In this document: positions 1 to 39,075 of the stretch, piece by piece | Layout: each line of letters begins with the position of its first letter | Numbering within the stretch: the first letter of the stretch is position 1 | Assembly (NCBI GenBank): GCA_028351415.1 | Contig: JAOMJV010000010.1 | Location: forward strand, 1-39,075 | Length of the DNA stretch: 39,075 nucleotides | Source: Candidatus Nitrosopumilus sp. | GTDB taxonomy: Archaea > Thermoproteota > Nitrososphaeria > Nitrososphaerales > Nitrosopumilaceae | Reading direction: 5' to 3' | Position numbers and translations under genes: made by a program | Notes under the pieces: generated by a model | Told to the model about the DNA's origin: nothing | What the model saw: the letters and a program-made list of their open reading frames with translations, nothing else | Database searches by the model: none

Positions 1-1
1 A

Positions 2-331
2 ATTATGGAAGAACAAAACATTATTTCTAAAATTGAACAACCTAGAGTTTCAGTTCTATACATTAATGATGATATGCAAAAAGTTGCACATTCTATTACG
101 TCATTACTTCGATTAAATAAAATACCCACTGATATTGATTTAGCAGGAAGAAATTTAAAAAAACAAATGGATATTGCTAATACTTCAAGATTTACCATTA
201 TTGTTGGACCACAAGAATTAGAACAAGGAAATATCGTACTCAAAGATATGAAAACTGGAACTGAAGGAACTATTTCTTTAGAAAAATTAACTGATGATCC
301 AAAATCTGTTTTTAATTTAGAAATGCTCTAG
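2..331 (+). CDS. hisS: Histidyl-tRNA synthetase, C-terminal fragment (5' end outside window)
   Basis: The reading frame is open to the left edge, so this is the 3' end of a longer gene; the ATG at position 5 is probably internal. The roughly 109 visible residues look like the anticodon-binding (HGTP) domain of HisRS: a beta strand reading VSVLYIN, then LLRLNKIPTDIDLAGRNLKK, KQMDIANTSRF, the strand IIVGPQEL, and a final LKDMKTG segment. In HisRS this domain recognises the tRNA-His anticodon, while the catalytic core and its class II motifs lie upstream. The gene converges on the aIF6 gene, and the two coding regions overlap by about 20 bp at their 3' ends. Identity is assigned from recognised family sequence; ProRS, ThrRS and GlyRS share the fold but match less well. 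Confidence 0.85.
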   Translation: MMEEQNIISKIEQPRVSVLYINDDMQKVAHSITSLLRLNKIPTDIDLAGRNLKKQMDIANTSRFTIIVGPQELEQGNIVLKDMKTGTEGTISLEKLTDDPKSVFNLEML

Positions 332-977
332 TTAAATTCATAATTTCAGAACCGCTAGTCATTGAACCTACTATGATACAATGATTATTTGCTAAAATTC
401 CTGATGTAACATATGGAACACCTCCATTTATTGAAGTTTGTTCAATATTTACCGATAACAAATCTGCAATAATTTCAATATCTTTTTCTTCTGCTTCTGG
501 ATGAATTACGCCCCCTGTGTTGTTTGCTTTAACTGAAACTCCTGATAAGTGAGATCCTGCTATCTTTTTTTGAAGTACTTCTACATCCATTACATCTGAT
601 ATTATTTTACAATCTTCTTTTGATAATGCAGGTGAAACAATTGCCCCTTTATCATTGGCACAAATTACATTTCCCAGTGCATTAAATTTAGTATCTAAAA
701 CTCCTACTTCTAGATCTGTTTCATTTTTTAAATAATCATATTCATCTTGATATGCAGTTGATGGTAACAAAATTCCTTTATTGTTCATTACTGACAATGT
801 TCCAATTAATCTAGTATTGGCAATTGCTGTGTAAAAAATTTCTATATTCAAATATTCTGCTAGTTTATTTGCTTTAGTTTCTGCAAATCCCATCGGAACT
901 AATCCTATTGTATCATTAACATTGATGTAAACCCCGATATTTGGCTGTCTATACACATCATATTTGATAATATCCAT
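312..977 (-). CDS. eif6: Translation initiation factor 6 (aIF6)
   Basis: This is the anti-association factor that binds the large ribosomal subunit and prevents premature joining with the small subunit. The protein shows the internal repeats of the five-bladed eIF6 propeller: NIGVYINVNDTIGLVP near the N terminus, then repeats carrying asparagine-glycine turns such as NNKGILLP, NDKGAIVSP, NNTGGVIHP and a final ANNHCIIVGS. The start is placed at the ATG giving MDIIKYDVYRQ, 221 residues, a normal length for the archaeal family; an in-frame ATG six codons earlier (position 995) is possible. The gene is transcribed leftward and its end overlaps the end of hisS. Nothing unusual is seen in the fold-defining positions. 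Confidence 0.93.
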   Translation of the reverse strand: MDIIKYDVYRQPNIGVYINVNDTIGLVPMGFAETKANKLAEYLNIEIFYTAIANTRLIGTLSVMNNKGILLPSTAYQDEYDYLKNETDLEVGVLDTKFNALGNVICANDKGAIVSPALSKEDCKIISDVMDVEVLQKKIAGSHLSGVSVKANNTGGVIHPEAEEKDIEIIADLLSVNIEQTSINGGVPYVTSGILANNHCIIVGSMTSGSEIMNLTRAFLN

Positions 978-1075
978 ATCCAGATAACTGATCATTCAGC
1001 GTTATGAACGTAAGGAAATCCTTTTTGCCTGTTAGGTTCAAGTTAATTTGTTAGTTTTAACTAATTGCATCTAGC

Positions 1076-1614
<539 letters not shown>

Positions 1615-1676
1615 GTTTAAATCATTTCATATTTACTTCATTTTTTTTTAATTTAGTTTCGACTAATTTTCATTAA

Positions 1677-1686
1677 TTTTAAATAA
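1677..1686 (+). promoter_or_regulatory. TATA box for the second ferredoxin gene
   Basis: TTTTAAATAA is centred about 27 nt upstream of the ATG at 1709, mirroring the arrangement at the first ferredoxin. It indicates a separate promoter rather than pure read-through. A T-tract around 1641-1649, between the genes, could terminate the first transcript. Confidence 0.55.
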
Positions 1687-1708
1687 CATTCTTAAAATTT
1701 GGAACATA

Positions 1709-2254
1709 ATGGCAGACTTACAAATACCAGAAGACTTTTGTCAACAAGGAGATCCTAAAGGAAAAACAAGCCATGGTGATGGTGAAAATTTTCATTATAT
1801 CTGGGGTGACGGAAGAACTGATGGTGCAGCATTCTCAAACGAAGATGTAAAGGCAGCTTATGAAGAAAGAGGAGAAGAACAAGTTCCTCTTGGAATTCAT
1901 GGTACTAGCGTTGCAGTCGATTGGGATTCATGTGTAGCAGCTGGTTCATGCATGAGTGTATGTCCAGTTCAAACATTTCAATGGTTCAGAACTGAACAAG
2001 ATATTCCAGCAGCAGATTGTCTGGATACAACTTTTGAAGGAACTGGTTTAACCGAAATGGATGAAAGGCTAGATTATACAGACAAATCACAACCAATCCG
2101 AGAACACGATTGTACGGTTTGTATGGCATGTCAAGAAATTTGTCCTGAAGGAGCAATTCTTATCGAATCAGCTAACCAAGAATGGCACGAGAAGGCAGCT
2201 GGAACATACGTTATGATGAAATCCACTTCTGTGAATCCTCACGCACACGATTAA
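1709..2254 (+). CDS. Sulfolobus-type dicluster ferredoxin (paralogue 2)
   Basis: This 181-residue paralogue shares the core [16 protein letters not shown] and the fold of its neighbour. Cluster I is C75, C81, C85 with Ala78 where a cluster-ligating Asp or Cys would sit, so this cluster should be an obligate [3Fe-4S] centre. Cluster II is C135, C138, C141, C145. H22, H29 and H64 (in LGIHGT) look like the three zinc histidines of Sulfolobus ferredoxin, but the Asp ligand position appears to be Gln128. Extra Cys11 and Cys104 are not conserved in the sister protein. The differences suggest distinct redox potentials or partners for the two ferredoxins. The stop is followed by a T-rich stretch and then tRNA-Ser. 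Confidence 0.9.
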   Translation: MADLQIPEDFCQQGDPKGKTSHGDGENFHYIWGDGRTDGAAFSNEDVKAAYEERGEEQVPLGIHGTSVAVDWDSCVAAGSCMSVCPVQTFQWFRTEQDIPAADCLDTTFEGTGLTEMDERLDYTDKSQPIREHDCTVCMACQEICPEGAILIESANQEWHEKAAGTYVMMKSTSVNPHAHD

Positions 2255-2319
2255 AGAATTTATTCTTTTTTTATTTTTCATTATCAACAGATTTTAATCA
2301 CTATTTTCAAACATTTTTT

Positions 2320-2403
2320 GCCGAGGTCGCTTAGTCCGGTAGAGCGCGGGCCTTGAGAGCCTGTGTACGCAAGTACGCGGGGGTTCAAATCCCTCTCTCG
2401 GCG
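2320..2403 (+). tRNA. tRNA-Ser(UGA)
   Basis: The 84-nt gene folds as a class II tRNA. Acceptor GCCGAGG pairs with TCTCGGC (one G-U), the anticodon stem is CGGGC/GCCTG with loop CTTGAGA, giving anticodon TGA. A long variable arm with GTAC/GTAC stem and GCAA loop is the serine hallmark. The T-arm is GGGGG-TTCAAAT-CCCTC. The discriminator is G, the expected base for Ser. CCA is not encoded and there is no intron. A TTTT tract follows directly; the convergent rfcS gene ends two bases away. Confidence 0.95.
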
Positions 2404-2405
2404 TT

Positions 2406-3356
2406 TTATTTCTCTATTTTAGCAAGTTCTGCAAGCATTGCAGATAATTGAATTTCAGAATTTGCTCCAACTAAAATCCTATAATCATATTTTGCTATTA
2501 CTTCTAAAATATCTGATAATTTTTCATGTTTAGATTTGAAGACTGCTGAGTTAATGTATTTGAGAAAATCTGACACTGACATTCCATAAACTTTAATCAA
2601 TTCAATCATTTTCTCTCTTGATTTTATAACATCTCCTGACAGTGCAATTTTTAAAACCTCGTCCACATCACTTGTTTTAGTTAAACCTGATGAGACTTTT
2701 ACAGTTTCTTCAGTAATTTCACCAAGACTTGCAGTTGCTTGCATTAAATTAATTGCATGTCTTAAATCCCCTTCTGAATAATCATAAATTGCTTTTAGAC
2801 CTTTTTTATTTGTCTTCACTTTTTCTTTTTTAGAAATTACTTCTAATCTACCTATGATGTCATCTTCTGACACTATTGTAAATTTGAATGTAGCACATCT
2901 GCTTTGAATTGGATCAATAATTTTTGAAACATTATTTGCAATTAAAATAAATCTACAAATTTTAGCAGTATCCTCTATAATTCTTCTCAGTGCTGTTTGA
3001 GCATCTGAAGTCATCTCATCTGCTTCATCTAAAATAATAATTTTAAATGGTGCATCTGATAATCCTGCAAAAGCTGAAAACTTTTTTACCTTTTCTCTAA
3101 CCATACCTATGCCTCTTTCATCAGAAGCATTTAGCTCTAGAAGATTTCCTTCAATATTGTCCCCTAGAATTTGTCTTGTAATGCATAATGCCGTAGTTGT
3201 TTTACCTACTCCTGCAGAACCTGAAAACATCAAATGAGGCATATCTGTTGGATCTTTGATTAATGCCTTTAAACTCCCAATAATTTCAGTTTGACCTATA
3301 ATATCTGAAATTTCTTTAGGTCGATATTTTTCTACCCACATTCCTGTTGCAGACAT
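2406..3356 (-). CDS. rfcS: Replication factor C small subunit
   Basis: This is an AAA+ clamp-loader subunit that, with RfcL (also in this window), loads PCNA on primed DNA. The 316-residue protein begins with the RFC box MWVEKYRP at residues 6-13. It has a Walker A GSAGVGKT at about 46-53, the DEAD Walker B at 110-113, and the SRC arginine-finger motif at 152-154. The C-terminal helical collar follows. The length is normal for an archaeal RfcS. Transcription is leftward; a TATA-like TTTATTA (minus strand) lies about 28 nt upstream of the ATG. The gene is divergent from the GINS-MCM operon, with 194 bp between them, and converges on tRNA-Ser. Confidence 0.96.
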   Translation of the reverse strand: MSATGMWVEKYRPKEISDIIGQTEIIGSLKALIKDPTDMPHLMFSGSAGVGKTTTALCITRQILGDNIEGNLLELNASDERGIGMVREKVKKFSAFAGLSDAPFKIIILDEADEMTSDAQTALRRIIEDTAKICRFILIANNVSKIIDPIQSRCATFKFTIVSEDDIIGRLEVISKKEKVKTNKKGLKAIYDYSEGDLRHAINLMQATASLGEITEETVKVSSGLTKTSDVDEVLKIALSGDVIKSREKMIELIKVYGMSVSDFLKYINSAVFKSKHEKLSDILEVIAKYDYRILVGANSEIQLSAMLAELAKIEK

Positions 3357-3471
3357 ATGAATATCGAAACTCTAATCCCACTAATAAATCCGAATTGGTT
3401 ATTATCCTATACTATATCTTAAAATCAAAACCTATTCTAACGTACACTGTAGTCAGGCTGTGATTAATTAG

Positions 3472-3546
3472 GATCAAATGATCTCACTAAATTGTTAACA
3501 GAATTGATCGATCCGATACTTGAGGATCTAAAATTGATAAGTGATC
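3472..3546. promoter_or_regulatory. GATC cluster between rfcS and the GINS-MCM operon
   Basis: Six GATC tetranucleotides occur at 3472, 3480, 3506, 3510, 3525 and 3543, in a 75-bp stretch where about 0.2 would be expected at this base composition. The octamer TGATCTCA occurs twice, near 3479 and 3542. The stretch occupies the upstream region of the replication operon. It could be an operator, a methylation-sensitive site or chance; a short overlapping frame is discussed among the findings. Confidence 0.35.
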
Positions 3547-3550
3547 TCAT

Positions 3551-4069
3551 ATGGAAATTAAAAAAATAGAAAAAGTGCATACTATAGGATATAGGCTAAA
3601 GGATGCTAAACTTACAGTTAATCAGGATTTTAAGTACAATATTGCCGGTATCAAAATTGAAGGTATTCAGGGTGATACAAATAACATGCCTCAATGGATT
3701 GGAAAAATCTTGAATGATAGTGGTGTAGGTACACTTGATTCACCTGATATGATTACTCAATTAAAACAAGCATTATCTAAAGAAAAAATGGTTGGAGAAT
3801 ACCAATTATCTACATTAGAACCTCATTTTTATATCAAATTAAAAGAATCAATAAAAGAATTTGATCGTAATGAATTTGATCAAGTTGAAAGTATACTGTT
3901 AGAATTATTTAGAATGAGAAGAGGTAAAATTGTAAAACTTGCAGATTCTATTAAACTAAATTCTGATATTTATAAACAACTAACAGTTGAAGAAAATATT
4001 TTCTATAAAACTATCTATGATAATAGTAAGGAATTTGAAAACCAAGTAAGGGGAAGTAGAAATGAGTAA
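3551..4069 (+). CDS. GINS complex subunit (Gins23-like domain order)
   Basis: The 172-residue protein is probably a component of the GINS tetramer, which joins MCM and Cdc45/RecJ homologues in the archaeal replicative helicase. It has a short N-terminal beta-rich region (about residues 1-75, including NIAGIKIEGIQGD). The C-terminal helical part carries LEPHFYIKLKESI at about 88-100 and LFRMRRGKIVKLAD at about 119-132, which resemble the helical A domain of GINS proteins. A small domain before the helical domain is the Gins23 order rather than Gins51. The gene overlaps mcm by 8 bp, the classic archaeal GINS-MCM pairing, which strengthens the call. I did not recognise a catalytic motif; GINS subunits have none. 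Confidence 0.72.
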   Translation: MEIKKIEKVHTIGYRLKDAKLTVNQDFKYNIAGIKIEGIQGDTNNMPQWIGKILNDSGVGTLDSPDMITQLKQALSKEKMVGEYQLSTLEPHFYIKLKESIKEFDRNEFDQVESILLELFRMRRGKIVKLADSIKLNSDIYKQLTVEENIFYKTIYDNSKEFENQVRGSRNE

Positions 4070-6149
4070 TACTCAAACTAGTACATTTACTGATTCTGCA
4101 TTATCAGATAAAGTAAAACAATTTTTAACTAGATTCAAGGATAAACAAGGAAATTACAGATATGTAGATGCAATTGATTCAATGATGCCAAAAATTGCAA
4201 AATACATTGTGGTTGATTATAATGATCTTGTTACTGAACCTGAAATAGAAATTATATTTTCTGAGAATCCTGATAGAATTTTTGATGCTTTTGGAAGAGC
4301 AATTAAAGAAGCATTACAAACAAGATTTCCAGGCTATGCCGAAAAAATTAAGGAAGAAGTTCGTGTAAGGATAGCTAATTTTCCATTAGAGAGAAGCTTA
4401 AGACAAATCAATGCTGAAACAATTGGAAATATCACCAGTGTTTCCGGAATGGTTGTTAGAGCATCAGAAGTAAAACCCCTTGCAAAAGAATTAATTTTTA
4501 CTTGTCCTGATGAGCACATTACAAAAATAATTCAACTAAAAGGAATGGATGCAAAAATACCTGTAATTTGTGATAACCCAAGTTGCAAACAACGAGATTT
4601 TGAATTAAAACCTGAAGCAAGTAAATTTATTGATTTTCAAATTCTTAGATTACAAGAACTTCCTGAAGATTTACCTCCTGGACAATTACCTCATTATGTC
4701 GATGTCACAATTAGGCAGGATTTAGTTGACAATTCAAGACCTGGAGACAGAATTATTCTTACAGGCGTAGTTAGAGTAGAGCAAGAGTCTGTTGCAGGTG
4801 TTCAAAGAGGCCATAGTGGGCTCTATCGATTGAGAATTGAAGGTAACAATATAGAATTTTTGAGTGGTCGTGGTTCTAAAACTGATAGAAAAATTGGTAG
4901 GGAAGAAATTTCACCAGAAGATGAAAGACGAATTAAATCTCTTGGTCAAAGTTCTGATGTTTATCAAAGATTGATAGATTCATTTGCTCCACACATCCAA
5001 GGTCAGGCATTAATCAAAGAAGCTATCCTCTTACTTATTGTTGGTTCTAATCAGAGACTTTTGGGCGATGGCAGTAAGATTAGAGGAGACATTAATGTAT
5101 TTTTAGTTGGAGATCCTGGTACTGCAAAAAGTGAAATGTTAAAATTTTGTGCAAGAATTGCACCACGAGGTTTGTATACTTCTGGTAGAGGTTCAACAGC
5201 TGCAGGACTTACAGCTGCTGTAGTTCGTGATAAATCTGGAATTATGATGTTGGAAGCAGGAGCAGTTGTACTTGGTGATCAAGGTCTAGTTAGTATAGAT
5301 GAATTTGATAAAATGAAACCTGAAGATAGAAGTGCATTACACGAAGTTATGGAGCAACAATCTGCAAGTATTGCAAAAGGTGGAATTGTAGCCACACTAA
5401 ATGCTAGAACATCAATTTTAGCTGCAGCAAACCCTATGTATGGAAAATATGATCCATTCAAAAACATTACAGAGAATGTAAATTTACCTATTCCGTTATT
5501 GACAAGATTTGATTTAATTTTTGTTGTTAGGGATATTCCTAGTAAAGAAAAAGACACACAAATTGCAACACATATCATTCGAAGAAATACTAGCTCTGGA
5601 ACTGATAAAAAATCTGTAATTGAAGTTGATTTGTTAACTAAATATCTTTCATATGCAAAACGTGGTACCCCTGAATTAACAAAAGAAGCTGAAGCAAAAA
5701 TTCTTGATTATTATTTACAGATGAGAAATGTAGAATCTGAAGAAATGATCACTGTAACTCCTAGACAATTAGAAGGAATTATTCGACTTTCAACAGCCAG
5801 GGCTAGATTACTCATGAAAGATAAGGTTGAAGAGGAAGATGCTGATCGTGCAATATTCCTAATTCAAAGCATGCTTCAAGATGCTGGTGTTGATGTGAAT
5901 ACTGGTAAAGTGGATCTTGGTGTTTTACAAGGAAGACCTAGAAGTGAGGTTTCAAAAATGCAATTATTCATGGACATACTAAAAAGTCTTGAAGGTGACA
6001 ATAAAGTCCCCGTTGAGGAAAGAGCATTTGTGGAAGAACTTGAAAAAAGTGAAAAATTTAGTGAAGAGGAAGCAAGAAATTACATTAGACGAATGCTTAG
6101 AGAAGCATCTATTTATGAATCAAAACCTGGTCATTATAATCGAGTATGA
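4062..6149 (+). CDS. mcm: Replicative DNA helicase MCM
   Basis: This is the hexameric 3'-5' replicative helicase, 695 residues, full length. The N-terminal part contains the OB fold with a zinc site, FTCPDEH then CDNPSC at about 147-175. The AAA+ core shows Walker A GDPGTAKSE at about 350, Walker B VSIDEFDKM at about 410, sensor 1 AAANP and the arginine finger LLTRFDLIF at about 480. A winged-helix domain closes the protein (about 625-695). The ATG lies inside the end of the GINS gene and the TGA overlaps the hel308 start (ATGA), so translation is likely coupled along the operon. No intein or insertion is present. Confidence 0.98.
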   Translation: MSNTQTSTFTDSALSDKVKQFLTRFKDKQGNYRYVDAIDSMMPKIAKYIVVDYNDLVTEPEIEIIFSENPDRIFDAFGRAIKEALQTRFPGYAEKIKEEVRVRIANFPLERSLRQINAETIGNITSVSGMVVRASEVKPLAKELIFTCPDEHITKIIQLKGMDAKIPVICDNPSCKQRDFELKPEASKFIDFQILRLQELPEDLPPGQLPHYVDVTIRQDLVDNSRPGDRIILTGVVRVEQESVAGVQRGHSGLYRLRIEGNNIEFLSGRGSKTDRKIGREEISPEDERRIKSLGQSSDVYQRLIDSFAPHIQGQALIKEAILLLIVGSNQRLLGDGSKIRGDINVFLVGDPGTAKSEMLKFCARIAPRGLYTSGRGSTAAGLTAAVVRDKSGIMMLEAGAVVLGDQGLVSIDEFDKMKPEDRSALHEVMEQQSASIAKGGIVATLNARTSILAAANPMYGKYDPFKNITENVNLPIPLLTRFDLIFVVRDIPSKEKDTQIATHIIRRNTSSGTDKKSVIEVDLLTKYLSYAKRGTPELTKEAEAKILDYYLQMRNVESEEMITVTPRQLEGIIRLSTARARLLMKDKVEEEDADRAIFLIQSMLQDAGVDVNTGKVDLGVLQGRPRSEVSKMQLFMDILKSLEGDNKVPVEERAFVEELEKSEKFSEEEARNYIRRMLREASIYESKPGHYNRV

Positions 6150-8275
6150 AAATAGATACGTTAGCACTTCCAGACTCTGCAATTCATTTTTTACAATCAC
6201 AAGGATATGAAAAATTATATCCGCCACAATCTGATAGTGTTAAGTTTGGATTATTGGATGGAAAAAGTATTCTAGTTTCTGCACCTACTGCTAGTGGAAA
6301 AACTTTGATTGCAATGCTTGCAATGCTTAGTTATATTTCAAAAAATAATGGCAAGGTAGTTTATCTCAGTCCATTACGTGCGTTAGCTGCTGAAAAATTT
6401 ACAGAGTTTAAAAAATTAGAAAAAATTTCAATTGGCAAAAAAATTAAAATTGGTATTTCTACTGGAGATTTTGAACATATTGAAAAAAATTTAGAAAATA
6501 GTAATGTATTGATTTTAACAAATGAAAAAATGGATTCTATAATTAGACATGGTGCTGAATGGGTTGAAGAAATTGGTCTGGTTATATCTGATGAAGTTCA
6601 TCTGATTGGAGATGAAAGTAGAGGACCAACACTTGAAATGATTTTAACTCATTTAAAATTATTAGATACAAAACCTCAAATTGTTGGTCTTAGTGCTACT
6701 ATAACTAATTCTGATGAAATTGCAAAATGGCTTGATTGCAAATTGGTAAAAAATGACTGGAGACCTGTTCCATTATCTGAAGGAGTATGTGATGGAGGAC
6801 AAGTTACCATGAGTGATGGTAAAACATTTCAGATTAAGCCTAGTTTACGCGGAATTCCTATCGATTTAGGCGTACAATGTGTTCAGGATGGTGGTCAATC
6901 TCTAGTTTTTGCAGCAACTAGGGTGAGTTCAAAATCACTTGCGACAAAAGCATCTGATATTATTTCACAATTTTTACAAAAAAAGGAATTAACTGCATTA
7001 GAAAAAACATCAAAACAAATCCTTGCAGAAAATGAACATACCGAAATTGTAAAAACTTTGGCGATTCTTGTAAAAAAAGGAGTTGCATTTCATCATGCTG
7101 GATTAAATCAAAAATGCAGAGAAATTGTAGAAAAAGAATTTCGTAAAGGTACAATTAAACTATTATCCTCAACCCCGACATTAGCAGCTGGTGTAAATCT
7201 TCCAGCAAGAAGAGTTGTAATTTCAAATATCAATAGATACAATGCAAAAATTGGTGCAAATAGACCAATCAGTATTTTAGAATATAAACAACTTTGCGGT
7301 AGAGCTGGAAGACCACAATACGATGATTATGGTGAATCTATTATTGTGGGAAATGGTAACACTGAAGATTTAACTGAATATTATATTCATGGTGAACCAG
7401 AACCTATAGTTTCAAAAATTACTGAGGATAAATCTCTTAGAACACATATTCTAAGTGTAATTGTTATAAATCCTGGAATAAAAAAAGAAGAACTTCTTGA
7501 ATTCTTTTTACAAACATTGGGTGGATTACAATCTTCAAAAGCTACACTAAGTTTTGCAATCAACATTTCTTTACGTTTTCTTTCTTCCCATCAATTAATA
7601 ATTAAAAAAGGTGATAGATATGCTGGAACTGCATTTGGAAAAAAGACATCAATGCTTTACATTGATCCACTTACTGCAACATATTTTAGAGATGCCATAG
7701 ACAATGTATCCAACCAACGAAAACATACTTTTGGATTTTTACATTTAATGATAAATTGCGAAGAATTTTTTCCTAAGTTTTCACTTCGAAATAAAGACTA
7801 TGAATCAACTAGCCTCATGATTGAAAATCATTCTTCCGAATTAATTGAACCCATTTCAGAATATGATTGCTCTCGAAGTCTTTTGGCTTTACAAATGTGG
7901 ATTACTGAATCTACTGAACTATCTCTATCTGATACTCTTGGAATTGAGGCTGGAGATATGCACAGAATGGTAGAAAACGCAAATTGGCTATCTTACTGTT
8001 TAAGAGAGATTTCTAAGCATATTGAAAGACCTGATTTACTTGAGGAATTCAATGATTTAAGAAAAAGAGTAGTTTATGGGATTCGAGAGGAATTGTTAGA
8101 TTTGGTACGTGTAAAAGGAATTGGAAGAGTTAGGGCACGTGTATTGTTTAAACATAATATAAAAAATCTAGATGATTTACAAAAAATTCCTACTCATAAA
8201 TTAGGTGAAATTGATAAAATTGGTTCAACCGTTGCAAATAACATAAAAGCTGAATTAAAGAAAGTTAGATATTGA
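6146..8275 (+). CDS. hel308: Hel308-type Ski2-family DNA helicase
   Basis: This superfamily 2, 3'-5' helicase is thought to act on stalled replication forks in archaea. The 709-residue protein shows the Q-motif region, Walker A SAPTASGKT at about 45-53, SPLRALAAEK (motif Ia), the DEVH box at about 148-151, SAT at about 183, FHHAGL (motif IV region), PTLAAGVNLPARR (motif V) and QLCGRAGRPQ (motif VI). The winged-helix and ratchet region follows. Helix-hairpin-helix sequence VKGIGRVRARVLF lies near the C terminus (about 653-665). Its start overlaps the mcm stop by four bases, linking fork rescue to the replicative helicase operon. ASCC3/Brr2 relatives are excluded by the single helicase cassette. 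Confidence 0.93.
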   Translation: MKIDTLALPDSAIHFLQSQGYEKLYPPQSDSVKFGLLDGKSILVSAPTASGKTLIAMLAMLSYISKNNGKVVYLSPLRALAAEKFTEFKKLEKISIGKKIKIGISTGDFEHIEKNLENSNVLILTNEKMDSIIRHGAEWVEEIGLVISDEVHLIGDESRGPTLEMILTHLKLLDTKPQIVGLSATITNSDEIAKWLDCKLVKNDWRPVPLSEGVCDGGQVTMSDGKTFQIKPSLRGIPIDLGVQCVQDGGQSLVFAATRVSSKSLATKASDIISQFLQKKELTALEKTSKQILAENEHTEIVKTLAILVKKGVAFHHAGLNQKCREIVEKEFRKGTIKLLSSTPTLAAGVNLPARRVVISNINRYNAKIGANRPISILEYKQLCGRAGRPQYDDYGESIIVGNGNTEDLTEYYIHGEPEPIVSKITEDKSLRTHILSVIVINPGIKKEELLEFFLQTLGGLQSSKATLSFAINISLRFLSSHQLIIKKGDRYAGTAFGKKTSMLYIDPLTATYFRDAIDNVSNQRKHTFGFLHLMINCEEFFPKFSLRNKDYESTSLMIENHSSELIEPISEYDCSRSLLALQMWITESTELSLSDTLGIEAGDMHRMVENANWLSYCLREISKHIERPDLLEEFNDLRKRVVYGIREELLDLVRVKGIGRVRARVLFKHNIKNLDDLQKIPTHKLGEIDKIGSTVANNIKAELKKVRY

Positions 8276-9264
8276 TTGAATTAATTATTCCTACAATAAT
8301 TTCTTGTTTACTTGCATTTTTTATTGTATTTTTTATCACTCCTCTACTAATCAAAATTTTAGAAAAAAAAAATTTTGTAGTAAAAGATGTAAATAAAAAA
8401 GGAAATGTAATGATTGCAAGACCTGGTGGATTATCTATAATACTGGGAATTATTATTTCAGAACTTATTTTCTATATCTTTTTACAACTAAATGAAATCC
8501 TTGCAATAATAATTACAACTACACTCGCATTTTTCATTGGATATGTTGATGATAGAAAAACTATGGGTGGTTGGTTTAAACCCGTAATGCTTGCAATTGC
8601 AGCACTTCCAATTATTTTTATTGGTGCTTATGACTCAGATCTTACTTTTCCACTATTTGGAGATGTTCAAATCCCATTACTTTATTTTGGATTAATAATT
8701 TTTATGATTCCTATAACTGGAAATACCATTAATTCTATTGATGTTTTAAATGGTGTTGCTAGTGGTTTTATGGTTATTGCAAGTTTTACACTATCAATTT
8801 GTTTGTTTATTTTACAAAACTATGAAATTGCAGTTATTAGTTTACCTTTGGGATTTGTTTCATTGGCATTTTACAAATATCACAAGATACCCAGTAAGAT
8901 TTTTCCTGGAGATTCAGGTGCATTAGCATTTGGTGCCATGTATGGTGTAATTGCAATTGTTGGAGGCGTAGAAATTATTGCAGCAATTATACTACTGCCT
9001 GCTATAATTAACTCATTTTTGTTCCTATCCAGTGTTAAACGAATAGTTGAACATAGACAAATCAAAGGAAAACCTGTAGAGCACACTGATGATTTTAAAC
9101 TTAAGGCAACTAAAGATCAGACTGCACCTGTAACTTTAGTGAGATTAATTCTTACCAATGGACCATTATCTGAAAAACAAGTTGGATTAGAAATTTTTAA
9201 ACTGGCAATATTTTCAGGAATATTGGGAATCATTACTGCATTTTTTATGGGTATTTTTGTTTGA
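8272..9264 (+). CDS. Glycosyltransferase family 4: UDP-sugar:polyprenyl-phosphate sugar-1-phosphate transferase
   Basis: This is a polytopic membrane enzyme of the MraY/WecA/Alg7 family. It likely transfers GlcNAc-1-phosphate or a related sugar phosphate to dolichyl phosphate, starting N-glycan or S-layer glycan assembly. About nine hydrophobic segments are visible. Signature motifs are RPGGLSIILG at about 50-59, GYVDDRK at about 90-96 (the metal-binding DD), NTINSIDVLNG at about 151-161 and FPGDSGALAFG at about 211-221. The cytoplasmic HxxH-like region VEHTDDFKLK differs from bacterial MraY. The start is TTG at 8272, overlapping the hel308 stop; this is a rare start but fits the protein's first transmembrane helix. 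The sugar specificity cannot be read from sequence. Confidence 0.88.
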   Translation: MIELIIPTIISCLLAFFIVFFITPLLIKILEKKNFVVKDVNKKGNVMIARPGGLSIILGIIISELIFYIFLQLNEILAIIITTTLAFFIGYVDDRKTMGGWFKPVMLAIAALPIIFIGAYDSDLTFPLFGDVQIPLLYFGLIIFMIPITGNTINSIDVLNGVASGFMVIASFTLSICLFILQNYEIAVISLPLGFVSLAFYKYHKIPSKIFPGDSGALAFGAMYGVIAIVGGVEIIAAIILLPAIINSFLFLSSVKRIVEHRQIKGKPVEHTDDFKLKATKDQTAPVTLVRLILTNGPLSEKQVGLEIFKLAIFSGILGIITAFFMGIFV

Positions 9265-9491
9265 AATATACTCTCTATGGTTTTTTGTTTGGAATGTGGA
9301 TTTTGATAATTATTGGTGGTGCAATTGTTACCCTTGTTTTGGGACCTATCTCAATTAGTCAATATGGCGAATTTAACTCATTTTTTGGTTCTGTGATTCA
9401 GGGAAGTGTTGCAATCATTTTAGTTGTAATTTGGATTTTAATTTTATCTACATTAAAAAATTGGATTTTTAAAAAAGAATTAAAATTTTAA
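9261..9491 (+). CDS. Small two-helix membrane protein of unknown function
   Basis: The 76-residue protein has two clear transmembrane helices, roughly residues 5-29 and 45-66, with a short polar loop (ISQYGEFNS) between them and a basic tail NWIFKKELKF. I do not recognise a family. It starts at a TTG that overlaps the TGA of the upstream glycosyltransferase, the same coupling as the rest of the operon, so it may be an accessory subunit of that enzyme; this is inference. The stop codon falls within TTAA, which also supplies the stop codon of the convergent acyltransferase gene. Confidence 0.7.
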   Translation: MKYTLYGFLFGMWILIIIGGAIVTLVLGPISISQYGEFNSFFGSVIQGSVAIILVVIWILILSTLKNWIFKKELKF

Positions 9492-9964
9492 CTCTCTATC
9501 CATTTTTTTCTTTTTTTATCATATTCTTCTCTACTATATCTTAGAAAAGCTGGTGACCCTGCAACAACCATATTTTCATCAACATCTCTTGTTACAATTG
9601 CACCCATTGCAACCACGCTATTTTTCCCAATTGTAACCCCTGCTTTAATCACTGCACGTGCGCCAATTATTGCATTATCTTCAACTGTAATTCCTGCCAT
9701 TTTATCACACATTGGAAATGGATCATTTGTTAAAACAGCCGCTGGACCGATGAACACATTTTTTCCAATTCTAGATAATGGTGGAATGTATGCTTGTCCT
9801 TCAATTTTTGTATTATCTCCAATTTTTACATCATAATCAATATGTGCATGGGATCCAATTTTTACATTATCTCCAATTTTTACATTATCTCCTACATATG
9901 TAAAATGCCAGATTTGGACATTTTTTCCAATTATTGCTTTTTCAGAAATAAAATTTGTAACCAT
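9488..9964 (-). CDS. Hexapeptide-repeat acyltransferase (WbpD/WlbB-like sugar N-acetyltransferase)
   Basis: The 158-residue protein is a left-handed beta-helix acyltransferase. Repeats such as IGKNVQIW, VGDNVKIGDNVKIG and IGDNTKIEGQ run through the N-terminal two thirds, followed by IGPAAVLTNDPFPM, IIGARAVIKAGVTIGKNSVVAMGAIVTRDV and the terminal VAGSPAFLRY. The order and the NDPFP segment resemble UDP-2-acetamido-3-amino-sugar N-acetyltransferases (WbpD, WlbB). The acyl donor would be acetyl-CoA. The adjacent Gfo/Idh/MocA dehydrogenase matches the WbpB role, so the pair may build a 3-acetamido sugar for glycan synthesis. A DegT-type aminotransferase (WbpE role) is not seen here. It is the last gene of a leftward operon, 4 bp after the Trm112-like gene. 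Confidence 0.85.
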   Translation of the reverse strand: MVTNFISEKAIIGKNVQIWHFTYVGDNVKIGDNVKIGSHAHIDYDVKIGDNTKIEGQAYIPPLSRIGKNVFIGPAAVLTNDPFPMCDKMAGITVEDNAIIGARAVIKAGVTIGKNSVVAMGAIVTRDVDENMVVAGSPAFLRYSREEYDKKRKKWIES

Positions 9965-9968
9965 TACC

Positions 9969-10238
9969 TTACAAATGCCATGGATTTGCGTCCGTAATAA
10001 TTTTTTCAGGCAATTTATCTTTATTATTTTTTAAAAATTCAATTTCATGTTTTTTGTCTCTTAATTCATCTGGAAGCATTATTGGAATTTCCTCCATAAT
10101 TGGATAAAATCTAGAACATTTTGAACAAAATATTGCACCCTCAATTATCACGCCATCTTTTTCCTTAATTTCAAATAATTCTAAGGGATAATTCTTGTCT
10201 ATTGGACATGCTAGTATCTCCATCATTGTTTTATTCAT
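9969..10238 (-). CDS. Trm112-like zinc protein
   Basis: This 89-residue member of the Trm112/UPF0434 family is typically an activating partner of class I methyltransferases acting on tRNA, rRNA and release factors. Visible motifs are LACPIDK (C11), FCSKCSRFYPI (C38, C41) and EEIPIMLPDELRD. Only three of the four possible Cys zinc ligands are present; archaeal members often lack the second. A further segment with an NPWHL end follows the core. The ATG overlaps the end of the upstream dehydrogenase by four bases, so it is translated within a sugar-nucleotide operon rather than next to a methyltransferase, which is noteworthy. Free-standing function cannot be deduced. Confidence 0.8.
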   Translation of the reverse strand: MNKTMMEILACPIDKNYPLELFEIKEKDGVIIEGAIFCSKCSRFYPIMEEIPIMLPDELRDKKHEIEFLKNNKDKLPEKIITDANPWHL

Positions 10239-11170
10239 TTTAAATCCAGATAAATTGGGGTTCCTTTTTGACTAGATAAAAGTGCCGCTTCGGCAATTTT
10301 TGTAACATTTACTGCTTCTTGCGATTTAACAACTTGTTTAGTTTTATCCATAATGGAATCTAAGAAATTTTGAATTTCTAATCTTAATGGTTCTTGTTTT
10401 TCATTTTTGATAGTTTGGGATTCCTCTTCTTTTTCAATTATGATTTCTTGAGTGAGAAAATCCGATGAAATAATTGCTTCTGTACATACTGCAGTAAATT
10501 TTCTAATTTTTTTTGGTGTGATCCAATTTGATGAAATAATTGCCACTTTGTTATTTTTATACCCTAACATAATATTTGCAAAATCTTCATACTCATGTTT
10601 AATTTTTCCTGCACGTGCAAAAATTACTTGGGGCATATCATTAAACAACCAATTTGCAGTATCGATATCATGAACTGAAGTATCGTGGATAATTCCAACA
10701 TCTTTGATATGTAGTGGTATTCTGTTCTCTCTATGAAATTCAAGCATTACTAAATCTCCAAATTTTTTTTCATTCACTACTTTTTTTACTGCATCTACTG
10801 CTGGATTGAATCTTTCAATATATCCGCAAGTAAGAATCACTTTATTTTTTTCTGCAAGTCTAGCAAGTTTTTCACCATCTTCCGATTTGTATGTCATTGG
10901 TTTTTCTACAAACACATGTTTTCTAGCTTTCACCAATTTCATTGCAATTTCTGTATGTGTTGATGTAGGTGTTACTACAATTGCACCATCAAATTCTTCA
11001 GAATTTAATAATTCATCTAATGATCCATAATGATTTATGGAATATTTCTCTCCATACTCTTTACTTATTTTATAATTAGTATCGCATATTGCTGTAAGTA
11101 CGCCTAATTCTGATAGAATTCTAGCATGGTTCCCCCCCCATCCGCCAACTCCAATTTGAACAATTTTCAT
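10235..11170 (-). CDS. Gfo/Idh/MocA-family NAD(P)-dependent sugar dehydrogenase (WbpB-like)
   Basis: The 311-residue oxidoreductase has an N-terminal Rossmann fold starting VQIGVGGWGGNHARIL. It carries the family motif FVEKPMT at about residue 93-99, where the Lys is catalytic. The C-terminal substrate domain contains GYIERFNPAV and the DTSVHDIDTANW segment with the conserved Asp and His. Best functional guess is oxidation of a UDP-N-acetyl sugar at C3 for a diacetamido sugar, supported by the WbpD-like acyltransferase two genes downstream; inositol dehydrogenase-like activities are alternatives. The ATG follows the ilvE stop codon with no spacing, and its end overlaps the Trm112-like gene. 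Confidence 0.85.
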   Translation of the reverse strand: MKIVQIGVGGWGGNHARILSELGVLTAICDTNYKISKEYGEKYSINHYGSLDELLNSEEFDGAIVVTPTSTHTEIAMKLVKARKHVFVEKPMTYKSEDGEKLARLAEKNKVILTCGYIERFNPAVDAVKKVVNEKKFGDLVMLEFHRENRIPLHIKDVGIIHDTSVHDIDTANWLFNDMPQVIFARAGKIKHEYEDFANIMLGYKNNKVAIISSNWITPKKIRKFTAVCTEAIISSDFLTQEIIIEKEEESQTIKNEKQEPLRLEIQNFLDSIMDKTKQVVKSQEAVNVTKIAEAALLSSQKGTPIYLDLK

Positions 11171-12088
11171 CTAGTAGACCTTCGTTAACCAATGAGAATA
11201 ATCTATATTTTTATTCATTATGATGTCTGAATACTCTTGCATCATTTTTTTTGTAATATCTCCTGGTTTACCGGTACCTATTTTTTTAGAATCCATTGAA
11301 ATTACTGGTGTAATTTCAGCAGCAGTACCTGTTAGAAAAATTTCCTCTGCTATGACTAACTCACTTCTTTTGAAGTCTCTCTCGATTACATCTATGTCCA
11401 AATCTTTTCCAATTCTGATAATTGCATCTCTAGTTATTCCTTCTAATGCTGAAGATGATAGTGACGGTGTAATTAATTGACCATCTTTTACAATGAATAT
11501 GTTTTCTCCTGGGGCTTCACTTACATTTCCATTCTGATCAAGTAGAATCGCTTCATCTACCCCATTTCTTTTTGCTTCTTGTGTCGCAATAATTGAATTT
11601 AGATAATTTCCGCCCATTTTTGCTTGTGTAGGTGTAGAATTATCTGAGAATTTCCTCCAAGATACTATTGCTGCAGTAATTCCGTTTTTATCAAATAAAT
11701 CTCCAAATGGAAATGTAAAAATTGCAACATTGGTTGGTGCTTTTTCTGTTACGTGAAGACTAATTCCATAATCCCCTACAAAATAAAATGGCCTAATGTA
11801 ACATGATTTTTTTATTTTATTTTTTTTGCAAATACCAATAATTGCATTACTAATTTGTTCATCTGTAAAATTTAATGAAATATTATAAAATTGACCTGAT
11901 TTTCTAAATCGTTTTACATGTTCTTCTAATCTAAATACGTGAAGATTCTTTCCATTCCAATATGCCCTTATTCCTTCAAAAATTGACGTTCCATAATGAA
12001 GAGCATGAGTAGTTATTGGCACTTGAGCTTTCTCTGTAAGAACATATTTTCCATCAAACCATACATATTTTGATAAAGGAAGTTTCAT
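11171..12088 (-). CDS. ilvE: Branched-chain amino acid aminotransferase
   Basis: This PLP-dependent fold-type IV aminotransferase makes Leu, Ile and Val from their 2-oxo acids. It has 305 residues. It begins WFDGKYV with the family region HALHYGTSIFEGIRAY (about 28-43). The PLP lysine is predicted to be K157 in QAKMGGNYLNS. Later motifs are EAPGENIFIV, SSALEGITRDAI and FLTGTAAEITPV, all as in E. coli IlvE. It heads the leftward four-gene run with the dehydrogenase, Trm112-like protein and acyltransferase. A TATA-like element (AGATTAATA, minus strand) is near 12110-12118, 22-30 nt upstream of the ATG. 4-amino-4-deoxychorismate lyase and D-amino acid aminotransferase share the fold but fit the motifs less well. 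Confidence 0.94.
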   Translation of the reverse strand: MKLPLSKYVWFDGKYVLTEKAQVPITTHALHYGTSIFEGIRAYWNGKNLHVFRLEEHVKRFRKSGQFYNISLNFTDEQISNAIIGICKKNKIKKSCYIRPFYFVGDYGISLHVTEKAPTNVAIFTFPFGDLFDKNGITAAIVSWRKFSDNSTPTQAKMGGNYLNSIIATQEAKRNGVDEAILLDQNGNVSEAPGENIFIVKDGQLITPSLSSSALEGITRDAIIRIGKDLDIDVIERDFKRSELVIAEEIFLTGTAAEITPVISMDSKKIGTGKPGDITKKMMQEYSDIIMNKNIDYSHWLTKVY

Positions 12089-12145
12089 ACAAAAGTTTTA
12101 GACAATCTCTATTAATCTATTTTCAATTAATTTACCGATTCAATA

Positions 12146-12763
12146 CTAACAACTTTTATTTTTTTTTGACCAACCTTCTTTAGGAAATTTCATTCCTACA
12201 ACTCGAGTAGTCATATCTTCACTAGATGAATATTTTTCTACAGTTTTCCATTCCTCTTCAATAATTTTGACTATTTCTTTTGGAACGTCTTCCTTCCAAT
12301 TAGAATTTTTTTCTATTGCTGCATCATATAATTTTTCTTTAACTGATGCTGCAGACAAAGATTTTCTTTCACCAATTTTTGGTTTTAATCTATACATTTT
12401 CAACATATATCCTTCTGCCTTATCTCCGGTATATGAAAAATAATCCCCTTTAACTCCGTCAAGAATTTGTTTTCTTAATTTCCATGATTTTCTTCTTATC
12501 AATGGCGGAAGATATTTTTTAAATGGAGCTACAAATGCATAATCATCAGTTATTTTAATTGAATCTCCAAAAATTGATTCAAGCATTTTTTTCCTAATCT
12601 CAAAATTAAATGGAAAACTTTTACTGTTTACTTCTCTATCATCGTACCTAAAAATTACAGGCATTACTTTTACAATATCTGCGTCTTTTTTCAATTCCTT
12701 AATGATCTCTACATGAGCATTCGTTACTGGATTTAGATGTGCAAGGTATAGAGCTGTAGTCAA
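12146..12763 (-). CDS. Nucleotidyltransferase-fold protein (NMN adenylyltransferase-like), function uncertain
   Basis: The 205-residue protein begins LYLAHLNPVTNAHVEII, a variant of the HxGH nucleotide-binding motif of the cytidylyltransferase/NMNAT superfamily, with the glycine-proline region and HxxNxH spacing. A later segment LSAASVKEKLY resembles the second superfamily motif (ISSTxIR). An unusually basic middle region (PPLIRRKSWKLRKQ) and a basic C-terminal tail are present. Archaeal NMNAT is usually shorter and has cleaner motifs, so the substrate is unclear. The frame begins with TTG at 12763; there is no ATG upstream in frame and the LYLAHLNP strand follows closely. It lies downstream of the flavoprotein reductase gene, 51 bp away, and may be co-transcribed. 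Confidence 0.7.
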   Translation of the reverse strand: MTTALYLAHLNPVTNAHVEIIKELKKDADIVKVMPVIFRYDDREVNSKSFPFNFEIRKKMLESIFGDSIKITDDYAFVAPFKKYLPPLIRRKSWKLRKQILDGVKGDYFSYTGDKAEGYMLKMYRLKPKIGERKSLSAASVKEKLYDAAIEKNSNWKEDVPKEIVKIIEEEWKTVEKYSSSEDMTTRVVGMKFPKEGWSKKNKSC

Positions 12764-12814
12764 TTATGATTTCTAAATAATTCTCATATTTCAATGATTA
12801 ATTTTTTACTAAAT

Positions 12815-13660
12815 CTATCCGTATGACTCGTATTTGACTTCAAAGCTTCCATCTTCACGTTTGGCATTTTCAGTCATGAATCCTTTAGGTTTTAAAAAGT
12901 CCATAACACCATCAATAGTTCCTTGCCATCCACAAACATAGAATATTGTATTATCTACGGTAATTTTATCTCCAATTAATTCCTCAAGTGGAGATTTACC
13001 GCCATCTCTAGGTCTTAGAAATGTTTCAACTCTACCGACTTGACCTGCCCAACTTCTGTTAAACCATTCTTGTGGTCTACTTATTGCTGCCCTATATCTG
13101 AAATTCCATTTGTCTCTTCCTACTTTTTCACTTTCATCTTCAAGACCTGTTAGCAAATCTTTGTAACTTAATTCATCAACGTAACTTGCACCATGCAAAA
13201 CAATAATTTCTCTTTTATCATGGGTATCATGGAAATGCTGTGCAAAACTTACAAATGGTGCTAACCCTGTTCCGCCACCGATACAAATTATTCTTCGAGT
13301 ATCTTTTTCACCGTTTGGTAGTTCTTCACTAATTCCTAATGCTCTACCTGTAGGTTTCAAGTATGATATCTCGTCTCCTTCTTTTACATTAAATAATTGT
13401 GTAGTTAATCTTCCTGGAAGTGGTTTTCTAACCCATCTAATTACAAATTCAATATACTCTTTATTTTCTGGATGTGATGCAATTGAATATGCTCTTCTGA
13501 CAATTTTACCTTCGTTTTCTGGATTTGGTAAACCTAATGTGAGAAATTGACCTGCTTGAAAATCTGGAACTGGACCCTCATTTGGAACAATTCTCATTAT
13601 TAGAAGATCTTCTTTTATTAATTGAACATATGTGACAGTTGCTTTGTTGTCTACTACCAT
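12815..13660 (-). CDS. Ferredoxin-NADP+ reductase-type flavoprotein (paralogue 1)
   Basis: The 281-residue protein has an FAD-binding barrel followed by an NAD(P)-binding domain. FAD motif RRAYSIASH is at about residues 54-62, PGRLTTQLF follows, the nucleotide-binding GGGTGLAPFV is at about 128-137, and FYVCGWQGTIDGV is near 240-253. The C terminus ends KYESYG, placing an aromatic residue near the flavin as in bacterial FNRs. It probably exchanges electrons between ferredoxin and NADP. A paralogue with the same layout is at 23346-24188. The ferredoxins at 1105 and 1709 are plausible partners; this is inference. A TATA box lies about 30 nt upstream. Confidence 0.88.
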   Translation of the reverse strand: MVVDNKATVTYVQLIKEDLLIMRIVPNEGPVPDFQAGQFLTLGLPNPENEGKIVRRAYSIASHPENKEYIEFVIRWVRKPLPGRLTTQLFNVKEGDEISYLKPTGRALGISEELPNGEKDTRRIICIGGGTGLAPFVSFAQHFHDTHDKREIIVLHGASYVDELSYKDLLTGLEDESEKVGRDKWNFRYRAAISRPQEWFNRSWAGQVGRVETFLRPRDGGKSPLEELIGDKITVDNTIFYVCGWQGTIDGVMDFLKPKGFMTENAKREDGSFEVKYESYG

Positions 13661-13684
13661 AACAATTGAATCAGAATATTGAAG

Positions 13685-13694
13685 CTTAAATATA
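13685..13694 (-). promoter_or_regulatory. TATA box for the FNR-type flavoprotein gene (paralogue 1)
   Basis: Read leftward, the element is TATATTTAAG, centred about 30 nt upstream of the ATG at 13660. A related element stands at about the same distance before the paralogous gene (24214-24223), so promoter and gene may have been duplicated together. Confidence 0.5.
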
Positions 13695-13785
13695 TTGTGA
13701 TAATTTCATTACTTTGCATTTAATAAAATCGCTAAACGTTAATAACCAATTTAAGAAATATTATTCAATCAGTATTCTGATTATT

Positions 13786-13859
13786 GGGCCGGTCGTCTAG
13801 TCTGGTAGGATAGGTGCATGGCATGCATCGGATCAAGGGTTCAAATCCCTTCCGGTCCA
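13786..13859 (+). tRNA. tRNA-Ala(GGC)
   Basis: The 74-nt gene has acceptor GGGCCGG/CCGGTCC with the G3-U70 wobble pair that marks alanine tRNAs. The anticodon arm is GGTGC-ATGGCAT-GCATC, giving anticodon GGC. The T-arm is AAGGG-TTCAAAT-CCCTT and the discriminator is A. No intron or encoded CCA is present. The convergent HEAT-repeat gene ends one base away. Confidence 0.95.
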
Positions 13860-13860
13860 C

Positions 13861-14397
13861 TTATTTTTTTAATTTTAACAATAATTTTTTAATTTGTAAA
13901 TCATCTATTTTTTCAATTTCTTTAATTCTATCTGTTGAAACAATTATGTCTGTTTGAATTGCTGCTTGTAATGCACTTTTTTGTACCTCTAAATTAGAAT
14001 CTGAAAGTAATTTTAAAATAATATTTGTAATTTTTTTAGCCTTTAGATATCCCAATGCTCCAATTGCACATGATCTAACCATTCCGTGTTTATCTTCTAC
14101 AAGTTTTATTATTTCTGGAATTGCACTTTTTTCATTTCGATTAGCTAATGCTAGTGATGTAAAACCCCTGATATTTTTATTTGAAGAATTAAGATTATTA
14201 ATTAAAATTTTTGAAATTTGATTTTGGTTTAATAAAATTGAACTAAATGCCTCTCCTCTAACTTGAATACTATCATCATTTAATCTTAAAATTATCTGTT
14301 CTAGTATTTTTAATTCATTAGTATCATGCAATGTTTCTAAGATTTTAATTTTTTCTTCAGATTTTCCTAATTCTAATATTTTTATAATATTTTCCAA
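13861..14397 (-). CDS. HEAT-repeat protein
   Basis: The 178-residue all-helical protein has about four to five HEAT-like (PBS-lyase type) repeats. Repeated segments include DDSIQVRGEAFSSIL, NKNIRGFTSLALANR, KHGMVRSCAIGALGYLK and DSNLEVQKSALQAAI, each with the family's conserved Asp/Val/Arg and Ala-Leu pattern. Such proteins are scaffolds or, in some cases, lyase subunits; no catalytic motif is visible. It starts at TTG (14397), with a TATA-like TTATTAAG (minus strand) about 27 nt upstream, fitting a leaderless transcript. It is divergent from alba and convergent with tRNA-Ala. Partner and role are unknown. Confidence 0.8.
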   Translation of the reverse strand: MENIIKILELGKSEEKIKILETLHDTNELKILEQIILRLNDDSIQVRGEAFSSILLNQNQISKILINNLNSSNKNIRGFTSLALANRNEKSAIPEIIKLVEDKHGMVRSCAIGALGYLKAKKITNIILKLLSDSNLEVQKSALQAAIQTDIIVSTDRIKEIEKIDDLQIKKLLLKLKK

Positions 14398-14469
14398 GAT
14401 GATATTAAATTCTATTTTGAACTTAATAATCCTTAAATTTTTTATAAATATTATAAAAAATTCATTTTA

Positions 14470-14478
14470 ACTTTAAAT
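14470..14478 (+). promoter_or_regulatory. TATA box for alba
   Basis: ACTTTAAAT is centred about 28 nt before the ATG at 14502. It overlaps the upstream in-frame TTG at 14478, which argues that the TTG is not the start. Confidence 0.5.
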
Positions 14479-14501
14479 TGTCGTTAGGTATTAAACTAAT
14501 T

Positions 14502-14789
14502 ATGTCAACTGAAACTAGAGATACTATATTTATTGGTAAGAAACCATTGATGGCATATGTGACATCAACGCTAATTCAATTAGCAAATGTACCGTCAGTT
14601 AACATCAAAGCTCGGGGACTTAGTATTGGCCGTGCTGTGGATGTAGCTCAAATTGTTGCACGGAAAACTGAAAATACTGGATATTCTATTGGAAATATCA
14701 AAATTGATTCAGAATTATTGGAATCCGAAGATGGTAGAAAACGAAATGTTTCAACAATAGAAATTGAAGTAAAGAAAAATACAAGTTGA
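14502..14789 (+). CDS. albA: Chromatin protein Alba
   Basis: This is a small basic DNA/RNA-binding protein of archaeal chromatin. From the ATG it has 95 residues. Family features are IFIGKKPLMAYVTS with the conserved lysine pair region, then IQLANVPSVNIKARGLSIGRAVDVAQIV, which carries the DNA-contacting KARG and dimer-forming segments. The end is a beta-strand rich STIEIEVKK tail. The family K16/K17-type site appears as GKKPLM (K14-K15 here), the residue acetylated in Sulfolobus. An upstream TTG in frame at 14478 would add eight residues, but it sits within the probable TATA box. The gene is followed by the only long gene-free gap in the window. Confidence 0.93.
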   Translation: MSTETRDTIFIGKKPLMAYVTSTLIQLANVPSVNIKARGLSIGRAVDVAQIVARKTENTGYSIGNIKIDSELLESEDGRKRNVSTIEIEVKKNTS

Positions 14790-15139
14790 CTTTACTTGAA
14801 ATTTTTTATTTTCTTTAAATTATATGTGATTTAAAATTAGACCAAAGTTAATAATTTAACAAAAGCATTAAGAGAACAGAAATTAATTAGTAGGCTTGAT
14901 TTGATTATTTGTATTTCAATGACTCTATTTTCACTTTATTCCCTTATCCCATAAATTATGGTTTGATATTATGGTGAGTATTACCCTGGAATTTACAATA
15001 ATAATAAAAATATCGAACTAAATTTTACATTATATTTTATGGGTCTAGTGATGATATGAATTCATAATAATTCTATTTCATCTATTGTATAATTTTTAAA
15101 TTCACTTTGTAGTTTTAATTATTTTTATTTAATTCCTAA
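14790..15139. other. Gene-free interval between alba and the PadR gene
   Basis: These 350 bp are very AT-rich and hold no convincing gene on either strand; the longest start-initiated frames are under 20 codons. A T-rich run directly after alba (about 14803-14812) may end its transcript. A perfect 12-bp palindrome TATGAATTCATA lies at 15055-15066, and a GTGATGA string just before it resembles a C box, but no matching D box was found, so no sRNA is called. The interval may hold convergent 3' ends and nothing more. Confidence 0.5.
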
Positions 15140-15640
15140 TTATTCTATTTTAATTTTTTTTACTACTTTTTTTCCATTCATTTTATCTAATTCACTTTGA
15201 AGAAATTCTTTATATTTTTGCGTTTCTTCATCTGTCATATTTGTTATGTTCGAACTTAGAATTGATCCCATTGAAGAAATTTTTTCAAGTATGTCTAATG
15301 CAACAAATCTTCCGACATTTCCTAATCTGAAAAGAACTTCTAACTGATTTTTAATAATATCGTTTATTTTATCAACATCTTTTGCTGTCTCTTCACCTTC
15401 TTTTGTTAATTGATATTTTCCATTTTTTGTTTCTTGAATTAAATTTTCATCTAAGAGTCGACCTAATAATGGATAAATTAATCCCGGTGATGGTTTCCAA
15501 ATTCCATTACTTTGCTCTACTGCATAATCAATGATTTCCTTTCCAGTGTATGTTTTTTCTTTTAATAATTCCAAAACAAAATATCGTGAAAATCCTCTTG
15601 GAATTGAACTTCCTACTCTTTGAAACCATTCAGAAATCAT
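15140..15640 (-). CDS. PadR-family transcriptional regulator
   Basis: The 166-residue winged-helix repressor has the PadR signature: FSRYFVLELLKEKTYTGKEI at the start of the DNA-binding domain, then SPGLIYPLLGRLLDENLI (recognition helix region) and the wing ETKNGKYQLTKEGEE. A C-terminal helical dimerisation region follows. The ATG at 15640 is preferred; a GTG lies one codon upstream. An inverted repeat straddles the start codon and a TATA-like element lies just beyond, so autoregulation is likely. The gene is divergent from sdhA, making the succinate dehydrogenase operon a candidate target. The ligand is unknown. Confidence 0.88.
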   Translation of the reverse strand: MISEWFQRVGSSIPRGFSRYFVLELLKEKTYTGKEIIDYAVEQSNGIWKPSPGLIYPLLGRLLDENLIQETKNGKYQLTKEGEETAKDVDKINDIIKNQLEVLFRLGNVGRFVALDILEKISSMGSILSSNITNMTDEETQKYKEFLQSELDKMNGKKVVKKIKIE

Positions 15641-15662
15641 CACTAGTAATATCGCTAGTGAT
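15639..15662. promoter_or_regulatory. Inverted repeat, probable PadR operator
   Basis: ATCACTAG, an 8-bp spacer, then CTAGTGAT form perfect 8-bp arms. A second palindrome, ATATC-N6-GATAT, is nested at 15649-15664. The repeat covers the padR start codon and lies just downstream of its probable TATA box (about 15663-15671), where a bound dimer would block initiation. It is about 70 bp from the sdhA start. Confidence 0.6.
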
Positions 15663-15734
15663 ATATTTTAATATTTGTTAATATGACTGATATACTTCAT
15701 ATTTAACCCAAAAAATAGTATATTTGTCTTAAAA

Positions 15735-17447
15735 ATGGTTAACTCTCTAGAATATGATCTAATTATTTGTGGTTCAGGACTTGCTGGATTACGAGCTGCA
15801 ATAGCAGCTGCAAAAAAAGGTCCACATCTAAAAATTGCAGTTGTTTCTAAAGTACAAGTTATGCGTTCTCATTCTGTTTCTGCAGAAGGTGGAACTGCTG
15901 CAGTACTTTTTGAAGATGAGGGGGATACAATTGAATCTCATGTTTATGATACTGTGAAAGGCAGCGACTTTCTTGCAGATCAAGATGTAGCTGAAAGATT
16001 ATGTGTTGAGATGCCACAAGAAATTCATCAGCTGGATCATTGGGGAATGCCTTGGTCTAGACGAGATGATGGTAGAATTGATCAACGAAATTTTGGTGGT
16101 TACAGTTTTCCAAGGGCTACATATGCATCAGATAAAGTTGGTTTCTTTGAAATGCAAACTTTGTATGATACATGTCAAAAATTTGATAATATTGAATATC
16201 TTAACGAATGGTTTGTAACATCAATTATTCATGATGGAAAAACATTCATGGGAGTTACCGCTATCGAATTATCTTCTGGTACATTTTATACAATTAAAGG
16301 AAAAGCCCTGATCATTGCAACTGGTGGAGCTGGAAGACTGTATAGTTTTTCAACTTATGCTCTTTCTTCAACTCCTGATGGTTTGGATATGGGATTCCGT
16401 GCTGGCATGGCACTAAAGGATATGGAGTTTGTACAATTTCATCCTACTGGAATTTTACCTTCCGGAATATTGATCACTGAAGGTGCAAGAGGCGAAGGCG
16501 GTTATTTGCTTAACAACAAGGGAGAGCGATTTATGAAAACTTATGCTGCTGGAAAAATGGAATTAGCTCCGCGTGATATTGTTTCAAGATCTATTATGAC
16601 TGAAATTGAACAAGGTAATGGTTTCAAACATGAGACTGGTGTTGATTGTATGAAACTTGACATTAGACATCTTGGTGATGAGAAAATTAAAGAAAAATTA
16701 GGTGGAATTAGAGAAATTTCTATCAAATTTTCTGGAATCGATCCTGCTAAAGACTTGCTTGACATTAGACCTGTTTGCCATTACATGATGGGTGGATTAC
16801 ATACTGATATTGATGGCGCCACTGAAATTCAAGGTGTATGGGCTGCAGGAGAGGCTGCATGTAACAGTGTCCATGGTTCAAATCGTTTAGGTGCAAATTC
16901 AACTTCAGAATGTATTGTTTGGGGTAAAATTACCGGCGAATTAGCAATTGATTATATTAAAAATAAGACAACATCAAATCCGTGGCCACATCATTTAGTT
17001 GCCTTAGAAGAGAAAAGAATATTCGATGGAATATTTAGAGGAAATGGAGATGTTAATCCCTATGAGATTAGACAAGAACTTACTGACACTCTAAACAATA
17101 AGGCATATGTTTACAGAAATGAAACTGATCTTGTTGACGGTTTAAAGAAAGTTAGAGAATTAAAAAAACAAGCTTGGAAACACGTTGATGACAAAGCAAA
17201 AGAATACAATACTAATTTCGCAAATGTTATGGAACTTGATTCTATGTTTAGAGTTGCAGAGGTAATTTTAGTTGGTGCAATTAATCGAAAAGAATCTCGT
17301 GGTGCACATGCAAGAACTGATTATCCTAAACGTGATGATGCTAATTTCTTACATCATACGCTAGCGTATTATGATCCAAATGAACCAATCATGAAAACAC
17401 ATCCTGTAACAATTACTAAATACCAACCAGTAGAGAGGAAATATTAG
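15735..17447 (+). CDS. sdhA: Succinate dehydrogenase flavoprotein subunit
   Basis: This is the catalytic subunit of complex II, oxidising succinate to fumarate at the cytoplasmic face. The 570-residue protein starts with the FAD-binding dinucleotide fold LIICGSGLAGLRAA. H46 in RSHSVSAEGG is the residue that usually bonds FAD covalently. QFHPTG is at about residue 234-239, the active-site arginine region RGEGGYLLN follows, and GSNRLGANSTSE is at about 380-391. The C-terminal domain keeps ESRGAHARTDYPKRDD. The length is normal. It leads an operon with two anchors and SdhB, each separated by one base or none. Fumarate reductase cannot be excluded by sequence, but an aerobic setting favours SDH. 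Confidence 0.96.
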   Translation: MVNSLEYDLIICGSGLAGLRAAIAAAKKGPHLKIAVVSKVQVMRSHSVSAEGGTAAVLFEDEGDTIESHVYDTVKGSDFLADQDVAERLCVEMPQEIHQLDHWGMPWSRRDDGRIDQRNFGGYSFPRATYASDKVGFFEMQTLYDTCQKFDNIEYLNEWFVTSIIHDGKTFMGVTAIELSSGTFYTIKGKALIIATGGAGRLYSFSTYALSSTPDGLDMGFRAGMALKDMEFVQFHPTGILPSGILITEGARGEGGYLLNNKGERFMKTYAAGKMELAPRDIVSRSIMTEIEQGNGFKHETGVDCMKLDIRHLGDEKIKEKLGGIREISIKFSGIDPAKDLLDIRPVCHYMMGGLHTDIDGATEIQGVWAAGEAACNSVHGSNRLGANSTSECIVWGKITGELAIDYIKNKTTSNPWPHHLVALEEKRIFDGIFRGNGDVNPYEIRQELTDTLNNKAYVYRNETDLVDGLKKVRELKKQAWKHVDDKAKEYNTNFANVMELDSMFRVAEVILVGAINRKESRGAHARTDYPKRDDANFLHHTLAYYDPNEPIMKTHPVTITKYQPVERKY

Positions 17448-17879
17448 ATGACTGAAGATGAACATCGTGAAGGCATCAAAGGAATGGCTAATCCTGGCCG
17501 CTATGGAATTGAACGTATTGCATATTTGTTGATGCGTTTAACTGGATTAGGATTACTAGGTTACTTTATTGCACATGTTTATGAAACAAGTAATATTTTA
17601 CGGGGTCGAATGGGTTGGGATGACTTTCTAGCAATGACTCAAACTACTGAAGGGCATATCTTTTTAGCACTTGTGATTGGAATGTGTGTTTTTCATACTG
17701 GAAACGGAATTAGAATTATGTTGGGACATGGTGGTGTTGGTGTAGGTGCACCTGCTAGACCTGATTATCCATATCAACCAGCATCTCAAAATTATAGACA
17801 TAAAATAGGAATCTACTCATCCATTGTTCTTGCAGCAGTTGCAATGATGTATGGAATGGCAGTAATGTTTGGTGAATGA
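17448..17879 (+). CDS. sdhC: Succinate dehydrogenase membrane anchor (SdhC-like)
   Basis: The 143-residue protein has three hydrophobic segments, roughly 27-47, 69-91 and 117-140. The N-terminal region has GRYGIERIAYLLMRLTGLGL, the pattern seen in SdhC where Arg and Ser/Thr residues line the quinone pocket. H43 (IAHVYE) and H83 (VFHTGNGIR) are candidate heme b or quinone-site histidines. The ATG directly follows the sdhA stop. Its own stop, TGA, is followed one base later by the next anchor's ATG. The assignment as C rather than D rests on order and the LTGLGL motif. Confidence 0.88.
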   Translation: MTEDEHREGIKGMANPGRYGIERIAYLLMRLTGLGLLGYFIAHVYETSNILRGRMGWDDFLAMTQTTEGHIFLALVIGMCVFHTGNGIRIMLGHGGVGVGAPARPDYPYQPASQNYRHKIGIYSSIVLAAVAMMYGMAVMFGE

Positions 17880-17880
17880 T

Positions 17881-18225
17881 ATGAAAGAAAGTACAATAAT
17901 GAAAATACACTATGGAACTGCTTTAGCATCAGTTGGTTTAGTCGCAGTTCATATTTTGATGCGTTTAACAACCGGATTTGCCGATTCTTTATCATATGAA
18001 AACGTTTTAGCTAATTATCAATCGGTTCCATATGTTATCATGCTTGAATTAATTTTGATTTTACTTGCAGTACATGGATTTAATGGATTAAGAGTTATCT
18101 TATTAGAATTAAAACAAGGCAGAGTATATGAGAAAGCCGTTTCATATGGTAGTATGGTGGGAATGATTGTATTAATTGGATATGGTTCAAGAACTATTAT
18201 TATGACAAATATGGGGATGACATAG
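17881..18225 (+). CDS. sdhD: Succinate dehydrogenase membrane anchor (SdhD-like)
   Basis: The 114-residue integral membrane protein has three helices (about 11-29, 50-71 and 88-108). H24 in VAVHILMR and H65 in AVHGFNGLRVILLE resemble heme-coordinating and HxxNGxR anchor motifs; the latter echoes the SdhC FHTGNGIR, suggesting the anchors are distant paralogues. The ATG at 17881 is chosen because GGTGA at 17871-17875 gives a 5-nt Shine-Dalgarno spacing, the same arrangement as at the hemA homologue. In-frame TTG and GTG codons at 17869 and 17872 lie inside the sdhC gene. SdhB follows after one base. Confidence 0.86.
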   Translation: MKESTIMKIHYGTALASVGLVAVHILMRLTTGFADSLSYENVLANYQSVPYVIMLELILILLAVHGFNGLRVILLELKQGRVYEKAVSYGSMVGMIVLIGYGSRTIIMTNMGMT

Positions 18226-18226
18226 A

Positions 18227-18994
18227 ATGGCTCAAGTATCTAGTATTGCAGATGAACAAGCATCAACACCGTTATCTTCACCAAAATCTATTGTTTTAAG
18301 AATTTCAAAATTTAATCCAAAATCAGATGAATCAAGTAAATTTATGGAATTTACTGTTCCTTATCAAAAATGGACTACTGTATTGGAAGCAATTCTTGAT
18401 GTCAAAAAACATTTTGATCATTCTGTTGCTGTTCGTTATTCTTGTAGACAAGCTACATGTGGTTCATGTGGTATGATGATTAATGGAAAACCAAAACTTG
18501 CATGTTTTACAAAAATTAGTGAATTAGATTCTGATGTTGTTACAGTTGAACCTATGAATAATTTTCCAGTAATTCGTGATTTAACAGTTGGATTTGAAAA
18601 ATTATTTGAGAAACATCAAAAAATCCAACCTTACCTAATTCGTGATGACAGTGAACTAGAATCGGATGAACGAGAATTTTTACAATCGCCTCAAGAAGTA
18701 GAACAATACATCCAATTTGCTAATTGTATCAAATGTGGATTGTGTAATTCTGCATGCCCTACCATGGCTACTGATTCTTCTTTTGTTGGGCCTCAGGCAT
18801 TAGCACAAGCATATCGATATGTTGCTGATAGCCGAGATAAAGGAAAAGATTCTAGATTAAACATAATTGATGAATCTCATGGAATTTGGAGATGTCATTT
18901 TGCTGGCTCATGTAGTCAAGTATGTCCAAAAGGTGTTGATCCTGCAATGGGAATTCAATTCCTTAGAGGATATTTGCTAGGATTTAGAAGTTAA
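18227..18994 (+). CDS. sdhB: Succinate dehydrogenase iron-sulfur subunit
   Basis: This subunit relays electrons from FAD to quinone through three clusters. The 255-residue protein has the [2Fe-2S] ligands C73, C78, C81 and C93 in YSCRQATCGSCGMM and KLACF. The dicluster part has CIKCGLCNSACP at about 167-178 and CHFAGSCSQVCPKGVDP from about residue 223. These match the canonical pattern for a [4Fe-4S] and a [3Fe-4S] centre. An extra N-terminal tail of about 20 Ser/Ala-rich residues precedes the ferredoxin fold. The final codons and stop lie within the first unit of a 19-bp tandem repeat, so the C terminus may vary between relatives. Confidence 0.96.
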   Translation: MAQVSSIADEQASTPLSSPKSIVLRISKFNPKSDESSKFMEFTVPYQKWTTVLEAILDVKKHFDHSVAVRYSCRQATCGSCGMMINGKPKLACFTKISELDSDVVTVEPMNNFPVIRDLTVGFEKLFEKHQKIQPYLIRDDSELESDEREFLQSPQEVEQYIQFANCIKCGLCNSACPTMATDSSFVGPQALAQAYRYVADSRDKGKDSRLNIIDESHGIWRCHFAGSCSQVCPKGVDPAMGIQFLRGYLLGFRS

Positions 18995-19044
18995 AATAAT
19001 TTTTAGAAGTTAAAATAATTTTTAGAAGTTAAAATAATTTTTAG
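18984..19044. repeat. 19-bp tandem repeat (three copies) at the end of sdhB
   Basis: The unit TTAGAAGTTAAAATAATTT occurs at 18984, 19003 and 19022 without mismatch, then four more bases. The first copy holds the sdhB stop codon. Each unit junction creates a T5 tract on the plus strand (19000-19004, 19019-19023, 19038-19042), so the array could terminate the sdh transcript. Confidence 0.9.
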
Positions 19045-19054
19045 GCTTAGGATT

Positions 19055-19417
19055 CTATAATTTTTTAGGAACTTCATCCAATTTTTTAGGAACTTCATCC
19101 AATTTTTTAGGATTAGGACTATTGTTAACCTGATTGTTGATTTGTTCTGCCATAAAATGATTTGATACATTCACTTTGACATCATTTACACCATCTACTC
19201 TCAAAAGATAATCGTGTACATCTTGACAAATTTTGAAACCAAATACTGCTGGACAGAAAGGACTAGTTAGATGCAAATCTACCTTGACATTACTATCGCT
19301 GATATCTACCTCATCAATTAACTCTAATTCTACAATTGAGGTGTTGATTTCTGGATCTACAATCTTTGATAATTCATCAAAAATTTTGACTCTAAGTAAT
19401 TTGATATCTTGACTCAT
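19055..19417 (-). CDS. DUF59/MIP18-family protein, probable iron-sulfur assembly factor
   Basis: The 120-residue protein belongs to the MIP18/PaaD/SufT group, which helps mature iron-sulfur proteins. It shows IVDPEINTSIVELELIDEV, the family's DPE motif, and LTSPFCPAVFGFKI with the conserved Cys, followed by a V-x-V-x-V strand. Its place next to the sdh operon, rich in clusters, fits that role. The C terminus is low-complexity: a KKLDEVP heptad repeated, encoded by a 21-bp DNA repeat. The ATG at 19417 is chosen because the TATATATA box lies 25 nt upstream; an upstream frame opening (19450) would pass through that box. Confidence 0.85.
   Translation of the reverse strand: MSQDIKLLRVKIFDELSKIVDPEINTSIVELELIDEVDISDSNVKVDLHLTSPFCPAVFGFKICQDVHDYLLRVDGVNDVKVNVSNHFMAEQINNQVNNSPNPKKLDEVPKKLDEVPKKL
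19061..19112. repeat. 21-bp tandem repeat in the 3' end of the DUF59 gene
   Basis: Two full units begin at 19061 and 19082, with 10 bases of a third at 19103. On the minus strand the unit encodes the seven residues KKLDEVP. On the plus strand each unit begins with TTTTTT (19061, 19082, 19103), continuing the series of T-tracts after sdhB. It starts 17 bp after the 19-bp array. Confidence 0.9.
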
Positions 19418-19437
19418 AACGGCAAAAACATTTATGC

Positions 19438-19445
19438 TATATATA
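19438..19445. promoter_or_regulatory. Palindromic TATATATA box shared by two divergent genes
   Basis: The box is self-complementary and its centre (19441.5) is 24.5 bp from the DUF59 ATG at 19417 and 25.5 bp from the argH ATG at 19467. No second TATA-like element fits either gene in this 49-bp interval. It probably serves as a bidirectional core promoter giving two leaderless mRNAs. Confidence 0.65.
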
Positions 19446-19466
19446 ACCATTTTACAACCTTAGTTG

Positions 19467-20924
19467 ATGTATCGTTCACGACTTGGTACTGATTTGAGTA
19501 ATATTACTTTAGATTATGTTTCATCTATAAATGATGATTCTGAAATTGCTTTGTACGATATTATTGGAAGTCAAGCTCATACAATAATGCTATTTCAAAA
19601 TAAAATTATTACAAAAAATGATGCAAAAAAAATTCTATCTTCCTTAGAGAATATGAAAAATGAAAAATTTGATACTTCATCTGGTGCTGAGGATATTCAT
19701 GAACTAATTGAATCTCTGGTAATTAAAAAAGCAGGTATGGCAAGTGGTGGAAAAATGCATACTGCAAGATCTCGAAACGATCAAGTTGTTTTAGATATTC
19801 GAATGAAAATTAGGGATGACATTAACATTATGTGTAATTGTCTTTTAGATACAATTGAATCACTTGTATCTGTATCCCAAAACCATCAAAAAACAATTAT
19901 GCCTTTTTACACTCACCTTCAACAAGCTCAAGCAGGTTTATTCTCTCATTATCTTTTAGCTCAAGCCGATATTTTGTCGAGAGATTTTCAAAGATTGTTT
20001 GAGACTTTTAAAAGAATTAATCAAAGCCCTCTGGGAGCTGGACCTATTGGAGGAACTAGCATTACAATTGATAGACATAGCACTGCAAAAATGTTGGGTT
20101 TTGATGGTGTTGTTGAAAATTCTATTGATGCAACTAGCACTCGTGATTTTGTTGCAGAGTATGTTGCAATGGTTTCAATTTTAATGACTAACTTAAGTAG
20201 AATTTCTGAAGATTTTATTATCTGGTCTACATCTGAATTTTCTTTTATTGAATTATCTGATGAGTTTACATCACCTTCAAGTGTAATGCCTCAAAAAAAG
20301 AACCCTGATATTTTAGAACTAACTCGAGGTAAAACTGCAGAAATTATTGGAAATCTTACTGCGATTTTAAGCACTATCAAAGGTTTAGCTTCAGGATATG
20401 GACGTGACTTACAACAAATAAAATCCTCTATCTGGTCTACATCAAAAATATCTATCAGTGCGTTATTAATTATAAAATCCATTGTTCTAACTATGAAAGT
20501 AAATACAAAACAAATGAAGAAAGTAACAGAATCTAGTAATTTAATTGCCCTGGATATAGCTGAGAAATTAGTTCAAGAAGGAATTCCATTTAGAGTAACT
20601 CACAAAATTTCAGGCGTTTTGGTCCAATTGGCACATAATTCAAAAAAACCTATTTCAAAATTAACTGTTTTAGAAATAAAAAAATCTGTAGAAGGAACTT
20701 CTGTAGATCCTAAAATTGTATCTGAGATTATTTCTACTACTAGTGTTGTTTCTTCGCTAAAAGATAGAAAATCGTTTGGTTCTTCTGGATATGATGAGCA
20801 AAAAAGAATGATTTCTGATAGAACTCAGAAAATTAGTATTTGGAGATCAAATATGTCTGAAAGAGACAATAAAATCAAGTCTTCTATTGATGAACTTCAA
20901 AAATTAGTTGATGAAATAATTTAA
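19467..20924 (+). CDS. argH: Argininosuccinate lyase
   Basis: This enzyme cleaves argininosuccinate to arginine and fumarate in the last step of arginine synthesis. The 485-residue protein shows MYRSRLGTDLS at the start, GGKMHTARSRNDQV at about 92-105, LQQAQAGLFSHY (the TxxQ/H catalytic region) at about 151-162 and the superfamily signature SSVMPQKKNPDILEL near 272-286, where the first Ser is the catalytic base. The C terminus has VSSLKDRKSFGSSGY. Start choice: the ATG at 19467 sits 25 nt after the TATATATA centre; an adjacent TTG precedes it. The gene converges on tRNA-Lys. Adenylosuccinate lyase is excluded by the HTARSRND segment. Confidence 0.96.
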   Translation: MYRSRLGTDLSNITLDYVSSINDDSEIALYDIIGSQAHTIMLFQNKIITKNDAKKILSSLENMKNEKFDTSSGAEDIHELIESLVIKKAGMASGGKMHTARSRNDQVVLDIRMKIRDDINIMCNCLLDTIESLVSVSQNHQKTIMPFYTHLQQAQAGLFSHYLLAQADILSRDFQRLFETFKRINQSPLGAGPIGGTSITIDRHSTAKMLGFDGVVENSIDATSTRDFVAEYVAMVSILMTNLSRISEDFIIWSTSEFSFIELSDEFTSPSSVMPQKKNPDILELTRGKTAEIIGNLTAILSTIKGLASGYGRDLQQIKSSIWSTSKISISALLIIKSIVLTMKVNTKQMKKVTESSNLIALDIAEKLVQEGIPFRVTHKISGVLVQLAHNSKKPISKLTVLEIKKSVEGTSVDPKIVSEIISTTSVVSSLKDRKSFGSSGYDEQKRMISDRTQKISIWRSNMSERDNKIKSSIDELQKLVDEII

Positions 20925-20940
20925 TGAATAAAATGGAAAG

Positions 20941-21014
20941 CGGGTCTAGAGGGATTCGGACCCTCGACAACCGGATTAAAAGTCCGGTGCGCTACCTGGC
21001 TGCGCCATAAACCC
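20941..21014 (-). tRNA. tRNA-Lys(UUU)
   Basis: Read leftward, acceptor GGGTTTA pairs with TAGACCC, the anticodon arm is CCGGA-CTTTTAA-TCCGG with anticodon TTT, and the T-stem is GAGGG/CCCTC. The discriminator is G. The T-loop reads TCCGAAT instead of TTCGAAT, so position 55 is C rather than the near-universal U. All stems pair fully, with no intron. Confidence 0.93.
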
Positions 21015-21110
21015 ACACAAAAAATATTGAACCTGTATAATTTAGCCTTTTACAAATCTATGGGTTATGGCAGAAACTTTTAATCTAGGATTTTGATTCA
21101 TACTACTAGT

Positions 21111-21185
21111 GCCCTTGTAGTATAGTCCGGTCTAGAATTCGACCCTGTCACGGTTGAGACGCGTGTTCAAATCCCGCCGAGGGCG
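21111..21185 (+). tRNA. tRNA-Asp(GUC) with two stem mismatches
   Basis: Acceptor GCCCTTG pairs with CGAGGGC; anticodon arm CGACC-CTGTCAC-GGTTG gives anticodon GTC; discriminator G. CCA is encoded directly after (21186-21188). The T-stem GCGTG/CCCGC contains a U52-C62 mismatch, and the D-stem GTAT/GAAT an A12-A23 mismatch. TTTTAAT around 21079-21085 could be its TATA box. It could be a working but weakened tRNA, or carry sequence errors. Confidence 0.88.
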
Positions 21186-21282
21186 CCATTATTTTCAATT
21201 TTTATAGCGATCATTATTTATTTCAATTTTAGAATGTCCCTAAAATCATCCTACAATAATATTAAAATTCAGGCAATTTCAG

Positions 21283-22008
21283 GTGAATTTGTTGTCTGAA
21301 GAAAAAAAAGAGTCTGAAGTAGAAGTAAAAACTACTGAAAATTCCGTATCTGAAAAACCACCCGTTGAAGATACTAAAAAAACTGAAGATGCAAAAATAG
21401 AGGCTGAATCTAAAGCAGCTCAGGAAGCAGCATCTAAGGTAGAGGCAAATTCAAAAGCAGTTGCTGAAGCCGAAGCTGCAGTGCAATTAGCTCTTGAAAA
21501 AGCAAACGCTGCAAGAGCAGAATTAGAAATATCTGCAGAAGAAGAATACAAAGCAATTGCTGCTGAAGTTAAAGCTGATACTACAAAAAAATCTGATTTT
21601 ACATTTAAACGAAAAGGTGAAGAAATTTTTAGACGAGAAATGGGTGAACCTGAATTTTGGTTAGATAAAAAAGATAGATTTCCAAGACCTATCCTTACAC
21701 AAGATCAACAAGAATCTATTACAAGAGTTGCAGAAACCCCTCAGGATCAAACTCCAAAATATGATCCACAACACATTCTCAGTCCTGAACATAATGGTGT
21801 TTCAAATTATGAAAATGGTGTAAATTCTTTCTTAGATGAATTAAAATCTAAACTTACTACACAAAAAAGTGATCCCGAATCAACTGCCCAAGAAATACTT
21901 GCAACAGAAAATGAAATTACTTATTTGGAATCTATACATGAAAATTTCTATATTGGAATGAATGTCTTCCGAACAGCAAAAGGTGGACGGGATAAGATTA
22001 ACGCATAA
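21283..22008 (+). CDS. Charged coiled-coil protein of unknown function
   Basis: The 241-residue protein is not recognised. Residues about 1-40 are acidic and Lys/Glu/Thr-rich. About 40-95 is an Ala/Glu/Lys helix (KAAQEAASKVEANSKAVAEA) predicted to form a coiled coil. The C-terminal half is globular-looking, with EEIFRREMGEPEFWLDKKDR, SPEHNGVSNYENG and LESIHENFYIGMNVFR. No signal peptide or membrane segment is present. The start is GTG at 21283; TTG at 21292, giving MSEEKKES with AGGTGA five bases upstream, is an equally good choice. It ends 14 bp before the hemA homologue, so the two are probably co-transcribed. Confidence 0.72.
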   Translation: MNLLSEEKKESEVEVKTTENSVSEKPPVEDTKKTEDAKIEAESKAAQEAASKVEANSKAVAEAEAAVQLALEKANAARAELEISAEEEYKAIAAEVKADTTKKSDFTFKRKGEEIFRREMGEPEFWLDKKDRFPRPILTQDQQESITRVAETPQDQTPKYDPQHILSPEHNGVSNYENGVNSFLDELKSKLTTQKSDPESTAQEILATENEITYLESIHENFYIGMNVFRTAKGGRDKINA

Positions 22009-22022
22009 TTAGGTGATATGAT

Positions 22023-23099
22023 ATGGAACACGTAATTTTTGATGTAATGAATACGAGAGTAACTTTCAAGAATATCCCCATACATGAATTATCTAAATTT
22101 GCTTTCAAAGATGTCGGTGTTGCATGTGAAGAATTTAAGAAAATTCCTGGTGTTGATGAATGTATTATTATTCAGACTGCCAGTAGAATTGAAATTTTTA
22201 CAGTAAGTAATACTGAAAATATTGATTCTCCTGATGCACGAAGAGCTGAGGGTAAAACTTTGATTTTAAATCAAGTTAAAAATACATGGATCTCATTAAC
22301 AAAATTAGACGAAATTGATGTTGATCATTTTGATCAAACTATTGAAGTTTACAAAAGTGACGATGTCTATCTTAATCTTTTACGCTTAGGATCTGGTATA
22401 GACTCATTTGTTGTTGGTAAACAGGAAGTTTATGATGAAATAGTTCAATCATTATCTCATGCTAAATCTGCAGGTACTTCCGGAACTATTCTCAATAAAC
22501 TATTTGAAAATGTAATTCGACTATCTACTCGAATGAGAGATACTACTGGAATTGCAAAAGATGTTATTTCACTTGGAGATATTGCAGTAAAATTAGTTGA
22601 TGAAAAAGCCGGATTAGATTCAAAGAAAAAAATATTGTTAATCGGTACTGGTAATTCTGCTGCTCTAGTTGCTAAATGTCTTAATAAAAAAGAATTTTCT
22701 TATGACGTTACAAGTAGAACTTTAGAACGTGCAACTGGATTTAGTACAATTGTTGGTGGAAATCCTATAAATTTTGATGATGCTTTATCTACTTTTGATA
22801 AATATGATATTATTTTTGTTGCAACAACATCTGACTATTTCCTAATTACATTTGAAAGAATTCGACTTGTAATGGAGGCAAAGAAGAAAGGTACATTGAT
22901 TTTAGATTTATCTGACCCAAGAACTGTGGATGAAGGAATTTCTGCTTTACCTGGAATTAAATTATTGTTTAGAGATCAAATTGCTGAAATTTATGAAGAA
23001 AGTGTAAAAGATAGAATTACAATTGTTCCTGCAGTTGAAAAAATTATAGAAAAAGAATTACCTGTATTATCTGCTAGAATGAAAAGATTAGATGCTTAG
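22023..23099 (+). CDS. hemA: Glutamyl-tRNA reductase homologue lacking the catalytic cysteine
   Basis: HemA normally reduces Glu-tRNA to glutamate-1-semialdehyde for tetrapyrrole synthesis. The 358 residues follow the family plan: N-terminal catalytic domain, FVVGKQEVYDEI, RMRDTTGIAKDVISLGDIAV, the NADPH-binding ILLIGTGNSAALVAKCL, LILDLSDPRTVDE, and a shortened dimerisation end. The nucleophile motif, usually S/TCNRxE, reads TASRIE at residues 52-57, with Ala53 in place of Cys. The later GExQI-type motif is GKQEV. Cys47 is nearby but not at the active position. It could be an atypical active enzyme, an inactive paralogue or a regulatory protein. AGGTGAT at 22011-22017 provides a well-placed ribosome site. 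Confidence 0.8.
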   Translation: MEHVIFDVMNTRVTFKNIPIHELSKFAFKDVGVACEEFKKIPGVDECIIIQTASRIEIFTVSNTENIDSPDARRAEGKTLILNQVKNTWISLTKLDEIDVDHFDQTIEVYKSDDVYLNLLRLGSGIDSFVVGKQEVYDEIVQSLSHAKSAGTSGTILNKLFENVIRLSTRMRDTTGIAKDVISLGDIAVKLVDEKAGLDSKKKILLIGTGNSAALVAKCLNKKEFSYDVTSRTLERATGFSTIVGGNPINFDDALSTFDKYDIIFVATTSDYFLITFERIRLVMEAKKKGTLILDLSDPRTVDEGISALPGIKLLFRDQIAEIYEESVKDRITIVPAVEKIIEKELPVLSARMKRLDA

Positions 23100-23106
23100 T
23101 TTGTTA

Positions 23107-23271
23107 TTATTTTTGTTTTCTTAATAGGAATTGCATTACTGCCTCTTTTGAATAATCAATTCCATGAACATCTTCGGTATGTGTTCTAAAATCTTCTATT
23201 ACTTTTTCTTGTTCCCCATCTATCTCAAAATCACATTGAAAACCATAATCATTACACTTTAGCTTTGGCAT
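23107..23271 (-). CDS. DUF1059-family small protein
   Basis: This 54-residue protein was read directly from the minus strand. It starts MPKLKCNDYGFQCDFEIDGE, continues with EKVIEDFRTHTEDVHGIDYS and ends with MQFLLRKQK. The pattern of two Cys near the N terminus (C6, C13), FEIDG, then H-x-x-x-x-HGID matches small DUF1059 proteins, which are widespread in archaea and have no assigned role. A TATA element (TTTTATACGG, minus strand, 23291-23300) lies 20-29 nt upstream of the ATG, supporting expression as a leaderless message. It lies downstream of, and antiparallel to, the hemA homologue, and about 75 bp beyond the end of the second FNR-type gene. Confidence 0.85.
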   Translation of the reverse strand: MPKLKCNDYGFQCDFEIDGEQEKVIEDFRTHTEDVHGIDYSKEAVMQFLLRKQK

Positions 23272-23290
23272 ATTTTGATGAAAATAATAT

Positions 23291-23300
23291 CCGTATAAAA
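23291..23300 (-). promoter_or_regulatory. TATA box for the DUF1059 gene
   Basis: Read leftward the element is TTTTATACGG, 20-29 nt before the ATG at 23271. The spacing predicts a leaderless transcript. Confidence 0.5.
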
Positions 23301-23345
23301 ATTAAGATATTTTTAATTTAATAGTGCTATGGTAAAACGTAATTT

Positions 23346-24188
23346 TTATCCGTAGGATTCGTATTTAATTCCAAAACTACCGTCAGATTTCTTTTCATGT
23401 TCTGTGACAAAACCTTTAGAATCCAAGTTATCAATCACACCATCGATTGTTCCTTGATATCCACAAATGTAAATAATTGAATTTTCTGGTGTCAGTTCCT
23501 CCCCTACCATTTCTTCTATTGGCGATAAGCCTGTTTTTTTATCTGCTTTAAAAAATGATTCAACTCTACCCACATGACCGTTCCAAGATCTATTGAAAAA
23601 TTCTTTTGGTCTACTAATTGCTGCTCTGTATCTGAAATTCCATTTATCCCTCCCATTTTTTTCACTTTCTAATTCCATATCGGTTAAAAGACGTTTGTAA
23701 CTTAATTCATCCACATAACTTGCTCCGTGTAAAACTATGACTTCTCTACTATCCTTAGTATCCTGGAAATGTTTTGCAAATGCAACAAATGGTGCTAAAC
23801 CTGTTCCGCCACCTACACAAATTACTCTTCTATTGTCTTCTTTACCGTTGTGTAATTTATCGCTAATTAGTAATGCTGCCCCAGTTGGATCTCCAAGGGT
23901 AACTTCGTCTCCAACACTGAGATAAAATAATTCAGTTGTTACACGACCTGGAAGTGGTTTTCTAACCCATCTAATTACAAATTCAAAATAATCTCTATTT
24001 TCAGCATGTGATGCAATTGAGTATGCTCTTCTAACTACTTTTTTTTCTGCTGGAATTGGAAGACCAATTGTTAAAAATTGTCCCGTTTGATATTCTGGCA
24101 TTCCGTTCTCAGGAACTAATCGTATGATTACTAGATCTTCTTTTAGTAACTCTCTGTAGACAACTTTTGCCTTCATTTCAGATACCAT
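23346..24188 (-). CDS. Ferredoxin-NADP+ reductase-type flavoprotein (paralogue 2)
   Basis: The 280-residue protein is a close paralogue of the one at 12815-13660, sharing runs such as FVIRWVRKPLPGR, VLHGASYVDELSYK and GRDKWNFRYRAAISRP. FAD motif RRAYSIASH, NAD(P) motif GGGTGLAPFV and IYICGYQGTIDGV are all intact, and it also ends KYESYG. The paralogues differ around the second half of the FAD domain (DPTGAAL here, KPTGRAL there) and in the loop before the CG motif (KADKKTGLS here). Those changes could separate NADP/NAD or ferredoxin preference; this cannot be read from sequence. ATG at 24188 is used; a second in-frame ATG is four codons later. Confidence 0.88.
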   Translation of the reverse strand: MVSEMKAKVVYRELLKEDLVIIRLVPENGMPEYQTGQFLTIGLPIPAEKKVVRRAYSIASHAENRDYFEFVIRWVRKPLPGRVTTELFYLSVGDEVTLGDPTGAALLISDKLHNGKEDNRRVICVGGGTGLAPFVAFAKHFQDTKDSREVIVLHGASYVDELSYKRLLTDMELESEKNGRDKWNFRYRAAISRPKEFFNRSWNGHVGRVESFFKADKKTGLSPIEEMVGEELTPENSIIYICGYQGTIDGVIDNLDSKGFVTEHEKKSDGSFGIKYESYG

Positions 24189-24213
24189 ACAACGAGCTTT
24201 ATCGTTACTTTGG

Positions 24214-24223
24214 TTAAATATAT
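24214..24223 (-). promoter_or_regulatory. TATA box for FNR-type flavoprotein paralogue 2
   Basis: Plus-strand TTAAATATAT (leftward ATATATTTAA) is centred about 30 nt upstream of the ATG at 24188. It resembles the element at the paralogous gene in both sequence and spacing. Confidence 0.5.
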
Positions 24224-24267
24224 TTCTCTTACAAAATAATTGTGAAAATTTGATAAATTGTATAATT

Positions 24268-25065
24268 CTAATTAATTTGTGACATTATTTCATCAAGAAT
24301 TTTTTGATTTGCTGCGGCAATGAATGAGACTCTTGTCTCATAACTTAGATCTGCATCTAGCGGATTCAAATTTGCATCTAGTAGTAATCCTCCTGCCTCT
24401 TTAACAATAATGCATCCAGCAGCAATGTCTTGAATTCTAATTTTATCTCTAAAGTCAATAAAAATGTCCATCACACCTCTTGCAAATAATGCCATTTCTA
24501 ATGCATTGGCACCAAAATGCCTTGTATGGTTGTGATTTTGAAATATTGGATACATTCGTTTCATTAATTCATTTGAACCTCCAGATGTGTTAATTCCAAC
24601 TATTTTGTAAACTGGTTCTTTTTGTTGAACTTTAATTTGTTTTTCATTAAAAAATGCACCTTTATCTTTTGAAGCCCAATACATATCCCCATTTGTTAAA
24701 TCTGTTATTACTCCATCTGTAATTGAACTGAGTTTATTTTCTGTTGCAAATGCTAACGAACTACAAAAAAATGGCACACCACGTACTGCGTTAGCAGAAC
24801 CATCAATTGCATCCATTATGATGTAGCCTTTTGGTTTTTCTGATAATTCCACTCTTCCACATTCTTCCCCTAGCACAACACATTCAAAATTAATTTTTTT
24901 TAGATAATCTAAAACTGTTTTTTCTGCAATAATGTCTATGTTTCGTGAAATATCTCCACCTGCACCTCTTCCAAAATCACCTGCAGCATCTTCTGTTCCT
25001 GCAAGATCTTTTACATTCTGATAAATTTGATTTGATGCTTCACGAAGAATTTCTACAATTTCCAC
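24268..25065 (-). CDS. Inositol monophosphatase-family phosphatase (IMPase/FBPase)
   Basis: The 265-residue Mg-dependent sugar phosphatase shows the family's metal-binding motifs. GEECG is at about residue 66-70 and IMDAIDGSANAVRGVPFF from about residue 83, with the DxxDGS motif. IQDIAAGCIIVKEAGG near residue 215 is equivalent to WDxAAG. In archaea such enzymes hydrolyse inositol-1-phosphate and often fructose-1,6-bisphosphate, serving gluconeogenesis. The start is GTG at 25065; AATTTAA at 25087-25093 is centred 25 nt upstream, which supports it. The gene is divergent from the unknown gene at 25148. Substrate is not determined by sequence. Confidence 0.88.
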   Translation of the reverse strand: MEIVEILREASNQIYQNVKDLAGTEDAAGDFGRGAGGDISRNIDIIAEKTVLDYLKKINFECVVLGEECGRVELSEKPKGYIIMDAIDGSANAVRGVPFFCSSLAFATENKLSSITDGVITDLTNGDMYWASKDKGAFFNEKQIKVQQKEPVYKIVGINTSGGSNELMKRMYPIFQNHNHTRHFGANALEMALFARGVMDIFIDFRDKIRIQDIAAGCIIVKEAGGLLLDANLNPLDADLSYETRVSFIAAANQKILDEIMSQIN

Positions 25066-25147
25066 AAAAAATAATTATCTCTTCGTAATTTAAGTGAAGA
25101 AAATTTTTGTATTGAAAGCATAAATAACAACAAATAAGATCGTGTTT

Positions 25148-26269
25148 GTGAGTGGAAAAGACGAATCACTTTTTAGTAAAAGTGCTTTGATGGGAACTAA
25201 ACCTGGAAAACAAATCATAAAACAAGGTTTATTCAAATCAAAAGGATTCAAGCAGTTTAATCAATACAAGCAAGAAGCTGAAGATACATTCCCTGCATTT
25301 GCCCAAAGATTTGCAAAAAACCTTTTTGATCAAATTAATGCTGATAACTCTCCAAATACAACTCAACAACAATTTGCAGAAGAAGTTGGTTCTACAGAAA
25401 TTATTTTAAATGCATCTGAAATTGAGCCTATAAAATCCAAATTACAAGATTTTGATACTTTACATGATAGAGTTCTTAGAATTTTAAATTCAAATTTTGT
25501 TAAAATGACATTCCCTGTTTTTAATGGTCTTTTTGACGCATCTACAGATTATTTTAAAGATGACAAAAGTACCACTATGAGGGAAGACATTGTTGATGGT
25601 CATATCATTGCAATTGATCTTAGTGAGCCCATGGATAGAATTGTAGACAAAGATGAAGATTTAGAATATTTGGATGATTACAAATTAATGAATCCATATA
25701 TCTTGAAACTTGCCAGAGAAAAAATTTCAAAAGGTGGTGAGGATGTACTCAAAGAATTTGAAGAAGGTTTCAAACAAGCAAGAATTGGACAATATCTTGA
25801 TACAAAATTAAAAGATAAACCTACGGAGATTACCGAAGAAGAATTAGTTGAAAGCTACAAAAAATATCGTTCTGTAATGGGAACTGCTGGTAGAAACATG
25901 GCCTTAAATCGTGCACCTTTAGCTGATATCTTTTACACTGGAATGGCAAAAGCAGCTGAATCTGTTGGATGCGGAAATGAAATTGAAGATAGTATTAGAG
26001 ACAGAGCTGCAAAAATTCCCTCTTGGCCATTATTTTATTCATTAAAAATGAATGATGCAAAAAGTGGATTTGAAGAAACAATGAATCATAGCGAATCATA
26101 TCTAAGTGAAGCAAGAACTGCACTTGAAAAATTACCTGATAATTTTTCACATACAAAGTTTTTAGAATTTCTATTTCTTACTGTTGAGCATTATAACCAA
26201 TTTTGGTATAAAAAATTACAACAAGAAAACATCTGGTCAGATTTGAACAAAAATCTTCCAACCAAGTGA
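25148..26269 (+). CDS. Conserved-looking protein of unknown function coupled to rfcL
   Basis: The 373-residue protein is soluble, helix-rich and not recognised. It contains EAEDTFPAFAQRFAKNLFDQ, the stretch VKMTFPVFNGLFDASTDYF, and a C-terminal helical part SYLSEARTALEKL with FLTVEHYNQFWYKKL. No Walker, zinc or catalytic motif is visible. The GTG at 25148 is preferred because CATAAATAAC (25119-25128) is centred about 25 nt upstream; an earlier GTG (25142) would be too close. Its stop lies 8 bp before the preferred rfcL ATG, so the two are probably co-translated. A replication-related role is possible but only by context. Confidence 0.75.
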   Translation: MSGKDESLFSKSALMGTKPGKQIIKQGLFKSKGFKQFNQYKQEAEDTFPAFAQRFAKNLFDQINADNSPNTTQQQFAEEVGSTEIILNASEIEPIKSKLQDFDTLHDRVLRILNSNFVKMTFPVFNGLFDASTDYFKDDKSTTMREDIVDGHIIAIDLSEPMDRIVDKDEDLEYLDDYKLMNPYILKLAREKISKGGEDVLKEFEEGFKQARIGQYLDTKLKDKPTEITEEELVESYKKYRSVMGTAGRNMALNRAPLADIFYTGMAKAAESVGCGNEIEDSIRDRAAKIPSWPLFYSLKMNDAKSGFEETMNHSESYLSEARTALEKLPDNFSHTKFLEFLFLTVEHYNQFWYKKLQQENIWSDLNKNLPTK

Positions 26270-26277
26270 TAAAATTG

Positions 26278-27435
26278 ATGTGGTCTGAAAAATATCGACC
26301 TCAGATTATTTCTGATATGGTTGGTAATGAGGAGCCTCGTGCAGCCATAATGGAATGGTTTGCAAAATGGAAAAAAGGAACAAAACCTCTTTTGGTCGTG
26401 GGGCCCCCTGGAATTGGGAAAACTACTATTGCATATCTTTTGGCTAAACAATTTGGTTATGATCTGATTGGCCTTAATGCAAGTGATGTTAGAAGTAAAT
26501 CTCAAATTAATGAAATCCTTGTACCTGTTTTAGGCAATGTCAGTGTTTTAGGAACTCCTATGATCTTTATTGATGAGGTTGATGGTATTCATGGCCGTGG
26601 GGATTATGGCGGTGCTGCAGCACTTGTTGATATTTTGAAAAAACCAAATGTGCCCATTTTACTTGCTGCAAATTTTGATGATTCAGACAAAATGAAGAGT
26701 ATTAAAAAAGTAACCACAACAATCTCTTTTAAAAAAATACCGCCACGTCTTTTGCGTGTTTATTTACATCATATTTTAACAAAAGAAAATACAAAACTAA
26801 GTCCTGGCTCATTAATCAAAGTCATTGATAAATCTCAAGGTGACATTCGTTCAATGATTAATCTAACACAGTCTTTGCTAACTGGATTCAATCCTCCGAC
26901 AGAAACTTCTTTTGAAAGTATAAACATTGAAGATGGAATAAATGCATTTTTCAAAGCAAAATCTATTCAAGAAGCTAGAGGTGTTTTATATTCAATACAA
27001 ATTGCCCCTAGAGACAAAATTAATGCATTTTATTCTAGTATAGTGAGTAGTGATCTAGATAGTGCTACACTTGGAAAATATTTAGAAGTTATTTCAAATG
27101 CTGATATGTTACTTGGAAAAATTATGAAAACACAAAATTGGAGATTACTACGTTATCTTAATGATATTTTAATTAATTTATATGAAAAAGATGACCGTAT
27201 ACGATATTCTAAATATAATTTATCTTGGCCTTTACTAAATAGAATTCGTTGGGATGGTGCTAAAATTAAATCGTTATCTTCTATAATGGCAAAAAAACTA
27301 CATCTTTCTTCCAGTGCATTTGTAACATTATGCTTGCCCTATCTTTTATTTTGTATTAAAAATAAGACTTTGGAATTAGAACTGGAAGAAACTTTTGGTG
27401 CTATTATTGATAAGGAGATTGAATTGATACAATGA
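26278..27435 (+). CDS. rfcL: Replication factor C large subunit
   Basis: This is the large clamp-loader subunit. The 385-residue protein starts MWSEKYRPQIISDMVGNE (RFC box). Walker A VVGPPGIGKTT is at about 41-51, GLNASDVRS follows, Walker B MIFIDEVDGI is near 97-106, and the C-terminal collar ends LEETFGAIIDKEIELIQ. Many archaeal RfcL proteins are longer and end in a PCNA-binding QxxLxxFF motif; none is seen here. The ATG at 26278 is chosen, with GTGAT seven bases upstream; a GTG at 26266 overlapping the preceding stop is the alternative. The stop overlaps the next gene's ATG. Confidence 0.94.
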   Translation: MWSEKYRPQIISDMVGNEEPRAAIMEWFAKWKKGTKPLLVVGPPGIGKTTIAYLLAKQFGYDLIGLNASDVRSKSQINEILVPVLGNVSVLGTPMIFIDEVDGIHGRGDYGGAAALVDILKKPNVPILLAANFDDSDKMKSIKKVTTTISFKKIPPRLLRVYLHHILTKENTKLSPGSLIKVIDKSQGDIRSMINLTQSLLTGFNPPTETSFESINIEDGINAFFKAKSIQEARGVLYSIQIAPRDKINAFYSSIVSSDLDSATLGKYLEVISNADMLLGKIMKTQNWRLLRYLNDILINLYEKDDRIRYSKYNLSWPLLNRIRWDGAKIKSLSSIMAKKLHLSSSAFVTLCLPYLLFCIKNKTLELELEETFGAIIDKEIELIQ

Positions 27436-27743
27436 GTTGGATAAAAATCCCCATGAAATTTCCAGGAACCTGCATTGTTTGTAATGATAAAATTGAAGTC
27501 AATGAAATTGGACTCTGGTCAAAGGGATCTGGTGTTAAACATGAAAAATGTGCCCAAACCAATGAATTGAAATGCATTGTTTGTGGTTCTTCTGCTGGAT
27601 GCTCTCAATGTGAATTTCAAGATATTTGTGATATTCCAAATGTATCCCAATTATGCATATGTAAGAAATGTGGTGATGAAACGAATGCCTTTGATTCGTA
27701 CCAAAAATCATCTAAAAAGAAATTTTCTATTCTAAATTCTTAG
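27432..27743 (+). CDS. Cysteine-rich zinc-binding protein downstream of rfcL
   Basis: The 103-residue protein has 11 Cys. C14-x2-C17, H37 and C40 form a likely CCHC zinc site resembling PARP/topoisomerase-type fingers (GLWSKGSGVKHEKC). A second group, C48, C51, C57, C60, C66, then C75, C77, C80, could bind one or two more zinc ions or an iron-sulfur cluster. The last 20 residues are Lys/Ser-rich. Its ATG overlaps the rfcL stop by four bases, so it is translationally coupled to the clamp loader. I do not recognise the family; a nucleic-acid-binding accessory role is inference from the fingers and context. Confidence 0.72.
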   Translation: MSWIKIPMKFPGTCIVCNDKIEVNEIGLWSKGSGVKHEKCAQTNELKCIVCGSSAGCSQCEFQDICDIPNVSQLCICKKCGDETNAFDSYQKSSKKKFSILNS

Positions 27744-27821
27744 TTTTTTATAATAATTTAAAATTTTTACTATTTCAATCTAAATTAATATAGAGAAAGA
27801 ATCTGTTTTCAGATCACCATT

Positions 27822-29369
27822 ATGCACTCTGAAAAGATTGATGAATATACTAAAAATAACAACATATCATTACAAGGGGGCGGTCAAGATCGTATTAGTG
27901 CTCAGCATGAGAAGGGTAAACTAACTGCTCGTGAAAGGATTGATCTTTTACTTGATGTGGGAACTTTTGTTGAAATTGATCCATTAACAACTCACCATTA
28001 CCATGAATACGATATGCAAAAAAAGAAATTTTTTACTGATGGTGTAGTTTGTGGTTATGGAAATGTTTCTGGAAGACAAATTTTTGTTTATGCTTATGAT
28101 TTCACTGTTCTAGGTGGAACATTAAGTCAGATGGGGGCTAAAAAAATTACTAAATTAATGGATCATGCTTTAAACACAGGTTGCCCTATTATCGGTATTA
28201 TGGATTCTGGTGGTGCTAGAATTCAAGAAGGAATTATGAGTCTTGATGGATTCGCAGATATCTTTTACCATAACCAATTAGCTTCTGGAGTAATTCCACA
28301 AATTACTGCAAGTGTTGGTCCATCCGCAGGTGGTTCTGTATATTCTCCTGCAATGACTGATTTTGTTATTATGGTTGACAAAATTGCAAGTATGTTTGTT
28401 ACTGGACCTGATGTTGTTAAAACTGTATTAGGTGAAGAAGTGTCATCTGACGAACTTGGTGGTGCAATCACACATGGTTCAAAAAGTGGAGTTGCTCATT
28501 TTGTTGCTGAAAATGAATACGAATGCATGGATTACATTAAAAAATTAATTTCCTTCTTACCTCAAAATAATTCTGAACAACCACCTAAACTTACAACTGA
28601 TGATGATCCAAATAGATTGGATCATAATTTAATTAATATAATTCCTGAAAATGCTTTGCAACCTTATGACATGAAAGAAATTATTCATTCCATTGTTGAC
28701 AATCACGAATTTTTTGAAGTTCATGAATTATTTGCATCAAACATTATAGTTGGATATTGTAGATTAAATGGAAATGTTGTTGGAATTATTGCCAATCAAC
28801 CAATGCATCTTGCAGGTGCACTAGATATTGATTCATCAAATAAAGCATCACGTTTTATTCGATTCTGTGACGCATTTAATATTCCAATAATCACTTTAGT
28901 AGACACACCTGGTTACATGCCAGGTTCTAATCAAGAGCATAATGGAATCATTAGACATGGAAGTAAACTTCTTTATGCATATTGTGAAGCAACTGTACCA
29001 AGAATTACATTAGTTATTGGCAAAGCATATGGTGGTGCATACATTGCAATGGGAAGTAAAAATCTTAGAACCGATGTAAATTATGCATGGCCAACTGCTA
29101 GATGTGCTGTTTTAGGTGGAGAGGCAGCTGTAAAAATTATGAATAGAAAAGATCTTGCTGCTTCTGATAATCCTGAATCTCTTAAAAAAGAATTAATGGA
29201 TGAATATACGCAGAAGTTTGAAAATCCTTACGTTGCTGCATCTCACGGAACTGTTGATAATGTAATTGATCCTGCTGAAACAAGACCTATGTTAATTAAA
29301 GCACTTGAAATGCTTGCAAATAAAAGATCTAAACAATTACCTAGAAAACATGGGAACATCAATCTGTGA
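27822..29369 (+). CDS. pccB: Acetyl-/propionyl-CoA carboxylase carboxyltransferase subunit
   Basis: This is the carboxyltransferase that moves CO2 from carboxybiotin to acetyl- or propionyl-CoA. The 515-residue fused alpha-beta crotonase-fold protein has the family sequence HEKGKLTARERIDLLLD at the start, MDSGGARIQEG at about 127-137, ASVGPSAGGSVYSPAM at about 165-180 and, in the second half, TLVDTPGYMPG and GKAYGGAYIAMGS. Its oxyanion-hole glycines are intact. It is followed within three to six bases by the biotin carboxylase gene and then the carrier protein. In autotrophic Thaumarchaeota such a three-subunit enzyme performs both carboxylations of the 3-hydroxypropionate/4-hydroxybutyrate cycle; which acyl-CoA is favoured here is not visible. 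Confidence 0.95.
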   Translation: MHSEKIDEYTKNNNISLQGGGQDRISAQHEKGKLTARERIDLLLDVGTFVEIDPLTTHHYHEYDMQKKKFFTDGVVCGYGNVSGRQIFVYAYDFTVLGGTLSQMGAKKITKLMDHALNTGCPIIGIMDSGGARIQEGIMSLDGFADIFYHNQLASGVIPQITASVGPSAGGSVYSPAMTDFVIMVDKIASMFVTGPDVVKTVLGEEVSSDELGGAITHGSKSGVAHFVAENEYECMDYIKKLISFLPQNNSEQPPKLTTDDDPNRLDHNLINIIPENALQPYDMKEIIHSIVDNHEFFEVHELFASNIIVGYCRLNGNVVGIIANQPMHLAGALDIDSSNKASRFIRFCDAFNIPIITLVDTPGYMPGSNQEHNGIIRHGSKLLYAYCEATVPRITLVIGKAYGGAYIAMGSKNLRTDVNYAWPTARCAVLGGEAAVKIMNRKDLAASDNPESLKKELMDEYTQKFENPYVAASHGTVDNVIDPAETRPMLIKALEMLANKRSKQLPRKHGNINL

Positions 29370-29375
29370 TTAATG

Positions 29376-30863
29376 ATGATTGAGAAAGTACTTATCGCTA
29401 ACAGGGGAGAAATTGCTTTACGTGTAATTAGAACTTGTAAAGCACTTGGAATTAAGACAGTTGCTGTTTATTCTGACGAAGATCGTAATTCAATGCATGT
29501 TAAACAAGCATCTGAATCATATCATATTGGTGATGCAGCTCCTGCTAAATCATATCTTAATCAAGAAAAAATTCTAGATGTAATGCTATCATCTGGTGCA
29601 GATTCAGTTCATCCCGGTTATGGTTTTCTATCTGAAAACGATGATTTTGCAAGACTTTGTGAAAAAAATAAAATTATTTTTATCGGTCCATCTGCTGATT
29701 CAATGAATCTTTGTGGTGATAAAATGAAATGTAAAGCTGCAATGTTAAAAGCACAAGTTCCGACTGTTCCTGGAAGTCCTGGTTTAGTTAAGGATGCAGA
29801 TGATGCAGAAAAAATTGCTAATGGTATTGGATATCCCGTAATGTTGAAATCTGTTTATGGTGGAGGCGGTCGTGGAATTAGAATTGTAACTAATGATAAA
29901 GAATTACGTGATGGTTTTGAGTCTGTAACTGGAGAATCTATTGCAGCCGTAGGAAAATCTGCAATACTTGTTGAAAAATATTTAGAAAAAACACGACATA
30001 TTGAATATCAATTTGCTAGGGACATACAAGGCAATGCCGTTCATATATTTGAAAGAGAATGTTCTATTCAAAGACGTAATCAAAAATTAATTGAACAAAC
30101 TCCTTCTCCAATTGTTGATGAAGAAACAAGAGCACGTATTGGTGAATCAGTTTGTAATGCTGCACATGCCGTTGATTATACTAATTTAGGTACTGCCGAA
30201 TTTTTACGAGCTGATAATGGTGAATTTTATTTTATTGAAATTAATGCTAGATTACAAGTAGAACACCCTATTACTGAATTTGTTTCTGGATTGGATTTAG
30301 TTAAACTACAATTAGATATAGCAAATGGGGAGCCAATTCCTTTCAAACAAAATGAATTAAAAATGAATGGATATGCAATTGAGTGTAGAATTAATGCTGA
30401 AGACACCTTCTTGGATTTTGCTCCTTCAACTGGACCTGTTCCAGATGTGACTATTCCTTCAGGACCAAGTGTTAGATGTGATACCTACCTTTATCCTGGT
30501 TGTACAGTTTCACCATTTTATGATTCACTTATGGCAAAACTCGTTACATGGGGTCAAACTTTTGAAGAATCAAGAACTAGAATGCTTTCTGCATTAAATG
30601 ACTTTTACATTGAAGGAGTTGAAACTTCTATTCCTTTGTATAAGACAATTTTAAACTCTGATGAATACAAAAATGGTGATCTTTCCACTGATTTCTTAAA
30701 ACGTTATGATATGATTGATAGGTTAACTGAAGATCTTAAGACAGAAAAAGAAAATAAAAGCGAAGCAGCTTTAGCAGCCGCAATTATTCATTCTGAATAC
30801 TTTAAGAGTCGTGTACAAAATACTACTAACCATAATTCTAATTGGAAAAATAAGCTGGATTGA
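29376..30863 (+). CDS. accC: Biotin carboxylase subunit
   Basis: This ATP-grasp enzyme carboxylates biotin using bicarbonate and ATP. The 495-residue protein begins MIEKVLIANRGEIALRVIR. It has GYGFLSEN, the glycine-rich ATP loop YGGGGRGIR at about 161-169, the catalytic region HIFERECSIQRRNQK and EINARLQVEHPITE at about 288-301. The C-terminal domain keeps GYAIECRINAED. The ATG at 29376 gives a five-base gap from GTGAT; an ATG three bases earlier is possible. It ends four bases before the start of the carrier-protein gene. Pyruvate carboxylase subunit A is a close relative, but the pccB-like neighbour favours an acyl-CoA carboxylase. Confidence 0.95.
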   Translation: MIEKVLIANRGEIALRVIRTCKALGIKTVAVYSDEDRNSMHVKQASESYHIGDAAPAKSYLNQEKILDVMLSSGADSVHPGYGFLSENDDFARLCEKNKIIFIGPSADSMNLCGDKMKCKAAMLKAQVPTVPGSPGLVKDADDAEKIANGIGYPVMLKSVYGGGGRGIRIVTNDKELRDGFESVTGESIAAVGKSAILVEKYLEKTRHIEYQFARDIQGNAVHIFERECSIQRRNQKLIEQTPSPIVDEETRARIGESVCNAAHAVDYTNLGTAEFLRADNGEFYFIEINARLQVEHPITEFVSGLDLVKLQLDIANGEPIPFKQNELKMNGYAIECRINAEDTFLDFAPSTGPVPDVTIPSGPSVRCDTYLYPGCTVSPFYDSLMAKLVTWGQTFEESRTRMLSALNDFYIEGVETSIPLYKTILNSDEYKNGDLSTDFLKRYDMIDRLTEDLKTEKENKSEAALAAAIIHSEYFKSRVQNTTNHNSNWKNKLD

Positions 30864-30867
30864 TGAT

Positions 30868-31383
30868 ATGACCAATTACAAAATACAAGATATTGAAAAA
30901 TCATTTAATGGACATATAGTAAAAAACTTTGGAAATAATAATTTTATAATTAAAATTAATGATGATGAACATGAGCTAAAAATTATTACTATGAATTCAA
31001 ACAAAATTGAATTTATTTTAAATCAAACATATCATAGGGCAAAATATCTTGATCAATCTACAAACGAAATGAATATTGTAATTGATAATGTTCCGATGAC
31101 AATTAATTTACATACTCATTTTGACAAAATTGTTTACAAAAATTCTGGCGGTGGCGGTTCTGGTTCAATAAAAGTAGGATTGAAAAGCCAAATTCCAGGA
31201 AAGGTAGTTTCAATTTCAGTTGCAGATGGAGATTCTGTACAGAAAGGTGATGTTGTTTGTACTTTGGAATCTATGAAAATGCAAGTTCAGATTAAGGCAC
31301 ACAAAGATGGAGTTGTAAATTCTATTAAAGTTAAAGAAACCGGAACTGTTGCTAAAGGCGATTTAATTGCAAATATAGAATAA
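30868..31383 (+). CDS. Biotin carboxyl carrier protein
   Basis: The 171-residue protein carries biotin between the two catalytic subunits. The C-terminal biotinyl domain has IPGKVVSISVADGDSVQKGD and LESMKMQVQI, where K137 is the biotin site about 35 residues from the end. The N-terminal part (about 1-85) is a beta-rich domain probably docking to the partner subunits. Between them lies a SGGGGSGS linker. The ATG at 30868 is chosen; an upstream frame opening overlaps accC and would add an unlikely hydrophobic tail. Lipoyl carriers are excluded by the MKM motif and the operon. Confidence 0.94.
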   Translation: MTNYKIQDIEKSFNGHIVKNFGNNNFIIKINDDEHELKIITMNSNKIEFILNQTYHRAKYLDQSTNEMNIVIDNVPMTINLHTHFDKIVYKNSGGGGSGSIKVGLKSQIPGKVVSISVADGDSVQKGDVVCTLESMKMQVQIKAHKDGVVNSIKVKETGTVAKGDLIANIE

Positions 31384-31393
31384 AAAAAATTAT

Positions 31394-31858
31394 TTATTTT
31401 AAAAAGTTTTTAATTTCTTCATAATTTGGTTCTTTTAGTGGGTCTTCTGAAACCCATTTGTAACCAATTTTACCATCTTCCATAATTATGAATACTGAAC
31501 GTTTTGCAGCATTGTAATCTTTGATGTGTAGTAAATCTTTAAGCAAAATATCGTATTCTTTGATTGTTTTACTGGTATAATCCCCTAATAGTGGGAAATT
31601 GAAGTTATTTTTTTCTGAAAATGCTTTATTGGCAAATGGTCCGTCATTACTAATTGAAATTATTTGTGCGCCCATATCTGATATTTCTTGCCATGAATCT
31701 CTGAAAGTACATAATTCCACCTCACATACTGGTGAACTTGCTGCAACTATGAATGACAATACAATTTTTTTACCCTTAAATTCATCTAAAGTCCTTAATT
31801 TCAATTCTGTATCTGGAAGTTCAAAATTTGGAGCAATATCACCTACATTTAATGACAT
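31394..31858 (-). CDS. Peroxiredoxin (AhpC/TSA, BCP-like)
   Basis: This 154-residue thioredoxin-fold peroxidase removes H2O2 and organic peroxides. It begins MSLNVGDIAPNFELPD. The catalytic site SSPVCEVELCTFRDSW has the peroxidatic Cys45 in the S-x-x-C form; C50, five residues later, is the usual BCP-type resolving cysteine. The conserved Arg of the active site may lie in AKRSVFIIMEDGKI. The proline that normally precedes the SxxC loop by a few residues is replaced by Ala-rich sequence (VAASSPVC). It converges on the carboxylase genes and is divergent from nuoA, with about 100 bp between them. Confidence 0.92.
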   Translation of the reverse strand: MSLNVGDIAPNFELPDTELKLRTLDEFKGKKIVLSFIVAASSPVCEVELCTFRDSWQEISDMGAQIISISNDGPFANKAFSEKNNFNFPLLGDYTSKTIKEYDILLKDLLHIKDYNAAKRSVFIIMEDGKIGYKWVSEDPLKEPNYEEIKNFLK

Positions 31859-31960
31859 AACCCATATTTCACAATTATCCTATTAATTAGTTTACAAAAA
31901 TTATATTCATAAAAACTTGATCGGAAAAACGAAGCATACGTTATTATACAAAAATTAGGG

Positions 31961-32347
31961 ATGAAATTTAAATTGGTCGGAGAAATAGCGGGCAATTATA
32001 GCACCGTAGTATTGATGTTTGGCTTTGCGATTGTGGCAATGGCACCTGCACTGATACTTTCACGTATGATTTCACCTCGTAAAAAAAGTAATCCTGTAAA
32101 ATTTTTGCCAATGGAATGTGGTCAAGTTCCTAGTGGTGAGGGAAGAACACATTTCATGATGCAGTATTATCCGTACATTTTGATGTTTGTTGTTTTTGAC
32201 GTAATGGCAATTTTCATGTATGCTTGGGGTAGTACTCTTTTAGAACTTCCAAAGAGTGCAACTTTGCCTATGCTGGCATTTTTCGCAATAATGTTTGGTG
32301 CAATGGCATTTGCACTTTATCAATCAGGGAGAAGAAGAATATGGTAG
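31961..32347 (+). CDS. nuoA: NADH-quinone oxidoreductase-like subunit A
   Basis: This is a membrane subunit of the complex I-like proton pump. The 128-residue protein has three transmembrane helices (about 16-36, 67-87 and 100-121). The conserved loop KFLPMECGQVPSGEGRTHFMMQYYPY contains the family cysteine (ECG) that lines the quinone-site loop. It leads the nuo operon. TTATTATA at 31941-31948 is a possible but rather close TATA element, and CATAAAAAC (about 31911-31919) another; neither is decisive. The next gene starts 40 bp downstream. Confidence 0.93.
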   Translation: MKFKLVGEIAGNYSTVVLMFGFAIVAMAPALILSRMISPRKKSNPVKFLPMECGQVPSGEGRTHFMMQYYPYILMFVVFDVMAIFMYAWGSTLLELPKSATLPMLAFFAIMFGAMAFALYQSGRRRIW

Positions 32348-32387
32348 TTATTTATAGAAATAATATTGATGAGGATTGTGAATAGAA

Positions 32388-32912
32388 TTGCTTAAAGATT
32401 TAATGACACCAGAAAATGCAAATGTCTTCATTGGAAAACTGGGGGATATTTTAGAAAAAGCCATTGATACACCATTAGGTTATGCTATCAATTGGGGTAG
32501 AATTTGGTCCCTCTGGCCTGTACATATTGAAACAGCTTGCTGTAGTGTTGAGTTTGGTGCAGCATCAAGTCCTAGATATGATGTCGAAAGATTTGGTATC
32601 ATTGAAGCGTTTGGATCACTTAGACAATGTGATCTAATTGTTGTTCAGGGAACTATCACGCGAAAAATGGCTCCCCGTCTTAGATTAGTTTATGATCAAA
32701 TGCCAGAACCAAAGTATGTAATTGCTATGGGTGCTTGTGCAATTACTGGTGGTTTGTATTTTGATTCATACAATGTACTTCCAGGAATTGACGGTATTCT
32801 TCCGGTTGATGTGTATGTTCCAGGTTGTCCACCTAGACCTGAAACTCTCATACAAGGATGTATTTTGTTACAAGAAAAAATTAAGAGAATGAAAGCTAGG
32901 AAGTTTGTATAA
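32388..32912 (+). CDS. nuoB: NADH-quinone oxidoreductase-like subunit B
   Basis: This peripheral-arm subunit holds the terminal cluster N2, which hands electrons to quinone. All four ligands are present: C51 and C52 in ETACCSVEF, C117 in MGACAITGG and C147 in VPGCPPRPE. It has 174 residues, normal length. The start used is TTG at 32388; the ATG five codons later is possible. The stop TAA shares a base with the nuoC ATG. Formate- and F420-dependent homologues (FpoB, HycG) share these motifs, but gene order is that of nuo/fpo. Confidence 0.95.
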   Translation: MLKDLMTPENANVFIGKLGDILEKAIDTPLGYAINWGRIWSLWPVHIETACCSVEFGAASSPRYDVERFGIIEAFGSLRQCDLIVVQGTITRKMAPRLRLVYDQMPEPKYVIAMGACAITGGLYFDSYNVLPGIDGILPVDVYVPGCPPRPETLIQGCILLQEKIKRMKARKFV

Positions 32913-33553
32913 TGAGTGCTAATACTGAACAAGTTAGTATTGAAGAAAAACCAGCTGAAGAAAAACCCGCAGCTAAACCAGTAGCTAAACCCGCAGCTAA
33001 ACCAGTAGCTAAACCCGCAGCTAAACCAGTAGCTAAACCCGCAGCAAAATCCGTGGAATTACCTGCATTTGAAAAAAATATTTCTGATAAAATTGTTGAA
33101 AAATTTGGTGATAAAATTGTGGTTTCATTTGTTAAAGAAAATCGTGTTGGAATTAACGTTGATAAAGAAAATGTTCATGATGTCGCTAGGTTCATTCGTG
33201 ATGAACTAAATTATGATCATGTAGAGTCTGTTTCAGGTGTAGATTATCCAAAAGACAAAGAAATTGAAGTTGTTTATCATATTGGATCTTATTCTGATCC
33301 GTCACTAGCAAGTCAACTTATTGTTTTAGCAACTAGAGCTGAAAGAGAAGAAAATCCAATACCTGGAAAAGATGCAACCAAATTACCTACTCTTAGAGAT
33401 ATATTTTACAGTGTAGAATTTCATGAAAGAGAGGTTTTTGAAATGTTTGGAGTTTACTTTACTGGTCACCCTGATAATCGACGATTACTTTTACCTGAAG
33501 ACTGGGCAGATTTACCTCCTCTTAGAAAGGACTTTGCAATAAAGGGACGATAG
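32912..33553 (+). CDS. nuoC: NADH-quinone oxidoreductase-like subunit C with Lys-Pro-Ala repeat tail
   Basis: This 30 kDa-type peripheral subunit contributes to the quinone module. The conserved C-terminal core has REVFEMFGVYFTGHPDNRR and LPPLRKDFAIKGR. The first 50 residues are an added low-complexity tail: Glu/Lys-rich, then a repeated KPAAKPVA octapeptide encoded by a 24-bp DNA repeat. The tail is expected to be disordered and positively charged; it is unlike standard NuoC. The total is 213 residues. It starts at the TAATG overlap with nuoB and ends two bases before nuoD. Confidence 0.93.
   Translation: MSANTEQVSIEEKPAEEKPAAKPVAKPAAKPVAKPAAKPVAKPAAKSVELPAFEKNISDKIVEKFGDKIVVSFVKENRVGINVDKENVHDVARFIRDELNYDHVESVSGVDYPKDKEIEVVYHIGSYSDPSLASQLIVLATRAEREENPIPGKDATKLPTLRDIFYSVEFHEREVFEMFGVYFTGHPDNRRLLLPEDWADLPPLRKDFAIKGR
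32963..33045 (+). repeat. 24-bp tandem repeat within nuoC
   Basis: Three identical 24-bp units begin at 32963, 32987 and 33011, followed by 11 matching bases of a fourth at 33035. The unit reads AAACCCGCAGCT then AAACCAGTAGCT and stays in frame, giving KPAAKPVA. Its two halves are themselves similar. Unit number is expected to vary among relatives. Confidence 0.92.
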
Positions 33554-33555
33554 AA

Positions 33556-34695
33556 ATGACTAACGAATTTTTACCTCCTGGATTAGCACTCCAAAAAGCC
33601 GATGAGAGAATTATGACTCTTAATGTTGGACCACAGCATCCTGGTTCCGGACATATGAGAATTATTGTCCAGATTGATGGTGACTATATTGTTGCATGTG
33701 ATCCTGACCCAGGTTATGTACATCGTGGGGAAGAAAAAATGGCTGAATACAGAAATTACATTACAAACATTCCTCATTTGGAAAGACCTGTAATTCATGA
33801 TTCTTGTAATGTACTTTATCCTTATGTCTTGGGAGTGGAAGACTTACTTGGAATTGAAGTTCCAGAACGTGCAAAATATGTTCGAGTGATTTGTTCAGAA
33901 TTAAATCGATGTATCTATACCATGTATTGGCTTGCCATCTATGGTATTTTCTTAGGTCACTCTACAATGTTTATGTGGCCCGCAGGTGATCGTGAACTTC
34001 TAATTGATCTTATGGAAAAAATTAGTGGCGCAAGAGTTACACACGCACACTTTGTTCCAGGTGGCGTTAGAAATGATTTACCTCCAAACTTTGAAGAAGT
34101 ATGTTTGCGTCAAGTAAATTATTTTGAAAAACGTATACGAGAATACGCTGCAGTATTTTATGATAACCCAATTTTAATTTCAAGAACACAAGATACTGGT
34201 GTACTTTCTCGTGAAGATGCGATTCGACTTGGAGTAACTGGTTCTGTGCTTCGTGCAAGTGGAGTTGATTATGATCTTAGAAAAAAAGAGCCATATGACG
34301 TTTATGAAGAATTAGACGTTCATAGCAATGTCATGAAAGAAGGTGATTCATATGCACGATCTAAAATCCCATGGCTTGACATGTTGGAAAGTTGTAATAT
34401 AATTAAACAAGCATTAGAAAAGATGCCAAAGTCTGGTTCTGTTAGAGTTAAACTAAAACCAAATCCAAAAGGAAAAGGACTTAATTCTGTATACAAACGT
34501 GTAGAATCTGGTAGGGGTTCACTTGGATGTCATATTGTTTCTGATGGTAAAGTTGAGCCATACAGATTAAAACTAAGTGTTGGTTCTTTTAGAAATTTAA
34601 TTGCATTACCGTATCTTCTGAAAGGCGAAAAACTTGGCAACATGCCATCTGTTTATTGGAGCCTTAATTATTGGCCAGTGGAGGCAGACCGATAA
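33556..34695 (+). CDS. nuoD: NADH-quinone oxidoreductase-like subunit D
   Basis: This 49 kDa-type subunit forms, with NuoB, the quinone-binding pocket. The 379-residue protein shows LNVGPQHPGSGHMR at about 22-35, PDPGYVHRGEEK, and the C-terminal GRGSLGCHIVSDG and KLSVGSFRNL segments. The quinone-pocket histidine of PQHPGSGH is present; the nickel-ligand cysteines of related hydrogenases are absent, as expected. Its stop codon is directly followed by the nuoH ATG. Length is typical. Confidence 0.96.
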   Translation: MTNEFLPPGLALQKADERIMTLNVGPQHPGSGHMRIIVQIDGDYIVACDPDPGYVHRGEEKMAEYRNYITNIPHLERPVIHDSCNVLYPYVLGVEDLLGIEVPERAKYVRVICSELNRCIYTMYWLAIYGIFLGHSTMFMWPAGDRELLIDLMEKISGARVTHAHFVPGGVRNDLPPNFEEVCLRQVNYFEKRIREYAAVFYDNPILISRTQDTGVLSREDAIRLGVTGSVLRASGVDYDLRKKEPYDVYEELDVHSNVMKEGDSYARSKIPWLDMLESCNIIKQALEKMPKSGSVRVKLKPNPKGKGLNSVYKRVESGRGSLGCHIVSDGKVEPYRLKLSVGSFRNLIALPYLLKGEKLGNMPSVYWSLNYWPVEADR

Positions 34696-36009
34696 ATGTC
34701 TGTTATTGCACCTGACTTCAAGTTTAGTAAATTTATCCAATCTTTAATCAGTGATGTTGTTTGGTTTGTTTTGATATTCTCATTAATTGGATTCCCGATA
34801 ATCATGATGGTTTTGTTTTTTATTCCAATGCCTGTAATTGATGGAGAATTACTTACACCATTTCTTGCATTTACTTACTTAGCTGATCCAACACGTACAC
34901 TTCCGATTGTTCAGTCATTCATGATGACTGATATGTTTAAGATAATGGCATTTCCTGGATTTGGTTTTGCAGCATTGTTAGCCGCAGGAACAATTTTTGT
35001 TGAAAGAAAAATGCTTGCAAAATTACAATTAAGAGTTGGTCCTTTTTACTGTGGAAAAGTTGAAGGCATTTTACAATTAATGGGTGATGGTTTAAAATTA
35101 ATTTCCAAAGAAATTATTATTCCTGCAAAAGCTGATAAACCTATTTTCTGGGCAGCGCCTGTTCTTTTTGTAGCATCAGCTGCAGCATTTGTTGCATTAA
35201 TTCCTGTTGCGCCAGGTTGGGTAGTTGCAGATGTGGATATGGGATTACTTGCTGTCTTTGCAGTAATAGGATTTTTCCCAATTGTAACCATTCTCTCTGC
35301 ATGGTCTGCAAATAGTAAATTCCCATTCATTGGAGGAATTCGAGCATTATTCCAAATGGTTTCATTTGAAATTCCACTGATCTTATCTTTGTTAGGAGTT
35401 GTTATGGTAACTGGTACTCTTAATTTATCTGAAATTGCTGCCAGTCAATCTAGTTTCCCATGGATTCTCTTTTTGCCAGTCGGTGCTATTGTATTTTTCA
35501 TCACAATGCTTGCAGAATTGGAAAGAATTCCATTTGATTTACCAGAAGCAGAAAGTGAAATTGTTGCTGGATGGTTAACTGAATTATCTGGAATGATGTA
35601 TGGACTTGTTCAATTAGGAACATATCTCAAACTTTACGCATTTGCAGCATTGTTTGTTGTATTATTCCTTGGTGGTTGGAATGGTCCTCAGATTGTACCG
35701 CAATTCCCTATGGAAATTGTAACTGAAGGACTTGAGCTTGGTCCTGTAACTGCAAAGATAGGTGGATTGGAACCAATACTTACTGAATTAATTACTCCAG
35801 AAATGATTAATGGAGTTCTAATGTTTGTTCTAAAGACAGTTGGTGTTATCTTTTTCATACTACTCCCAAGAGGTGTATTTCCAAGAATTAGAGTTGATAT
35901 GCTGCTAAATCTTGGTTGGCACAAATTGATCGGACTTGCATTCGTTAACATCTTTATTGCACTAGCCTTGGTTTACGCTGGAGTGCTAGGACCAGGAGGT
36001 TTACAATGA
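34696..36009 (+). CDS. nuoH: NADH-quinone oxidoreductase-like subunit H
   Basis: This membrane subunit connects the peripheral arm to the proton-pumping antiporter chain and forms part of the quinone tunnel. The 437-residue protein has about nine hydrophobic helices. Family motifs include VERKMLAKLQLRVGPFYCGK, GLLAVFAVIGFFPI and ERIPFDLPEAESEIVAGWLTE, with the conserved Glu-rich loop. It is longer than most bacterial NuoH because of an N-terminal segment of about 70 residues and an insert near residue 330-375 (PQFPMEIVTEGLELGPV). Its stop overlaps the nuoI ATG by four bases. Confidence 0.95.
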   Translation: MSVIAPDFKFSKFIQSLISDVVWFVLIFSLIGFPIIMMVLFFIPMPVIDGELLTPFLAFTYLADPTRTLPIVQSFMMTDMFKIMAFPGFGFAALLAAGTIFVERKMLAKLQLRVGPFYCGKVEGILQLMGDGLKLISKEIIIPAKADKPIFWAAPVLFVASAAAFVALIPVAPGWVVADVDMGLLAVFAVIGFFPIVTILSAWSANSKFPFIGGIRALFQMVSFEIPLILSLLGVVMVTGTLNLSEIAASQSSFPWILFLPVGAIVFFITMLAELERIPFDLPEAESEIVAGWLTELSGMMYGLVQLGTYLKLYAFAALFVVLFLGGWNGPQIVPQFPMEIVTEGLELGPVTAKIGGLEPILTELITPEMINGVLMFVLKTVGVIFFILLPRGVFPRIRVDMLLNLGWHKLIGLAFVNIFIALALVYAGVLGPGGLQ

Positions 36010-36506
36010 CAAATACTGCTACAGGAATCATACGTGCACTAAATTCTGGAATTAAACACATTGCCACAAAAAGATTTACTCTTCGTTATCCTGAAGAGAA
36101 ACTAAAGTTTGTCGGTGACGGTTACCAATTTGATCCTTCTACAGGTGTTGGAATTGCTGGATTAAAGGGACGTCATATGTTATTCCACGATCATTGTACT
36201 GGATGTCAATTATGTTCTATTGCATGTGAAGGTGTTGCTGAAGCAATTGCTATGGTAAAAGTTCCAGATCAACAAAAACAAAATAAAAAATCCATCATGC
36301 CTCAAATTGATTATGGAAAATGTGTCTTTTGTGGTTTATGCGTTGATGCATGTCCGTTTTATGCTCTTTACATGACTAATGATTATGAACTCTCTTCTTT
36401 TACCAAAGAAGGTTTGATCTATACTCCTGCACAACTTCAGGTTAAACCCTATGTTGCACAGGACAGTGAAATTATAATTACTAAATGGGGCGCAACTCAT
36501 GGCTGA
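36006..36506 (+). CDS. nuoI: NADH-quinone oxidoreductase-like subunit I
   Basis: This 8Fe ferredoxin-like subunit relays electrons to NuoB. The 166-residue protein has C64-x2-C67-x2-C70-x3-C74 and C106-x2-C109-x2-C112-x3-C116, ligating two [4Fe-4S] clusters. The first site has Glu75 in place of the usual proline (IACEG), while the second keeps DACPF. The N terminus has a short amphipathic segment GIIRALNSGIKHIA typical of the membrane-facing helix. It overlaps nuoH and nuoJ by 4 and 8 bp. With no NuoE/F/G in view, ferredoxin is the probable donor. Confidence 0.95.
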   Translation: MTNTATGIIRALNSGIKHIATKRFTLRYPEEKLKFVGDGYQFDPSTGVGIAGLKGRHMLFHDHCTGCQLCSIACEGVAEAIAMVKVPDQQKQNKKSIMPQIDYGKCVFCGLCVDACPFYALYMTNDYELSSFTKEGLIYTPAQLQVKPYVAQDSEIIITKWGATHG

Positions 36507-37011
36507 TGCTGCATTCCTTGCACTAACTGTAATTACAATTGGTTCTGCAATTGCCGCACTTGAAATGAGATCATTGATTTATGGTTCTATTGCATTAATG
36601 GGAACCCTTGGTGGAATTGCTGGATTTTTCTTTTTACTTGATGCGCCATTTGTTGCATTGTTTCAATTAGCAGTTTACGTTGGTTCAATTGCTGTCTTGA
36701 TTCTATTTACTGTCATGCTTGTAAAGAGGGAACTTATTTTTAAAATGATTGAAGATCGAAGACGAAAATTTGCAGGAATTGGTTTGATGTTAATTATCAT
36801 GGTATCTTTAGGTGCAGTGTTTTTGGATTCTGGAATTAAAACAATAACTACTGACGAACCAGCAGTTGATTTTAGAGATATTGGTAAAAACTTTGTAACT
36901 TATTATTGGCCTGCATTAATTTTGATGGGTTTGGTTTTAGCCGGTTCCGTAACTGGTGCACTAGTTCTAGCTAGAAGGGAGGATGTGGAAGATGACCAAC
37001 GAACTAATTGA
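36499..37011 (+). CDS. nuoJ: NADH-quinone oxidoreductase-like subunit J
   Basis: This is a membrane subunit of the proton pump. The 170-residue protein has five hydrophobic helices, including the family's GSIALMGTLGGIAGFFFLL and LAVYVGSIAVLILFTVMLV, which correspond to the NuoJ TM3 region that deforms during coupling. The C terminus is charged (RREDVEDDQRTN). The gene overlaps nuoI at the start; its last 20 bases overlap the nuoK start. Length is close to bacterial NuoJ. Confidence 0.94.
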   Translation: MADAAFLALTVITIGSAIAALEMRSLIYGSIALMGTLGGIAGFFFLLDAPFVALFQLAVYVGSIAVLILFTVMLVKRELIFKMIEDRRRKFAGIGLMLIIMVSLGAVFLDSGIKTITTDEPAVDFRDIGKNFVTYYWPALILMGLVLAGSVTGALVLARREDVEDDQRTN

Positions 37012-37297
37012 TTTTACATTAGTTTCTGTTGCCATGTTGGCAATAGGAATTTACGGACTTGCAGTAAAACGTAACTTTATTCGAATGTTATTTGCAGTTG
37101 AGATTATTATCAATGCCGCAAATCTTAATCTTGTTGCATTTGGTAGATTTTTACCTCATGCTGGTGGTCAAACTATGGCATTATTCTCAATAGCAATTGC
37201 AGCTGCAGAAGTAGCCGTAGGATTGTCTTTAATCATTGTAGCATACCGTATGTATCAAAATGTGGATATAGCTGACTTTAGGAGCTTGAAAGGATAA
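36992..37297 (+). CDS. nuoK: NADH-quinone oxidoreductase-like subunit K
   Basis: This antiporter-like membrane subunit has 101 residues and three helices. Conserved carboxylates are visible: one in FAVEIIINAANLNLVAF (TM2, the family Glu) and one in AAAEVAVGLSLI (TM3). The ATG at 36992 is chosen because the GGGAGG sequence ending at 36982 gives a nine-base spacing; the ATG at 36983 directly abuts that motif and would add three residues. The stop shares its last base with the nuoM ATG (TAATG). Confidence 0.93.
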   Translation: MTNELIDFTLVSVAMLAIGIYGLAVKRNFIRMLFAVEIIINAANLNLVAFGRFLPHAGGQTMALFSIAIAAAEVAVGLSLIIVAYRMYQNVDIADFRSLKG

Positions 37298-38850
37298 TGG
37301 AATATGCATTACTACAGGCAGTTTTCCTGCCCTTACTACTGTCACCAGTAGCTTATATTCTTGGAAGAAAATTAGGTCCTGCTCCAGCAATGTGGTTTAC
37401 ATTTGGGATTTTACTTTACACGACAATTCTTATAATTAATGCAGCATTTTCTGGAACCGTAGAGGAACATTATCCATGGACAGAACAATTTGGAGAATTT
37501 GGTTTCATGCTGGATGGCCTTGCATCTCCGTTTGCAATAATGATTTATGTATTATCTACAATTTTGGCAATTTATTCAAAACCATACATGCTTCATAAAT
37601 TCCATCAACAGTTTGAAGAAGAACAAAAAATGAAAGTTTCTGAAAATGGTCAAACTTCAATTGTTGAATCTACTGCTCTTTCAAATTATGTAAATGCAAA
37701 ATCTGGTCTTTACTTTGCACTTTATCTCGTATTTGCAATGGGAATGCTTGGAACCGTTCTTTCAACTAATCTCATTGAATTTTATATTTTCTTTGAAGTT
37801 ATGCTAATCCCTGGTTTCTTTTTAGTTGCATTATGGGGTGATGGACCGAGAAGAAAAATTGGTTTAATGTTCTTATTTTGGACTCATGCTGGTGCAGTTG
37901 TTTTATTATTAGGATTCTTGATGATAGGTCTTACACTTGGTAGCTTTGACTTTGCAGATATCAAAGAATCTGAAATCCCTGCAGATATTGTGATGTATGC
38001 TGCTATCGCAATTGCGATAGGTCTTGGTGTTAAACTGGCAGTTTTCATGTATCACATTTGGCTTCCATATGTTCACGGTGCAGCACCTACTCCAATCAGT
38101 GCTCTGTTATCACCAGCTATGATTGGAATTGGAGCTTATGGTATTTTTAGATTAATTGTTGAATTCTTACCTGCGACATTTTCAGAACTTGCAATATGGT
38201 TCCACATCTGGGGTCTTGTCACTATGATTTACGGTGGTGCTATGGCATTAATGCAAGATGATTTGAAACGTTTCCTTGCTTATTCTAGTATAAGTCAGAT
38301 GGGATATCTGTTATTTGGAATAGGATCAATGTCATCACTTGGTCTTGCTGGTGCAGAAATGATGTATGTAACACACGCTATTGGAAAAGGTATTCTCTTC
38401 ATGATGGCTGGAATTATAATTGTTAGAGTTGGAACTAGAAGCTTCTCCAAACTTGGAGGATTAGCTGGTAAGATGCCAATCACTGCTGTATGTGCAGTTA
38501 TTGGTGCATTAACAATAATGGGTGTACCTCCAACTAGTGGATTTATGGGTGAATGGATTATGTTTTACGGTGCATTAGAAACTGCTATTTCAGAAGGTTC
38601 TACAATCAGAGCAGTAGCATTTGGATTAGGTTTAGTTGCAACTGCACTTACAATGTCTTACATGCTCTGGATGCTAAAACGTGTATTCTTTGGAAAACTT
38701 CCTGAAAATCTTCAACATGTGAAAGACGGAAGCTGGTACATGACAATCCCTATGATGATATTGGCTGGATTTTCAATTGTAGTTGGAATTTATCCTGATA
38801 TTTTCTTGAAAACAATCATTCCATACATGAACGGAGTAATGGGGGTTTAG
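37297..38850 (+). CDS. nuoM: NADH-quinone oxidoreductase-like subunit M
   Basis: This large antiporter-like proton-pumping subunit has 517 residues and about 14 hydrophobic helices. Family features include FYIFFEVMLIPGFFLVALWG with the TM5 glutamate, the TM7 lysine region AIGLGVKLAVFMYHIWLPYVHG and LMQDDLKRFLAYSSISQMGY, the broken-helix TM8 segment. A polar insert at about 103-130 (KFHQQFEEEQKMK and following) lies outside the membrane and is longer than in bacterial NuoM. The next gene starts three bases after the stop. NuoL and NuoN share the fold; the FEVMLIP motif and order favour M. Confidence 0.94.
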   Translation: MEYALLQAVFLPLLLSPVAYILGRKLGPAPAMWFTFGILLYTTILIINAAFSGTVEEHYPWTEQFGEFGFMLDGLASPFAIMIYVLSTILAIYSKPYMLHKFHQQFEEEQKMKVSENGQTSIVESTALSNYVNAKSGLYFALYLVFAMGMLGTVLSTNLIEFYIFFEVMLIPGFFLVALWGDGPRRKIGLMFLFWTHAGAVVLLLGFLMIGLTLGSFDFADIKESEIPADIVMYAAIAIAIGLGVKLAVFMYHIWLPYVHGAAPTPISALLSPAMIGIGAYGIFRLIVEFLPATFSELAIWFHIWGLVTMIYGGAMALMQDDLKRFLAYSSISQMGYLLFGIGSMSSLGLAGAEMMYVTHAIGKGILFMMAGIIIVRVGTRSFSKLGGLAGKMPITAVCAVIGALTIMGVPPTSGFMGEWIMFYGALETAISEGSTIRAVAFGLGLVATALTMSYMLWMLKRVFFGKLPENLQHVKDGSWYMTIPMMILAGFSIVVGIYPDIFLKTIIPYMNGVMGV

Positions 38851-38853
38851 AAT

Positions 38854-39075
38854 ATGGCAATTGAAATTTTAGGAATGTCCGTTGAAGTATCCGCTGCATG
38901 GTTGATTTGGATACTTCCATTTGCTGCAGCATTAATTATGCCTGGCATTGGAAAACTATCTAAAAAATCAACTGGATACGTTGCAGTTGGATTTGCTTTA
39001 ATGAGTGCATTATCTGCAGTATCTCTAATTCCTGTTGCATTAGAGGGACATGAAGTTCATAGCCAAATAATGTGG
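38854..39075 (+). CDS. nuoL: NuoL-like antiporter subunit, N-terminal fragment (runs off the window)
   Basis: The first 74 codons are open to the right edge. They encode MAIEILGMSVEVSAAWLIWI, then a membrane helix LPFAAALIMPGIGKLSKKS and a second helix GYVAVGFALMSALSAVSLI, an N terminus of the antiporter-like type (NuoL or NuoN). NuoL is chosen because nuoL commonly follows nuoM in this arrangement; that choice is inference. The ATG lies three bases after the nuoM stop. Confidence 0.75.
   Translation, partial: MAIEILGMSVEVSAAWLIWILPFAAALIMPGIGKLSKKSTGYVAVGFALMSALSAVSLIPVALEGHEVHSQIMW

Follow-up and report, generated by a model that had tools for sequence, protein, structure and literature searches.

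A cysteine-less glutamyl-tRNA reductase paralogue inherited with a coiled-coil partner and an FNR-like paralogue in marine archaea

Genomes of marine ammonia-oxidising archaea (Nitrosopumilus, Nitrosarchaeum and Nitrosopelagicus) contain a protein family, referred to here as HemA2, that is by its sequence derived from glutamyl-tRNA reductase (GluTR, HemA) and yet lacks what defines a GluTR. HemA2 is inherited as one unit together with a predicted coiled-coil protein encoded directly upstream (the long partner) and with a paralogue of an FAD/NAD(P)-binding oxidoreductase (FNR-b). Because a key catalytic residue has been lost, and because the unit is co-inherited near a CO2-fixing carboxylase, HemA2 is probably not a haem enzyme; it may instead serve carbon fixation. 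We reached this family from a stretch of 39,075 nucleotides of Candidatus Nitrosopumilus sp. (assembly GCA_028351415.1, contig JAOMJV010000010.1), which is referred to throughout as the window. An original prediction, made from the letters of this stretch, had pointed to a HemA homologue with Ala in place of the catalytic Cys; what goes beyond it is that the loss is a family-wide trait, that the partner is kin to a carboxylase-operon protein, and that the pair is accompanied by an FNR-like paralogue.

A GluTR fold without the nucleophile

In the window, hemA2 (22023..23099, + strand) is an open reading frame of 358 aa encoding a Cys-less GluTR paralogue, whose product matches GlutR_N (PF05201, 9.2e-25) and Shikimate_DH (PF01488, 3.6e-20) in Pfam, that is, a catalytic-type N domain followed by an NADPH-type Rossmann domain, with no Pfam match to the C-terminal dimer domain (GlutR_dimer, PF00745). 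When an AlphaFold2 model of this protein (mean pLDDT 81.2) was submitted to Foldseek, the best matches were GluTR structures (1gpj, 4n7r, 5che and 5yjl; closest 1gpj), and HemA2 shares with these structures, and with the proteins of the NCBIfam hemA model TIGR01035, both the fold and the order of the first two domains. The window protein scores 183.9 bits against TIGR01035, below the cut-off of 209.55. The long-form HemA2 of locus L048 carries PF00745, and the cut-off is passed by the Cys-less long forms of L048 (6857-8128; 232.5 bits) and L107 (4630-5874; 241.7 bits); genomes can therefore seem to carry two hemA genes, and automatic annotation would name such a Cys-less protein glutamyl-tRNA reductase.

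According to two reviews (PMC7242693, PMC3778395), the active-site Cys of GluTR attacks glutamyl-tRNA and NADPH reduces the thioester, and the second (PMC3778395) describes this Cys as conserved in all GluTRs analysed; HemA2 is a family without the Cys held in print to be conserved. The nucleophile position (Cys48 of Methanopyrus kandleri) is taken in the window by Ala53 (GCC, 22179..22181, + strand), and the codons at 22176-22193 (ACT GCC AGT AGA ATT GAA) read T52 A53 S54 R55 I56 E57. We grouped 153 distinct HemA-like proteins by neighbour: 112, the window's included, have the partner adjacent upstream (HemA2), and 41 are without a partner. Cys was found at position 53 in 0/111 readable partner-adjacent proteins (one of the 112 rows is truncated at this position) vs. 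41/41 proteins without a partner. The codons bear out the T-A-S-R-I-E reading of the original prediction, and in the alignment the loss of Cys is a fixed trait of the family. Sequencing error as the source of Ala53 is ruled out by the absence of Cys common to these 111 proteins. In HemA2 the position is filled by A in 86 proteins, S in 18, T in 2, G in 2, Q in 2 and P in 1, and with such variability no other nucleophile is fixed. Cys47, which had been put forward as a residue that might fill the active-site position, found no support, since it is present in 109/112 HemA2 proteins but also in 33/41 canonical ones, and two HemA2 proteins have Val there. By its sequence, HemA2 is unable to form the Cys thioester or to follow the known GluTR chemistry.

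The second deviation foreseen in the original prediction, an altered GE motif reading GKQEV, is likewise present in the reading frame, where Lys133 (22419..22421, + strand) takes the place of the canonical Glu; across the alignment, this Glu was found in 0/112 HemA2 vs. 41/41 canonical proteins. The window protein also differs from GluTR in having Asn118 (22374..22376, + strand) for the canonical His (41/41) and in having no dimer domain. Residue 118 varies in HemA2 (H 62, N 41, R 6, P 2, Q 1; n=112); it corresponds, with the numbering carried over through the 1gpj alignment, to His84 of M. kandleri, a residue expected of a GluTR. HemA2 otherwise shares with GluTR Gln51, Arg55 and Glu57 (kept in all 111 readable rows), Ser128 (108/112) and the Rossmann glycines G208 and G210 (112/112), so that the T, R and S of the substrate pocket are retained, and the window protein contains R-M-R-D-T-T-G-I, in agreement with the R-x-R-x-x-T-G-I motif predicted to be intact. 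R232, which adjoins the expected phosphate site, is variable (R 81, K 21, M 8). Unlike GluTR, HemA2 has other gene neighbours (see below) and several elements of its own, invariant motifs at the surface among them: an insertion at residues 62-80 (22206..22262, + strand; low model confidence), in which D71 and R73 are invariant (112/112) and R74 is present in 107/112; a D-H-F-D-Q stretch at residues 101-105 (22323..22337, + strand), absent from the canonical pattern, of which H102, D104 and Q105 each occur in 112/112; and Asp271 (22833..22835, + strand), found in 111/112 rows (the remaining one being a gap) at a position where 40/41 canonical proteins have Pro.

Canonical haem genes and the descent of HemA2

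The genome of the window (78% complete, 50 contigs) also encodes a canonical HemA (G000:C12:91355-92353) that is 48% identical to HemA2, has QTCNRIE, the GE loop and the dimer domain PF00745, and scores 346.5 bits against TIGR01035, above the cut-off. Its neighbours are hemB (porphobilinogen synthase, PF00490) and a gene for a CysG N-terminal-type protein, and hemL lies above its own cut-off at C12:74857-76113. A second HemA, hemL and hemB, named in the original prediction as genes to look for, are therefore all present, and HemA2 as the only HemA of this genome is ruled out. With canonical hemA, hemB and hemL in place, the haem-pathway role is already filled, and a normal HemA beside hemB, with hemL in the same genome, marks HemA2 as a paralogue that has departed from GluTR chemistry. 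The original prediction had offered two options, a repurposed or regulatory paralogue accompanied by another HemA or a protein with different chemistry; of these the former holds, as a repurposed paralogue with another HemA in the same genome, and different chemistry is a possibility.

A HemA tree built from 59 selected rows united all Cys-less proteins in one clade (100/100) that has a long stem (0.56) and is nested among HemAs from the family of the window, and this clade held when the motif columns were removed (SH-aLRT 100, by a quick method). We are unsure of its exact branching point, given some weak inner nodes and long branches. Canonical-only genomes (G037, G082) stand among the relatives of HemA2 carriers, which implies either loss or misplacement. 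HemA2 proteins with the dimer domain occur in genera g2, g10, g128 and g134, and as Cys is absent from these long forms too, its loss preceded truncation, which took place in the Nitrosopumilus-type lineage and once more in G339 and G383. HemA2 is under purifying selection, with dN/dS of 0.11-0.22 (vs. 11 close relatives; same-genome pairs), and canonical HemA gave 0.04-0.08 (three pairs). The former range rules out a decaying pseudogene. A viral origin of HemA2 was also rejected, as no relative was found in viral_contigs.

The partner, FNR-b and the carboxylase operon

The partner gene (21283..22008, + strand) ends 14 nt upstream of hemA2 and encodes a 241-aa, Ala/Glu-rich predicted coiled coil. 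That linkage to a coiled-coil protein might bear on function was part of the original prediction, and the partner indeed became our main lead. It comprises an IFxRxMxEPEF segment and a C-terminal domain in common with a small protein of the carboxylase operon. The segment, I115-F125 in the window (IFRREMGEPEF; 21625..21657, + strand), is found as IFxRx[ML]xEPEF in 113/113 distinct long partners and in 0/8 complete short relatives. We surveyed 300 genomes of the class, and among the matches listed we picked out 120 HemA2 places by hand according to score (partial ones in G412, G477, G393, G443 and G547 included); the partner stands directly upstream in 117/120 of these places among the matches listed, and the three without it are all at contig ends. 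Conversely, every one of the 119 long partners counted among the matches listed is in a HemA2-bearing genome. Draft genomes G498, G530, G532, G544 and G463 have no place counted as HemA2, and G544 holds a long partner cut at a contig end, which was counted within the 31 'short' places among the matches listed. A partner match was also obtained in 80/80 named loci, which come from Nitrosopumilus, Nitrosarchaeum, Nitrosopelagicus and other genera; in one of them only 48 aa are left, where the contig ends.

In relatives that have no HemA2, short kin of the partner (L117-L124, with 90-144 aa) are encoded immediately ahead of pccB, the carboxyltransferase gene, in 8/8 of these loci and in 26/30 further loci, mostly from other families; the four misses consist of two weak matches, one contig end and one locus in which no carboxyltransferase was within reach. 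Both the short and the long form are carried by six g2 genomes among the matches listed. The short protein (L117-L124, L207-L234), for which no Pfam family was matched, precedes the carboxyltransferase gene in most of the sampled genomes of ammonia-oxidiser type and is itself a candidate for an accessory subunit of the carboxylase. Six proteins (partner and short forms) searched against Pfam at E up to 10 gave no match to the actinobacterial acyl-CoA carboxylase epsilon family (ACC_epsilon). The short relatives resemble the actinobacterial epsilon subunit, as it is portrayed in PMC13118682, in that they are also encoded with a carboxyltransferase gene, and the likeness is one of gene position. 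Unlike the short form, the long partner of the window does not stand before the carboxyltransferase gene, and the window has no short copy preceding pccB. A PDB sequence search with the partner returned no useful match and no GluTR-binding protein, and a fold search with its model (mean pLDDT 67) returned no match. GluTR-binding protein and the GluTR complexes of Arabidopsis are a precedent for GluTR-fold proteins working in complexes with a helper protein, from which the archaeal partner differs in being a predicted coiled coil that matched no such protein in the PDB sequences.

FNR-b (23346..24188, - strand) is an FAD/NAD(P)-binding oxidoreductase paralogue that shares PF00970 and PF00175 with the ferredoxin-NADP reductase family but forms a separate paralogue clade, in the HemA2 genomes tested, and its scores against the reductase models of NCBIfam fall far short of the cut-offs. 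Where a named locus extends 1500 nt or more beyond HemA2, an FNR gene was found downstream in 69/69 cases, starting 208-3648 nt past HemA2, on the opposite strand in 53/69 and on the same strand in 16/69; given the opposite strand in 53 loci, FNR-b does not form a single operon with HemA2. In 73/73 loci with an FNR match, FNR-b was a closer relative of the protein than the other FNR copy of the window. At least two FNR copies were present in 18/18 HemA2 genomes, vs. a single copy in 20 of the 22 HemA2-less genomes (none in G082; two in G227, the second only 45% identical), and the copies adjoining HemA2, together with one unlinked copy of G287, formed one clade (99/97). A third FNR paralogue was observed in Nitrosopumilus (G000:C12:66231-67037, G192:C1:946949-947755) and also in G068 and G108. 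Between hemA2 and FNR-b, at ~23107 on the minus strand, lies an ORF of 62-75 aa that is 73-79% identical in L035-L037, L039, L051 and L052.

The carboxylase operon of the window consists of pccB (27822..29369, + strand; PF01039), encoding the carboxyltransferase subunit of an acetyl/propionyl-CoA carboxylase, the biotin carboxylase subunit gene (29373..30863, + strand) and that of the biotin carboxyl carrier subunit (30811..31383, + strand; start uncertain). HemA2 and pccB are 4.7 kb apart here, with four genes between them, the group in Nitrosopumilus now lying upstream of pccB at this distance. In six genomes the HemA2 trio stands directly before the carboxylase operon: loci L048, L105, L106, L107, L108 and L110 present, in this order, a Zn-protein gene, the long partner, HemA2, FNR (opposite strand) and pccB; in genus g2 (L049, L050, L116), the partner-HemA2 pair is away from this operon. 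Most simply, the carboxylase-operon protein would have given rise to the long partner, and HemA2 would have been placed beside the partner there. Two further observations concern these neighbourhoods: two genes at 25142-26269 and 27432-27743, beside the one for the replication factor C large subunit, have no Pfam match although most of the neighbouring loci contain them too, and in L038 (G239, 9478-10277) two ORFs, of 121 and 122 aa, make up what is a broken gene of the inositol-monophosphatase type.

Possible functions of HemA2

The reading that we favour, though tentatively, makes HemA2 a neofunctionalised paralogue of GluTR that has given up the reduction of glutamyl-tRNA and would have a sensing or assembly role in an NADPH-binding module linked with the CO2-fixation cycle's carboxylase. 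The partner would dock on the carboxylase through its C-terminal domain and hold HemA2 via the EPEF segment, and HemA2 would read or use NADPH at the carboxylase. Weighing against this reading are the 4.7 kb between HemA2 and pccB in the window, the g2 pairs away from the operon, the opposite strand of FNR-b in 53/69 loci, the variable R232, the small protein's lack of any Pfam match and the poor partner model. Residues 65-80 of HemA2 and ~105-135 of the partner, both conserved and of low model confidence, are a candidate mutual binding site that may fold on contact. It is possible, if rather unlikely, that the neighbourhood is historical only and that HemA2 has a function unrelated to it, e.g. 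as a reductase acting on some unknown aldehyde or keto acid: the pair did move off the carboxylase operon in g2, and in Nitrosopumilus it shifted by several kb, but partner and FNR-b accompanied HemA2 in these moves, and the three were only found together in the genomes compared, among the matches listed. We regard as unlikely a regulatory pseudoenzyme of tetrapyrrole/cobalamin synthesis that would bind glutamyl-tRNA, HemA or HemL without turnover; descent from HemA and the retained Gln51, Arg55, Glu57 and Ser128 would fit such a protein, but HemA2 sits apart from the hemA-hemB locus, its dimer domain is gone from the lineage of the window and, through a further loss, from G339 and G383, and it neighbours a relative of a carboxylase-operon protein and an FNR, not hem genes. 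Highly improbable is a GluTR working by an altered route in which Ser, Thr or water replaces Cys, as Ser (18) or Thr (2) at position 53 in 20/112 rows might suggest; Ala, Gly, Gln or Pro in the other readable rows leaves no conserved nucleophile, Glu133 is never kept, His at residue 118 varies, and a normal HemA is already at hand in the window's genome.

HemA2 might, alternatively, be a working reductase of an acyl-CoA such as malonyl- or succinyl-CoA, using NADPH supplied through FNR-b; with a substrate that is a thioester from the start, it could do without the Cys. The Rossmann glycines kept in every HemA2 would be expected of such an enzyme, the pocket residues Arg55 (111/111 readable) and Ser128 would suit a carboxylate-bearing substrate, Asp271 and His102 are new and invariant, and the carboxylase, before whose operon HemA2 stands in some genomes, makes malonyl-CoA. 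In Nitrosopumilus maritimus, malonyl-/succinyl-CoA reductase activities have been measured and the genes were yet to be identified as of 2018, according to a model paper of that year (PMC6038301). We nevertheless find this reading quite unlikely: relatives with the same carboxylase operon have no HemA2 among the matches listed, and one strong asd_EA-family gene with one weak second match was found in 40/40 genomes. These HemA2-less relatives presumably run the same CO2-fixation cycle. Replacement of an asd-type malonyl-CoA reductase by HemA2 was rejected, since asd-family counts are equal in 18 HemA2 and 22 HemA2-less genomes. The fuller proposal, in which HemA2 of marine ammonia oxidisers would represent a new, Cys-independent class of acyl-CoA reductase descended from GluTR and acting on malonyl-CoA (or succinyl-CoA), held at the carboxylase by the partner, fed by FNR-b and using NADPH, we consider improbable. 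A sensing or assembly role is favoured over a reductase acting on a ready-made thioester because HemA2-less relatives have the same operon and the asd-family counts are equal.

Our literature search of open full texts returned no title or abstract on a Cys-less archaeal GluTR paralogue. The co-inherited trio of HemA2, long partner and FNR-b points to a part of CO2 fixation that has yet to be described in these abundant archaea of the sea.
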